NCBI GenBank assembly: GCA_020852855.1
Contig: JADZAA010000115.1
Span: forward strand, 1 to 42,226
Source of the DNA: Bacteroidota bacterium
Lineage (GTDB): Bacteria; Bacteroidota; Ignavibacteria; Kapaibacteriales; UBA961
Direction of reading: 5' to 3'
DNA length: 42,226 bases
Part shown: positions 1 to 42,226 of the stretch, piece after piece
Layout of the letters: each line of letters begins with the position of its first letter
How positions within the stretch are numbered: position 1 is the first letter of the stretch
Notes under the pieces: generated by a model
What the model saw: only the letters and a program-made list of their open reading frames with translations
Told to the model about the DNA's origin: nothing
The model's database searches: none
Made by a program: the position numbers and the translations under genes

Positions 1-105
1 GGGAAAATACAATCGGTAATATCTAAAGCAAGAGGATTTTTAAATTTCGAGCGATTTAGAATTAACGCCCTATTCTACTTCGGAAAACTTAACTTTGCTC
101 CATTA

Positions 106-122
106 AAATTTTAGTAATGCCT
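106..122 (+). repeat. 17-bp direct repeat, copy 1
   Basis: The sequence AAATTTTAGTAATGCCT is identical to 444-460. The two copies are 338 bp apart start to start and bracket the ISL3-like remnant. They are too long for a usual target-site duplication, so they more likely reflect a duplicated element end or recombination scar (inference). Confidence 0.7.
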
Positions 123-298
123 ATTTATAGTATTTTCCTCATCGAATAAGATGTTTTTAACTTGTAATTTTGTTGTTTTTTCGGATTTCCGCGGTCAGGG
201 AATTAAAAATACAACTATTAGTGTTGTTTTTTACAACCCGTAAATCAACTTATTTGGTTATACTAAATTTTTAATGGATTAAATTTACAGAAAAATAA

Positions 299-445
299 AT
301 GGAATTTATGGATTTTTTACGTGATATGTTAGGCATTACCGAAGATTTTGCCGTTACTCGGACTGATAAAGATGAATCGAACAAAATCATTCATATACAC
401 TTGAAATATCTGATAAGGAATTATCAAGGTAAAAAGATATACTAA
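299..445 (+). pseudogene. ISL3-type transposase N-terminal remnant
   Basis: A 48-codon frame opens MEFMDFLRDMLGITEDF and continues with an acidic, Asn/Lys-rich stretch, IHIHLKYL, and ends GKKIY before TAA. The pattern (short N-terminal helix ending LLGI, then a D/E-K-rich turn and a beta strand of the I-x-I-x-L type) recalls the start of ISL3-family transposases, which normally run to about 400 residues. Everything after the first 48 codons is missing, and the stop falls at the edge of the 444-460 direct repeat. I therefore read it as debris from a deleted insertion sequence. The family call rests on memory of the N-terminal pattern only; a small unrelated protein cannot be excluded. Confidence 0.4.
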
Positions 446-460
446 ATTTTAGTAATGCCT
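444..460 (+). repeat. 17-bp direct repeat, copy 2
   Basis: This is the second perfect copy of AAATTTTAGTAATGCCT. It begins inside the stop codon of the 299-445 remnant (TAA at 443-445), so the truncation point and the repeat coincide. Confidence 0.7.
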
Positions 461-510
461 GAAATATTTGTACTGTAATTTATTTTCTGTAGGGATATTG
501 TGTATTACTG

Positions 511-2067
511 TTATTCGTCTTTCCCTATTGCCCGCGTTGCCGAGCTTGCACCGCGCAAATCAACGACACGGCAACGGAAAGTAAATGTTGCGTCTGGATT
601 TTTGGGTACAATCTCGAATACTTGCGTGTGTGCAAGTGATTTTGCATCGGTACGGAAATTTCCGTATAATTCTCTTGCTCGTGCATTGCCGTCAATAATT
701 ACTATTGAAGCGCGATTATCGCGCCCGTTCCACAGCCCGAACGAGCGTGTTGTAATTTGCGTCGAGCCGTTTTTTTGTCGAGAAATGCCCAGAATTTCGG
801 GCGAAGGGAAATTTTCGATACGAATTGATATGCGGTCGCCGATTTGCCGCCCTCCTACTATTCGCGCAAGCGTCAGGACTTTGCCCGTATCGCGTGCGTC
901 GGGCGTAAATTCAAACGCAGCACCCTGCGGACTTGAAATGCGTTCTTGCGTTCCGTCATACAGCACGGCTTTTGCGTCGGTATTGGTCAGCAGAGGTATA
1001 TTCGGTTGAATTGTATATGATATGCCCGGATTCATAATGCGGCTTACGATAGGCGCAGCAAACGGTTGCGGTTGCACATTAAATTCTACGGTTGCAGTGC
1101 GCCCGTCGGCGGCGCGCTCGGCGGTAACGCTTACGCGCATAACTCCCGACGAAGGCGCGGTGCCGCGTAATAGTATTTCGTTGCCGCGAATTTCAGCTAT
1201 CTCTGCATTTCCGCCAATATCGGCTGACGAACGCTCTATTTTAACAATCGGCGTTCGCTTCAAATCTGCGCCCGATTGCGTTCCGGTAATAAATATTCTG
1301 TTCGACCAAGGATGATAGGCTATTGTTCCTATAGAAATCGAAAACGGGCTGATAGAAAAATCGCCTGACGGCGGACGACTCTGTTGCGTAATTACAATCG
1401 GCGGTTGCGTAATATTTTGCTGAATAAGCGGAACGCCTTGCCCTTCCTGACCGGACATAGGCGGCACAAGTGCAATTTTGGATTGAGTTTCCGGCTCGCC
1501 GTCGTTTATGATATTAACCGCAAATTGTGTTTCTGCGGTAAGCCGCGTGCCGGCATCGGCTATCATTTGTTCAAGCGCAATATTGCCGGGCGGCGCAACG
1601 GGAGTAGCCGTGGCAATAACGCGCACCGAATACGAACGGCTTCTCATTCCTGCCGTAGCGGCCGGTTTCCATATAAATTTAATCGCACGAAGGTCGTCGC
1701 GCTGCTCTATGCGAAACATCGGCGCCGGCGACGCACTGTCGGAACTAAGGCGCAACGTTTGCCCTAATGCTGGGTCTTCAATTAAGAATTGATAGTGCGC
1801 ATCGCGTATATTTCCGGTGAAAACTATTAAATTGGCTGTATCGGGTGCAATGATTTTTGCACCGGCAGAATCGACAACTATACGTGCCGAGAGAACGGTC
1901 TTTTCAGGCTGCAACGTAAAAGATTGCTGAAAAAGTGCGGTGAGAACGCTGTCGGAGTCCATAGTTTTCTGTCGCTTGTCGGGCAATAGAAGTATCAGCG
2001 CGGCAAGATAGAGAATAAAGTATAACTCTACGTAGCGACGACGTTTATGTGTGCGGCGCTTTTTCAT
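511..2067 (-). CDS. GldM-like single-pass periplasmic protein
   Basis: The 518-residue protein has a basic N-terminus (KKRRTHKRRR), one hydrophobic segment at about residues 13-29, and a long region rich in predicted beta strands and Ile/Ala/Pro linkers, which fits an inner-membrane anchor with Ig-like periplasmic domains. It overlaps the upstream gene by 23 bp, so the two are translationally linked. GldM/PorM of the type IX secretion and gliding motor has the same length (about 515), the same single N-terminal membrane segment and the same position after gldL. Sequence similarity to GldM that I can see by eye is weak, and the conserved residues around the GldM helix are not obvious. gldK and gldN are not adjacent. 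The call therefore rests on architecture and the upstream partner; otherwise it is an unrecognised periplasmic protein. Confidence 0.45.
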   Translation of the reverse strand: MKKRRTHKRRRYVELYFILYLAALILLLPDKRQKTMDSDSVLTALFQQSFTLQPEKTVLSARIVVDSAGAKIIAPDTANLIVFTGNIRDAHYQFLIEDPALGQTLRLSSDSASPAPMFRIEQRDDLRAIKFIWKPAATAGMRSRSYSVRVIATATPVAPPGNIALEQMIADAGTRLTAETQFAVNIINDGEPETQSKIALVPPMSGQEGQGVPLIQQNITQPPIVITQQSRPPSGDFSISPFSISIGTIAYHPWSNRIFITGTQSGADLKRTPIVKIERSSADIGGNAEIAEIRGNEILLRGTAPSSGVMRVSVTAERAADGRTATVEFNVQPQPFAAPIVSRIMNPGISYTIQPNIPLLTNTDAKAVLYDGTQERISSPQGAAFEFTPDARDTGKVLTLARIVGGRQIGDRISIRIENFPSPEILGISRQKNGSTQITTRSFGLWNGRDNRASIVIIDGNARARELYGNFRTDAKSLAHTQVFEIVPKNPDATFTFRCRVVDLRGASSATRAIGKDE

Positions 2068-2875
2068 GGGCTTTTAGCGGCGGCTGTTCGATTGTGGAAG
2101 TGCCGGCAGCGGCGGCAACAATACGTTGCAATTCGCGGCGAACCGCAGCCTCTATTTCTTCGCGGCGCAGAGCACGTGCGCCCTCGTTAAGTTCGGCAAG
2201 TGTTGCGCGAAATGCCGATAAAGCCGTGTTAACGTCGTTCATTGCCGCAAGCATCTGCGGATTGGGGGCAATGGCGAGCGCGGCAATTTCTACGCTCTCT
2301 CGCATAGCCTTCGCCATATTTTCCTGACGTTCCGCAATCGCTTCCAATGTTTCGGCTATCGAGTCGAGCTTAATTCCCGTACTTGCGTAATCGCCTGCAA
2401 TTTCGCCTATTTCACGAATCAGCTCATTTTCTGCCGAAGATTCGGTTTCTATGTCGGTTTCTTCCTCCGAAGGCGAAAAAAACATCACGATAAACATAGC
2501 TACCAACATTGATGTTTCCAAAATTATGCCGGCTATCAAATACCAATCCGGGATAGTGTCCATTACGCGGCGCAATCCAACCACAAGCAATAGAATCGCC
2601 GCCCCCAAATAAACAAAAGAGCTGATAACCGAAAAATAAAAGCGGTTTACAATTTCCTGCATCCATAAAGAAACGCCGGAAATAAGCCCCAAAGGGTGCA
2701 AAACGGTTACTTCGCGGCTCGTATAGCGAAATATCTCGCGTTCGCGGACACATACGCGCAAGCACAGCATTATGGCGGAAAACGGGCCGACGCGGCGTTC
2801 ATAGCGCAACTCGCGGAACATCGCTCGCAGTACGGCGCGGCCTTCGAGCGTGGCAAGCGTGGAAAGTTGCGTCAT
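2045..2875 (-). CDS. GldL-like two-helix membrane protein
   Basis: The 276-residue protein has two adjacent membrane helices (about residues 82-102 and 112-134 from the ATG at 2875), followed by an acidic patch (PSEEETDIE) and a long alpha-helical, coiled-coil-like tail. GldL/PorL, the proton-driven stator-like part of the type IX secretion motor, has this order: helix with a GAA motif, short loop, second helix with a buried Glu, then acidic residues and a helical cytoplasmic tail. Here YLGAAILLL and the intramembrane Glu in IILETSML match those marks. The N-terminal 71 residues before MQEIVNRF are unlike GldL, and an ATG at 2662 would give a GldL-sized 205-residue protein. I chose 2875 because a TAnnTTTG element lies at 2915-2922; a TTG at 2881 is also possible. 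The next gene is GldM-like. Confidence 0.5.
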   Translation of the reverse strand: MTQLSTLATLEGRAVLRAMFRELRYERRVGPFSAIMLCLRVCVREREIFRYTSREVTVLHPLGLISGVSLWMQEIVNRFYFSVISSFVYLGAAILLLVVGLRRVMDTIPDWYLIAGIILETSMLVAMFIVMFFSPSEEETDIETESSAENELIREIGEIAGDYASTGIKLDSIAETLEAIAERQENMAKAMRESVEIAALAIAPNPQMLAAMNDVNTALSAFRATLAELNEGARALRREEIEAAVRRELQRIVAAAAGTSTIEQPPLKAHEKAPHT

Positions 2876-2914
2876 AAGCAAAAAGATTTAATCGGGAAAC
2901 TGACTGAACAACGA

Positions 2915-2922
2915 CAAAAATA
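2915..2922 (-). promoter_or_regulatory. Candidate -7 element for the GldLM-like pair
   Basis: Read on the minus strand this is TATTTTTG, matching TAnnTTTG. It lies 39 bp upstream of the ATG at 2875. No exact TTTG stands at the expected distance; a near match (CTTG) lies 22 bp further upstream. Confidence 0.35.
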
Positions 2923-3000
2923 CACCGCAAAAGCCGAAATATAGCAAGCAGAACGGCTGGCCGTGTCATTGGAACTTAAATCGCCCTGAATTTGAAAGTA

Positions 3001-3633
3001 TCAAAGTTGCGCCGACGGGCAAATATCCGCCAGAACGCATACGCCGCATCGCGGACGACGAGCAATACAAACGGCACGCCCATGCGCAATCAGCAGGTCG
3101 GTTAATACCGTCCAATCTTCTTTCGATGTGATTTCCATCAGTGTTTGCTCTATTTTTTCCGCATTTTTGCCTTGTGTAAAGCCAAGTAATCCGGCTATGC
3201 GGATTACATGTGTATCCACTACAATTCCGGCCGGTTCGCCGAACCAATGCCCGATAACTACATTTGCGGTTTTGCGCCCGACACCCGGCAAACTCGTTAA
3301 TTCTTCGATTGTTCGCGGAACTTCTCCGTTGAACTTGTCAATAAGCACTTGGCAACAACTTCGTATGTTTCGTGCTTTATTACGGTAAAATCCGGTCGAG
3401 AAAATGTCTTGCTCCAATTCTTCTTGCTCGGCGCGTAAATAATCTCGAGGCAATGTATATTTTTCGAATAAATCACGAGTTACGATATTTACACGCTCGT
3501 CCGTGCATTGCGCGGAAAGAATTGTAGCTATCAACAATTCAAAAGCAGACCGATGCAACAGAGCAGTATTTGCGGCCGGATATTCCTTGCGAAGCCTTTC
3601 GAGTACTATGTTTATACGCTTACAGTCGTCCAT
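3001..3633 (-). CDS. nth: Endonuclease III (DNA glycosylase/AP lyase)
   Basis: This 210-residue protein removes oxidised pyrimidines from DNA and cleaves the abasic site in base excision repair. The helix-hairpin-helix LPGVGRKTANVV carries the catalytic Lys121, and Asp140 sits in VDTHV. The C-terminus holds the [4Fe-4S] ligands C189-X6-C196-X2-C199-X5-C205. Length and motif order are those of a complete enzyme. The ATG at 3633 gives the usual short N-terminus before the first helix. The downstream GldL-like gene follows on the same strand after about 125 bp with its own candidate promoter, so it need not share a transcript. As an Fe-S protein it is a potential client of the nearby suf genes. 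Confidence 0.95.
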   Translation of the reverse strand: MDDCKRINIVLERLRKEYPAANTALLHRSAFELLIATILSAQCTDERVNIVTRDLFEKYTLPRDYLRAEQEELEQDIFSTGFYRNKARNIRSCCQVLIDKFNGEVPRTIEELTSLPGVGRKTANVVIGHWFGEPAGIVVDTHVIRIAGLLGFTQGKNAEKIEQTLMEITSKEDWTVLTDLLIAHGRAVCIARRPRCGVCVLADICPSAQL

Positions 3634-3860
3634 GTTTTAATAATTGCCGGAATAAAACACATAGCCAACATTCATTTTACAGACCAATACTCGGAAGCAA
3701 AATTACGAAAAAAGCGTTCAGGTTCGGATATACGCACTTTGTCGGGGTAATTCTGCAGTTTAAGCAACAATAATTGCCTTTGTTTTTGATATTTTTGCCA
3801 AGTTCAGCCGATAACCCGCCTAATTACGGCAAGATAAAAAGTACACTGACAACAGAAACA

Positions 3861-4127
3861 ATGATTGAACAGAAACTGAAAATTAAAAATCGCGCCGGAC
3901 TGCACACGCGCCCTGCTGCAATGCTGGTAAAACTTGCCGCCAAATTCAAATCCGATATTTATTTGGAGCGCGACGGCTACGGAATCAACGCCAAAAGTAT
4001 AATCGGCGTTATGACACTTGCGGCCGAGCAAGGTTGCGAATTGCTTGTACGTGTAGAAGGCGAAGACGAACAAGCGGCGTTCGACGAGCTTTACGCATTG
4101 TTCGATTCGGGGTTCGGCGAATTGTAA
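3861..4127 (+). CDS. ptsH: HPr phosphocarrier protein
   Basis: This 88-residue protein carries phosphate in the PEP-dependent phosphotransferase chain. From the ATG at 3861 the active-site histidine falls at residue 15 in AGLHTRPA and the regulatory serine at residue 46 in NAKSIIGVM, exactly the canonical numbering, which fixes the start; an upstream in-frame start at 3774 would spoil it. The gene stands alone, with nth divergent and rrf2 downstream, and no EI, EII or HPr kinase gene nearby. Ser46 suggests control by an HPr kinase encoded elsewhere. A TATTTTTG box at 3790-3797 is a possible promoter element. In relatives with incomplete PTS, HPr is thought to act mainly in regulation (inference). 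Confidence 0.93.
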   Translation: MIEQKLKIKNRAGLHTRPAAMLVKLAAKFKSDIYLERDGYGINAKSIIGVMTLAAEQGCELLVRVEGEDEQAAFDELYALFDSGFGEL

Positions 4128-4228
4128 ATGCTTGATAAACAAGGAATACCGACCAAACACCGCCGAAAGGCTTACTATATGCGTATCCGTTGCGGAACAC
4201 ATCTGTAATTGTTCGTAGAATTTTTTAT

Positions 4229-4260
4229 TTTGAAATACGACTAAATTTGTCGTATTTTTG
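4229..4260 (+). promoter_or_regulatory. Bacteroidetes-type promoter of the suf operon
   Basis: TTTG at 4229-4232 is followed after exactly 20 bp by TATTTTTG at 4253-4260, matching the known -33/-7 arrangement TTTG-N19-21-TAnnTTTG. A start would fall near 4265, giving a leader of about 65 nt to the rrf2 ATG at 4331. A second TAnnTTTG (4242-4249) overlaps but lacks a spaced TTTG. Confidence 0.6.
4233..4257. promoter_or_regulatory. Palindromic operator, IscR/Rrf2 type
   Basis: AAATACGAC and GTCGTATTT form perfect 9-bp arms around TAAATTT. The core GACTAAATTTGTC closely resembles the GACT-AT-rich-AGTC core described for IscR type 1 and related Rrf2 sites. It fills the spacer of the promoter at 4229-4260 and runs into the -7 box, a position expected for a repressor. 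The adjacent gene encodes a cysteine-bearing Rrf2 protein, so autoregulation of the suf operon is the natural reading. Confidence 0.65.
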
Positions 4261-4330
4261 CGGGCAATTAACATGATTTGCATCTTTTGCGAACAAGTTT
4301 TTGTGCGGGGTATTTTCCGAAGTTGCGGAT

Positions 4331-4753
4331 ATGCTTAGGCTTTCTAAAAGAATAGAATACGGATTGCTTGCCGTGCAGTTTATCGCTACACGTAACGGCG
4401 CGACTGCTACTGTGAAAGAAATAGCCGAGCAGCACAATATATCCTTTGAATTATTGGCAAAAGTGCTGAGTGCGCTTTCAAAGTCAGGTTTTCTTATCTC
4501 GTATCAGGGCAGCCAAGGCGGATATTCTTTGGCCATACCCGCTGAGCTTGTAACCGTTGCCGATATAATAGCGGTAGTGGAAGGACGGCAAAATATTGTG
4601 GATTGTACTTACGGCGTTATCGATTGCAACTGTGCGGCTTTTCATACATGCACAATCAAATCGCCCATGCAATTGCTACAAGAGCGTATAGACGATGTGT
4701 TTCGCTCGATGACAATAGCCGAATTGGCCGGTACGGCCGCGGCCTCGGCCTAA
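4331..4753 (+). CDS. Rrf2-family Fe-S sensing repressor (IscR/SufR-like)
   Basis: The 140-residue protein has an N-terminal winged helix (LSKRIEYGLLAVQFIA, then VKEIAEQHNIS and SQGGYSLA of the wing) and a C-terminal cysteine cluster C92-X6-C99-X-C101-X5-C107. Rrf2 repressors such as IscR use three cysteines here to hold a [2Fe-2S] cluster and report Fe-S status; C92 matches IscR numbering, and the fourth cysteine is extra. The ATG at 4331 gives the standard MLRLSKR start; an upstream TTG at 4301 is less likely. It is the first gene of the suf operon, 28 bp before sufB, and its probable operator lies in its own promoter. It likely represses the operon when clusters are plentiful. Confidence 0.85.
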   Translation: MLRLSKRIEYGLLAVQFIATRNGATATVKEIAEQHNISFELLAKVLSALSKSGFLISYQGSQGGYSLAIPAELVTVADIIAVVEGRQNIVDCTYGVIDCNCAAFHTCTIKSPMQLLQERIDDVFRSMTIAELAGTAAASA

Positions 4754-4781
4754 TTAAGTAATTTTCAGAAATAAATGCCTT

Positions 4782-6230
4782 ATGAATACAGAAACTAATA
4801 TTCTCGACGATGTTGTCGGCGGCGAGTACAAATACGGTTTTGTAAGCAACATTGAGCAAGAAATAGCCCCGAAAGGACTTAGCGAAGACATTGTTCGCAT
4901 GATTTCGGCAAAGAAGGAAGAGCCGGAATGGATGCTTGAATGGCGATTGAAGGCTTATCGAAATTGGTTGGCAATGAAAGAACCGACCTGGGCAAACGTA
5001 AGTTTCCCTAAGGTAGATTTCAACGATATCAGCTATTATGCCGCACCAAAATCTAAAAAAGCGGCACCGAAATCACTCGACGAGATAGACCCCGAATTGC
5101 GCAGAACTTTCGACAAACTCGGAATTTCGCTTATAGAGCAAGAGCGTATCTCGGGAGTAGCCATAGATGCCGTGCTGGACAGCGTATCGGTTGCTACAAC
5201 GTTCAAAGACAAACTCGGCGCATTGGGCATAATTTTCTGCTCGATGAGCGAGGCTATACGAGAACATTCCGATATTGTGCGCAAATACATTGGCAGCGTA
5301 GTTCCGCCGTCGGATAATTTCTACGCCGCACTTAATTCGGCAGTATTCAGCGACGGTTCTTTCTGCTTTATTCCCAAGGGCGTTCGTTGCCCTATGGAAT
5401 TATCCACGTATTTCCGCATTAACGCAAAAGATACGGGACAATTCGAGCGCACGCTTATTATAGCCGAAGAAGGTGCTTACGCCAGCTATTTGGAGGGGTG
5501 TACCGCTCCCAAACGCGACGAAAATCAGATGCATGCGGCGGTAGTGGAAATTGTGGCGCATAAAAACGCCGAAATAAAATATTCTACCGTACAAAATTGG
5601 TATCCTGGTGATAAGGAAGGCAAAGGCGGTATCTATAATTTCGTAACCAAACGCGGAATATGTCTGGGCGACAACAGTAAAATATCTTGGACGCAAGTAG
5701 AAACAGGCTCGGCTATTACTTGGAAATACCCTGGCGTTGTGCTAAAAGGCGATAATTCCGTAGGTGAATTTTATTCGGTGGCTGTAACGAATAATTTTCA
5801 GCAGGCCGATACAGGCACTAAAATGATGCATATCGGAAAAAATACGCGCAGTCGAATAGTGTCAAAAGGAATTTCTGCCGGGCGTTCCAATAATAGTTAT
5901 CGCGGTTTGGTAAAAGTTAACAAAACAGCCGAAAATGCCCGAAACTTTTCGCAATGCGATTCGTTGCTCATAGGAAGCGACTGCGGCGCGCATACGTTCC
6001 CGTACATCGAGTCCGGCAATAAATCCGCGATTGTGGAACACGAAGCAACCACTTCCAAAATCGGCGAAGATATTCTATTTTATTGCAATCAACGCGGTAT
6101 ATCAACCGAAGAAGCCGTTGCACTGATAGTGAACGGGTATTGCAAGGAAGTTATGAATCAATTACCAATGGAATTCGCAGTGGAAGCTTCGCGCCTGCTC
6201 TCGGTTTCGCTCGAGGGAAGCGTAGGATAA
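4782..6230 (+). CDS. sufB: Fe-S cluster scaffold SufB
   Basis: This 482-residue protein is the cluster-building subunit of the SufBCD scaffold. Conserved blocks are clear: [13 protein letters not shown] near residue 50, [20 protein letters not shown] with the conserved Cys, [14 protein letters not shown], and the C-terminal [21 protein letters not shown]-type segment ending in [12 protein letters not shown]. The middle is the expected beta-helix. Length is typical of the family. It lies between rrf2 and the small CxxC protein, and partners SufC and SufD follow downstream. Confidence 0.97.
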
Positions 6231-6252
6231 ATATATCGAAAACAGAGCCGCT

Positions 6253-6624
6253 ATGCTGAAAGTTTTTTATTATGCAAATTGCGAATCCTGCAAAAATGCA
6301 ATTCGCTTTTTCAAGAAAGAATTGGTTCGCGCCGACTATATCGAAATAATCGAGAACCCGCCGAGTGTAGAAGTTTTACGCATTATCTACGAATTAAGCG
6401 GCCGCGACCTGAAAAAAATGTTCAATACTACGGGCAGAGCATATTCTGCCATGAATCTCAAAAATAAGATGCCGTCCATGACAGCCGAACAAGCATTCGC
6501 GCTTATGTCTGCCAACGGAAAATTGATTAAACGCCCGATATTGCTCGCCTCGGACGACTGCATTATCGGCTTCGATACTCAAAAGTGGCTTGTTCTCGCG
6601 ATAAAAGAGGAAATGAACTCTTAA
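6253..6624 (+). CDS. ArsC/Spx-family thioredoxin-fold protein
   Basis: This 123-residue protein has the ArsC/Spx fold: an N-terminal strand followed by C10-E-S-C13, an EIIENPPSVEVLRII segment typical of the family, and KRPILLASDDCIIGFD near the end, equivalent to the (E/K)RP(I/V) block. Family members are glutaredoxin-linked arsenate reductases (single N-terminal Cys) or Spx regulators that bind RNA polymerase (CxxC). The CxxC pair here is closer to Spx, but the length also fits YffB-like proteins of unknown role. It starts 22 bp after sufB and ends 44 bp before sufC, in the middle of an otherwise standard suf order. That position suggests a redox job tied to cluster assembly; the actual function cannot be read from sequence. 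Confidence 0.75.
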   Translation: MLKVFYYANCESCKNAIRFFKKELVRADYIEIIENPPSVEVLRIIYELSGRDLKKMFNTTGRAYSAMNLKNKMPSMTAEQAFALMSANGKLIKRPILLASDDCIIGFDTQKWLVLAIKEEMNS

Positions 6625-6668
6625 AAAGCGCGGATTAACTATATTTCTGACAACCGCAAGACAATAAT

Positions 6669-7415
6669 ATGCTTGAAATTAAAAATCTGTTCGCAGAAAT
6701 CGAAGGGAAAAACATCCTAAACGGCGTTTCGCTTAACATCCGTCCGGGCGAAACCCATGCGATTATGGGGCCTAACGGCTCCGGCAAATCCACGCTGGCC
6801 TCGGTTTTAGCCGGACGCGAAGACTATGAGGTTACCAGCGGCGAAATTTTATTTGACGGGCACAGCCTGCTCGAAATGCAACCGGAGGAACGCGCACGCG
6901 CAGGTATATTTCTGGCTTTTCAATATCCGGTGGAAATTCCCGGTGTTTCAACTGCAAATTTCCTTAAAGCGGCGATGAACGAATTGCGAAAAAGTCGCGG
7001 ACAAGACCCGCTTGACGCTATGGATTTCCTTGCTCTTATGAGAGAAAAATCCAAACTAGTAGAAATTGACCGCAGTTTTTTGCAACGCTCGCTAAATGAA
7101 GGCTTCTCGGGCGGCGAGAAAAAACGCAATGAAGTTTTCCAGATGGCAATGCTCGAACCGAAACTTGCCATTCTCGACGAAACCGACTCGGGGCTGGATA
7201 TAGATGCCCTCAAAATCGTTTCAAACGGCGTAAACGCTTTGCGAAACGACAATAACGCATTCGTAATCATCACGCATTATCAACGCCTGCTGAATTACAT
7301 TATACCGGATTTTGTGCATGTATTTTATAAAGGCAAAATCGTCCGCTCCGGTGGGAAAGAACTTGCTCGAGAGCTGGAAGAGAAAGGTTACGACTGGCTG
7401 AAAGGCACGGCGTAA
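6669..7415 (+). CDS. sufC: SufC ABC-type ATPase
   Basis: This 248-residue ATPase drives conformational change of the SufBCD scaffold. Walker [10 protein letters not shown] is at about residues 34-42, the signature is FSGGEKKR (the form typical of SufC rather than a transporter), and Walker B is [16 protein letters not shown]. The H-loop histidine is in IITHYQR. It has no membrane partner. sufD starts 4 bp after its stop, so the two are translationally coupled. Confidence 0.97.
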
Positions 7416-7419
7416 TATT

Positions 7420-8721
7420 ATGGAAAATAATGATTTGCACGGTAAACTACTCGCAGACTTTCATCAGTTCGAGCAAACATTGAACGGCGGAATAAATATG
7501 CCGTTTCAAATATTGAGGCGCGAAGCTGCGGAACGTTTCCGCGCACTCGGCTTTCCGACCATACGGCTTGAGGAATGGAAGTATACGAATGTAATGCCGC
7601 TGATTAAGCATGATTATACGGCTTTGCCGGCCGCGGTGCCGCCCGTAGATGCTTTTCCCGCGCCGCCGGATTTCATTCCCGAAAATGCCGTTAAAATTAT
7701 TCTGATAAACGGCCGGTTCTCGCCGGATTACTCACTGCCGGACGCAATGCCCGCAGGCCTCGGCGTTTCCTCGTTCGATACAACCGATACGGAAACAAAG
7801 AATATGATTGGGAAAATACTCGATTTTTCCGACAATGCTTTCACAGCTTTAAACACCGCATTTGCGTATTACGGAGCAGTGCTGAAAATAGCCGACAATG
7901 CTAATATTTCACAACCTATAACCGTATTGAATTATACAGATGCACGCGACGCGGCAATCTTTGCACAACCGCGTTTGTTTATATACGCTGGACGCAATTC
8001 GCAGGCTTCGATTATCGAATATTCGGCAACCATAGGAGAGCAACCGGCATTAGTAAATTCCGCAATAGAAATCATAGCCGCAGAAAATTCATCTATTCGG
8101 CATTACATCATCCAAGACGATACGGCGGCAAAAATTACGGCTTCGCACATACGCCAGGCAGCTGCCAGCCTATATTACGCAGTAACGCTTACGCTCGGTG
8201 GGCATTTCGTTCGCAATACGGCCGTTGCGGAACTTGCCGCGCCAGGCGCAGAAGCGCATTTTTACGGACTTGCACTCGGTTCGGACAAACGGCTTATTGA
8301 CAATCACACAATGGTAGACCACGCCGCGCCGCATTGCCAAAGTAATGAGCATTACAATCACATTCTCGACGACCGTTCCACAGCTGTATTCAACGGAAAA
8401 ATATACGTGCGAAAAGGTGCGCAAAAAACAAATGCCTATCAGTCAAACAGAACAATTTTGATGTCGGGCAGTGCAACGATAAACAGCAAGCCGCAGCTAG
8501 AGATTTACGCCGACGACGTAAAATGTTCGCACGGTGCGACTTCCGGATGTTTGGACGAAACGTCTTTGTTCTATTTGCGCTCTCGCGGAATTTCCGAAGA
8601 GAAAGCCAAGGCACTTTTGCTTCACGCTTTTGCAGCCGAGATTTCGAATAAAATCCAAATTGGGAATACGCGCTTAAAGATTGATGAAATTATAGCAAAA
8701 CGGTTGCATGACGAGGAATAA
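7420..8721 (+). CDS. sufD: Fe-S cluster assembly protein SufD
   Basis: This 433-residue protein pairs with SufB on the SufC dimer. The N-terminal half is variable, as usual, with FPTIRLEEWKYTN recognisable near residues 43-56. The C-terminal half has the conserved DDVKCSHGATSGCLDETSLFYLRSRGI block, including the functional His in CSHGAT, followed by the helical KAKALLLHAFAAEI segment. It sits 4 bp after sufC, and its stop touches the sufS ATG directly. Confidence 0.96.
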   Translation: MENNDLHGKLLADFHQFEQTLNGGINMPFQILRREAAERFRALGFPTIRLEEWKYTNVMPLIKHDYTALPAAVPPVDAFPAPPDFIPENAVKIILINGRFSPDYSLPDAMPAGLGVSSFDTTDTETKNMIGKILDFSDNAFTALNTAFAYYGAVLKIADNANISQPITVLNYTDARDAAIFAQPRLFIYAGRNSQASIIEYSATIGEQPALVNSAIEIIAAENSSIRHYIIQDDTAAKITASHIRQAAASLYYAVTLTLGGHFVRNTAVAELAAPGAEAHFYGLALGSDKRLIDNHTMVDHAAPHCQSNEHYNHILDDRSTAVFNGKIYVRKGAQKTNAYQSNRTILMSGSATINSKPQLEIYADDVKCSHGATSGCLDETSLFYLRSRGISEEKAKALLLHAFAAEISNKIQIGNTRLKIDEIIAKRLHDEE

Positions 8722-9981
8722 ATGATAGTAAAAACCGAAATACCTCGGCAGCCGGAGCCGATTCACGCGCCCGATTGGTCGGCAGTTCGCCGCGATTTCC
8801 CCGCACTTGCGGTGGAAGTATACGGCAAACCTCTCGCTTACTTGGATAATGCCGCTACTGCGCATAAGCCGCAATCGGTTATTGACGCAATCGTGCGGCA
8901 TTACACGGAATCGAACGCAAACATTCATCGCGGCTCGCATTATCTCAGCCAAAAAGCAACCGACGAATACGAAAATGCCCGAAAAACCGTGGCGCAATTT
9001 ATCGGTGCAAGCGACAGAGAAATAATCTTCACTCGCGGTGCCACCGAATCGGTAAATCTCGCGGCGGCCACTTTCGGACGACGTTTTTTAGATACGGGCG
9101 ACGAAATAGTAGTCTCGGAAATGGAGCATCATTCGAATATCGTGCCGTGGCAAATGCTTTGCAAGGAAAAAGGTGCAAAGTTGCGAATTATCCCCGTTTC
9201 CGACAGCGGCGAATTGATAACGGATAATCTGGAAGCGTTTCTTGGCAATAGAACAAAACTTGTAGCATTGACTCATGTTTCCAATTCGCTCGGCACTATA
9301 AACCCTGTTCGAGAAATTGTGGCGGCCGCACGCGAACGCGGAATTGCGACTTTGCTCGACGGAGCGCAAGCCGTTCCGCATCTGCCGGTAAATATACGCG
9401 AGTTAGGTTGTGATTTCTATGCGTTTTCCGGACACAAGCTGTATGCGCCGTCGGGTATCGGCGTATTATTCGTCAGCAAACGGTTAATAGATGAATTGCC
9501 GCCCTATCAAACAGGCGGCGGTATGATTAGGCGCGTAACTTTAGAACGCTCAACTTTCGACGATGCACCCGGAAGATTTGAAGCGGGAACCCCGAATATT
9601 GAGGGTGCAATAGGATTGGCGGCCGCCATAGAATACGTGCAATTCATAGGGATAAGCCATATTGCTGCACGGGAGCAAGAGTTGCTTGGCTATGCAAACA
9701 AGAAATTGGCAGATGTTCCGGGCTTGAAAATATATGGCGAGGCAACCGAGAAAGCCTCTGTTATTTCTTTCACTCTCGGCGATATTCACCCGCACGATGT
9801 AGGCTCTTTTCTCGACCGCGAAGGTGTAGCCGCACGTGCCGGACATCATTGCAATCAACCCTTGTGGAGCCGTTTCGGCGTTCCGGCTACAACACGTGCT
9901 TCTATGGCGTTCTATAATACGGAGTCGGAAATTGACGCATTAGTCGAAGGGTTGCAGGCGGCCGTAAGTTTTTTCTCGTAA
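8722..9981 (+). CDS. sufS: Cysteine desulfurase SufS
   Basis: This 419-residue PLP enzyme takes sulfur from L-cysteine as a persulfide for cluster assembly. The PLP lysine is K239 in FSGHKLYAPSG, the substrate-binding ATESVNL and EMEHHSNIVPW motifs are present, and the persulfide cysteine is C377 in RAGHHCNQP, the class II (SufS) form with a short loop. The ATG immediately follows the sufD stop. SufS enzymes normally need a sulfur acceptor (SufE or SufU); neither gene follows here, as the next gene is dnaA on the opposite strand. The acceptor must lie elsewhere or be replaced. Confidence 0.97.
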   Translation: MIVKTEIPRQPEPIHAPDWSAVRRDFPALAVEVYGKPLAYLDNAATAHKPQSVIDAIVRHYTESNANIHRGSHYLSQKATDEYENARKTVAQFIGASDREIIFTRGATESVNLAAATFGRRFLDTGDEIVVSEMEHHSNIVPWQMLCKEKGAKLRIIPVSDSGELITDNLEAFLGNRTKLVALTHVSNSLGTINPVREIVAAARERGIATLLDGAQAVPHLPVNIRELGCDFYAFSGHKLYAPSGIGVLFVSKRLIDELPPYQTGGGMIRRVTLERSTFDDAPGRFEAGTPNIEGAIGLAAAIEYVQFIGISHIAAREQELLGYANKKLADVPGLKIYGEATEKASVISFTLGDIHPHDVGSFLDREGVAARAGHHCNQPLWSRFGVPATTRASMAFYNTESEIDALVEGLQAAVSFFS

Positions 9982-10085
9982 TATCATTTTTGTCCGTATA
10001 ATGTAAACAGCGAAAGCCGCAACACTTTCTGGGGCAGTAAAAGCAACCCGTCGTATTGCGGCTGATGCGCTTCCCCGCAAATTCT

Positions 10086-11585
10086 TCAGAATTTCTTCTT
10101 TAGTTCTCCGAGTGTGTCACGCAGCGTTGCGTCAGACTCGAGATAATTTTCTATTGTACGGCAAGAATGTATAACGGTAGTGTGGTCGCGCTTGCCGAAG
10201 CCCGCGCCTATGGCTTTAAGCGAAAGCGGTGTCAGTTGTTTGGCCAAGTACATTGCAATTTGCCGTGCAAGTGCGATTTCATGCTTGCGCGACGCACCTT
10301 CAAGCAACGGAACAGCCAACCCGTAATAGCCTGCAACTTCGCGTTTAATATCGTCCAGCCCGAAGCGGCGTTGCTTTGCGGCGGCTGTCGCGGATCCCTG
10401 CACAACTTCTTTGGCAAGGTCGAGCGTCAATTTGCGGCGGTCAAGCGAAACTTTGGCTATTATGCTGATAAGACAACCTTCTAATTCGCGGACACTTGTA
10501 AATATGTGCCGAGCGATGTATTCGGTAACGTCAAGCGGCAAATCAAAGCCTTCGTCTGTACTTTTTCTTTGAAGAATCGCCATTCGCATTTCGAAATCCG
10601 GCGGCTGAACATCTACGGTCAGTCCCCATTGAAAGCGCGACACAAGCCGCTCGTCTACGTCGGCAAGCTCTTTGGGCGGCTTATCGCTTGTCAAAATCAA
10701 TTGTTTGCCGGATTGATACAATACATTAAACGTATGGAAAAAATTATCCTGCGTTTTTTCTTTGCCCGCAAAGAACTGAATATCGTCTATAATAAGCGCG
10801 TCTATACTGCGATAAAAATTTGTAAAATCATTTACTTTGTTGCTTTGTATAGCATTTACATATTCTATCGTGAAGCGTTCGCTATTGGTGTATAGAACGC
10901 GAGCCGAGCGATTGTTTTGTGCAATTTGATTGCCTATTGCCTGCACAAGATGGGTTTTGCCCAATCCGGTACTGCCATAGATGAACAGCGGATTGAAGCG
11001 TGTGCCGCCCGGATTTTCGGCAATGGCCAGCCCGGCCGACAATGCCAGCTGATTGCTTTCGCCGCGTATAAAATTACCGAAATTATAACGCTGATTCAGA
11101 AATGACGGAAACGAATCCACGGCCGGCACAGCGGCAAACGGCAAAGCCGGTTGTTGGGCGGCGGGAGTACTGCGGAATGCCGGAAGTTTTATGGCGCGTT
11201 GCTCAAGCGTATCTGTACTTTTCTTTACGACTACGTTGTATTGCAACCGTGCTTTCGGTCCGAGCGTCTGATATATCGTTTTCTGGAGAAGCTTGTAGTA
11301 ATGCTCCTCTATCCATTCCAAGAAAAATTGTGACGGAACTTGCAACGTTAATACGTCGCCGCTCCAGCAAAGTGCCGAAATAGGTTCGAACCATGTGCGG
11401 AACACCTGCAAATCAACGTTGTCGGCAATAATATCAAGGCATTTTTGCCATAAAACGCCCGCCTCCGGGTCGGGATCCGCTGTAATGCGATGCTCTTTGT
11501 TAAGAGCCGCCGGACGTGTCGCAACGGCCTTTGCAGCCTGTGCGAGTGCCGGGAACAAATGTAGTGTATCTGAACGTTTAGCCAA
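10086..11585 (-). CDS. dnaA: Chromosomal replication initiator DnaA
   Basis: DnaA binds the origin and melts it with ATP. Domain I (LWQKCLDIIADNVDLQVF), a short linker, the AAA+ core with Walker A GSTGLGKTH and Walker B ALIIDDIQFF, the arginine finger in ERLVSRFQWG, and the domain IV DNA-binding helix (AGFGKRDHTTVIHSC) are all present. There is no ATG before domain I. I place the start at the TTG at 11585, because GGAG stands 8 nt before it; this gives 499 residues. A longer frame opens at a TTG at 11693. Neighbours are sufS (convergent) and tatC (divergent), not dnaN, recF or gyrB, and I see no cluster of TTATCCACA boxes on either side, so the origin is probably elsewhere. Confidence 0.96.
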   Translation of the reverse strand: MAKRSDTLHLFPALAQAAKAVATRPAALNKEHRITADPDPEAGVLWQKCLDIIADNVDLQVFRTWFEPISALCWSGDVLTLQVPSQFFLEWIEEHYYKLLQKTIYQTLGPKARLQYNVVVKKSTDTLEQRAIKLPAFRSTPAAQQPALPFAAVPAVDSFPSFLNQRYNFGNFIRGESNQLALSAGLAIAENPGGTRFNPLFIYGSTGLGKTHLVQAIGNQIAQNNRSARVLYTNSERFTIEYVNAIQSNKVNDFTNFYRSIDALIIDDIQFFAGKEKTQDNFFHTFNVLYQSGKQLILTSDKPPKELADVDERLVSRFQWGLTVDVQPPDFEMRMAILQRKSTDEGFDLPLDVTEYIARHIFTSVRELEGCLISIIAKVSLDRRKLTLDLAKEVVQGSATAAAKQRRFGLDDIKREVAGYYGLAVPLLEGASRKHEIALARQIAMYLAKQLTPLSLKAIGAGFGKRDHTTVIHSCRTIENYLESDATLRDTLGELKKKF

Positions 11586-11996
11586 AATAAAATTCTCCGT
11601 AGAATCGCCGGGGGGAACGATGCTTCGGGCAGTTTGTCTGCTCTGCGAATCAATTGACGCGGCCGCGCTTGCAGCTCGAATCAATAAGTACAAAATTCTT
11701 AAAATATGGGCAAATTGTAAAGAAGAAAATTTTACAAATCGAAAATAATTTTCTTGGATATTTCACGAAAAACGTAAGGCGTTGCAACATGCAAACTTAA
11801 CACCAAAGGTAATCTGCAATAAGTGCGCAAACGGCGTTCGACAGACACGGAAATACAGCGTAAACTATTGTAAAACAATGTCTTGCGACGATTGATTTTC
11901 AAGATGCTTTATTGCCGTTCGGCACAGTTTCCGTAATTTTCGCCCCGAAACAACGCAAGACATGACGTTTACAGAGTGTTTGTTCGCCAAATTGCC
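11586..11996. other. dnaA-tatC divergent intergenic region
   Basis: The 411 bp between the chosen dnaA start and tatC include a possible N-terminal extension of dnaA (up to 11693) and an AT-rich spacer. The only structure I see is the inverted repeat at 11878-11963. No DnaA boxes, tRNA or small gene is evident. Confidence 0.5.
11878..11963. repeat. 10-bp inverted repeat with 66-nt loop
   Basis: ATGTCTTGCG at 11878-11887 is the exact reverse complement of CGCAAGACAT at 11954-11963. Each arm also has GTAAAC (or its complement GTTTAC) on its outer side, at differing distances. It lies just upstream of tatC. It could be a regulatory site pair or a decayed small element; its function is unknown. 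Confidence 0.5.
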
Positions 11997-12776
11997 ATGA
12001 CAACAGCCGACAATAACGGCACAGAGCCTATGGGCGTGCGCGCCACGCTGACCGAAATGAGTTTTTTCGGACATCTTGAAGAGTTGCGCAAACGCATTAT
12101 GTTTGCATTGCTCGGCCTTATGGCGGGCTGTATTATATCGGGTATTTTTGCCGACCAAATCATCAATTACGCTCTGATGCTCCCCGCGCAGGCCGCCGGA
12201 CTTCCATTGCAAAATCGCCTTGTTTTCGGACAGGTATTTCTATATTTCAAAGTGATTCTGGCAAGCGGCGTAGTTGTAGCCATGCCGTTTATTCTGTTTC
12301 AATTATGGAAATTTGTCGCTCCCGGTCTCTACGCTCATGAGCGTAATTGGGCCGGAAAAATTACGGCTTTCACTTCGATTTGCTTTTTGTCGGGCGTTGC
12401 GTTTGCCTATTGGGTAATGATACCCTCAATGCTGAAATTTACCGCACATTTCAATAAATTCGGCGGCGCGGAGAATAAATTCGACATTACCGAGTATTTC
12501 GGATTTATTACCACTACTGCAATTTCGGCCGGATTGATTTTCGAGCTGCCCATGATAGCATACGTTCTTACGCGCGTCGGAATGCTTACGGCCGAATGGA
12601 TGCGCAATTATCGCCGCTATGCAATAGTATTGATTTTGATAGTTGCAGCCGTGCTTACGCCAAGCCCTGACCCCGTCAATCAACTTATCTTTGCCGCACC
12701 GCTTTGGGTTCTGTACGAAATCAGCATAATTATCTCTAAATTTGCCGTTAAAAAGCGAACGGAACCAACCGAATAG
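11997..12776 (+). CDS. tatC: Twin-arginine translocase subunit TatC
   Basis: This 259-residue inner-membrane protein is the receptor for twin-arginine signal peptides. The conserved N-terminal MSFFGHLEELRKRI and the loop FQLWKFVAPGLYAHER are present, along with six hydrophobic segments and the late conserved Pro-rich LTPSPDPVNQ. I use the ATG at 11997; a GTG at 11976 is in frame, and a shorter start just before the conserved motif is possible. No tatA or tatB is adjacent. The next gene begins 51 bp downstream on the same strand and may share the transcript. Confidence 0.95.
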   Translation: MTTADNNGTEPMGVRATLTEMSFFGHLEELRKRIMFALLGLMAGCIISGIFADQIINYALMLPAQAAGLPLQNRLVFGQVFLYFKVILASGVVVAMPFILFQLWKFVAPGLYAHERNWAGKITAFTSICFLSGVAFAYWVMIPSMLKFTAHFNKFGGAENKFDITEYFGFITTTAISAGLIFELPMIAYVLTRVGMLTAEWMRNYRRYAIVLILIVAAVLTPSPDPVNQLIFAAPLWVLYEISIIISKFAVKKRTEPTE

Positions 12777-12827
12777 CACCTTTTTACGGCGTTATACCGA
12801 TTTCATTGCGCATATTAATTTGTTTTT

Positions 12828-13802
12828 ATGACCTTAACCGATGTCAGTACACCTATCGCCTCGCATCTCGAAGAGTTCCAGCCGTTTTTTAAGGAAATGT
12901 TGCGCTCAAAGACCGCATTGTTAGAGCTGGTCATACGCTATATGACACGCAGGCGCGGCAAGCAAGTGCGCCCTGCATTAGTATTTTTGGCGGCGGCGGT
13001 CTGCGGCGAAGTCGGTCGGCGCTCGCATATAGGCGCGGCTATGGTAGAGCTGTTGCATACTGCTACGCTTGTGCATGACGATGTGGTAGACGAGGCCGAC
13101 GAGCGGCGCGGAATGGCAAGTATCAATGCAGTATGGAAAAATAAAGTCGCTGTGCTTGTAGGAGATTTTCTGCTCTCGCGCGGACTGATTATTGCAGTAG
13201 AAAACGAGGAGTTCGATTTTTTGCGCATTACTTCCGGCGCGGTACGCCGCCTGAGCGAAGGGGAATTATTGCAGATACAGAAGTCGCGGCAACGCTCGAT
13301 AGACGAGGAAACGTATCTCCGCATTATTTCCGATAAAACCGCCTCGCTTATTTCCGCCTGTTGTGAAATCGGTGCTATAAGCACTACCCGTGATGCCGAT
13401 AAACATAAGGCTCTGCGCGATTACGGCGAATACGTTGGGCTTGCATTTCAAATACGAGATGACGTTCTCGACTATACCAGTCGCTCGAAAGTGCTTGGCA
13501 AGCCCGTAGCCAACGATTTAAGAGAAAAGAAAATAACTTTGCCTTTGATATATGCTTGCTCGCAGGCCGGCACCAAAGAAGCAAAGAATATTATCGGCAT
13601 GGTAAAATCCAAAAAACTGACCGACGAGAATATCACCGCAATAATGGCATTTGTAGAGAGGAACGGAGGCATTGGCTATGCAATCGGCCGTGCCCGCGAG
13701 TTCGCCGCCATTGCGCAGAAATCTTTGGATATATTGCCGGATTCTCCGGCAAAAAAATCGTTAATGGCTTTTGCCGATTATTCCGTCAGCCGAATAAAAT
13801 AA
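12828..13802 (+). CDS. Long-chain polyprenyl diphosphate synthase
   Basis: This 324-residue trans-prenyltransferase joins isopentenyl units to make a chain for quinones or lipid carriers. The first aspartate-rich motif is HDDVVDEAD (D84-D88) and the second is QIRDDVLD (D211-D215), with GKQVRPAL and the KT motif in DKTASLI. The residues four and five before the first motif are small (A-T in HTATLVHDD), which in this family permits long products, so an octaprenyl/heptaprenyl-type enzyme (IspB-like) is likely. It lies between tatC and the carbonic anhydrase-like gene; 23 bp separate it from the latter. Confidence 0.92.
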   Translation: MTLTDVSTPIASHLEEFQPFFKEMLRSKTALLELVIRYMTRRRGKQVRPALVFLAAAVCGEVGRRSHIGAAMVELLHTATLVHDDVVDEADERRGMASINAVWKNKVAVLVGDFLLSRGLIIAVENEEFDFLRITSGAVRRLSEGELLQIQKSRQRSIDEETYLRIISDKTASLISACCEIGAISTTRDADKHKALRDYGEYVGLAFQIRDDVLDYTSRSKVLGKPVANDLREKKITLPLIYACSQAGTKEAKNIIGMVKSKKLTDENITAIMAFVERNGGIGYAIGRAREFAAIAQKSLDILPDSPAKKSLMAFADYSVSRIK

Positions 13803-13825
13803 TATACGTCCGCAAAAGAAGATAT

Positions 13826-14359
13826 ATGGCATCTTCCGCAATTATACTTCCATACGGCGGTAAAATGCCTGTGATAGGCGAGGATACGCTGATTTGCCCC
13901 GGTGCTGTGGTAGTAGGCGACGTAACAATAGGCAACGAGTCGTCGCTTTGGTTCAATTCCGTGGTGCGCGGCGATGTGTTCCATATACGCATCGGCAAAC
14001 ATTCCAATATACAAGACCTTTCAATGCTTCATGTTACCTCCGGAAAATACGCTTTGGAAATCGGCGATGACGTTACGGTAGGACATTCGGCCGTTTTGCA
14101 TGGTTGCGTTGTTCGTAGCAGCTGCCTTATAGGAATGGGCGCACGTGTTCTCGACCGTGCAATTATCAATTCTTACTGCATAGTTGCGGCAGGTTCGGTT
14201 GTGCGCGAAGGTTTTATTGCACCCGAAGGAACGTTGATTGCAGGCATACCTGCGCGTGTAAAGCGGGAATTAACCGATGCAGACCGTGAAATGATAGACA
14301 ATTCCGCTACGCATTATGTAGAAATTGCACGTACTTATCGCAAAATATTTGCCGCTTAG
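13826..14359 (+). CDS. Gamma-carbonic anhydrase-like hexapeptide-repeat protein
   Basis: This 177-residue left-handed beta-helix protein is built of hexapeptide turns (ICPGAVVVGDVTIG and onward) with a C-terminal helix. The zinc-site histidines of the gamma class are in place: one in MLHV and two in GHSAVLHGC. The YrdA/PaaY subgroup has this length; members bind zinc, and carbonic anhydrase activity varies. The ATG at 13826 gives the family-standard start; an in-frame opening further upstream overlaps the prenyl synthase and is not used. The paaA-like gene 9 kb away is not linked to it. Confidence 0.88.
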   Translation: MASSAIILPYGGKMPVIGEDTLICPGAVVVGDVTIGNESSLWFNSVVRGDVFHIRIGKHSNIQDLSMLHVTSGKYALEIGDDVTVGHSAVLHGCVVRSSCLIGMGARVLDRAIINSYCIVAAGSVVREGFIAPEGTLIAGIPARVKRELTDADREMIDNSATHYVEIARTYRKIFAA

Positions 14360-14418
14360 ACTGTTTTTCGGATATTTGGTGGCAGTCCAATAATGCGCCT
14401 TGCCGTTGCAACTGCTTT

Positions 14419-16137
14419 TCAGTATCCGACACGCAACTCGAATGTAGCCCAAAAGTATTCGCCGGGCATATTCCCGCCATTGCGATTTTGATAGTTCAGC
14501 CGCAGGTCTGCAAAGAAATTACGCATAATTTCGGCAAAAAATTGCAACCGAACTCGGCGTGTATAGCTGATATTTCCACGCAAAAAGTTATTGCCCACAC
14601 GAAAAGATTCCGGATAGAGGAAATCGGCATCGCCGCGCAAAGCATCGCCTCCCACATTGCCTACTGGATATGCAATTACTCGCCCGCCAATGTCGTAATC
14701 CTTTGTTATTATCTTTCCTGCCGAATCCAGATAGTTCTCGCCATGCCGTCCGTAATCGAGGTCAATTTGCACGAAAAAGCGCGGTGCAAACCAATATTTG
14801 GCCTGTAATGCCCAGCGGTCGCTGTTAGGTTGCATATCATAGCCGATCGGTGCGCCCAAATGCGTCCAGGAATTTGCAATGCCGCGATGCGAATACACAA
14901 ACGGATTGATGCGGACATACTCGCCCGTCAAAAGCAAAGGCGAGTCGGCCGCGTCAAAAGTTTGCGAAAGGCCTATTTGCCAAGCATTTTTATTGCTGTT
15001 GCCTGTCCACGACGTATCGTCAAGCCGCGAAAAGCTTAGGTCATCTATCAATAAATCTCCGTAAAGCATTGCGCCGTTCCACGGCCGCAATGCTGCGTCG
15101 ATAGCGAGCAAAGAATTGTCGTCGCGGCTTTTCTGCGGTGTGCCGAGTCCGGTTGAAACGTAAAAGCCGAGCGGATTCAGATAAGCGAAATCAAGCCCTC
15201 GCCCCGAGTACACTATCATATCGGTTATCGAAGCGGAGAACCAATCGGAAGGAGTAATCGAAAGCCTATGCGCACCGATATATTTATTCTGATATGCGTT
15301 ACCGGCCGTATCCACGCCTTCAACCGCACCATGCGTAGAAGTGAAACGTATTGATTTGTATGGTACATCAAGCAAAAATGCGTCGAATAGCGGAGTATTG
15401 CGCGAAAAAAGCAGATTATCAACGGGCGAAAATCCAAGCGCGAACGGTTGCCGTCCGAAAGATGCTCGCAACCACGACGACTGATATTGCACGTATCCGA
15501 TATAGCGGTCAAAGAATTTTTGTTCATCGCTTACAAATTTGAAACTGCGCCCCAGAATCGGGTCTGTTGAGGCAACGGTGCGCGGCTCGCCCTCTAAACG
15601 AACTCCATTGGATAAATCCAGCATAAAACCGAAATTTTCGCCTATCCTGCCTATTGCGCGGCCGCCTGAACGCGCAAGCCCGATGGCACTATGTTCGCCG
15701 GCCAGCGAGGCTGTGCCGCCGCGTATCATACCCGTTACATCTCCTATAACCGACGCATTGCCGTCATCGTAAGAAAGAGTGCGCAAATGCCCGTTTTTCT
15801 GTAATTCTAACCAATGCGCAGTGCTGTCGGGCGTAACTTTATCAGAATCGGACAGCCAAAGTAATGGCGCGTAATAGTCTTCGATATAGCGTTGAAAATC
15901 GTATAATCTGCTGCTCGCATCTAAAAATGCGGCATCGTTGGCAGAAGAATGAAATTGTCCGTTCAATATAGTCAGCGGCTGTGGCAAAACGGCGTGTTCA
16001 CCTATCGGCAACAGCCCTCGCATAGAGCGCAACAATAGATAATCTGCCGAAGCAGATTCGGCGTTAATATCGAAATTTTGCGCCGCCGCAGTTGCCGACA
16101 ACATACAAAAACATATCAAAAGCAGGAGATATTTCAT
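14419..16137 (-). CDS. Wzi-like outer-membrane beta-barrel protein
   Basis: The 572-residue protein starts with a clear signal peptide (residues 1-19, ending ATAAAQ). The rest alternates short amphipathic strands with aromatic ends and finishes in FELRVGY, as outer-membrane barrels do. Segments such as FGRQPFALGFSPVDNLLFS and LSITPSDWFSASITDMIVYSGRG resemble the Wzi capsule-assembly barrel, which binds surface polysaccharide. The fit is by pattern only. It is the last gene of a four-gene minus-strand run (kinase, receiver-kinase, SMR exporter, barrel), 18 bp after the exporter. It converges with the carbonic anhydrase-like gene, 59 bp away. Confidence 0.6.
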   Translation of the reverse strand: MKYLLLLICFCMLSATAAAQNFDINAESASADYLLLRSMRGLLPIGEHAVLPQPLTILNGQFHSSANDAAFLDASSRLYDFQRYIEDYYAPLLWLSDSDKVTPDSTAHWLELQKNGHLRTLSYDDGNASVIGDVTGMIRGGTASLAGEHSAIGLARSGGRAIGRIGENFGFMLDLSNGVRLEGEPRTVASTDPILGRSFKFVSDEQKFFDRYIGYVQYQSSWLRASFGRQPFALGFSPVDNLLFSRNTPLFDAFLLDVPYKSIRFTSTHGAVEGVDTAGNAYQNKYIGAHRLSITPSDWFSASITDMIVYSGRGLDFAYLNPLGFYVSTGLGTPQKSRDDNSLLAIDAALRPWNGAMLYGDLLIDDLSFSRLDDTSWTGNSNKNAWQIGLSQTFDAADSPLLLTGEYVRINPFVYSHRGIANSWTHLGAPIGYDMQPNSDRWALQAKYWFAPRFFVQIDLDYGRHGENYLDSAGKIITKDYDIGGRVIAYPVGNVGGDALRGDADFLYPESFRVGNNFLRGNISYTRRVRLQFFAEIMRNFFADLRLNYQNRNGGNMPGEYFWATFELRVGY

Positions 16138-16155
16138 GCGATAAGCAAAGTAACG

Positions 16156-16479
16156 TTACTTGGCCGAAGCCAGCATTTTCAGCCCGATAATTCCGGCAAT
16201 AATAGCTGCAATACAAAGCATTTGCGGTAAATTGAGCACTTCGCCGAATAGAACGCGCCCTAAAATTGTCGCTCCCACCGTACCGATACCAGTCCAAACT
16301 GCATAGGCCAAACCAAGCGGCAAAGTGCGTACCGCAAGCGAAAGAAATATGTAGGTAAGTATCATACCTGCCGCCGTAAGAGCCGACGGCAATAACTTAG
16401 TAAAGCCTTCGGAATATTTCATTCCTACAGCCCAGCCTATTTCAAACAGTCCGGCTATAAGCAGATAAATCCAGCCCAT
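16156..16479 (-). CDS. SMR-family exporter, Gdx/SugE type
   Basis: The 107-residue protein has four membrane helices and the key glutamate in the first (GLFEIGWAVGMKYSEGFT). The W-A-V-G-x-K-Y-x-x-G-F signature and AYAVWTGIGTVGA belong to the SugE/Gdx subgroup, shown in characterised members to export guanidinium in exchange for protons, rather than the QacE multidrug group. These proteins act as antiparallel dimers. It follows the receiver-kinase gene by 39 bp, leaving no room for a guanidine riboswitch, so it is most likely expressed with the kinases. Confidence 0.85.
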   Translation of the reverse strand: MGWIYLLIAGLFEIGWAVGMKYSEGFTKLLPSALTAAGMILTYIFLSLAVRTLPLGLAYAVWTGIGTVGATILGRVLFGEVLNLPQMLCIAAIIAGIIGLKMLASAK

Positions 16480-16518
16480 ATCGAGCTCAAAAATGACAAT
16501 AGCACGTAAAAATAAATA

Positions 16519-17625
16519 TTATTCTGCAAGCGAATGGTCTATTGCCAGACGAGCAATGCAGGCTATACCGCCGCCCGGCAAAGGCTCTATCGCAAGCGTA
16601 CCTCGGCAAAAATCTACTATTTTCTTGCTGATTGCAAGCCCGAGTCCCGAGCCTTGTTGCTCATGCTCTTGCCGCCCGAACTGCATATAACCTCCTATTT
16701 GGCGTATTTCCTCCGGCGACATTCCGCGCCCGCCGCCGCTAATCTCTATGATAAAATTTTGTCCGTCTGTACGCGAAATTATAGAAATATGCGTACCGGA
16801 TTCGGAAAATTTGAAAGCATTATCCGTCAATTCCTCTATGATTTTGCTCAAATGTTCGGGAGCTATCTTAACTGCGGCATCATTGAGCATTATTTTCATG
16901 TCCGCGCTTCTGCCGTAAGACGAAGCGACGGAATTTGCCATAGTTTCTATGATATCTGCCGCGGAATGTGTTGAACTATTGGTAAATTGCTTCAACGCGG
17001 CCGGGTCGCGTGCAAGCAATTCGAGCCGCGAGAACAAGAGAAAATTTTGCACAAGCCTATAAAGCCTACGCCCCGACAGATGAATCTCATCGAGCATTTC
17101 GGTGGCATCTTCCTGCGAGAATTCGGCCCACGATTCTTTGAGCATCTTGCTAAGCCCCAATATACCGTTGAGCGGTGTTAATAATTCATGCGGCAAAGCA
17201 AATGAAAGATTGGCACGGAGCGTATCAATTTTTTCTTGTGTTTTTGCTTTTTCGGCGGTTGACCTGTCCAATCGCACGCGCACCGCCTTAAGCAATTCGT
17301 CAAGTTGGAAAGGCTTGGTCAAATAATCGTCTGCACCCAAATTCATACCTTGCCTTATGTCGGTCTGGTCGGCTTTGGCAGAAAGAAATAAAAACGGCAC
17401 GGTAGAAGTTTCCGGATTGGCGCGTACGGTTTTCAGAACGGCAAAACCGTTCATTTCCGGCATCATAATATCCGAAATAATCAAATCGGGTATTTCTTTT
17501 AGCGCAACAGCCGTACCGATACGCCCGTTTTCAGCCTCAAATACTTCGTATCCGTTTACTGTTAAAATCAAAACTATACCTTCGCGAATGAGGTCTTCAT
17601 CTTCAATCACCAATATTTTATTCAT
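16519..17625 (-). CDS. Receiver-histidine kinase hybrid
   Basis: This 368-residue protein has an N-terminal receiver domain (acidic pocket EDE at 8-10, phospho-acceptor D52, K104 in LTKPF), a short coiled linker, a HisKA helix with H146 in LPHELLTPLNG, and a C-terminal HATPase with an N-box (ELTDNAFKFS) and a G-box (GSGLGLAISKK). Receiver-first kinases can be phosphorylated by another kinase and then change their own output. Its ATG overlaps the stop of the upstream sensor kinase by 4 bp, so that kinase is the obvious partner. No DNA-binding output domain is encoded in the pair. Confidence 0.9.
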   Translation of the reverse strand: MNKILVIEDEDLIREGIVLILTVNGYEVFEAENGRIGTAVALKEIPDLIISDIMMPEMNGFAVLKTVRANPETSTVPFLFLSAKADQTDIRQGMNLGADDYLTKPFQLDELLKAVRVRLDRSTAEKAKTQEKIDTLRANLSFALPHELLTPLNGILGLSKMLKESWAEFSQEDATEMLDEIHLSGRRLYRLVQNFLLFSRLELLARDPAALKQFTNSSTHSAADIIETMANSVASSYGRSADMKIMLNDAAVKIAPEHLSKIIEELTDNAFKFSESGTHISIISRTDGQNFIIEISGGGRGMSPEEIRQIGGYMQFGRQEHEQQGSGLGLAISKKIVDFCRGTLAIEPLPGGGIACIARLAIDHSLAE

Positions 17626-19784
17626 GGTTCTGCTGTCATTTGTTGTACGGGAAGTGAAATGGTAATGGCGGTGCCTTTATTTATGGCCGAGGTAATGTCT
17701 ATTTTTCCGTCGAGAAGTTCTACGGCATTTTTAACTATAGCCATTCCCAAGCCCGTACCGCTTACCGAAATGGCATTGTCGGCACGGCTGAAAGGCTCAA
17801 AAAGCCTGGGCATATATTCCGGTGAAATACCTACGCCCTCATCGGTTACGGTAAATATAAGCGTATCGGGTAAATTTTCAATCGAAAACAGCACAAAAGT
17901 ATTTGAGGGCGAATATTTCAAGGCGTTCGACAGTATGTTCGCCAAAATCCGGCGCGTTACTTTCAGGTCTATTACCGCTTGCTCACTTGTGCCGTAAAAG
18001 TCTGTGCGAATACGTTTGTTGCCCTCTGCAAACGCAATTTCCGCATCTTCGGCCGCTTGTATGCAAAACTCGCGTATGTTGACCGATTGCAGATTTATGG
18101 TCTGTAGGTCATGCTCGGTCTCGCCCAGCAACAACACATCTTCGAGCAACCCCGTAAGTTGTCTTACTCCTATCTCGATATTGTTAAAGTAGCGGTCTTG
18201 TTGCTCTTTCGGCCAATGGTCAGAATAGTTTCGCAGTAATTGGGAATACGATAAAATAGTGGTAAGCGGTGTGCGAAATTCATGCGATACCATTGCCACA
18301 AAATTTGTTTTCAGGTCGTTAATCTGTCGCTCTTTTTCAAGAGCAACCTGCGCTTTATGCTGCGCTTGACGAATTTCCGTCAGGTCTACTACTGCATGCG
18401 CACTGATTTTATCGCCGTTGTTCATAAACAGCGATGATGTTGATATGCGAATGTCGAGTGCGTTGCCGGTGCGATCCATTATCGAGAATTCCCGCGTTGA
18501 CCCGGCCCTGTCGCTTGCCATAAACTCATTGTATAATCTACGTGTGGGCTGCCGCTGTTCTTCGGCAAGAATCAATTCTATCGGTTGCCCTAAAATTTCG
18601 TCTTTTGTGCAGGAAAACATAGCACAATAAGCGTCGTTAACGCGCAGAAAGACACCTTTGGAATCAATTACGCACAATCCTATATCAATAATATCGAAAA
18701 TTACTCCGAACAGCCTTTCGCGCTCTTCGAGGGCAAATTCGGAGCGTTCGCGCGCTTCAATTTCATGGGCAAGTTTGGCTATAATTTCCTGCAATTCTTC
18801 GGTACGCCGACTAACGTTATCCTCTAATTCTTCATTGATTCTTTCGAGTCGTCGCTCTGTGGCTTTGCGTTCGGAAATATCGAAAAACGTAAGCAACAAT
18901 AAAGTTCGTCGGTCGAAAATTACTGTTGCAGCCGATTGAATGACGGGAATTTCGCGCCCGTCTGCGGTGCGTATATTTTTTTCTCTGTCGTAATACAACA
19001 TAGACAGATAGTTCATCGCCAAAATATCTTGGCTTAAATCTTCAAAAAAATCATCGGCATTTTTTCCAGCCAAAGGTTCGGGCAAGCTGTTCAACACTTC
19101 TACGGCGGCAGGATTGGCATATTCTATCGTGTGGGTGTCCGGCGCAACCAATACAATACCCGAATGAACATAGTCAATTATGGCCTCGTATTCAGTCTTG
19201 ATTTTCTGCAATTCAAGTGTACGAACGGCTACTCGTTGTTCTGTAAGGCTTTCCAGATTCGTTACCTGTCGTTGCAACGTTAAGTTCTCTATACGAAGCA
19301 CAAGCGCAAGCCCGGCACTTTGCAGCAGCATCAAACGCTCCGGCGATATTTGCGGCGGTGTTTGATTGAAATATACAACGATAACTCCCGACATATTCAG
19401 CCCGACGACGAGCGGTATGCCGAGTGCCGCAACCACTGTTTCGTTCTCCGATTTAAGTTCGTGTATAGTAGGCAAAGGATGCCGAAGCACGGCTGCCGTT
19501 ACGCCGTCATCAGTCAAATTCCGAAAAAGTGTTTCGGCGCCGGTAAATTCACTGTCCGGCTGGGCGGCTATAAGTCGGAAAGGGTGCTTGTATTCGTCCG
19601 CAAGGTACAATGCAGTCATATATTGCAACGGTATGGCTGCAAATACTTTCATGCTCGAGTCAATAATATCGGCAAGGTCGTGCGGCAACTCAACGTTGCC
19701 GATAAATTTGCCGAATGCCGTGTCGAACGTTTCCCAAGAGGTCGGGCTGTTCGTATTATGTATAGTCTGATTTTCCAAGAACAA
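17622..19784 (-). CDS. GAF-PAS-PAS sensor histidine kinase
   Basis: The 720-residue protein has a GAF-like region (about 30-165), a coiled coil, a PAS domain (about 200-305), a second coiled coil (305-355), a second PAS (about 355-475), HisKA with H501 in MVSHEFRTPL, and a C-terminal HATPase with DEGVGIS and GTGLGMAI. It has no membrane segment, so it should sense a cytoplasmic signal. The first start available is a TTG at 19784 with no good ribosome site; the next Met is at residue 45, inside the GAF region. It heads the operon with the receiver-kinase, overlapping it by ATGA. Confidence 0.9.
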   Translation of the reverse strand: MFLENQTIHNTNSPTSWETFDTAFGKFIGNVELPHDLADIIDSSMKVFAAIPLQYMTALYLADEYKHPFRLIAAQPDSEFTGAETLFRNLTDDGVTAAVLRHPLPTIHELKSENETVVAALGIPLVVGLNMSGVIVVYFNQTPPQISPERLMLLQSAGLALVLRIENLTLQRQVTNLESLTEQRVAVRTLELQKIKTEYEAIIDYVHSGIVLVAPDTHTIEYANPAAVEVLNSLPEPLAGKNADDFFEDLSQDILAMNYLSMLYYDREKNIRTADGREIPVIQSAATVIFDRRTLLLLTFFDISERKATERRLERINEELEDNVSRRTEELQEIIAKLAHEIEARERSEFALEERERLFGVIFDIIDIGLCVIDSKGVFLRVNDAYCAMFSCTKDEILGQPIELILAEEQRQPTRRLYNEFMASDRAGSTREFSIMDRTGNALDIRISTSSLFMNNGDKISAHAVVDLTEIRQAQHKAQVALEKERQINDLKTNFVAMVSHEFRTPLTTILSYSQLLRNYSDHWPKEQQDRYFNNIEIGVRQLTGLLEDVLLLGETEHDLQTINLQSVNIREFCIQAAEDAEIAFAEGNKRIRTDFYGTSEQAVIDLKVTRRILANILSNALKYSPSNTFVLFSIENLPDTLIFTVTDEGVGISPEYMPRLFEPFSRADNAISVSGTGLGMAIVKNAVELLDGKIDITSAINKGTAITISLPVQQMTAEP

Positions 19785-19801
19785 TATTTAGGCAGTTACA
19801 C

Positions 19802-19840
19802 AAAAAGTCTGAAATTTACTTTGAGAAACAGAGACTTTTT
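19802..19840 (-). terminator. Hairpin terminator of the HDOD operon
   Basis: AAAAAGTCT and AGACTTTTT form 9-bp arms around a 21-nt loop. On the minus strand the stem ends in a T run about 55 bp after the HDOD stop and before the kinase start, separating the two transcription units. The stem is AT-rich, so efficiency is uncertain. Confidence 0.45.
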
Positions 19841-19894
19841 CATTACGGTATTTTCTTCTGTTCAACAGTCCGATACTTTGCACGCATTCTCAGA

Positions 19895-20740
19895 TTACAG
19901 TTGCAAAGAGTCGAGGGTTCCTTCGTAGTCTTGAATTATCTGTTCTTGCAGTTTTGTAAATATATTATCGGGCAGACTCAGCGTTTTCCACGCTATTTCG
20001 TTCGGCTCCGGAACAATTTCTTCCGACGACGAACCGAATCCGAACATTTGCGCCGATATCGAGGCTATATGAACGGCGGCCACGAGCTCGTCGGGTTTAT
20101 CGTCGTTCATTCCGGTATGCGCATATCGAATAACGGCTCGAATTGGCGGCGGCATTTTCCATTGCTCGGCCAGAAGTTCGCCCAAAGCATTATGCGAGAT
20201 ACCTACCGTTTCTTTCAAGGCTGACCTTAGCGTTATCTTTCGCAAAGCAACGGTTTGTAATGCTTGCGAGAACTCTTCGGGGGCGCATTGATACAGCAGT
20301 AATTTACCCAAGTCATGCAGAATTCCACCCAAGAAACAATGCTCCAGCCCTTTGCGGCCGGCTTCGCGGGCAAGAGCGCGCGCAATTACTCCTACTGCCG
20401 CCGAATATTTCCAAAACTCTACCGGATTGAAATATGCGGAAATTCTCACATTAGAGAACACATCTAAAATTGCCAGCGCGGCCACAAGATTTTTCACTTC
20501 CGCAAAGCCCATATACATAATGGCTTTATTCACGCTGTCGATGCGCCCCGAATACCCGTAAATCGGCGAGTTTGCCGCTTTAAGCACACGCGCCGCAGCC
20601 GCTTGGTCGCTGGATATAACAGCAGCCACATCGGCGGCAGAGGAATTCGGATTATTCATCGCTTCGGTTAAAGCAGTATAAACCGTAGGTAATGTCCTAA
20701 ATTCATCTATTCTTTGTAATATTTTTTCTGCTGTTATCAT
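19895..20740 (-). CDS. HDOD-domain signalling protein
   Basis: The 281-residue protein is a single HDOD domain, related to HD phosphohydrolases but lacking a full metal site. Typical blocks are LPTVYTALTEAMNNP near the N-terminus, ISSDQAAAARVLKAANSP, and GGILHDLGKLLLY. HDOD proteins act in signal networks as scaffolds or regulators; the function here is not known. Its ATG overlaps the upstream small gene by 4 bp, indicating a two-gene unit. Confidence 0.88.
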   Translation of the reverse strand: MITAEKILQRIDEFRTLPTVYTALTEAMNNPNSSAADVAAVISSDQAAAARVLKAANSPIYGYSGRIDSVNKAIMYMGFAEVKNLVAALAILDVFSNVRISAYFNPVEFWKYSAAVGVIARALAREAGRKGLEHCFLGGILHDLGKLLLYQCAPEEFSQALQTVALRKITLRSALKETVGISHNALGELLAEQWKMPPPIRAVIRYAHTGMNDDKPDELVAAVHIASISAQMFGFGSSSEEIVPEPNEIAWKTLSLPDNIFTKLQEQIIQDYEGTLDSLQL

Positions 20741-21096
20741 CTGCCGCCGTCCAATTGTTCTTCTCTAAGTATTTTCCACGCCTGCATTCTAATCGCCGCC
20801 TTGAACAAATCGTTCTCGATGGGGCCGCGCGGATTCCAAAAAACCCGCTTCCGTAAATATTTTAGACCGCGTTCGAGCAATTCCGGCGTTAAGCGTTGCC
20901 ACAGCGGCTCAGAATTTTGGGCTTTTCCATGAATAGACACAAATAAAATTCCCCAAATTTTGAACAATCCCAAGTGTTGTTCTTCAATTTTAGTTTCGGC
21001 CGGCAGCAGTAAACGCCCGAAACCGTTAATAAGCGGTTGCGCAAGCGCCATACCCGCCCTTACTTCGCCTATTGGTATTACGGACTGATTCTTCAT
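20737..21096 (-). CDS. Small protein resembling the HD-GYP accessory module
   Basis: This 119-residue protein has no signal peptide or membrane segment. Residues 6-55 (VIPIGEVRAGMALAQPLI, then GRLLLPAETKI) follow the pattern of the DUF3391-like module that precedes many HD-GYP domains: a hydrophobic V, L-x-x-GM, then G-x-x-L-L and a polar turn. Here it stands alone and is coupled by ATGA overlap to the HDOD gene. A similar module ends the HD-GYP protein at 26997-27845. I infer a binding or scaffolding partner for the HDOD protein. The last 50 residues match nothing I know. Confidence 0.6.
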   Translation of the reverse strand: MKNQSVIPIGEVRAGMALAQPLINGFGRLLLPAETKIEEQHLGLFKIWGILFVSIHGKAQNSEPLWQRLTPELLERGLKYLRKRVFWNPRGPIENDLFKAAIRMQAWKILREEQLDGGR

Positions 21097-21517
21097 AGCA
21101 GAGAACCCAAGTAGTTGAAATATAATTTATCAATAGATGTTATATGTTGTATTTTTTACCGAATTTTCATTTATCGGGCAATTGCAAAACAATAAAAACC
21201 GCAAATAAATCCAATCTGAGCGATATGCTTAAACTTCGGTTAATCGCTCGTCTTGATGTATAATTATCAAAGATTTTAAATTTGAAGCCCTCATTAAATT
21301 TCGCTGCGTCTATTCTTTTTCACGGATATTATCTCGCTCTATTGCCGGAAATATCGTAAACTCAATAAATAAAAACGCCAAATTAAGTGGGTTATTCTTT
21401 ATTTTTGATTGCAATGCAAAATGCTTTTTGAGTAAAATATTAAGCTCCGTATTCAAGAAGTGCCGTACATGGAAGCCCGAAACTTAAAATTTAAAACGTC
21501 GTAACTCATTGTTATCT
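21097..21517. other. Intergenic region with one strong hairpin
   Basis: This AT-rich 421-bp gap lies between two divergent genes. No reading frame looks coding. The hairpin at 21218-21249 is the only structure found. Promoters for both flanking genes must lie here, but no exact TTTG-N20-TAnnTTTG pair is visible. Confidence 0.5.
21218..21249 (+). other. Hairpin with cUUCGg tetraloop
   Basis: GAGCGAT (21218-21224) pairs with ATCGCTC (21243-21249). Inside, a shorter AT-rich stem closes on CTTCGG, an exceptionally stable RNA tetraloop on the plus strand. No T run follows. It could be part of a leader RNA of the MFS gene 270 bp downstream. Confidence 0.4.
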
Positions 21518-22870
21518 ATGCAAAACGAACAATTCCGCAAAAAGATGCTGCACGGTTGGTATTTTTACGATTGGGCCAACTCCGCATACGCTCTTGTAAT
21601 CAATGCGACGATGTTCCCGATTTATTATTCTATGGCGGCACGCAACGGCGATAGCGATTACGTGCAATTTATGGGCCAAACATTTCTTAACTCCGCATTA
21701 TACTCCTATGTAATTGCTCTTTCGTTTATAGTTATTTCCATACTTACGCCGTTACTTGGCGGAATAGCCGATTATTCGGGCTCGAAGAAATTGTTCATGC
21801 GGTCCTTTTGCTGCTTGGGTTCGGCGGCCTGCGTAGGATTGGCATTTTTTAACAGCGGAAACTTGGGCTACGGATTGCTGTGCTCGGCAATTGCAAACAT
21901 TGGGTTCAGCGGCAGTTTAGTGTTCTATAACGCTTATTTGCCCGAAATTGCCGAACAAGATGAGCAAGACGAGGCAAGTGCAAAAGGTTATGCAATGGGC
22001 TATGCGGGCAGCTCGCTGTTGCTTATCGGTTGTTTGATTGCGATTATGAAGCCCGAATTTCTGGGATTAAGTCGTTCAGCCGATACTTCCGATGCAGATT
22101 GGTTTGCTGCGGTCGCACCATTTTCTTTTGCGGCCGTGGGAATTTGGTGGGCAGGATTTGCTCAAATCACTTTTGCGCGGCTTCCTCGCGGCGGCGTTCG
22201 AACGCACGACGGTTCGGCGATTATCTACAAAGGCTTCCGCGAACTGGCCAAAGTGTGGCGAGCCTTACGAAAGCAAAAGGTGCTCAAGTTGTTTTTAACG
22301 TCGTTTTTTTTCTTCAGCATGGGAGTTCAGACCATTCTGCTGTTGGCAACGCTTTTTGGTAAGAACGAGATAGGCGTTAAATCCGGCGATTTGATTGCAA
22401 CAATTCTTATTATTCAATTTGTGGCAATAGCCGGCGCGTGGCTATTTGCAAAACTTTCCGCAATACTCGGCAAAGGGCGAATAGCCGGAATAGGCAATGT
22501 TCGTGCCTTAATTATTGCCGTCGTTATATGGATAGGAATATGTTTCGGTACCTATTTTGTGAACTCAACGCTCGGATTCTTCATAGATGCAGCCGCAGTT
22601 GGCTTGGTTATGGGCGGCATCCAATCGCTGGCACGCTCCGCTTATTCCAAGCTTTTACCCGAAACCGACGACCACGCCTCATATTTCAGCTTTATGGACG
22701 TATGCGAAAAAGTTGGTATAGTTATCGGTATGTTTTCCTACGGGGCAATAGCCGACTTCACCGGTTCAATGCGTAACGCAATAGCCGCTCTCGCGCTGTT
22801 TTTTACCGTAGGACTGATTATGCTTCTGCTTACAAAGAAAAATCTGCAAAAAGGCATAGCCAAGTCATAA
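21518..22870 (+). CDS. UMF1-family MFS transporter
   Basis: The 450-residue protein has about twelve membrane helices and the family opening GWYFYDWANSAYALVINATMFPIYY, which marks the UMF1/Atg22-like branch of the major facilitator superfamily. PLLGGIADYSGSKK after helix 3 is the usual MFS loop, repeated in the second half near SYGAIADFTGS. Substrates are not established for bacterial members; a few are annotated as nutrient or amino acid efflux by analogy with Atg22. I start at the ATG at 21518; a TTG three codons earlier is in frame. It has no obvious operon partner. Confidence 0.88.
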   Translation: MQNEQFRKKMLHGWYFYDWANSAYALVINATMFPIYYSMAARNGDSDYVQFMGQTFLNSALYSYVIALSFIVISILTPLLGGIADYSGSKKLFMRSFCCLGSAACVGLAFFNSGNLGYGLLCSAIANIGFSGSLVFYNAYLPEIAEQDEQDEASAKGYAMGYAGSSLLLIGCLIAIMKPEFLGLSRSADTSDADWFAAVAPFSFAAVGIWWAGFAQITFARLPRGGVRTHDGSAIIYKGFRELAKVWRALRKQKVLKLFLTSFFFFSMGVQTILLLATLFGKNEIGVKSGDLIATILIIQFVAIAGAWLFAKLSAILGKGRIAGIGNVRALIIAVVIWIGICFGTYFVNSTLGFFIDAAAVGLVMGGIQSLARSAYSKLLPETDDHASYFSFMDVCEKVGIVIGMFSYGAIADFTGSMRNAIAALALFFTVGLIMLLLTKKNLQKGIAKS

Positions 22871-22916
22871 AGAAAGGACGCTTTGCGCAAGCCTGCAATA
22901 TTTTATCCGCTTGCAC

Positions 22917-22948
22917 TTCGTCGAATTTGGAATTTTACTGTAAATTTG
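22917..22948 (+). promoter_or_regulatory. Candidate promoter of the paaA-like gene
   Basis: TTCG at 22917-22920 (one mismatch to TTTG) is followed after 20 bp by TAAATTTG at 22941-22948. The ATG is 39 bp downstream of the box, with AGGA before it. Confidence 0.45.
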
Positions 22949-22987
22949 TAAAAAACATATTTTTACCAACTTTTTCAGGACAATCTC

Positions 22988-23974
22988 ATGTACGGAAATT
23001 TAACCGTTATTGACAGCGATGAGCAAGCGCGTTTGCTTGATGAAAACCCCGAAAAACTGCGTCAGTTCGAGGAGCGAATTGCTCGCGGCGAAAAAATAGA
23101 GCCGCAGCATTGGATGCCGAAAGAATATCGCCGACAACTTATCCGTATGATAGAGCAACACGCGCACTCGGAAATTATAGGCGCGTTACCCGAAGGCACA
23201 TGGATAACCCGTGCGCCCGGCTTCCGCAGAAAAATGGCTCTTATGGCAAAAGTGCAAGACGAAGTAGGCCACGCACAACTTCTGTATAATGCCGCAGAAA
23301 CTCTGGGCAAGCCACGCGAGCAAATGATAAACGATTTGCTTTCCGGCAAATCAAAATATTCCAATGTGTTCAATTATCCTGCAAAAACTTGGGCAGATAC
23401 TGCCGTAATCGCTTGGCTTATAGACGCTTCTGCAATTATCAATCAAGTTGCCAACTCAAAAGGCAGCTACGGCCCCTACGCACGGGCTTTGGAACGGATA
23501 TGCCAAGAAGAGTCGTTTCACCTGCGATACGGCTACGACAGTGTTGTAACGTTGGCAACCGGTACAAAAAACCAACGAGCAATGGTTCAAGATGCACTTA
23601 ATCGCTGGTGGCGACCGGTTATGCACTTTTTTGGTCCGCCGGATTCAACAAGCGAACATACCCAAATTCTGATGCGCTGGAAAGTAAAAATGGCCAGCAA
23701 CGACGATATGCGGCAGCAATTCTTTAATCAATATGTGCCCAAAATACGCGAAATCGGACTTGTAATTCCTGATGCCCAACTTGCCAAAGACAAGGAAACC
23801 GGCAAATGGACTTACGGCGATCCCGATTGGAGCGAATTTTTCCGAGTTATCAAAGGCGACGGGCCTTGCAATAAAGAACGGCTTGCCGTTCGCCGTGCCG
23901 CCGAAGAAAACGGTGCGTGGGTACGTCGTGCCTTGCGTGCTCCCGAGGCTCGCTACGCTGTGCCGCTTTCGTAA
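22988..23974 (+). CDS. paaA: PaaA-like phenylacetyl-CoA epoxidase catalytic subunit
   Basis: The 328-residue protein matches the diiron subunit of the phenylacetyl-CoA ring epoxidase. Ligand motifs of the ferritin-like fold are visible: [10 protein letters not shown] (E-x-x-H) and EESFHLRYG (second E-x-x-H), with [12 protein letters not shown] and the PPDSTSEHT segment also typical. In the known pathway PaaA works with PaaC as partner, PaaB, and the PaaE reductase. None of these genes adjoins it: the next feature is a terminator. So it may act with partners encoded elsewhere, or it may be a solo diiron oxygenase with another job. AGGA 8 nt upstream supports the ATG. Confidence 0.9.
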
Positions 23975-24003
23975 TTTCAGGGCAGTATCAGGCAATAACA
24001 AAA

Positions 24004-24029
24004 AAACCGCCGAAAGGCGGTTTTTTTTT
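24004..24029 (+). terminator. Intrinsic terminator after paaA
   Basis: AAACCGCC-GAAA-GGCGGTTT is a perfect 8-bp stem with a GNRA-type loop, followed by a run of T. It lies 30 bp after the paaA stop and shows that paaA is the last gene of its transcript. Confidence 0.9.
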
Positions 24030-24058
24030 GTTATACCCGACAAGCTGATTGTTGCGGT

Positions 24059-24658
24059 TTACAGTTCTAATTGGAATCTCACGACTACGTCGAAACGACT
24101 GTCTATATGCGGAAAATATCCAGAACCGCCGGAAATTATTTTGCCGTACTCGGCTATTGTATAAAAATCGGGCGGATTTTTCTTTGTAATCGCTTCGGCC
24201 ACCTTGGCTACTTCGTCCGGTACGGGAATAACGTGCGGAATACGGTAATAATCTTTTACTCTGACGTTCTTGAACTCGCCTAACAAGTATTTTTTTATGG
24301 TGCCGCCGTCATAGTAGTACAGATGATAGCGCACGTATTCGAATTGTACGGAATCCGGCGGCGGATCGCCCGGGCCTACGCGAACGGAGTCTATCCAATA
24401 GGCAAATTGATAGAAAGAAGATGATTTTATTTTCTCCTTGTTATCGCGATATTCCTTGTATTTGTTCAGATCTGTATAATCTGTACTTGTGTCCGGTGCG
24501 TGCTTTTCGCGCCACTTGGCCACAAAATACAGCGGAAGCTGAATATTGTATTTGCTTACGGCATCAATAGTTTCGTTATAACAACCCGAAAGCAGCACGG
24601 GCAGCAGGAATCCGGCAAAAATCAGAGCGACAATCCCTGTTTTCAATATATTTTTCAT
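24059..24658 (-). CDS. Predicted outer-envelope lipoprotein
   Basis: The 199-residue protein begins with a lipoprotein signal: basic start, hydrophobic stretch and LLSGC lipobox, with the lipidated Cys at residue 26. The mature part is rich in Tyr, Asp and Lys and carries no motif I recognise. I use the ATG at 24658, which directly precedes the signal; upstream in-frame codons overlap the preceding gene. It starts 1 nt after the stop of the barrel gene, so the two are translated together and probably work together at the outer membrane. Confidence 0.75.
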   Translation of the reverse strand: MKNILKTGIVALIFAGFLLPVLLSGCYNETIDAVSKYNIQLPLYFVAKWREKHAPDTSTDYTDLNKYKEYRDNKEKIKSSSFYQFAYWIDSVRVGPGDPPPDSVQFEYVRYHLYYYDGGTIKKYLLGEFKNVRVKDYYRIPHVIPVPDEVAKVAEAITKKNPPDFYTIAEYGKIISGGSGYFPHIDSRFDVVVRFQLEL

Positions 24659-24659
24659 T

Positions 24660-25787
24660 TTAGTTTCCTCTCTTATTTTTGTTGATTTCATAACTGTCAT
24701 CAAGTGTATCGTTCTTGCGCGTATCGGCATCAATACTCATAAACCACAAAGTAAATCCGGCCGCAAGAATAGGTTGCGAAGCATACGCGGCATCGGCGTG
24801 AAGTTCCAATATGCCCGTTTTATACGAAATTCCTGCACCGACGCGCATATCGGTAAAGCTTGCTACGTCCATTTTCAGGTCTTCCTGATTGCGAATTTCA
24901 CTGTACGGACTTTTTGAAATAATACTGAAATCCTTCTCACGTACCAAAGTTATTGAGCCGCTGAGATTTTCGTATTGTACGCCGCCATACAGACTAAAGC
25001 CCGACTCCCATGTTTTGCTGCCATGCAAACCTACGGCAAAAGAACTGATTGAAATACCTTGGTTGCGTGCAAGTGAATGATAACCAGCATTAAGTGCAAC
25101 GCCGATAAGTGAATCGTCGGCAAATAATCCTACCAAGTGATTGAATTGCTGGCTACCCATTATGCCGAAATACGTAGTCGAAACATCTTGAAGCGGAAAA
25201 GTGGCAAACCTGAATTTAAGTTGCGTGCGGGTCGGTAATCCCAGCCCTATCTGAATGGCGGGCAAGCCGGACATAAAAGATATGTTGTTGCCTTCCATAA
25301 ATGCCACAGTCGAAGGCTGTTTGGGAATTTCGGACGGCGGTATGCCTGTTTGCGGCGCACTGAAAGTCGGCGTGGAAACACCGCCGTAAACAGTTGGTTG
25401 CGATACAGTTCCGCTTGTATTGCGTGTTTCCGTGCCGCCGCGTCTTTCCGCAGTCTGAGTGATGCTTGTATTGCCGTATTCATCGGGCAATGTGGCATCG
25501 TAAGTTGTTTGCGACGACGGAATAATCATACCGCATACGGAAATGTCGAGTCCGAGTCTCCATTGCCGCGCATATCGCGCTACCGTAAAGGCGTTAGAAT
25601 TAAAACTTTCGCCTATTGTCGTAAATAACGGCTTAAAATATCCCGACGCATTTTTCGAGGTAATCAAATTAAACTCCCTCGAAATAGTCAAACTGTCTCC
25701 GGCTTTTGCTACCGTAGCGGCACAAATAAATGCCACTCCTAATGCTAAATTCCGCGCCAGATTAGGTACACACCATAAAAATGCCAT
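24660..25787 (-). CDS. DUF6588-like outer-membrane protein
   Basis: The 375-residue protein has a signal peptide (about residues 1-29, ending VAKAG). A Thr/Ser/Pro-rich low-complexity stretch (about 110-160) is followed by alternating strands such as GLPAIQIGLGLPTRTQLKFRF and YGGVQYENLSGSITLV. This resembles the DUF6588 group of Bacteroidota outer-membrane proteins, whose role is unknown. AGGGG about 9 nt before the ATG is one of the better ribosome sites in the window. It is coupled to the downstream lipoprotein gene. Confidence 0.65.
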   Translation of the reverse strand: MAFLWCVPNLARNLALGVAFICAATVAKAGDSLTISREFNLITSKNASGYFKPLFTTIGESFNSNAFTVARYARQWRLGLDISVCGMIIPSSQTTYDATLPDEYGNTSITQTAERRGGTETRNTSGTVSQPTVYGGVSTPTFSAPQTGIPPSEIPKQPSTVAFMEGNNISFMSGLPAIQIGLGLPTRTQLKFRFATFPLQDVSTTYFGIMGSQQFNHLVGLFADDSLIGVALNAGYHSLARNQGISISSFAVGLHGSKTWESGFSLYGGVQYENLSGSITLVREKDFSIISKSPYSEIRNQEDLKMDVASFTDMRVGAGISYKTGILELHADAAYASQPILAAGFTLWFMSIDADTRKNDTLDDSYEINKNKRGN

Positions 25788-26098
25788 AACGTAACCCCTT
25801 TCTAAGAAAAAAATACAATAATCGCCTCACGAAAATAAAAACTTTTGCGCATACAAGCGGTGTGTTAATCATTAGTTTACAAAGAAAAAATCATCTGCGT
25901 TCCGTCATAGCCGGGCAGTCGGCTTATATCGCTTCTCCGGCCGGTGAATCTATTTTTGATTTTCTTGCGATTGCCTGTATTTTGCAAATTAAATTGAATC
26001 TGAAATCTGTTGCACGGAAGCCGTTTTACAATCTGCAAGTTTGGCTCTTTATATTACATTCCCTGCCGTAGCGCGGCGAAAGTTCGTATTTTTGCCGC
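25788..26098. other. Intergenic region before murI
   Basis: These 311 bp between divergent genes hold no coding frame that I trust. TATTTTTG at 26087-26094 ends only 4 bp before the murI ATG, so if it is a working -7 box the murI message would be nearly leaderless. No correctly spaced TTTG is present. Confidence 0.4.
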
Positions 26099-27007
26099 AT
26101 GAAATACAAGGATAAACCAATTGGCGTTTTCGATTCGGGTGTGGGCGGACTTACCGTGTTGCGTCAGCTGTTGCGCTTGTTGCCGGGCGAACGTTTCATT
26201 TATTTAGGGGATACCGCGCGCGTTCCTTATGGTAACAAATCGGCCGAAACCATAAAGCATTACACGCGGCAATGCGTGGAATTTCTTATGGAACGCGATG
26301 TTAAGCTGATAGTTGCGGCTTGCAATACTGCTTCGTCGTTTGCGCTGAACGAAGCGAAAGCACTTTCCGACGTACCCGTAATAGACGTTATTTTGCCGGC
26401 CGCACAGGCCGCCCTCGAAACCACACGGAACGGGAACATCGGAATTATAGGAACACGGGCTACAATCGAAAGCGGAGCGTATCCGGAAGCGATAAGGATA
26501 TTTCAATCTCTTCGCCCGCCGGCAACGCGAAGCGTTCGAGCATACAGCACGGCCTGTCCGCTGTTTGTTCCGCTGGCCGAAGAAGACTGGGGCGAACGTC
26601 CTGCGGCGCGTCTGATTGCGGAGGAATATCTTGCACCATTCCGAGAACGCTATATAGATACATTGGTTTTGGGTTGTACGCATTATCCGTTGTTGGCTGA
26701 CCTAATTGCAGACTTACTGCCGAGCGTTTCGCTGGTAGATTGCGGCGAATACGCTGCCGAGTCCGCACACACCGCATTGGACCAGCGCGACGGCCTGCGC
26801 AATGGTACGGAAGCAGCCGAAATACAGATATTTACCACCGATATTTCACTTTCGTTCCGAGCGGTAGCCGATAGATTTCTCGGTTTTTCTACTCCCGAAC
26901 CGATAAATGTGGCCGTAGATCATCATCGAGGTATAAGACTGCCGGACGACTTCACGCCCGAATACTACGTTCTCGACCAATACTCCGGAGGCGGACATGG
27001 ACGCTGA
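26099..27007 (+). CDS. murI: Glutamate racemase
   Basis: MurI makes D-glutamate for peptidoglycan. The two catalytic cysteines are C75 in AACNTAS and C193 in LGCTHYPLL, and the N-terminal FDSGVGGLTVL motif is intact. At 302 residues it is longer than most (about 265), owing to a C-terminal extension of some 35 residues (from FLGFSTPEP on) that matches nothing known to me. The 3' end overlaps the HD-GYP gene by 11 bp. Confidence 0.96.
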   Translation: MKYKDKPIGVFDSGVGGLTVLRQLLRLLPGERFIYLGDTARVPYGNKSAETIKHYTRQCVEFLMERDVKLIVAACNTASSFALNEAKALSDVPVIDVILPAAQAALETTRNGNIGIIGTRATIESGAYPEAIRIFQSLRPPATRSVRAYSTACPLFVPLAEEDWGERPAARLIAEEYLAPFRERYIDTLVLGCTHYPLLADLIADLLPSVSLVDCGEYAAESAHTALDQRDGLRNGTEAAEIQIFTTDISLSFRAVADRFLGFSTPEPINVAVDHHRGIRLPDDFTPEYYVLDQYSGGGHGR

Positions 27008-27845
27008 CAAACTTGTTGAAGAGCTTGCCGCAAGTTTTATGCAGACAGTAGCCGTTCTCGGTAAAGTCGTTATATCGCTCGAACGCTGGCATGAAGGCAG
27101 TCATTCGTCGTTTGTGGCGCAAAAATCCGGTGCTGCGGCACGGTTAATTGGGCTTGGGGCAGCAGACGTGATAGAGATTGAAACAGCGGGGCGGCTTCAC
27201 GATATAGGCAAAATCGGATTGCCCGACTCGATTTGTGCCAAAGCACCAAGCGATATGAGTTTGGAGGAATTTCGCGTATACTCGGCGCACCCCGAAAACG
27301 GGCGGCTCATTTTATCGCCGCATCAACATTTTGACTCCGTAGGGCAAATTATTGCGCAACATCACGAAAAATACGACGGCACCGGATTCCCCGACAAACT
27401 GCGCGGCGAACAGATCCATATAGGAGCGGCTCTGATTGCCGTGGCCGATTTTTATCACAACGGAATGCATCGTAAGTATCCCGGTCGCACTACTCAAACA
27501 TTTATTCCCGGCACCGGAGAAAATTACATACGCGCCACCGAACCTCGTTTTGCTAACGTGATGAATGCTCTGCATAATCGCTCGAAGCGATGGTTCTCGC
27601 CACAAGCCGTAGATGCGTTTACTTCCGTAATCGAAGCCGAACGCCGCTCTCTCGGCATCCGTACAGTTATGCGAGTAGGCGTAAACCAGCTGAAGCCCGG
27701 AATGTTTTTTGCCGACGACTATTATGCCTCCTATGGACTGCTGTTGGTGGCACGCGGCGAACCCGTGAACGAAGAGTCGCTTCCGCGCCTTATGCACCTC
27801 GCCGAAATAGGCGAATTGCCGCAAAAAATTTTAGTTATGCGATAA
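26997..27845 (+). CDS. HD-GYP-type phosphodiesterase-like protein
   Basis: The 282-residue protein has the HD-GYP hallmarks: LHDIGKIGLPD near residue 67, HPENGRLIL, and HHEKYDGTGFPD. HD-GYP enzymes hydrolyse cyclic di-GMP or related dinucleotides; here GYP has become GFP, so activity and substrate are uncertain. Residues after about 225 (VGVNQLKPGMFFADDYY, GLLLVARGE) form a C-terminal copy of the DUF3391-like module usually found at the N-terminus. The same module appears alone at 20737-21096. It overlaps murI by 11 bp and precedes scpA by 30 bp, giving a mixed cell-wall/signalling/chromosome operon. Confidence 0.85.
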   Translation: MDADKLVEELAASFMQTVAVLGKVVISLERWHEGSHSSFVAQKSGAAARLIGLGAADVIEIETAGRLHDIGKIGLPDSICAKAPSDMSLEEFRVYSAHPENGRLILSPHQHFDSVGQIIAQHHEKYDGTGFPDKLRGEQIHIGAALIAVADFYHNGMHRKYPGRTTQTFIPGTGENYIRATEPRFANVMNALHNRSKRWFSPQAVDAFTSVIEAERRSLGIRTVMRVGVNQLKPGMFFADDYYASYGLLLVARGEPVNEESLPRLMHLAEIGELPQKILVMR

Positions 27846-27875
27846 CTTTATTTGCAATTTGCAAAACGAACTTAG

Positions 27876-28595
27876 ATGTATTCAGTTCATCTGCCGAATT
27901 TCGACGGTCCGTTCGATTTGTTGCTTTATTTCATAGAGCGCGACGAGCTGGATATTCGCGACATACCGATAGCCTCGATTGCACGCGACTTTCTGGACTA
28001 TGTTCGGTTAATGCAATTGTTCGACCTCGAACTTGCAGGTGATTTTTTGGTTATGGCGGCAACGCTAATGCAAATTAAAGCCAAGATATTGTTGCCCGCC
28101 TCTGCAAACGACATGCCCGAAACTTCCGAAGATGACCCGCGCGCCGAATTAGCGCAGCGGCTGATGACTTATCGAATATTTAAGGAAGCAGCCAAGAATC
28201 TTGGAGTACGCGCCGAAGAGCACCGCTATGAACTTTATCGCAGAATGTTCGACGGCGAGCAAAGGCATTTGCCTTACGGCGACTCGCTGAAAAATGCTAC
28301 GCTGTTCGACCTGATACGCGCTTTGCAAAAGGCTATAGCCCGTGCGCCGCGAGAAATTCCGCCGCATATAGTGCAATCACGCGAAGTTACCGTAGAGGAT
28401 AGAATAGAGGAAATTCGCACGATGCTTGCCGCACATCGTTCGATTAGTTTTTTTCGGCTCGTGGAGTCGCTTCCGCGCAGTTACATAGTGGCCACGTTTC
28501 TCGCTGTTCTCGATATGGTAAAAAGCGGTCTTGTCCGCATTATCCAACACAATTACACCGAAGATATTCTTATCGAACGCCCCGAGTCCGACTGA
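27876..28595 (+). CDS. scpA: Segregation and condensation protein A
   Basis: This 239-residue protein is the kleisin that bridges the SMC dimer in chromosome condensation. The N-terminal FDGPFDLLLYFIERDELDIRDIPIASIARDF-type block and the MAATLMQIKAKILLP helix bind the SMC neck, and the C-terminal winged helix (FLAVLDMVKSGLVRIIQ) binds the SMC cap. Its usual partner scpB does not follow; an aminotransferase gene does. Confidence 0.94.
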   Translation: MYSVHLPNFDGPFDLLLYFIERDELDIRDIPIASIARDFLDYVRLMQLFDLELAGDFLVMAATLMQIKAKILLPASANDMPETSEDDPRAELAQRLMTYRIFKEAAKNLGVRAEEHRYELYRRMFDGEQRHLPYGDSLKNATLFDLIRALQKAIARAPREIPPHIVQSREVTVEDRIEEIRTMLAAHRSISFFRLVESLPRSYIVATFLAVLDMVKSGLVRIIQHNYTEDILIERPESD

Positions 28596-28623
28596 CATTC
28601 GCCGTAATGTTCGCCGAAAAGGT

Positions 28624-28687
28624 TAATTTTGCAGATAATTTCCCGACAATAAAGAATACCCCGAAAATAGGGGCGATTATTTTTTTA
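28624..28687 (+). promoter_or_regulatory. Candidate promoter and hairpin before the aminotransferase
   Basis: TAATTTTG at 28624-28631 matches the -7 consensus. A short hairpin follows (CCCC 28659-28662, GGGG 28670-28673) with seven T at 28680-28686, which could act as a weak terminator of scpA transcripts or an attenuator in the leader. The stem has only four GC pairs. Confidence 0.3.
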
Positions 28688-28707
28688 ATACACACAAGGA
28701 TAGCATC

Positions 28708-29880
28708 ATGCACATTGCCGAACGGATTTCGCGGCTCGGAACGGAAACCGCGTTTGAGGTGTTGGTTCGCGCACGCGCACTCGAAGCGCAAGGAAAAAAT
28801 ATCGTCCATCTCGAAATAGGCGAGCCGGATTTCGATACGCCGGCCAATATTATCACGGCCGCAAAAGATGCCCTCGATAACGGTTATACGCATTATACGC
28901 CAAGCGCAGGATTGCCCGCCGCACGCGAAGCGATTGCCGATTATATCAATAAAACGCGCGGCTACGATATGTATAACGCCAATGAAATAATCATCACGCC
29001 GGGCGGCAAGCCGATTATGTTCTATGGACTTATGGCTACTGTTGACCCCGGCGACGAGGTGATTTACCCTAATCCCGGATTCCCGATTTACGAATCCATG
29101 ATTAATTTTCTCGGTGCCAAACCGGTGCCGTTGCCTTTGCGCGAAGAAAAGGAATTTCGCTTTGACGTAGCCGACCTTGAAGCGCGAATCACTGCAAAAA
29201 CGCGCATTGTTATTATCAATACACCGCAAAATCCCACCGGCGGAATATTGACGGACGATGACCTGCGCCAAATCGCAGAGTTGGCCGTCAAGCACGATTT
29301 AATTGTTTTATCCGATGAGATTTACTCGCAAATAACATACGACGGCTTCAAGCACGATACGATAACACGCTATCCGGGAATGAAAGAGCGTACAATTTTG
29401 CTCGACGGATTCTCCAAGACTTTTGCAATGACCGGCTGGCGACTCGGTTACGGCGCAATGCCTGAGGATATTGCGAAAGTTGTAGCCAAACTTCAAACCA
29501 ACAGCGTAAGTTGTACCGCCGCTTTCAATCAAATGGCAGGCATCGAGGCTCTTTCCGACCGCACTTTACCTCGCGTAGGTGAATTTGTCGAAGAATTTCG
29601 CCGCCGCCGCGATATTATCGTGGCAGGATTGAACTCGATTCCGGGCATACGTTGCCATAGCCCGAAAGGTGCTTTCTACGTTTTCCCGAACATAACAGGC
29701 ACGGGAATGACTTCGCAACAATGCGCCGACTTTTTCTTGTATGAAGCCGGTGTAGCCTGCCTGAACGGTGCAACTTTCGGAGCGCACGGCGAAGGCTTCA
29801 TAAGATTTTCCTACGCCAATTCCATTGAAAATATACAAGAAGCAATTCGTCGAATCAGTGTCGCGCTTGCATCAAGATAA
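28708..29880 (+). CDS. Class I/II PLP-dependent aminotransferase (aspartate type)
   Basis: The 390-residue enzyme belongs to fold type I, subgroup I-gamma/AspC-like. The PLP lysine is K237 in LDGFSKTFAMTGWRLGY; NPQNPTGG-type NTPQNPTGG and SDEIYSQITYDG contact cofactor, and the substrate carboxylate arginine lies in the C-terminal FIRFSYA. Exact substrate cannot be fixed: aspartate, aromatic and related amino acids are all handled by close relatives. AAGGA before the ATG is a good ribosome site. A bidirectional terminator separates it from katA. Confidence 0.9.
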   Translation: MHIAERISRLGTETAFEVLVRARALEAQGKNIVHLEIGEPDFDTPANIITAAKDALDNGYTHYTPSAGLPAAREAIADYINKTRGYDMYNANEIIITPGGKPIMFYGLMATVDPGDEVIYPNPGFPIYESMINFLGAKPVPLPLREEKEFRFDVADLEARITAKTRIVIINTPQNPTGGILTDDDLRQIAELAVKHDLIVLSDEIYSQITYDGFKHDTITRYPGMKERTILLDGFSKTFAMTGWRLGYGAMPEDIAKVVAKLQTNSVSCTAAFNQMAGIEALSDRTLPRVGEFVEEFRRRRDIIVAGLNSIPGIRCHSPKGAFYVFPNITGTGMTSQQCADFFLYEAGVACLNGATFGAHGEGFIRFSYANSIENIQEAIRRISVALASR

Positions 29881-29916
29881 TCGTTGTGCTTTTTAGAAAT
29901 AGTCAAGCATAAAACA

Positions 29917-29954
29917 AAAAAGAGGCCGCTCAGCATATTGAACGGCCTCTTTTT
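29917..29954. terminator. Bidirectional intrinsic terminator
   Basis: AAAAGAGGCCG and CGGCCTCTTTT are complementary around a 14-nt loop, with A tracts on the left and T tracts on the right. It can stop both the aminotransferase transcript (plus) and the katA transcript (minus), which converge here. Confidence 0.9.
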
Positions 29955-29964
29955 ACTTTTTTAG

Positions 29965-31434
29965 TTAGTGTAAATTCAGCATGGTAACGTCAATTCCCAA
30001 AGCGTCGGCAACCCCTTTTCCATATTCCGCATCGGCTTTATGGCAATTGGCAATATGCCGTTCCTGAATAAATCTTTCCGCACCGCCAATTTCCGCCGCC
30101 GTATTCTTAAACAATCTTTCTTTTTGTTCGGCAGTCATCAATCTGAAAAGATTGCCGGGTTGCGTGTAATAATCGTCATCGTCTTCCCTGAAATTATAGT
30201 GCATTGCATCGCCGCTTAATTTCAAGGCCGGCTCGGTATGTTCGGGACTTTCCGACCATTGTCCGTAACTGTTCGGGAAATAATGAATAGTTGATCCTTC
30301 ATTACCGTCAGTACGCATTGCGCCGTCTCTATGATAATTATGGAACGGACAGCGAGGCTTGTTAACGGGAATTTGATAATGATTTACGCCTAATCTGTAA
30401 CGTTGCGCATCGCCGTATGAAAAAAGGCGGCCTTGCAACATTTTATCCGGCGAGAATCCGATACCCGGAACTACGTTGGCAGGATTAAAAGCGGCTTGCT
30501 CCACATCAGCAAAGTAGTTTTCGGGATTTCTGTTAAGTTCCAAAATGCCGACGTCTTTTAACGGAAAATTGCCGTGCGGCCATACTTTCGTCAAGTCGAA
30601 AGGATTAAAAGAGCATTGCTCGGCTTGCTCTTCGGTCATTACCTGAATCTTCACGCGCCATTTTGGAAAATCACCTTTTTCTATGGCGTTATACAAATCC
30701 CTTTGATGACTTTCCCTGTCTTTTCCGATTACGGCCGATGCTTCTTCATTTGTTAAATTCTTAATTCCCTGCTCAGTTTTTAAGTGGAATTTCACCCAAA
30801 CGCGCTCATTGTCTTTGTTAATCAGGCTAAACGTATGGCTTCCGTAGCCGTTCATATTGCGATATGACGCGGGAATACCTCTATCGCTCATTGTAATTGT
30901 AATCTGATGCAAGGCTTCGGGCAGAAGCGTCCAAAAATCCCAATTATGATTGGCACTTCTCAAATTTGTTCTCGGGTCGCGTTTTACCGCTTTGTTCAAA
31001 TCGGTAAAGCGATAAGGGTCACGTAAAAAGAATACCGGCGTATTATTTCCCGCCAAATCCCAATTGCCCTCTTCCGTGTAAAATTTTATTGCAAATCCGC
31101 GAATATCACGCTCTGCATCGGCCGCGCCTCTTTCGCCCGCCACTGTCGAAAAACGAACAAATACATCTGTTTGTTTTCCAATTTCGGAAAAAAGTTTGGC
31201 TTTGGTATATTTTGAAATATCATGCGTAACGGTGAATTTTCCGAAAGAGCCGGAGCCTTTGGCATGCATTCTCCTTTCGGGAATTACTTCGCGGTCGAAA
31301 TGCGCAAGCTTTTCCAAAAACCAATAATCCTCCAATAACATCGGGCCGCGCCTCCCGGCGGTCTTTACGTTCTGATTCTCCGCTATCGGTCTGCCGGAAA
31401 CCGACGTAAGATTCTTTTTATCTTGCTCTTTCAT
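29965..31434 (-). CDS. katA: Heme catalase (clade 3)
   Basis: The 489-residue enzyme breaks down hydrogen peroxide. The distal histidine is H57 in [12 protein letters not shown], the catalytic Asn is N130 in [11 protein letters not shown], and the proximal heme tyrosine lies in [14 protein letters not shown]. The length is that of small-subunit catalases. The ATG at 31434 follows GGAG; an in-frame opening runs further upstream to 31626 but reads across oxyR and is not used. It is divergent from oxyR, the usual peroxide-response arrangement, with 105 bp between start codons. Confidence 0.96.
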
Positions 31435-31475
31435 CTTTTTCTCCGTTTTCAGATTAAACAAAACTTTTTTCAACA

Positions 31476-31541
31476 CAAAACTATTCATTATTTTTGATTG
31501 ATAAAAACGATATTTTCGATAATGTATTCGATAAAAACGAT
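31476..31541. promoter_or_regulatory. katA-oxyR divergent control region
   Basis: A perfect 12-bp repeat, GATAAAAACGAT, stands at 31500-31511 and 31530-31541, 30 bp apart (about three helical turns), with a further CGATA between them. LysR regulators such as OxyR bind spaced half-sites on one face of DNA, so these are candidate OxyR contacts; the second overlaps the oxyR ATG. TAGTTTTG (minus, 31476-31483) and TATTTTTG (plus, 31489-31496) are candidate -7 boxes for katA and oxyR. Confidence 0.5.
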
Positions 31542-32469
31542 GAATATAAGACAATTTGAATATGTATTGGCGGTGGCCGAACACCGTCATTTTGAAACGG
31601 CTGCCGAAAAATGCTTCGTTACGCAATCCACTTTGAGCGCAATGATTTCAAAGCTGGAAAGCGAATTGGGTATCATTATTTTCGACCGCAGAAAAAAGCC
31701 TGTGGATATTACGAAGGAAGGAGAAAAAATTATAGAACATTTAAAAATCATCTCAACAGAGATAAATCGTCTGGACGAATTATCCAAGGAAATAAAAGGC
31801 GCAATTAAAGGTGTAATAAAAATAGGTTGTATTCCTACCGTTGCACCATTTTTACTGCCGATATTTTTACCTGATTTTTCGACAAAATACCCCGATTTGA
31901 TAATGGAAATAAAAGAAATAACAACCGATGAAATTATTCGCAGGCTGAAATCAAGAGAATTGGATATCGGTATTATTTCTTTTCCGATTAACGATGATGA
32001 ATTGGCTGAGTATCCAATTTACAGGGAGCCGTTCGTTTTCTACGATACTTCGAGAACGTCGGAAAAAGAAATAAATACAGAAGATATTTTATTGGATAAT
32101 TTTTGGCTGTTGGAAGAAGGTCATTGCTTGAGGAATCAAGTGCTTGCCGTATGTTCAACAGAGAACAAGAAAATAAATTCATCGCTGAATATTAAATTTA
32201 AGGCCGGCTCGATTGACAGTTTAATACGTTTTGTTCGGGCAAACAACGGAAAAACTCTGTTGCCGTACTTGGCTGCAATTAATTTTTCGGACGAAGAGAA
32301 AAAACATATTCGTTATTTCAGTACGCCCGTTCCGTTCAGAAACGTGGGATTATTGACGCATCGCTATTTTGTAAAAAAAACAATACTTCGATTACTGCAA
32401 GAAGAAATACGCAGAAAAATTAAATTAACAGATAGAATAGAAATTTCAGATGAAATAAAACAGTATTAA
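31540..32469 (+). CDS. oxyR: Peroxide-sensing LysR regulator OxyR
   Basis: The 309-residue protein has an N-terminal winged helix ([33 protein letters not shown] region, residues 1-33) and a LysR effector domain. The redox pair of OxyR is present: C196 and C205 in [12 protein letters not shown], with the spacing of eight residues that forms the disulfide on peroxide exposure in the E. coli protein. It is divergent from katA, its expected target. The ATG at 31540 gives the standard MNIRQFEY start. Its stop lies 6 bp from the convergent ppx/gppA stop. Confidence 0.95.
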
Positions 32470-32475
32470 ATTATA

Positions 32476-33354
32476 TCAGATAATTTCAAGCAAAACACCA
32501 AATCTTAATCCCCGTGTACTTATTGTGCAAGCGTTCAAATTAAATTTTTTCATTATGGAAATCAATATCACGGCACCGGCCGGCAGAATATCGGCGCGTT
32601 GCGAATGAACTCCCGGTATTGCTATTATTTCGGGAGGCGAAAGCCGCAACAAACGTTCCGTTATTGCCGTTGCTTCATCAAGGCTCAATTTGTACCCATA
32701 AATACGTTCAGGAAAAAATCCGCCGCAAGCAATAGCAGCGAGTGTAGTGGCTGTTCCGGCTACGGCAATAGGGTGATAAGTCGGCAAAGTGTCAGGTAAT
32801 TGTCGAAAGATAAACTCGGTAACGGCATACACAGTTTCTTTTTTTGGCGGCAATGTGTCGAAAAAACGCTCGGTAAGCCGCACCGCACCGATATTGACAC
32901 TTTCTCGATATTCTATCAAACAGTTGCGTCCGGCAATTATTTCTGTACTGCCGCCGCCAATATCAATTACGACAGCCGGCGCATTGCTTTCCGTAGTGCC
33001 TCTAAAAGACAGAGCGGCTTCAGTTGCCCCGTCTATCACTCGAATTTCCGCGCCGATAATATTGCCGAGCGCAGCACATACTTTATCACGATTCGCGGCA
33101 TCACGCAATGCACTTGTTCCGACGGCAACAACGGTTTGTACATTCAATTCATCGCAAATTGTACGATAATGTCGCAAAATGTTCGCTGCACGCTCAATAG
33201 CTTCGCTTCCAATATTTCCCGCCGCATCTACACCCGCTCCCAAACGCGCTATTGAGTGCTCGTCGCGCAACACGCGCAGTGTGCCGCCATGTGTGCGTTC
33301 GCCGATGGTCATCAGCAAAGTATTGGTTCCAATATCAATAGCCGCTACACGCAT
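32476..33354 (-). CDS. Exopolyphosphatase/pppGpp phosphatase family protein
   Basis: The 292-residue protein has the Ppx/GppA ASKHA fold: AAIDIGTNTLLM at the N-terminus, the phosphate-binding VIDIGGGSTEI, and AVAGTATTLAAI later. It is the short two-domain form lacking the C-terminal HD domains of E. coli Ppx. Members hydrolyse polyphosphate or the pppGpp gamma-phosphate; the split cannot be made here. The ATG at 33354 (MRVAAIDIG) is preferred over a TTG nine codons upstream. It follows uvrC by 48 bp on the same strand. Confidence 0.9.
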   Translation of the reverse strand: MRVAAIDIGTNTLLMTIGERTHGGTLRVLRDEHSIARLGAGVDAAGNIGSEAIERAANILRHYRTICDELNVQTVVAVGTSALRDAANRDKVCAALGNIIGAEIRVIDGATEAALSFRGTTESNAPAVVIDIGGGSTEIIAGRNCLIEYRESVNIGAVRLTERFFDTLPPKKETVYAVTEFIFRQLPDTLPTYHPIAVAGTATTLAAIACGGFFPERIYGYKLSLDEATAITERLLRLSPPEIIAIPGVHSQRADILPAGAVILISIMKKFNLNACTISTRGLRFGVLLEII

Positions 33355-33402
33355 AAACGGTTGGTAATATGGCGGTTTCAATTTATTTGTTATTTATTCG
33401 GC

Positions 33403-35268
33403 CTACTTTTCTTCACCCGTGTCATGGAAGTATTCGTAGAGCCGTAGTGACGTTTTTTTACCTGCGAACAACGCTAATTCTTCTTCGGAGGCGCGGCGAA
33501 CGCCCTCGACCGAGCCGAATTTTACCAATAATTTTTGAGCAGTTTTTTCGCCTATGCCCGGAATATCGGTAAGTTCGGTATGAAAAACGCGCTTATCGCG
33601 CAGTTGCCGGTGATACGTTACGGCGAAGCGGTGGGCTTCATCGCGTGCGGACTGCAACAGCCGTAAACTCGTCGAGGTTCGCGGCATCAAAACAGGCTCG
33701 CTTTCATTAGGCAGGAACACTTCTTCGAGGCGTTTGGCAAGGCCGATAACCGTAGATTTTTCGTTCATTCCCAAGTCGGTAAGAGCTCCCATGGCGGCCG
33801 AAAGTTGGCCTTTTCCGCCGTCAATAATAATTAAATCCGGAATCGGCAACTTTTCTTCCAGAACTCGACTGTAACGGCGGTGTATAACCTCGCGCATGGC
33901 TTCAAAATCGTCATTTCCTGCAAAAGTTTTGATTTTGAATTTGCGATATTCGCTTTTGGCCGGGCGGCCGTCAATAAATACCACAAGCGAAGAGACATAG
34001 TCGCTTCCCTGCAAATGCGAATTATCGAAACATTCTATTCTTCGTGGCGGACGGCTCATTCGCAGGTCGCGTTCGAGAGACAGCACACCTCGCGGCAATG
34101 ATTGCTCGCGACGGGAACGCGCTATAGCAAGCTCGCGCAGTTGAAATTCCGCATTTGTAACCGCCATATCAACAAGTTTTTTCTTATCGCCTATTTTCGG
34201 AGATTCTATATTTACGGCGGATTTTTTGCGCAAACGCAGCCATTCGCGCAATATGGGCGTATTATCAGCCTCACATGAAATAATAATTTCCTCCGGCGTA
34301 AAATCGTTATCGAAATAATATGTTTCTATTACGCGCCGCATCAGCTCGGCATTGTCGGCCGCAAGCGAAGTTTTCAGATAAAAATGCCGTTTGCCAATCA
34401 TTTTGCCGTCGCGCACATTGAAAATCACGGCGCATACGTCCTCGTCTTCACGTGCAACGGCAATAACGTCGCGCTCAATATCATCAACGGTTAATATTTT
34501 TTGTTTTGACGAATATTCGCGCAAGGCTGACAGACGATTTCGCGCTACGGCCGCTTCTTCGAAATTCATGGCATCGGCTTGGCTTGTCATTTCGGCTTCA
34601 AGAAGTTTCTCTACATACCGAGCGCGCCCGCCAAGAATTTCGGCACATTGCTCAATATATGAATTATATCGCTCTCGGCTCACATAACCTTCGCAGGGCC
34701 CTTCGCATTTCTTTATGTAATAATCTAAGCAAACCTTGAATTTGCCCGCGACTATACTTTGTTCGGTAAGCGGTAAATCGCAACTGCGCAAAGGGAACAT
34801 TGCATAAATCGTTTTCAATAAATAATGCAGATATTTCCCGTCCGTATAAGGCCCGTAATACCTGCTGCCGTCGCGCATTACCTTTCTCGTTGAGAACACA
34901 CGCGGAAACTCTTCGTTTGTAATACGTATAAACGGATAGCTTTTATCGTCCTTCAGCAATATATTATAGCGCGGCTGAAACCGCTTGATTAAATTATTTT
35001 CCAATATCAGTGCTTCAACCTCCGAATCGGTTACAATAACTTGTACGTCTCGGATTTTAGATACCAGAACTTTCGTTTTGGCATCAACTATACGCCCTGA
35101 ATGGAAATAAGAACGAACGCGGGAACGCAAACTTTTCGCTTTGCCCACATAAATAACTTCGCTATCGGCATTGAAATACTGATATACTCCGGGCTTGGCG
35201 GGCAGGTCGGCTATTTTATCGGCAAGTATTTGCCGGTAATCGTTCCGTTGTTGTTCGTCGTCGTTCAT
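33403..35268 (-). CDS. uvrC: Excinuclease ABC subunit C
   Basis: UvrC makes both incisions in nucleotide excision repair. The N-terminal GIY-YIG nuclease (GVYQYFNADSEVIYVGKAKSLRSRV), the UVR motif region around residue 200, the RNase H-like C-terminal nuclease (RIECFDNSHLQGSDYV, LIIDGGKGQLSAA) and two terminal helix-hairpin-helix motifs (DIPGIGEKTAQKLL) are all seen. I use the ATG at 35268, giving 621 residues; a GTG at 35328 would add 20 residues unlike the family. A TATATTTG box on the minus strand at 35313-35320 is a candidate promoter. Confidence 0.96.
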   Translation of the reverse strand: MNDDEQQRNDYRQILADKIADLPAKPGVYQYFNADSEVIYVGKAKSLRSRVRSYFHSGRIVDAKTKVLVSKIRDVQVIVTDSEVEALILENNLIKRFQPRYNILLKDDKSYPFIRITNEEFPRVFSTRKVMRDGSRYYGPYTDGKYLHYLLKTIYAMFPLRSCDLPLTEQSIVAGKFKVCLDYYIKKCEGPCEGYVSRERYNSYIEQCAEILGGRARYVEKLLEAEMTSQADAMNFEEAAVARNRLSALREYSSKQKILTVDDIERDVIAVAREDEDVCAVIFNVRDGKMIGKRHFYLKTSLAADNAELMRRVIETYYFDNDFTPEEIIISCEADNTPILREWLRLRKKSAVNIESPKIGDKKKLVDMAVTNAEFQLRELAIARSRREQSLPRGVLSLERDLRMSRPPRRIECFDNSHLQGSDYVSSLVVFIDGRPAKSEYRKFKIKTFAGNDDFEAMREVIHRRYSRVLEEKLPIPDLIIIDGGKGQLSAAMGALTDLGMNEKSTVIGLAKRLEEVFLPNESEPVLMPRTSTSLRLLQSARDEAHRFAVTYHRQLRDKRVFHTELTDIPGIGEKTAQKLLVKFGSVEGVRRASEEELALFAGKKTSLRLYEYFHDTGEEK

Positions 35269-35429
35269 AATGCGAAAATGGCTTGGTAATTCTATTTTTC
35301 TTTCGACTAATGCAAATATACATGGCACGAATAGACAAAAAAAAGCGGACGTTTATTGCAAAACTAATACGGTGCGCTCTATTCGGCAGCGTTGAACACC
35401 TGCGACGACTTGTTTCCCAATATCTTTAA

Positions 35430-35627
35430 TCAAAAAAAAACGGCAGTCGCAACTATATGCTTCTGCCGTTGAAGTTCGGAAAACATTGAAAAAGTTTCCC
35501 TGCAAGCCTATGCGTAAATGACGCAAAGAAAAAGCGTCGTTTCTGCAAAAATATCCGCTGAAATGCCTTTCTGACTATTCGATGCCGCTTCTGAAATTAC
35601 ACGGCACGCCACTACATTTAATAACCA
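35430..35627 (-). ncRNA. Candidate small RNA upstream of uvrC
   Basis: The 558-bp gap between uvrC and the M42 gene has no coding frame. On the minus strand it holds a possible -7 box (TAATTTTG, 35633-35640), then a chain of hairpins: TGCCG/CGGCA (about 35605/35585), AACGACGC/GCGTCATT (35541-35517), GGGAAAC/GTTTTCC (35500-35478), and finally the terminator at 35432-35470. That gives a transcript of about 195 nt ending in U9. I do not recognise the family; 6S RNA would have a suitable length, but I could not show its closing stem and central bubble. Confidence 0.35.
35432..35470 (-). terminator. Intrinsic terminator with no gene upstream
   Basis: AACGGCAG (35439-35446) and CTGCCGTT (35463-35470) form a perfect stem. 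On the minus strand the stem is followed by nine T (35432-35440, partly in the stem). The nearest minus-strand gene upstream is beyond the divergent M42 gene, so it most likely ends a short non-coding transcript. Confidence 0.65.
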
Positions 35628-35826
35628 CAGCGCAAAATTATCATTTTTTTTCAAAACAAGATGTAACAAAAAAAAAAAATGTTTGTCAAGATGTGCAAAT
35701 CTGTATAAAAACGATATACCCTGCTTTCATATTCGCTATTTTTTCCGTCATTTCCAACGATTTACGCCGTTTGAACGTCATTGTGCGGGCTAAATAATTT
35801 GTATCTCTAATTTCAGGTTTAATACT

Positions 35827-36897
35827 GTGCGGCAAGAATCACTTACTTTTCTGACTGGTTACCTTAACAACAACTCGCCTGTCGGTTTTGAAACGGCCGG
35901 ACAGCGTTTATGGCTTGATTACATAACACCTTACGCCGACGAAACTTTTACAGACGTTTACGGAACGGCCGTTGCCGTGATAAATCCGGGTGCGGATTAC
36001 AAAGTAGTAATTGAGGCTCATGCCGACGAGATTTCGTGGTATGTGAATTACATTACAGAGTCCGGATATATTTACTTAAAGCGCAACGGCGGTTCGGATT
36101 ATGCCATTGCTCCTTCGATGCGGGCAAAAATTCATACGCCCAACGGTACGGTTACGGGTATTTTCGGCTGGCCGGCGATTCATGTGCGCGATAAAGCCAA
36201 AGAAGAAACGCCCGGTGCAAAAAACATATTTATAGATGTAGGTTGCTCGAATCGCGATGAGGTCAATAAACTCGGTATTGACATCGGCTGTGTTGTAACA
36301 TTCGATGCCGACATGATGATAATGAACGAAAAATGGATTGTAGGGCGTGCTTTGGATAATAGAATCGGCGGTTTTATGATTGCCGAAGCTGCCCGCAAAC
36401 TTAAAGAAAACGGGATTAATCTGCCGTATTCCCTCTATGTTGTGAACGCCGTGCAAGAAGAAGTCGGGTTGCGTGGAGCAGCAATGATAGCCGATAGAAT
36501 AGCTCCCGACGTAGCGATTATCACCGACGTTACGCACGACACAACCGCTCCTATGTACGACAAACAGCTACAGGGCGAGCGCACCTGCGGCAAAGGCCCC
36601 GTGCTTACTTTTGCACCGGCTGTTCAGAATAATGTACTCGCAATGCTTTTCGACGCTGCAAAAGCAGTAGAAATTCCCGTGCAGCGCTGTGCCTCGAGCG
36701 GTTCGACAGGAACAGACACAGATTCTTTTGCTTATTCGGGCAAGGGCGTGGCATCGGCTTTGATTTCACTTGCCCTGCGGTATATGCACACAACAGTGGA
36801 AATGGTTCATACAGACGACGTTAACGGCGTTATCGAGCTTATGTATCAATTTCTTGCAAAACTTCCGGCAGGACACGATTTTCGTTACATTAAATAA
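35827..36897 (+). CDS. M42-family metallo-aminopeptidase
   Basis: The 356-residue enzyme is a cytoplasmic dinuclear metal peptidase of the TET/glutamyl-aminopeptidase type. Metal and catalytic residues are visible: H in IEAHADEI, D in GRALDNRIGG, the EE pair in VQEEVGLRG, D in IITDVTHD, and the late His in MVHTDDV. N-terminal PVGFE and WLDYITPY match Bacteroidota homologues from the first residues, so the GTG at 35827 is taken as start; no ATG is available nearby. It stands alone, followed by a nested inverted repeat. Confidence 0.93.
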   Translation: MRQESLTFLTGYLNNNSPVGFETAGQRLWLDYITPYADETFTDVYGTAVAVINPGADYKVVIEAHADEISWYVNYITESGYIYLKRNGGSDYAIAPSMRAKIHTPNGTVTGIFGWPAIHVRDKAKEETPGAKNIFIDVGCSNRDEVNKLGIDIGCVVTFDADMMIMNEKWIVGRALDNRIGGFMIAEAARKLKENGINLPYSLYVVNAVQEEVGLRGAAMIADRIAPDVAIITDVTHDTTAPMYDKQLQGERTCGKGPVLTFAPAVQNNVLAMLFDAAKAVEIPVQRCASSGSTGTDTDSFAYSGKGVASALISLALRYMHTTVEMVHTDDVNGVIELMYQFLAKLPAGHDFRYIK

Positions 36898-36927
36898 TTG
36901 TGCCGATTAAACGCACGCCACACAAAA

Positions 36928-36990
36928 GAGTTGTTCCGAATTTGAAATAAATCTTGATTGCTCAAATTTCGGCAGGGTTCGGAACAACTC
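36928..36990. repeat. Nested inverted repeat downstream of the M42 gene
   Basis: GAGTTGTTCCGAA (36928-36940) and TTCGGAACAACTC (36978-36990) are perfect 13-bp complements. Inside, AATTTGA (36939-36945) and TCAAATT (36962-36968) form a second stem sharing two bases. No T run follows either way, so it is not a standard terminator. It could be a stabilising 3' structure or a small mobile repeat. Confidence 0.65.
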
Positions 36991-37163
36991 CGTGTTGCGG
37001 ATGGAGTGTTACTTACATTGTGGGTTTGCCTGCGGCAATTTTCCGTTTTACGGTGTTAGGCCGGCAGAATATTTATCCTGAAAGCAGCAGTGGTTTCAAT
37101 ATCCGACAATTTCTGTATAATCTCTATCCAATGCCGAGCAATTTAATTTGCAGAATAACGGTA

Positions 37164-37634
37164 CTATTCGAGGAATAATTTTTCCGCGTTCGGGATCAGA
37201 AGCCCCATCGAACGAATAGATTGAATTATGCGTCGCATTACATCTGCGGATATATTCGAGTCGCGGCTGATAACGTCAAGGAAAAAGTCTTTCGGGATAA
37301 AGCAAGCCGCAACGTCGGTTAGAGCGCGCGCGGTACGGAATCGTTGCTGTTCATTCACCACGCTTTCGATGCCGAACATATCGCCTTCGCCTACTTCGTA
37401 AACAGATATCGAGTCGCATCCGTCGTCGGAAGTTATTGTTAGTGCAACTTTGCCGGAGCATATACAATACACGCCGTCGGCTTCGTCTCGCTCCGAGAAT
37501 ATCACGTCGCCTTCATTGAATTCAACGCATCTTTTAGCTTCGTTTTGTTGACGCAATAAGTCATCGTCGCATCCGGCGAATACGCTAATCGGACGCGCTT
37601 TACAACACGCACAATTCGGCGTTTGCTTGCTCAT
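37164..37634 (-). CDS. Crp/Fnr-type sensor domain without HTH
   Basis: The 156-residue protein has a cyclic-nucleotide-binding beta-roll (FNEGDVIFSERDEADGVYCICSGKVALTI, then VYEVGEGDMFGIESVV) and the long dimer helix, then ends at LFLE where family members continue with a winged helix (usual total 220-235). N-terminal cysteines C8, C10, C11, C22 and C36 recall the CxxC start of Bacteroidota Crp/Fnr proteins. I read past the stop in all three minus frames for about 60 bases and found no HTH, so this is a deletion or a true single-domain protein. It may sense redox or a ligand and act by dimerising with full-length relatives (inference). Confidence 0.8.
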   Translation of the reverse strand: MSKQTPNCACCKARPISVFAGCDDDLLRQQNEAKRCVEFNEGDVIFSERDEADGVYCICSGKVALTITSDDGCDSISVYEVGEGDMFGIESVVNEQQRFRTARALTDVAACFIPKDFFLDVISRDSNISADVMRRIIQSIRSMGLLIPNAEKLFLE

Positions 37635-37683
37635 AACGGCGCATTTTTCATAATGTTCTGATTTATTCTGACTTGCTGGTCTG

Positions 37684-37691
37684 CAAAGGTA
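37684..37691 (-). promoter_or_regulatory. -7 element of the Crp-like gene
   Basis: The minus strand reads TACCTTTG, an exact match to TAnnTTTG, 50 bp before the ATG at 37634. There is no TTTG at the usual -33 distance; the palindrome at 37711-37730 takes that place, as at activator-dependent promoters. Confidence 0.5.
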
Positions 37692-37710
37692 AGTCCGTGC
37701 AATGCTCTAT

Positions 37711-37730
37711 TATATGACAAAAGTCATATA
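37711..37730. promoter_or_regulatory. Crp/Fnr-type palindromic site
   Basis: TATATGAC-AAAA-GTCATATA is a perfect 20-bp palindrome of the TGAC-N4-GTCA kind bound by Crp/Fnr proteins. Its centre lies about 41 bp upstream of the start predicted from the 37684-37691 box, the classical class II activator position. Confidence 0.6.
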
Positions 37731-37801
37731 CAAAGTATTTTTTGTAGAATAAGCAGCTGAAAAACGGTGAAAAATGTCGGTTTATATTATGCGAATGTTC
37801 T

Positions 37802-40800
37802 TTAATCTCGGATATTTGCGGCACGGCGATATTCGCGTAAAGCGTCGAGTGCCTGGCGCGGAGTTTCGCATGGAATTTCGATAAAAGTCTTTTTTTTCAC
37901 GGCCGTAAATTTTGCATTGCGCATCGAGGCCGTGTGCGCAGCAATTGGCGCAAAATAATTTGCATAGAAAAAAGTATCTGTTTCGGGCGGAAGTTCTATG
38001 CGCAACAGTTCGTTTTTTATGGAAACACGCACAAATCCCAATGCAACAGCCACAGCACGCAACCGTGCGCCCAAAATAAGATTTTCGGCTTGTTCGGGCA
38101 ATGTTCCGTAACGGTCGCGTAATTCCGATGCAATTGCGAGCGTTCCCTCTTCCGAACGAATATTATAGAGTTTTTTATAGAATTCGAATCTGTCTGTATC
38201 GCTCGCCACATAAGAATTAGGTAAAAGTGCATCGCCGTCTATATCAATAGCAATATCTTCATTGGCGTATACCGGCTTTGCAGAATCCGCGTCGAACACG
38301 TCGGCAAACTCTTGCTCGCGAAGCTCGCGCACGGCTTCGTCAAGTATTTTTTGATATAGATCGAAGCCCATTTCGACGATAAATCCACTTTGTTCGGCAC
38401 CAAGTAAATTCCCCGCACCGCGTATTTCCATATCGCGAAGCGCAAGCTGAAACCCTGAGCCGAGGTCGGTACATTCTTCGAGGGCCTGCAACCGTCTGAC
38501 CGACGAACGCGAAAGAGAGCGTATGGGCGGCGTAATTAAAGCGCAATATGCCTGCATATTCGAACGCCCGACGCGCCCACGCAGTTGGTATAGTTCCGCA
38601 AGTCCGAAATTCTGTGCATTGTTAATGAATATTGTATTTGCATTGGGAATATCCAAACCAGATTCTGCAATTTTGGTTGTAAGCAATAGGTCGTATTTCC
38701 GTTCCAAAAATTTATCCATTACGCTTTCAAGCGCATGTCCGTCCATTTGCCCGTGGGCAATACCACAACGCAAAGACGGATATAAATCAAGCAAACGCTC
38801 GTGCCAACGCGGAATGCCGCCAACCGTGTCGTTTACAAAAAATATCTGCCCGCCGCGTTCAATTTCTCTATGAATGCCCTCGATGATTTTACCTTCATTC
38901 CATTCGGTAATTTCCGTTTCCACAGGCAAACGATTGCGCGGCGGTGTTTCTATAACGCTTAAATCACGCGCACCCATCAGCGAGAAATTCAGTGTCCGCG
39001 GTATTGGAGTAGCTGTAAGCATAAGTGTATCAACGGAAATGCGCAATTGCCGCAATTTTTCTTTTGCCCCGACTCCGAAGCGATGCTCCTCATCAATTAC
39101 AACCAAACCCAAGTCTTTGAATACTACGTCCTTGCTTAATATTCTATGCGTTCCTATCAGAATGTCTACTGTGCCTGACTTTACTTTTTGCAGTATTTTC
39201 GTTTGCTCGGCCGGCGGGCGCAGTCGCGAAAGTGCCTCTACATTCACGGGATAGCGGCGCAAACGGTCGGTAAATGTGTGAAAATGCTGTTGAGCCAAAA
39301 TAGTGGTCGGAACAAGAACCGCTACTTGCTTACCGTTCTGCACAGCCTTGAAAGCAGCGCGAATGGCTACTTCTGTTTTACCGAAGCCTACATCGCCGCA
39401 AACAAGCCTATCCATGGGAACAGTAGATTCCATGTCGAGTTTAACTTCGGAAGTTGTTTTTGCTTGGTCGGGCGTATCTTCGTAGATAAATGCAGCCTCA
39501 AATTCTTTTTGCCATACGGTATCGGCGGCAAATCTGAAGCCGGACGAGCGTTTTCGTGCCGCATATAATTTGATAAGGTCGCGGGCAATATCTTTGAGCT
39601 TGCGCTTTGCACGGTCTTTTTTGCGCTCCCATTCACTCGAACCGAGACGCGAAAGTTTTGGCGGTTCGTCGCCTGCCGCCGAATATTTTTGCAGTTTATG
39701 CAGTGTGTTCAGATGCACAAAAAGCGTATCGCCGCCTGCATATACAATCCGCGCACATTCCTGCACACCGCTACCGGCAACGTTAATCGTTTCAAGTCCG
39801 TCAAATCTTCCTATACCTTTATCGGCGTGAACTACGAAGTCGCCACGCTTAAGCTGCGAAAGTTCGCGCAGAGTTATACCCGTGAAAGTTTTGCCTTTTT
39901 TCGAGGTTTGAAAATGCTTGCGCCCAAAAATTTCATGCTCGTTAAAAATCGCTATTCCCGCATCGGGCAGAATAAAGCCTTTCGAGAGAGAGCGGTCGAG
40001 CAATATTGTTTTTCGCGTAATTATGTCGGAAGCGGCATTTACTTCGTCTTGCTCCAAAAAGTTGATAATCAATTCTTGCAGGCGACGGCTGCTTGGTTGC
40101 CCTTCCGCCGATAGCCAAGTTGATATTTTGAGGGAAATCTGTTCGGCAAGCGAAGTGCATAATACGGCAATAGAACCGTTGAAGTCCGGCTGCGGACGGC
40201 ATCTAACCAAAACATCCGATGTTCCCAAAGCATTTATCGAGAGCGTTGTATAGTCTTTAAGATATTCCGGAAACTCTATGCCTGCCGTAAAAAACGAGAC
40301 TTCCAATGCTTCCGGAGCATTAAAAATTATTAAGGAATCGTCGGGAAAGTAATCACGCAACGATGAGTCGAATTTACGCTCGTCCACAAATACACTGCCA
40401 AGAATATCTACGCTGTCGAGTTCGCGTATACTTCGCTGCGAAAGCGGGTCGAATTCGCGCACGGATTCCGCCTCGTCGCCCCAAAACTCTATGCGTATCG
40501 GATTATCTCGGCCGAGAGGAAATATATCTACAATGCCGCCGCGCGCCGCCATATCGCCGTAGGTTTCCACAAAGTCCTTGCGAACAAAGCCGCCCCGCGT
40601 AAGAGAATGTATAAATTCTTTTAGCGGAATATTCATCCCGCGCTTGATATTTATGCGACTGCCGGATACGTTATCGGGCGCGGGCAATGCGAAGCCGAAC
40701 GCTTCCGGCGTGGCAACCGCTATCGCGTCGTCGTAACGCTCTACCGTGGCAAGAGCATCTATAATTCCGGCCACGCGAGGGTCAAGTTGATCGTATATTG

Positions 40801-41089
40801 CTCGGTGTTCCGGTTCGGCGAACAGCGCAAGTTTTTCGCCGCCGATAATAGCCTCTAAATCGTAAAGCCATTCCTTGGCCTCGTCGCGATTTTCGGTCAG
40901 CAGCAAAATTCGTCGCGGCTTTTTATGCCAAAGCGCGGCTACCGCGGCGGAACGCGCCGAGCCGTGCAGAAATTTTATTGATGATGATTGTCCGCCGTCA
41001 AGACGATTGGCAATATCGGTCAAGAACGGCAGTCCGGAAAATTTGGCGAGGAAATCCTTAATTGTCTTTTTTATCACCTTCGGGCCCAA
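37802..41089 (-). CDS. mfd: Transcription-repair coupling factor Mfd
   Basis: This 1095-residue translocase removes stalled RNA polymerase and recruits the Uvr proteins. In order: a UvrB-like N-terminal module (GGIVDIFPLG near 190), the RNA polymerase interaction domain (HADKGIGRFDGLETI), the helicase core with Walker A CGDVGFGKTEVA and DEEH box VIDEEHRFGV, LTATPIPRTLN, GRVGRSN, and the C-terminal TRCF domain. It begins at TTG 41089; a GTG at 41077 is an alternative, and no early ATG exists. It is slightly short of E. coli Mfd (1148) but complete. uvrC lies 2.5 kb away, but on a separate transcript. Confidence 0.96.
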   Translation of the reverse strand: MGPKVIKKTIKDFLAKFSGLPFLTDIANRLDGGQSSSIKFLHGSARSAAVAALWHKKPRRILLLTENRDEAKEWLYDLEAIIGGEKLALFAEPEHRAIYDQLDPRVAGIIDALATVERYDDAIAVATPEAFGFALPAPDNVSGSRINIKRGMNIPLKEFIHSLTRGGFVRKDFVETYGDMAARGGIVDIFPLGRDNPIRIEFWGDEAESVREFDPLSQRSIRELDSVDILGSVFVDERKFDSSLRDYFPDDSLIIFNAPEALEVSFFTAGIEFPEYLKDYTTLSINALGTSDVLVRCRPQPDFNGSIAVLCTSLAEQISLKISTWLSAEGQPSSRRLQELIINFLEQDEVNAASDIITRKTILLDRSLSKGFILPDAGIAIFNEHEIFGRKHFQTSKKGKTFTGITLRELSQLKRGDFVVHADKGIGRFDGLETINVAGSGVQECARIVYAGGDTLFVHLNTLHKLQKYSAAGDEPPKLSRLGSSEWERKKDRAKRKLKDIARDLIKLYAARKRSSGFRFAADTVWQKEFEAAFIYEDTPDQAKTTSEVKLDMESTVPMDRLVCGDVGFGKTEVAIRAAFKAVQNGKQVAVLVPTTILAQQHFHTFTDRLRRYPVNVEALSRLRPPAEQTKILQKVKSGTVDILIGTHRILSKDVVFKDLGLVVIDEEHRFGVGAKEKLRQLRISVDTLMLTATPIPRTLNFSLMGARDLSVIETPPRNRLPVETEITEWNEGKIIEGIHREIERGGQIFFVNDTVGGIPRWHERLLDLYPSLRCGIAHGQMDGHALESVMDKFLERKYDLLLTTKIAESGLDIPNANTIFINNAQNFGLAELYQLRGRVGRSNMQAYCALITPPIRSLSRSSVRRLQALEECTDLGSGFQLALRDMEIRGAGNLLGAEQSGFIVEMGFDLYQKILDEAVRELREQEFADVFDADSAKPVYANEDIAIDIDGDALLPNSYVASDTDRFEFYKKLYNIRSEEGTLAIASELRDRYGTLPEQAENLILGARLRAVAVALGFVRVSIKNELLRIELPPETDTFFYANYFAPIAAHTASMRNAKFTAVKKKTFIEIPCETPRQALDALREYRRAANIRD

Positions 41090-41306
41090 CTGTCAGTATG
41101 AATTACTTTCTGTTTATATATATATTGGCCGGCCGTTTAATTATTGCGCCGCCAAATGCGCTTAAAACACAATCTTCACATCTTCTTTATAGTTCTGCAA
41201 TGTTCCGTTTAGGCCGGTTGTCCAACCGCATTAGAGTTGTTGCAACGTCTTAAAATTATTTATTACAGCGGAGAATGCAACGGCAATCAGAATGTAAATC
41301 AATATA

Positions 41307-41973
41307 ATGAAAATCGGCGTTTCAGACTTGACGACAGACCGTAAGTGGCGTTCCGCAATAGGCTTAGATAAAGATGAATTCTTTGCGCTACTACCATTGT
41401 TCGGCAGTACTTACGAGCAAATATACGGAAAAAGCATAGAATTACGACAAGCCGATAATCCGGCGGCTGATTCTGCAATTACAAAGTATGAAGATTTGTT
41501 GTTTTTTACATTGTTTAGTTTGAAATCCGGTTTGACCGTGCGACATTTTAGGTTTAGTAATCGGCATAGAAACGGTTCTAGTGCCAAACGCAATCAAGAC
41601 GCGGGTATAACTGTTCTTAGGTGCACACTGGGAAAACGCGGCTTATCAGGTGCTTATTATTCGATAGAGAGTTTAACAGCGTGTAAGAGTTTAGCCGTTA
41701 TTTTGCCAAAGAGTCATCAATAATAATAGACGGCATAGAGCAACCGATACAGCGTCCAAGCGATAAGAGAGCACAAAAAATTACTATGGCGAAAAAAAAC
41801 GCCATACTCCGAAGATGTTGATAATCGGCACAATTGGTCGTTATATCAGTTACTTAAGTAATTGTTGGTTTGGCAATACCCATGACTGTTGCATATTAAA
41901 GGGAGAATTTCCGCCCGATAAATATTGGTTTTCCGAGAAACACGCAAGAGAGGATTTAGTTTTTGTGGGTATT
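41307..41973 (+). pseudogene. IS5-like (DDE_Tnp_4) transposase, frameshifted
   Basis: The first frame (41307-41723) has an N-terminal region, then GSSAKRNQDAGITVL, a conserved block of this family. Within it, about ten codons just before GSSAK read correctly only in another frame (DILGLVIG), so two compensating indels are present. After 41723 the match moves to a second frame (SSIIIDGIEQPIQRPSDKRAQK, which holds a catalytic Asp), and from about 41815 to a third (IGTIGRYISYLSNCWFGNTHD, with the next Asp, and EFPPDKYWF). At least four frame changes make it dead. Similarity ends near 41973, where IS30-like sequence begins. Confidence 0.75.
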
Positions 41974-41997
41974 ATGCATCGATTATCGATGGCGGAT

Positions 41998-42226
41998 TCA
42001 ACAGTCAAGTGCAACAGAGTGAAAAAATGTTGAGAATACTTGACTTGGCGTTTTGACATTCAGCACCTTTCGCGGTCTGTTGTTTAATCGTCTCATTACC
42101 TCATCTATTTCCTCTTGTTTTACGTTGTCTAATTGTTGCTCCTTCGGAAAATACTGACGTATCAGACCATTGGTATTTTCATTTGTTCCACGCTCCCATC
42201 AACTGTATGGATGTGCAAAATACACA
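41998..42226 (-). mobile_element. IS30-like transposase, C-terminal part with in-frame stop
   Basis: Read on the minus strand, the frame gives YFAHPYS, a stop (TGA, codon at 42199-42201), then WERGTNENTNGLIRQYFPK, VMRRLNNRPRKVLNVKTPSQVF and a stop at 41998-42000. These are the catalytic-Glu region and C-terminus of IS30-family transposases. The family has a Ser where the TGA stands (TCA to TGA would explain it), so the visible copy is inactivated just before the catalytic Glu. The gene runs off the window. The sequence 41974-41997 should contain its terminal inverted repeat. Confidence 0.85.

Follow-up and report, generated by a model that had tools for sequence, protein, structure and literature searches.

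A conserved palindrome in the suf promoter of Kapabacteria is a candidate operator for the adjacent Rrf2-family regulator

Introduction

In M. xanthus, holo-RisR represses isc and suf by way of GAC-N7-GTC sites that overlap the -10/-35 elements, and the Rrf2 group to which RisR belongs, IS6, includes Chlorobi (PMC9973013). IscR holds its [2Fe-2S] cluster with C92, C98, C104 and His107 (PMC6599224). The type-1 consensus of its sites in E. coli and P. aeruginosa is ATASYYGACTRWWWYAGTCRRSTAT, a pattern that in E. coli prefers holo-IscR, and site B of P. aeruginosa IscR sits between the -35 and -10 elements (PMC6599224). In ScNsrR the fourth cluster ligand is Asp8, which comes from the partner subunit (PMC5411485).

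Here we analyze a suf locus of Kapabacteria on a contig of 42,226 nucleotides (JADZAA010000115.1), the whole of which we call the window. A preliminary description of this DNA had read an Rrf2/IscR-type operator in the suf promoter and had remarked that such sites are little described in this lineage. Our partial search of the literature agrees, having found no description of such Fe-S control in Kapabacteria. Rrf2 feedback on Fe-S assembly is itself already known; that the Kapabacteria represent a new case, with ligand and recognition residues of their own, appears well supported by the comparisons below.

Results

A palindrome fills the promoter spacer upstream of rrf2

The regulator gene rrf2 (4331-4753, + strand, ATG at 4331) encodes a protein of 140 amino acids and lies downstream of an HPr gene on the same strand (3861-4127, +). 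It is followed, all on the + strand, by sufB (4782-6230; TIGR01980, 630 bits), an Spx/ArsC-like gene (6253-6624; TIGR01617, 85 bits, above its cut-off), sufC (6669-7415; TIGR01978, 374 bits), sufD (7420-8721; TIGR01981, 246 bits) and sufS, which encodes a SufS-family cysteine desulfurase (8722-9981; TIGR01979, 570 bits). Within the family of the window genome, genus g3 (L052, L195) also has an Spx/ArsC-like homologue in its suf operon, and none was detected in the suf operons of other families.

Upstream of rrf2, positions 4229-4260 of the + strand match exactly a Bacteroidota-type promoter (TTTG and TAnnTTTG, 18-22 bp apart). The -33-type element TTTG (4229-4232) is separated by the 20-bp spacer AAATACGACTAAATTTGTCG (4233-4252) from the -7-type element TATTTTTG (4253-4260), and every letter of the TTTG-N20-TATTTTTG promoter given in the preliminary description is in place. 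Transcription would be expected to start near 4264-4267. A repeat finder returned a perfect 9-7-9 palindrome of 25 bp, AAATACGAC-TAAATTT-GTCGTATTT, which has no strand, spans 4233-4257 and fills the spacer. Its right arm shares 5 bp with the start of the -7 box, so the palindrome runs into that box, as had been claimed. The core of this putative operator, GACTAAATTTGTC (4239-4251, no strand), has the form GAC-N7-GTC; relatives mostly have GACTAAAATAGTC. The half-site TGTC in the window genome, where AGTC is usual, counts against the operator reading.

The promoter match by itself is at chance level and is not significant, with two matches to TTTG-N18-22-TAnnTTTG in the window and 1.5 expected. 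The palindrome is modestly unusual when the window sequence is taken alone: 0.3 perfect 9-7-9 palindromes are expected per window, and when the 200 bp preceding rrf2 were shuffled, one arose in 0.27% of cases. A search of the 2.8-Mb genome for the 25-mer, allowing three mismatches or fewer, gave no other location. A near-match at window positions 207-231 was set aside because it lacks the GAC/GTC core. The case from the window sequence alone is moderate, and the decisive evidence comes from conservation.

The site is conserved across Kapabacteria and stays with the head of the suf operon

We compared 49 genomes from 23 genera and 10 families of Kapabacteria, the window genome among them; Ca. 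Kapaibacterium and Ignavibacteria UBA2373 are among the relatives of the latter. Genome contigs were searched with SufB, each genome was scanned over the 200 bp that precede the leading gene of its suf operon, and the expected count was taken from dinucleotide-preserving shuffles. GACT-N5-AGTC with at most one mismatch was present in 41 of the 49 genomes, compared to 2.1 expected. These 41 genomes are kin to one another and do not amount to 41 independent events; all ten families are represented. Conservation upstream of suf in close relatives, on which the preliminary description had staked its proposal, is therefore found at the suf head in every family. Sites are degenerate in a few relatives (genus g7 of family f4 and part of genus g2 of family f1), and these count against the operator reading.

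In each relative whose neighborhood was read, the gene for the closest Rrf2 lies in or beside the suf cluster. In families f1, f3, f5, f8, f9 and f10, rrf2 is the first gene of the operon and the site lies upstream of it. In families f2, f4, f6 and f7, rrf2 is found near the end of the operon, behind a ferredoxin gene, and the site precedes sufB, with none before the relocated rrf2. Within f4, genus g16 has a clear site and genus g7 a degenerate one. These differences in gene order among families are the strongest argument that the putative operator is tied to the head of the suf operon.

The pattern extends to some Ignavibacteria. Three of them have the site in two places: before sufB (L059, L068, L078) and ahead of an rrf2-iscS-like gene pair at a separate locus (L208, L206, L211). 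It is absent before sufB in five Ignavibacteria whose Rrf2 matches are all weak (L085, L089, L096, L099, L127) and in four others despite a similar Rrf2 beside a desulfurase gene (L094, L097, L102, L117), and we count the latter four against the operator reading. A different conserved stretch, AATCTTGACTnnnTTGTATAGATT, occurs within 140 bp upstream of sufB in L085, L094, L096, L097, L099, L102, L117 and L127, where it overlaps a sigma70-like promoter.

Symmetry, promoter register and second copies

Alignment of 45 sites gave the consensus A-W-A-T-A-C-GACTAAAATAGTC-G-T-A-T-W-T, a symmetric sequence of 25 bp; 96% of sites have A at -5, and 100% have T at +19. In 21 of the 45 genomes TAnnTTTG starts exactly one base past the core. 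Among the columns of the -7 box, T15 is kept in 84%, A16 in 89%, T19 in 100% and T20 in 91% of the aligned sites. The -33 element is weakly conserved (exact TTTG in 7 of 45 sites, TTG in 13).

Three f3 genomes show a joint change of the two half-sites, from GAC..GTC to GAT..ATC, as would be expected for the site of a dimer. All three Kapabacteria with GAT..ATC (genera g21 and g24; L036, L051, L192), and none of the 46 others, encode Pro38-Tyr39 in the recognition helix. Ignavibacteria with Pro38-Tyr39 have GAC..GTC, so the link between helix and half-site is not clean and is a hint at most.

Many relatives carry a second copy of the operator approximately 43-89 bp downstream of the first (seen in f1, f8, f9 and f10), with a core that begins approximately 21-35 bases before the start codon. 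TTTG is absent from these start-codon-proximal copies, indicating that promoter box and operator are separable. No recognizable second copy was found in the window genome when 4261-4330 was read, which counts against the operator reading.

The Rrf2 protein carries three invariant cysteines and Glu9

The product of rrf2 belongs to the Rrf2 family (Pfam PF02082, 107.1 bits against a cut-off of 30, residues 4-133). The preliminary description had placed an Rrf2 protein with four cysteines ahead of the suf genes. The gene, its four cysteines and the suf genes are all there; as a conserved feature, the fourth cysteine does not hold up. In the alignment C92, C101, C107 and E9 are invariant (49 of 49 orthologues), and C99 is present in 16 of 49. 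The invariant residues correspond to an NsrR-type set, three cysteines plus an acidic residue at position 8 or 9, and are candidate cluster ligands by sequence. We take Glu9 to lie opposite Asp8 of ScNsrR, an assumption that comes from our own alignment of the conserved N-terminal stretch with the ScNsrR and EcIscR sequences.

The position of the IscR ligand His107 is Lys in the window protein and is not His in the aligned orthologues. Position 59 is Gln, and is Gln, His, Ala, Lys, Tyr or Leu in relatives. Both the missing IscR His ligand and the unconserved wing Arg59 count against the operator reading. In NCBIfam the protein falls in the Rrf2 superfamily, yet under every equivalog cut-off: the best equivalog, TIGR02944, gave 83.6 bits against a cut-off of 110.65, and the IscR equivalog, TIGR02010, 61.3 bits against 207.55. 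Judged by its predicted ligand set or by the NCBIfam equivalog cut-off, the window Rrf2 is not IscR. A predicted structural model had a mean pLDDT of 79.9, with values below 50 in the cluster loop (93-106); its fold matches were RsrR (top), CymR, IscR and NsrR, and such fold matching cannot tell Rrf2 subfamilies apart.

The genome encodes a second Rrf2 (G000:C104:24607-24984; L203), which we count against the main reading. Its gene directly follows one that resembles MIP18/SufT by eye and may encode a second Fe-S-linked regulator.

Sites outside suf

The regulon was searched by sequence patterns, with the reversed pattern as a control. No other convincing site was found in the window genome by this search, suggesting that control is probably local. 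Outside suf, most one-mismatch matches were about as frequent as those of the reversed pattern, and a site at G000:C49:139935 with three mismatches was rejected because such matches are at control frequency.

Two sets of sites in relatives rest on fewer cases and are secondary observations. In five genomes of family f2 (G014, G030, G042, G047 and G052; L292, L297, L295, L302 and L303) the operator lies just before a DUF4856-like/imelysin operon, and in genus g2 (G001, G013; L300, L301) the initial part of the first gene of such an operon contains a perfect core. These positions suggest that relatives have a second target, one related to iron. The DUF4856 profile (PF16148) missed the imelysin-linked gene in most relatives, and the imelysin family recovered it; the window genome has no imelysin match. 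In G055, a tandem operator pair arranged as before suf precedes an ECF sigma factor gene (L265:1950-2022, G055:C50). Separately, the occurrence of GACAATTATAGTCGTAAATA and of a GTCGTATnTTTG stretch before the start of an IS607-like recombinase gene in f8 (L266, L268) is probably a coincidence of AT-rich promoters.

Discussion

What the sequences show directly is a symmetric site, conserved at the suf head and linked to Rrf2 orthologues, and a set of candidate ligands. We think it highly probable that the adjacent Rrf2 protein uses the palindrome as its operator and that holo-Rrf2 represses suf by blocking its promoter, providing feedback from the cluster supply. An Rrf2 dimer carrying an Fe-S cluster, ligated by three Cys of one subunit and probably by Glu9 of the partner subunit, would bind the 25-bp site at 4233-4257. 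The bound dimer would mask the promoter spacer along with the initial part of the -7 box, thereby excluding RNA polymerase. Repression would extend to rrf2 itself and to sufB-spx-sufC-D-S, giving both autoregulation and product feedback. When Fe-S supply falls, the cluster would be lost, Rrf2 would leave the DNA and suf would be expressed. Given the position of the site, its likeness to type-1 sites, an adjacent regulator with candidate ligands and the RisR precedent, we infer promoter occlusion by holo-Rrf2; binding, repression rather than activation, the holo form as the binder and the type of cluster are parts of this proposal. The Fe-S feedback put forward in the preliminary description gains support from the order-wide conservation and from the register shared with the IscR type-1 consensus.

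The Rrf2 protein could instead bind this operator and sense redox state as RsrR does, nitric oxide as NsrR does or iron as RirA does, so that suf induction would be a stress response. Three cysteines with an acidic residue at position 9 are nearer to NsrR/RsrR than to IscR (PMC5411485), and the sites before the DUF4856-like/imelysin operon in f2 and before the ECF sigma gene in G055 would fit an iron or stress regulon. However, the site is linked to suf throughout the order, and to an iscS-like gene in Ignavibacteria as well, and no convincing site turned up elsewhere in the window genome. The rank of RsrR as top fold match also points toward another signal, but subfamilies cannot be told apart in this way. 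We regard a signal of this kind as unlikely, though it is the alternative to which we give most weight. Activation of suf by apo-Rrf2 at this site would have a parallel in apo-IscR, which acts at type-2 sites in E. coli and activates suf there (as stated in PMC9973013). A site that lies between and over the -33/-7 elements is in the position of a repressor, however, and its pattern resembles type 1, the preference of holo-IscR in E. coli (PMC6599224); we consider such activation very improbable.

Somewhat less credit still is due to the idea that a different regulator binds the palindrome. The second Rrf2 at G000:C104:24607-24984, beside its MIP18/SufT-like neighbor, is one candidate, but the site tracks the suf-linked Rrf2 orthologues: the separate rrf2-iscS locus of three Ignavibacteria has its own copy, and the five Ignavibacteria whose Rrf2 matches are all weak have no site before sufB. 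The least probable reading is that the palindrome acts in RNA, as a hairpin or as a terminator after the HPr gene. The window transcript does fold to -10.8 kcal/mol (z -4.85), with U residues following. Of the eight sites folded, however, the stem is strong solely in the window genome; folding at the other seven, all homologues, is weak (-3.5 to -6.5 kcal/mol, z -0.6 to -2.0), it is the bases themselves that are conserved, and the palindrome was not among the results of a terminator scan. We rejected this reading.

Returning to repression by holo-Rrf2, the analysis predicts an operator, a regulator and a promoter geometry through which Kapabacteria would maintain Fe-S homeostasis. Tentatively, and with rather less than even confidence, we suggest that Kapabacteria and part of the Ignavibacteria share a distinct Rrf2 subfamily (three Cys plus Glu9, Lys44, no Arg59) that reads a type-1-like operator with different recognition residues. 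This subfamily would tie Fe-S status to suf throughout, and in some families to an imelysin operon and an ECF sigma factor as well, with the second operator at the start codon serving as an extra block. The order offers a natural series: the operator precedes rrf2 in some members and sufB in others, where rrf2 is located elsewhere; sites are single or tandem; and half-sites change symmetrically, together with changes in the recognition helix. This series makes directly testable how distant Rrf2 proteins reach the same GAC-N7-GTC core.

Comparison with characterized Rrf2 regulators

The Kapabacteria consensus shares with IscR type-1 sites the 25-bp palindrome, the ATA/TAT ends and a GACT-N5-AGTC core in the same register; the SYY/RRS positions of the IscR consensus are TAC/GTA here. 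The window site matches the type-1 consensus at 18 of 25 positions (72%), compared to 68% for P. aeruginosa site A and 76% for site B, and relatives match at 16-21 of 25. A single-sequence match of 18/25 is not significant, since shuffled windows reach 18-19; a match of at least 18/25 in 37 of 49 upstream regions compares with approximately 5% of shuffles. The proteins also differ: the window Rrf2 lacks the His ligand, spaces its cysteines 92/101/107 instead of 92/98/104, and has Ala43/Lys44 where IscR has Glu43/Gln44. The Streptomyces regulators NsrR and RsrR have the same fold, and at the position of Arg59 both RsrR and the window Rrf2 have Gln (PMC5411485, PMC9338935), whereas their targets (NO detoxification, redox) and operators are different. 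By name, TIGR02944, the SUF system regulator of the Xanthomonas type, is an Rrf2 regulator of suf; the window Rrf2 scores below its cut-off.

M. xanthus RisR is the closest characterized analogue. The two systems differ in the wing, where RisR has Arg59 and the window Rrf2 has Gln59, in the Bacteroidota-type promoter found here, and in targets, suf here as against isc plus suf. Both involve an Rrf2 regulator of Fe-S assembly genes (predicted, in the present case) with three comparable cysteines, C92, C102 and C108 in RisR and C92, C101 and C107 here. Both also have a GAC-N7-GTC core between AT-rich flanks, in a site that overlaps the promoter hexamers; in the window this core is GACTAAATTTGTC, and it is kept across the order.
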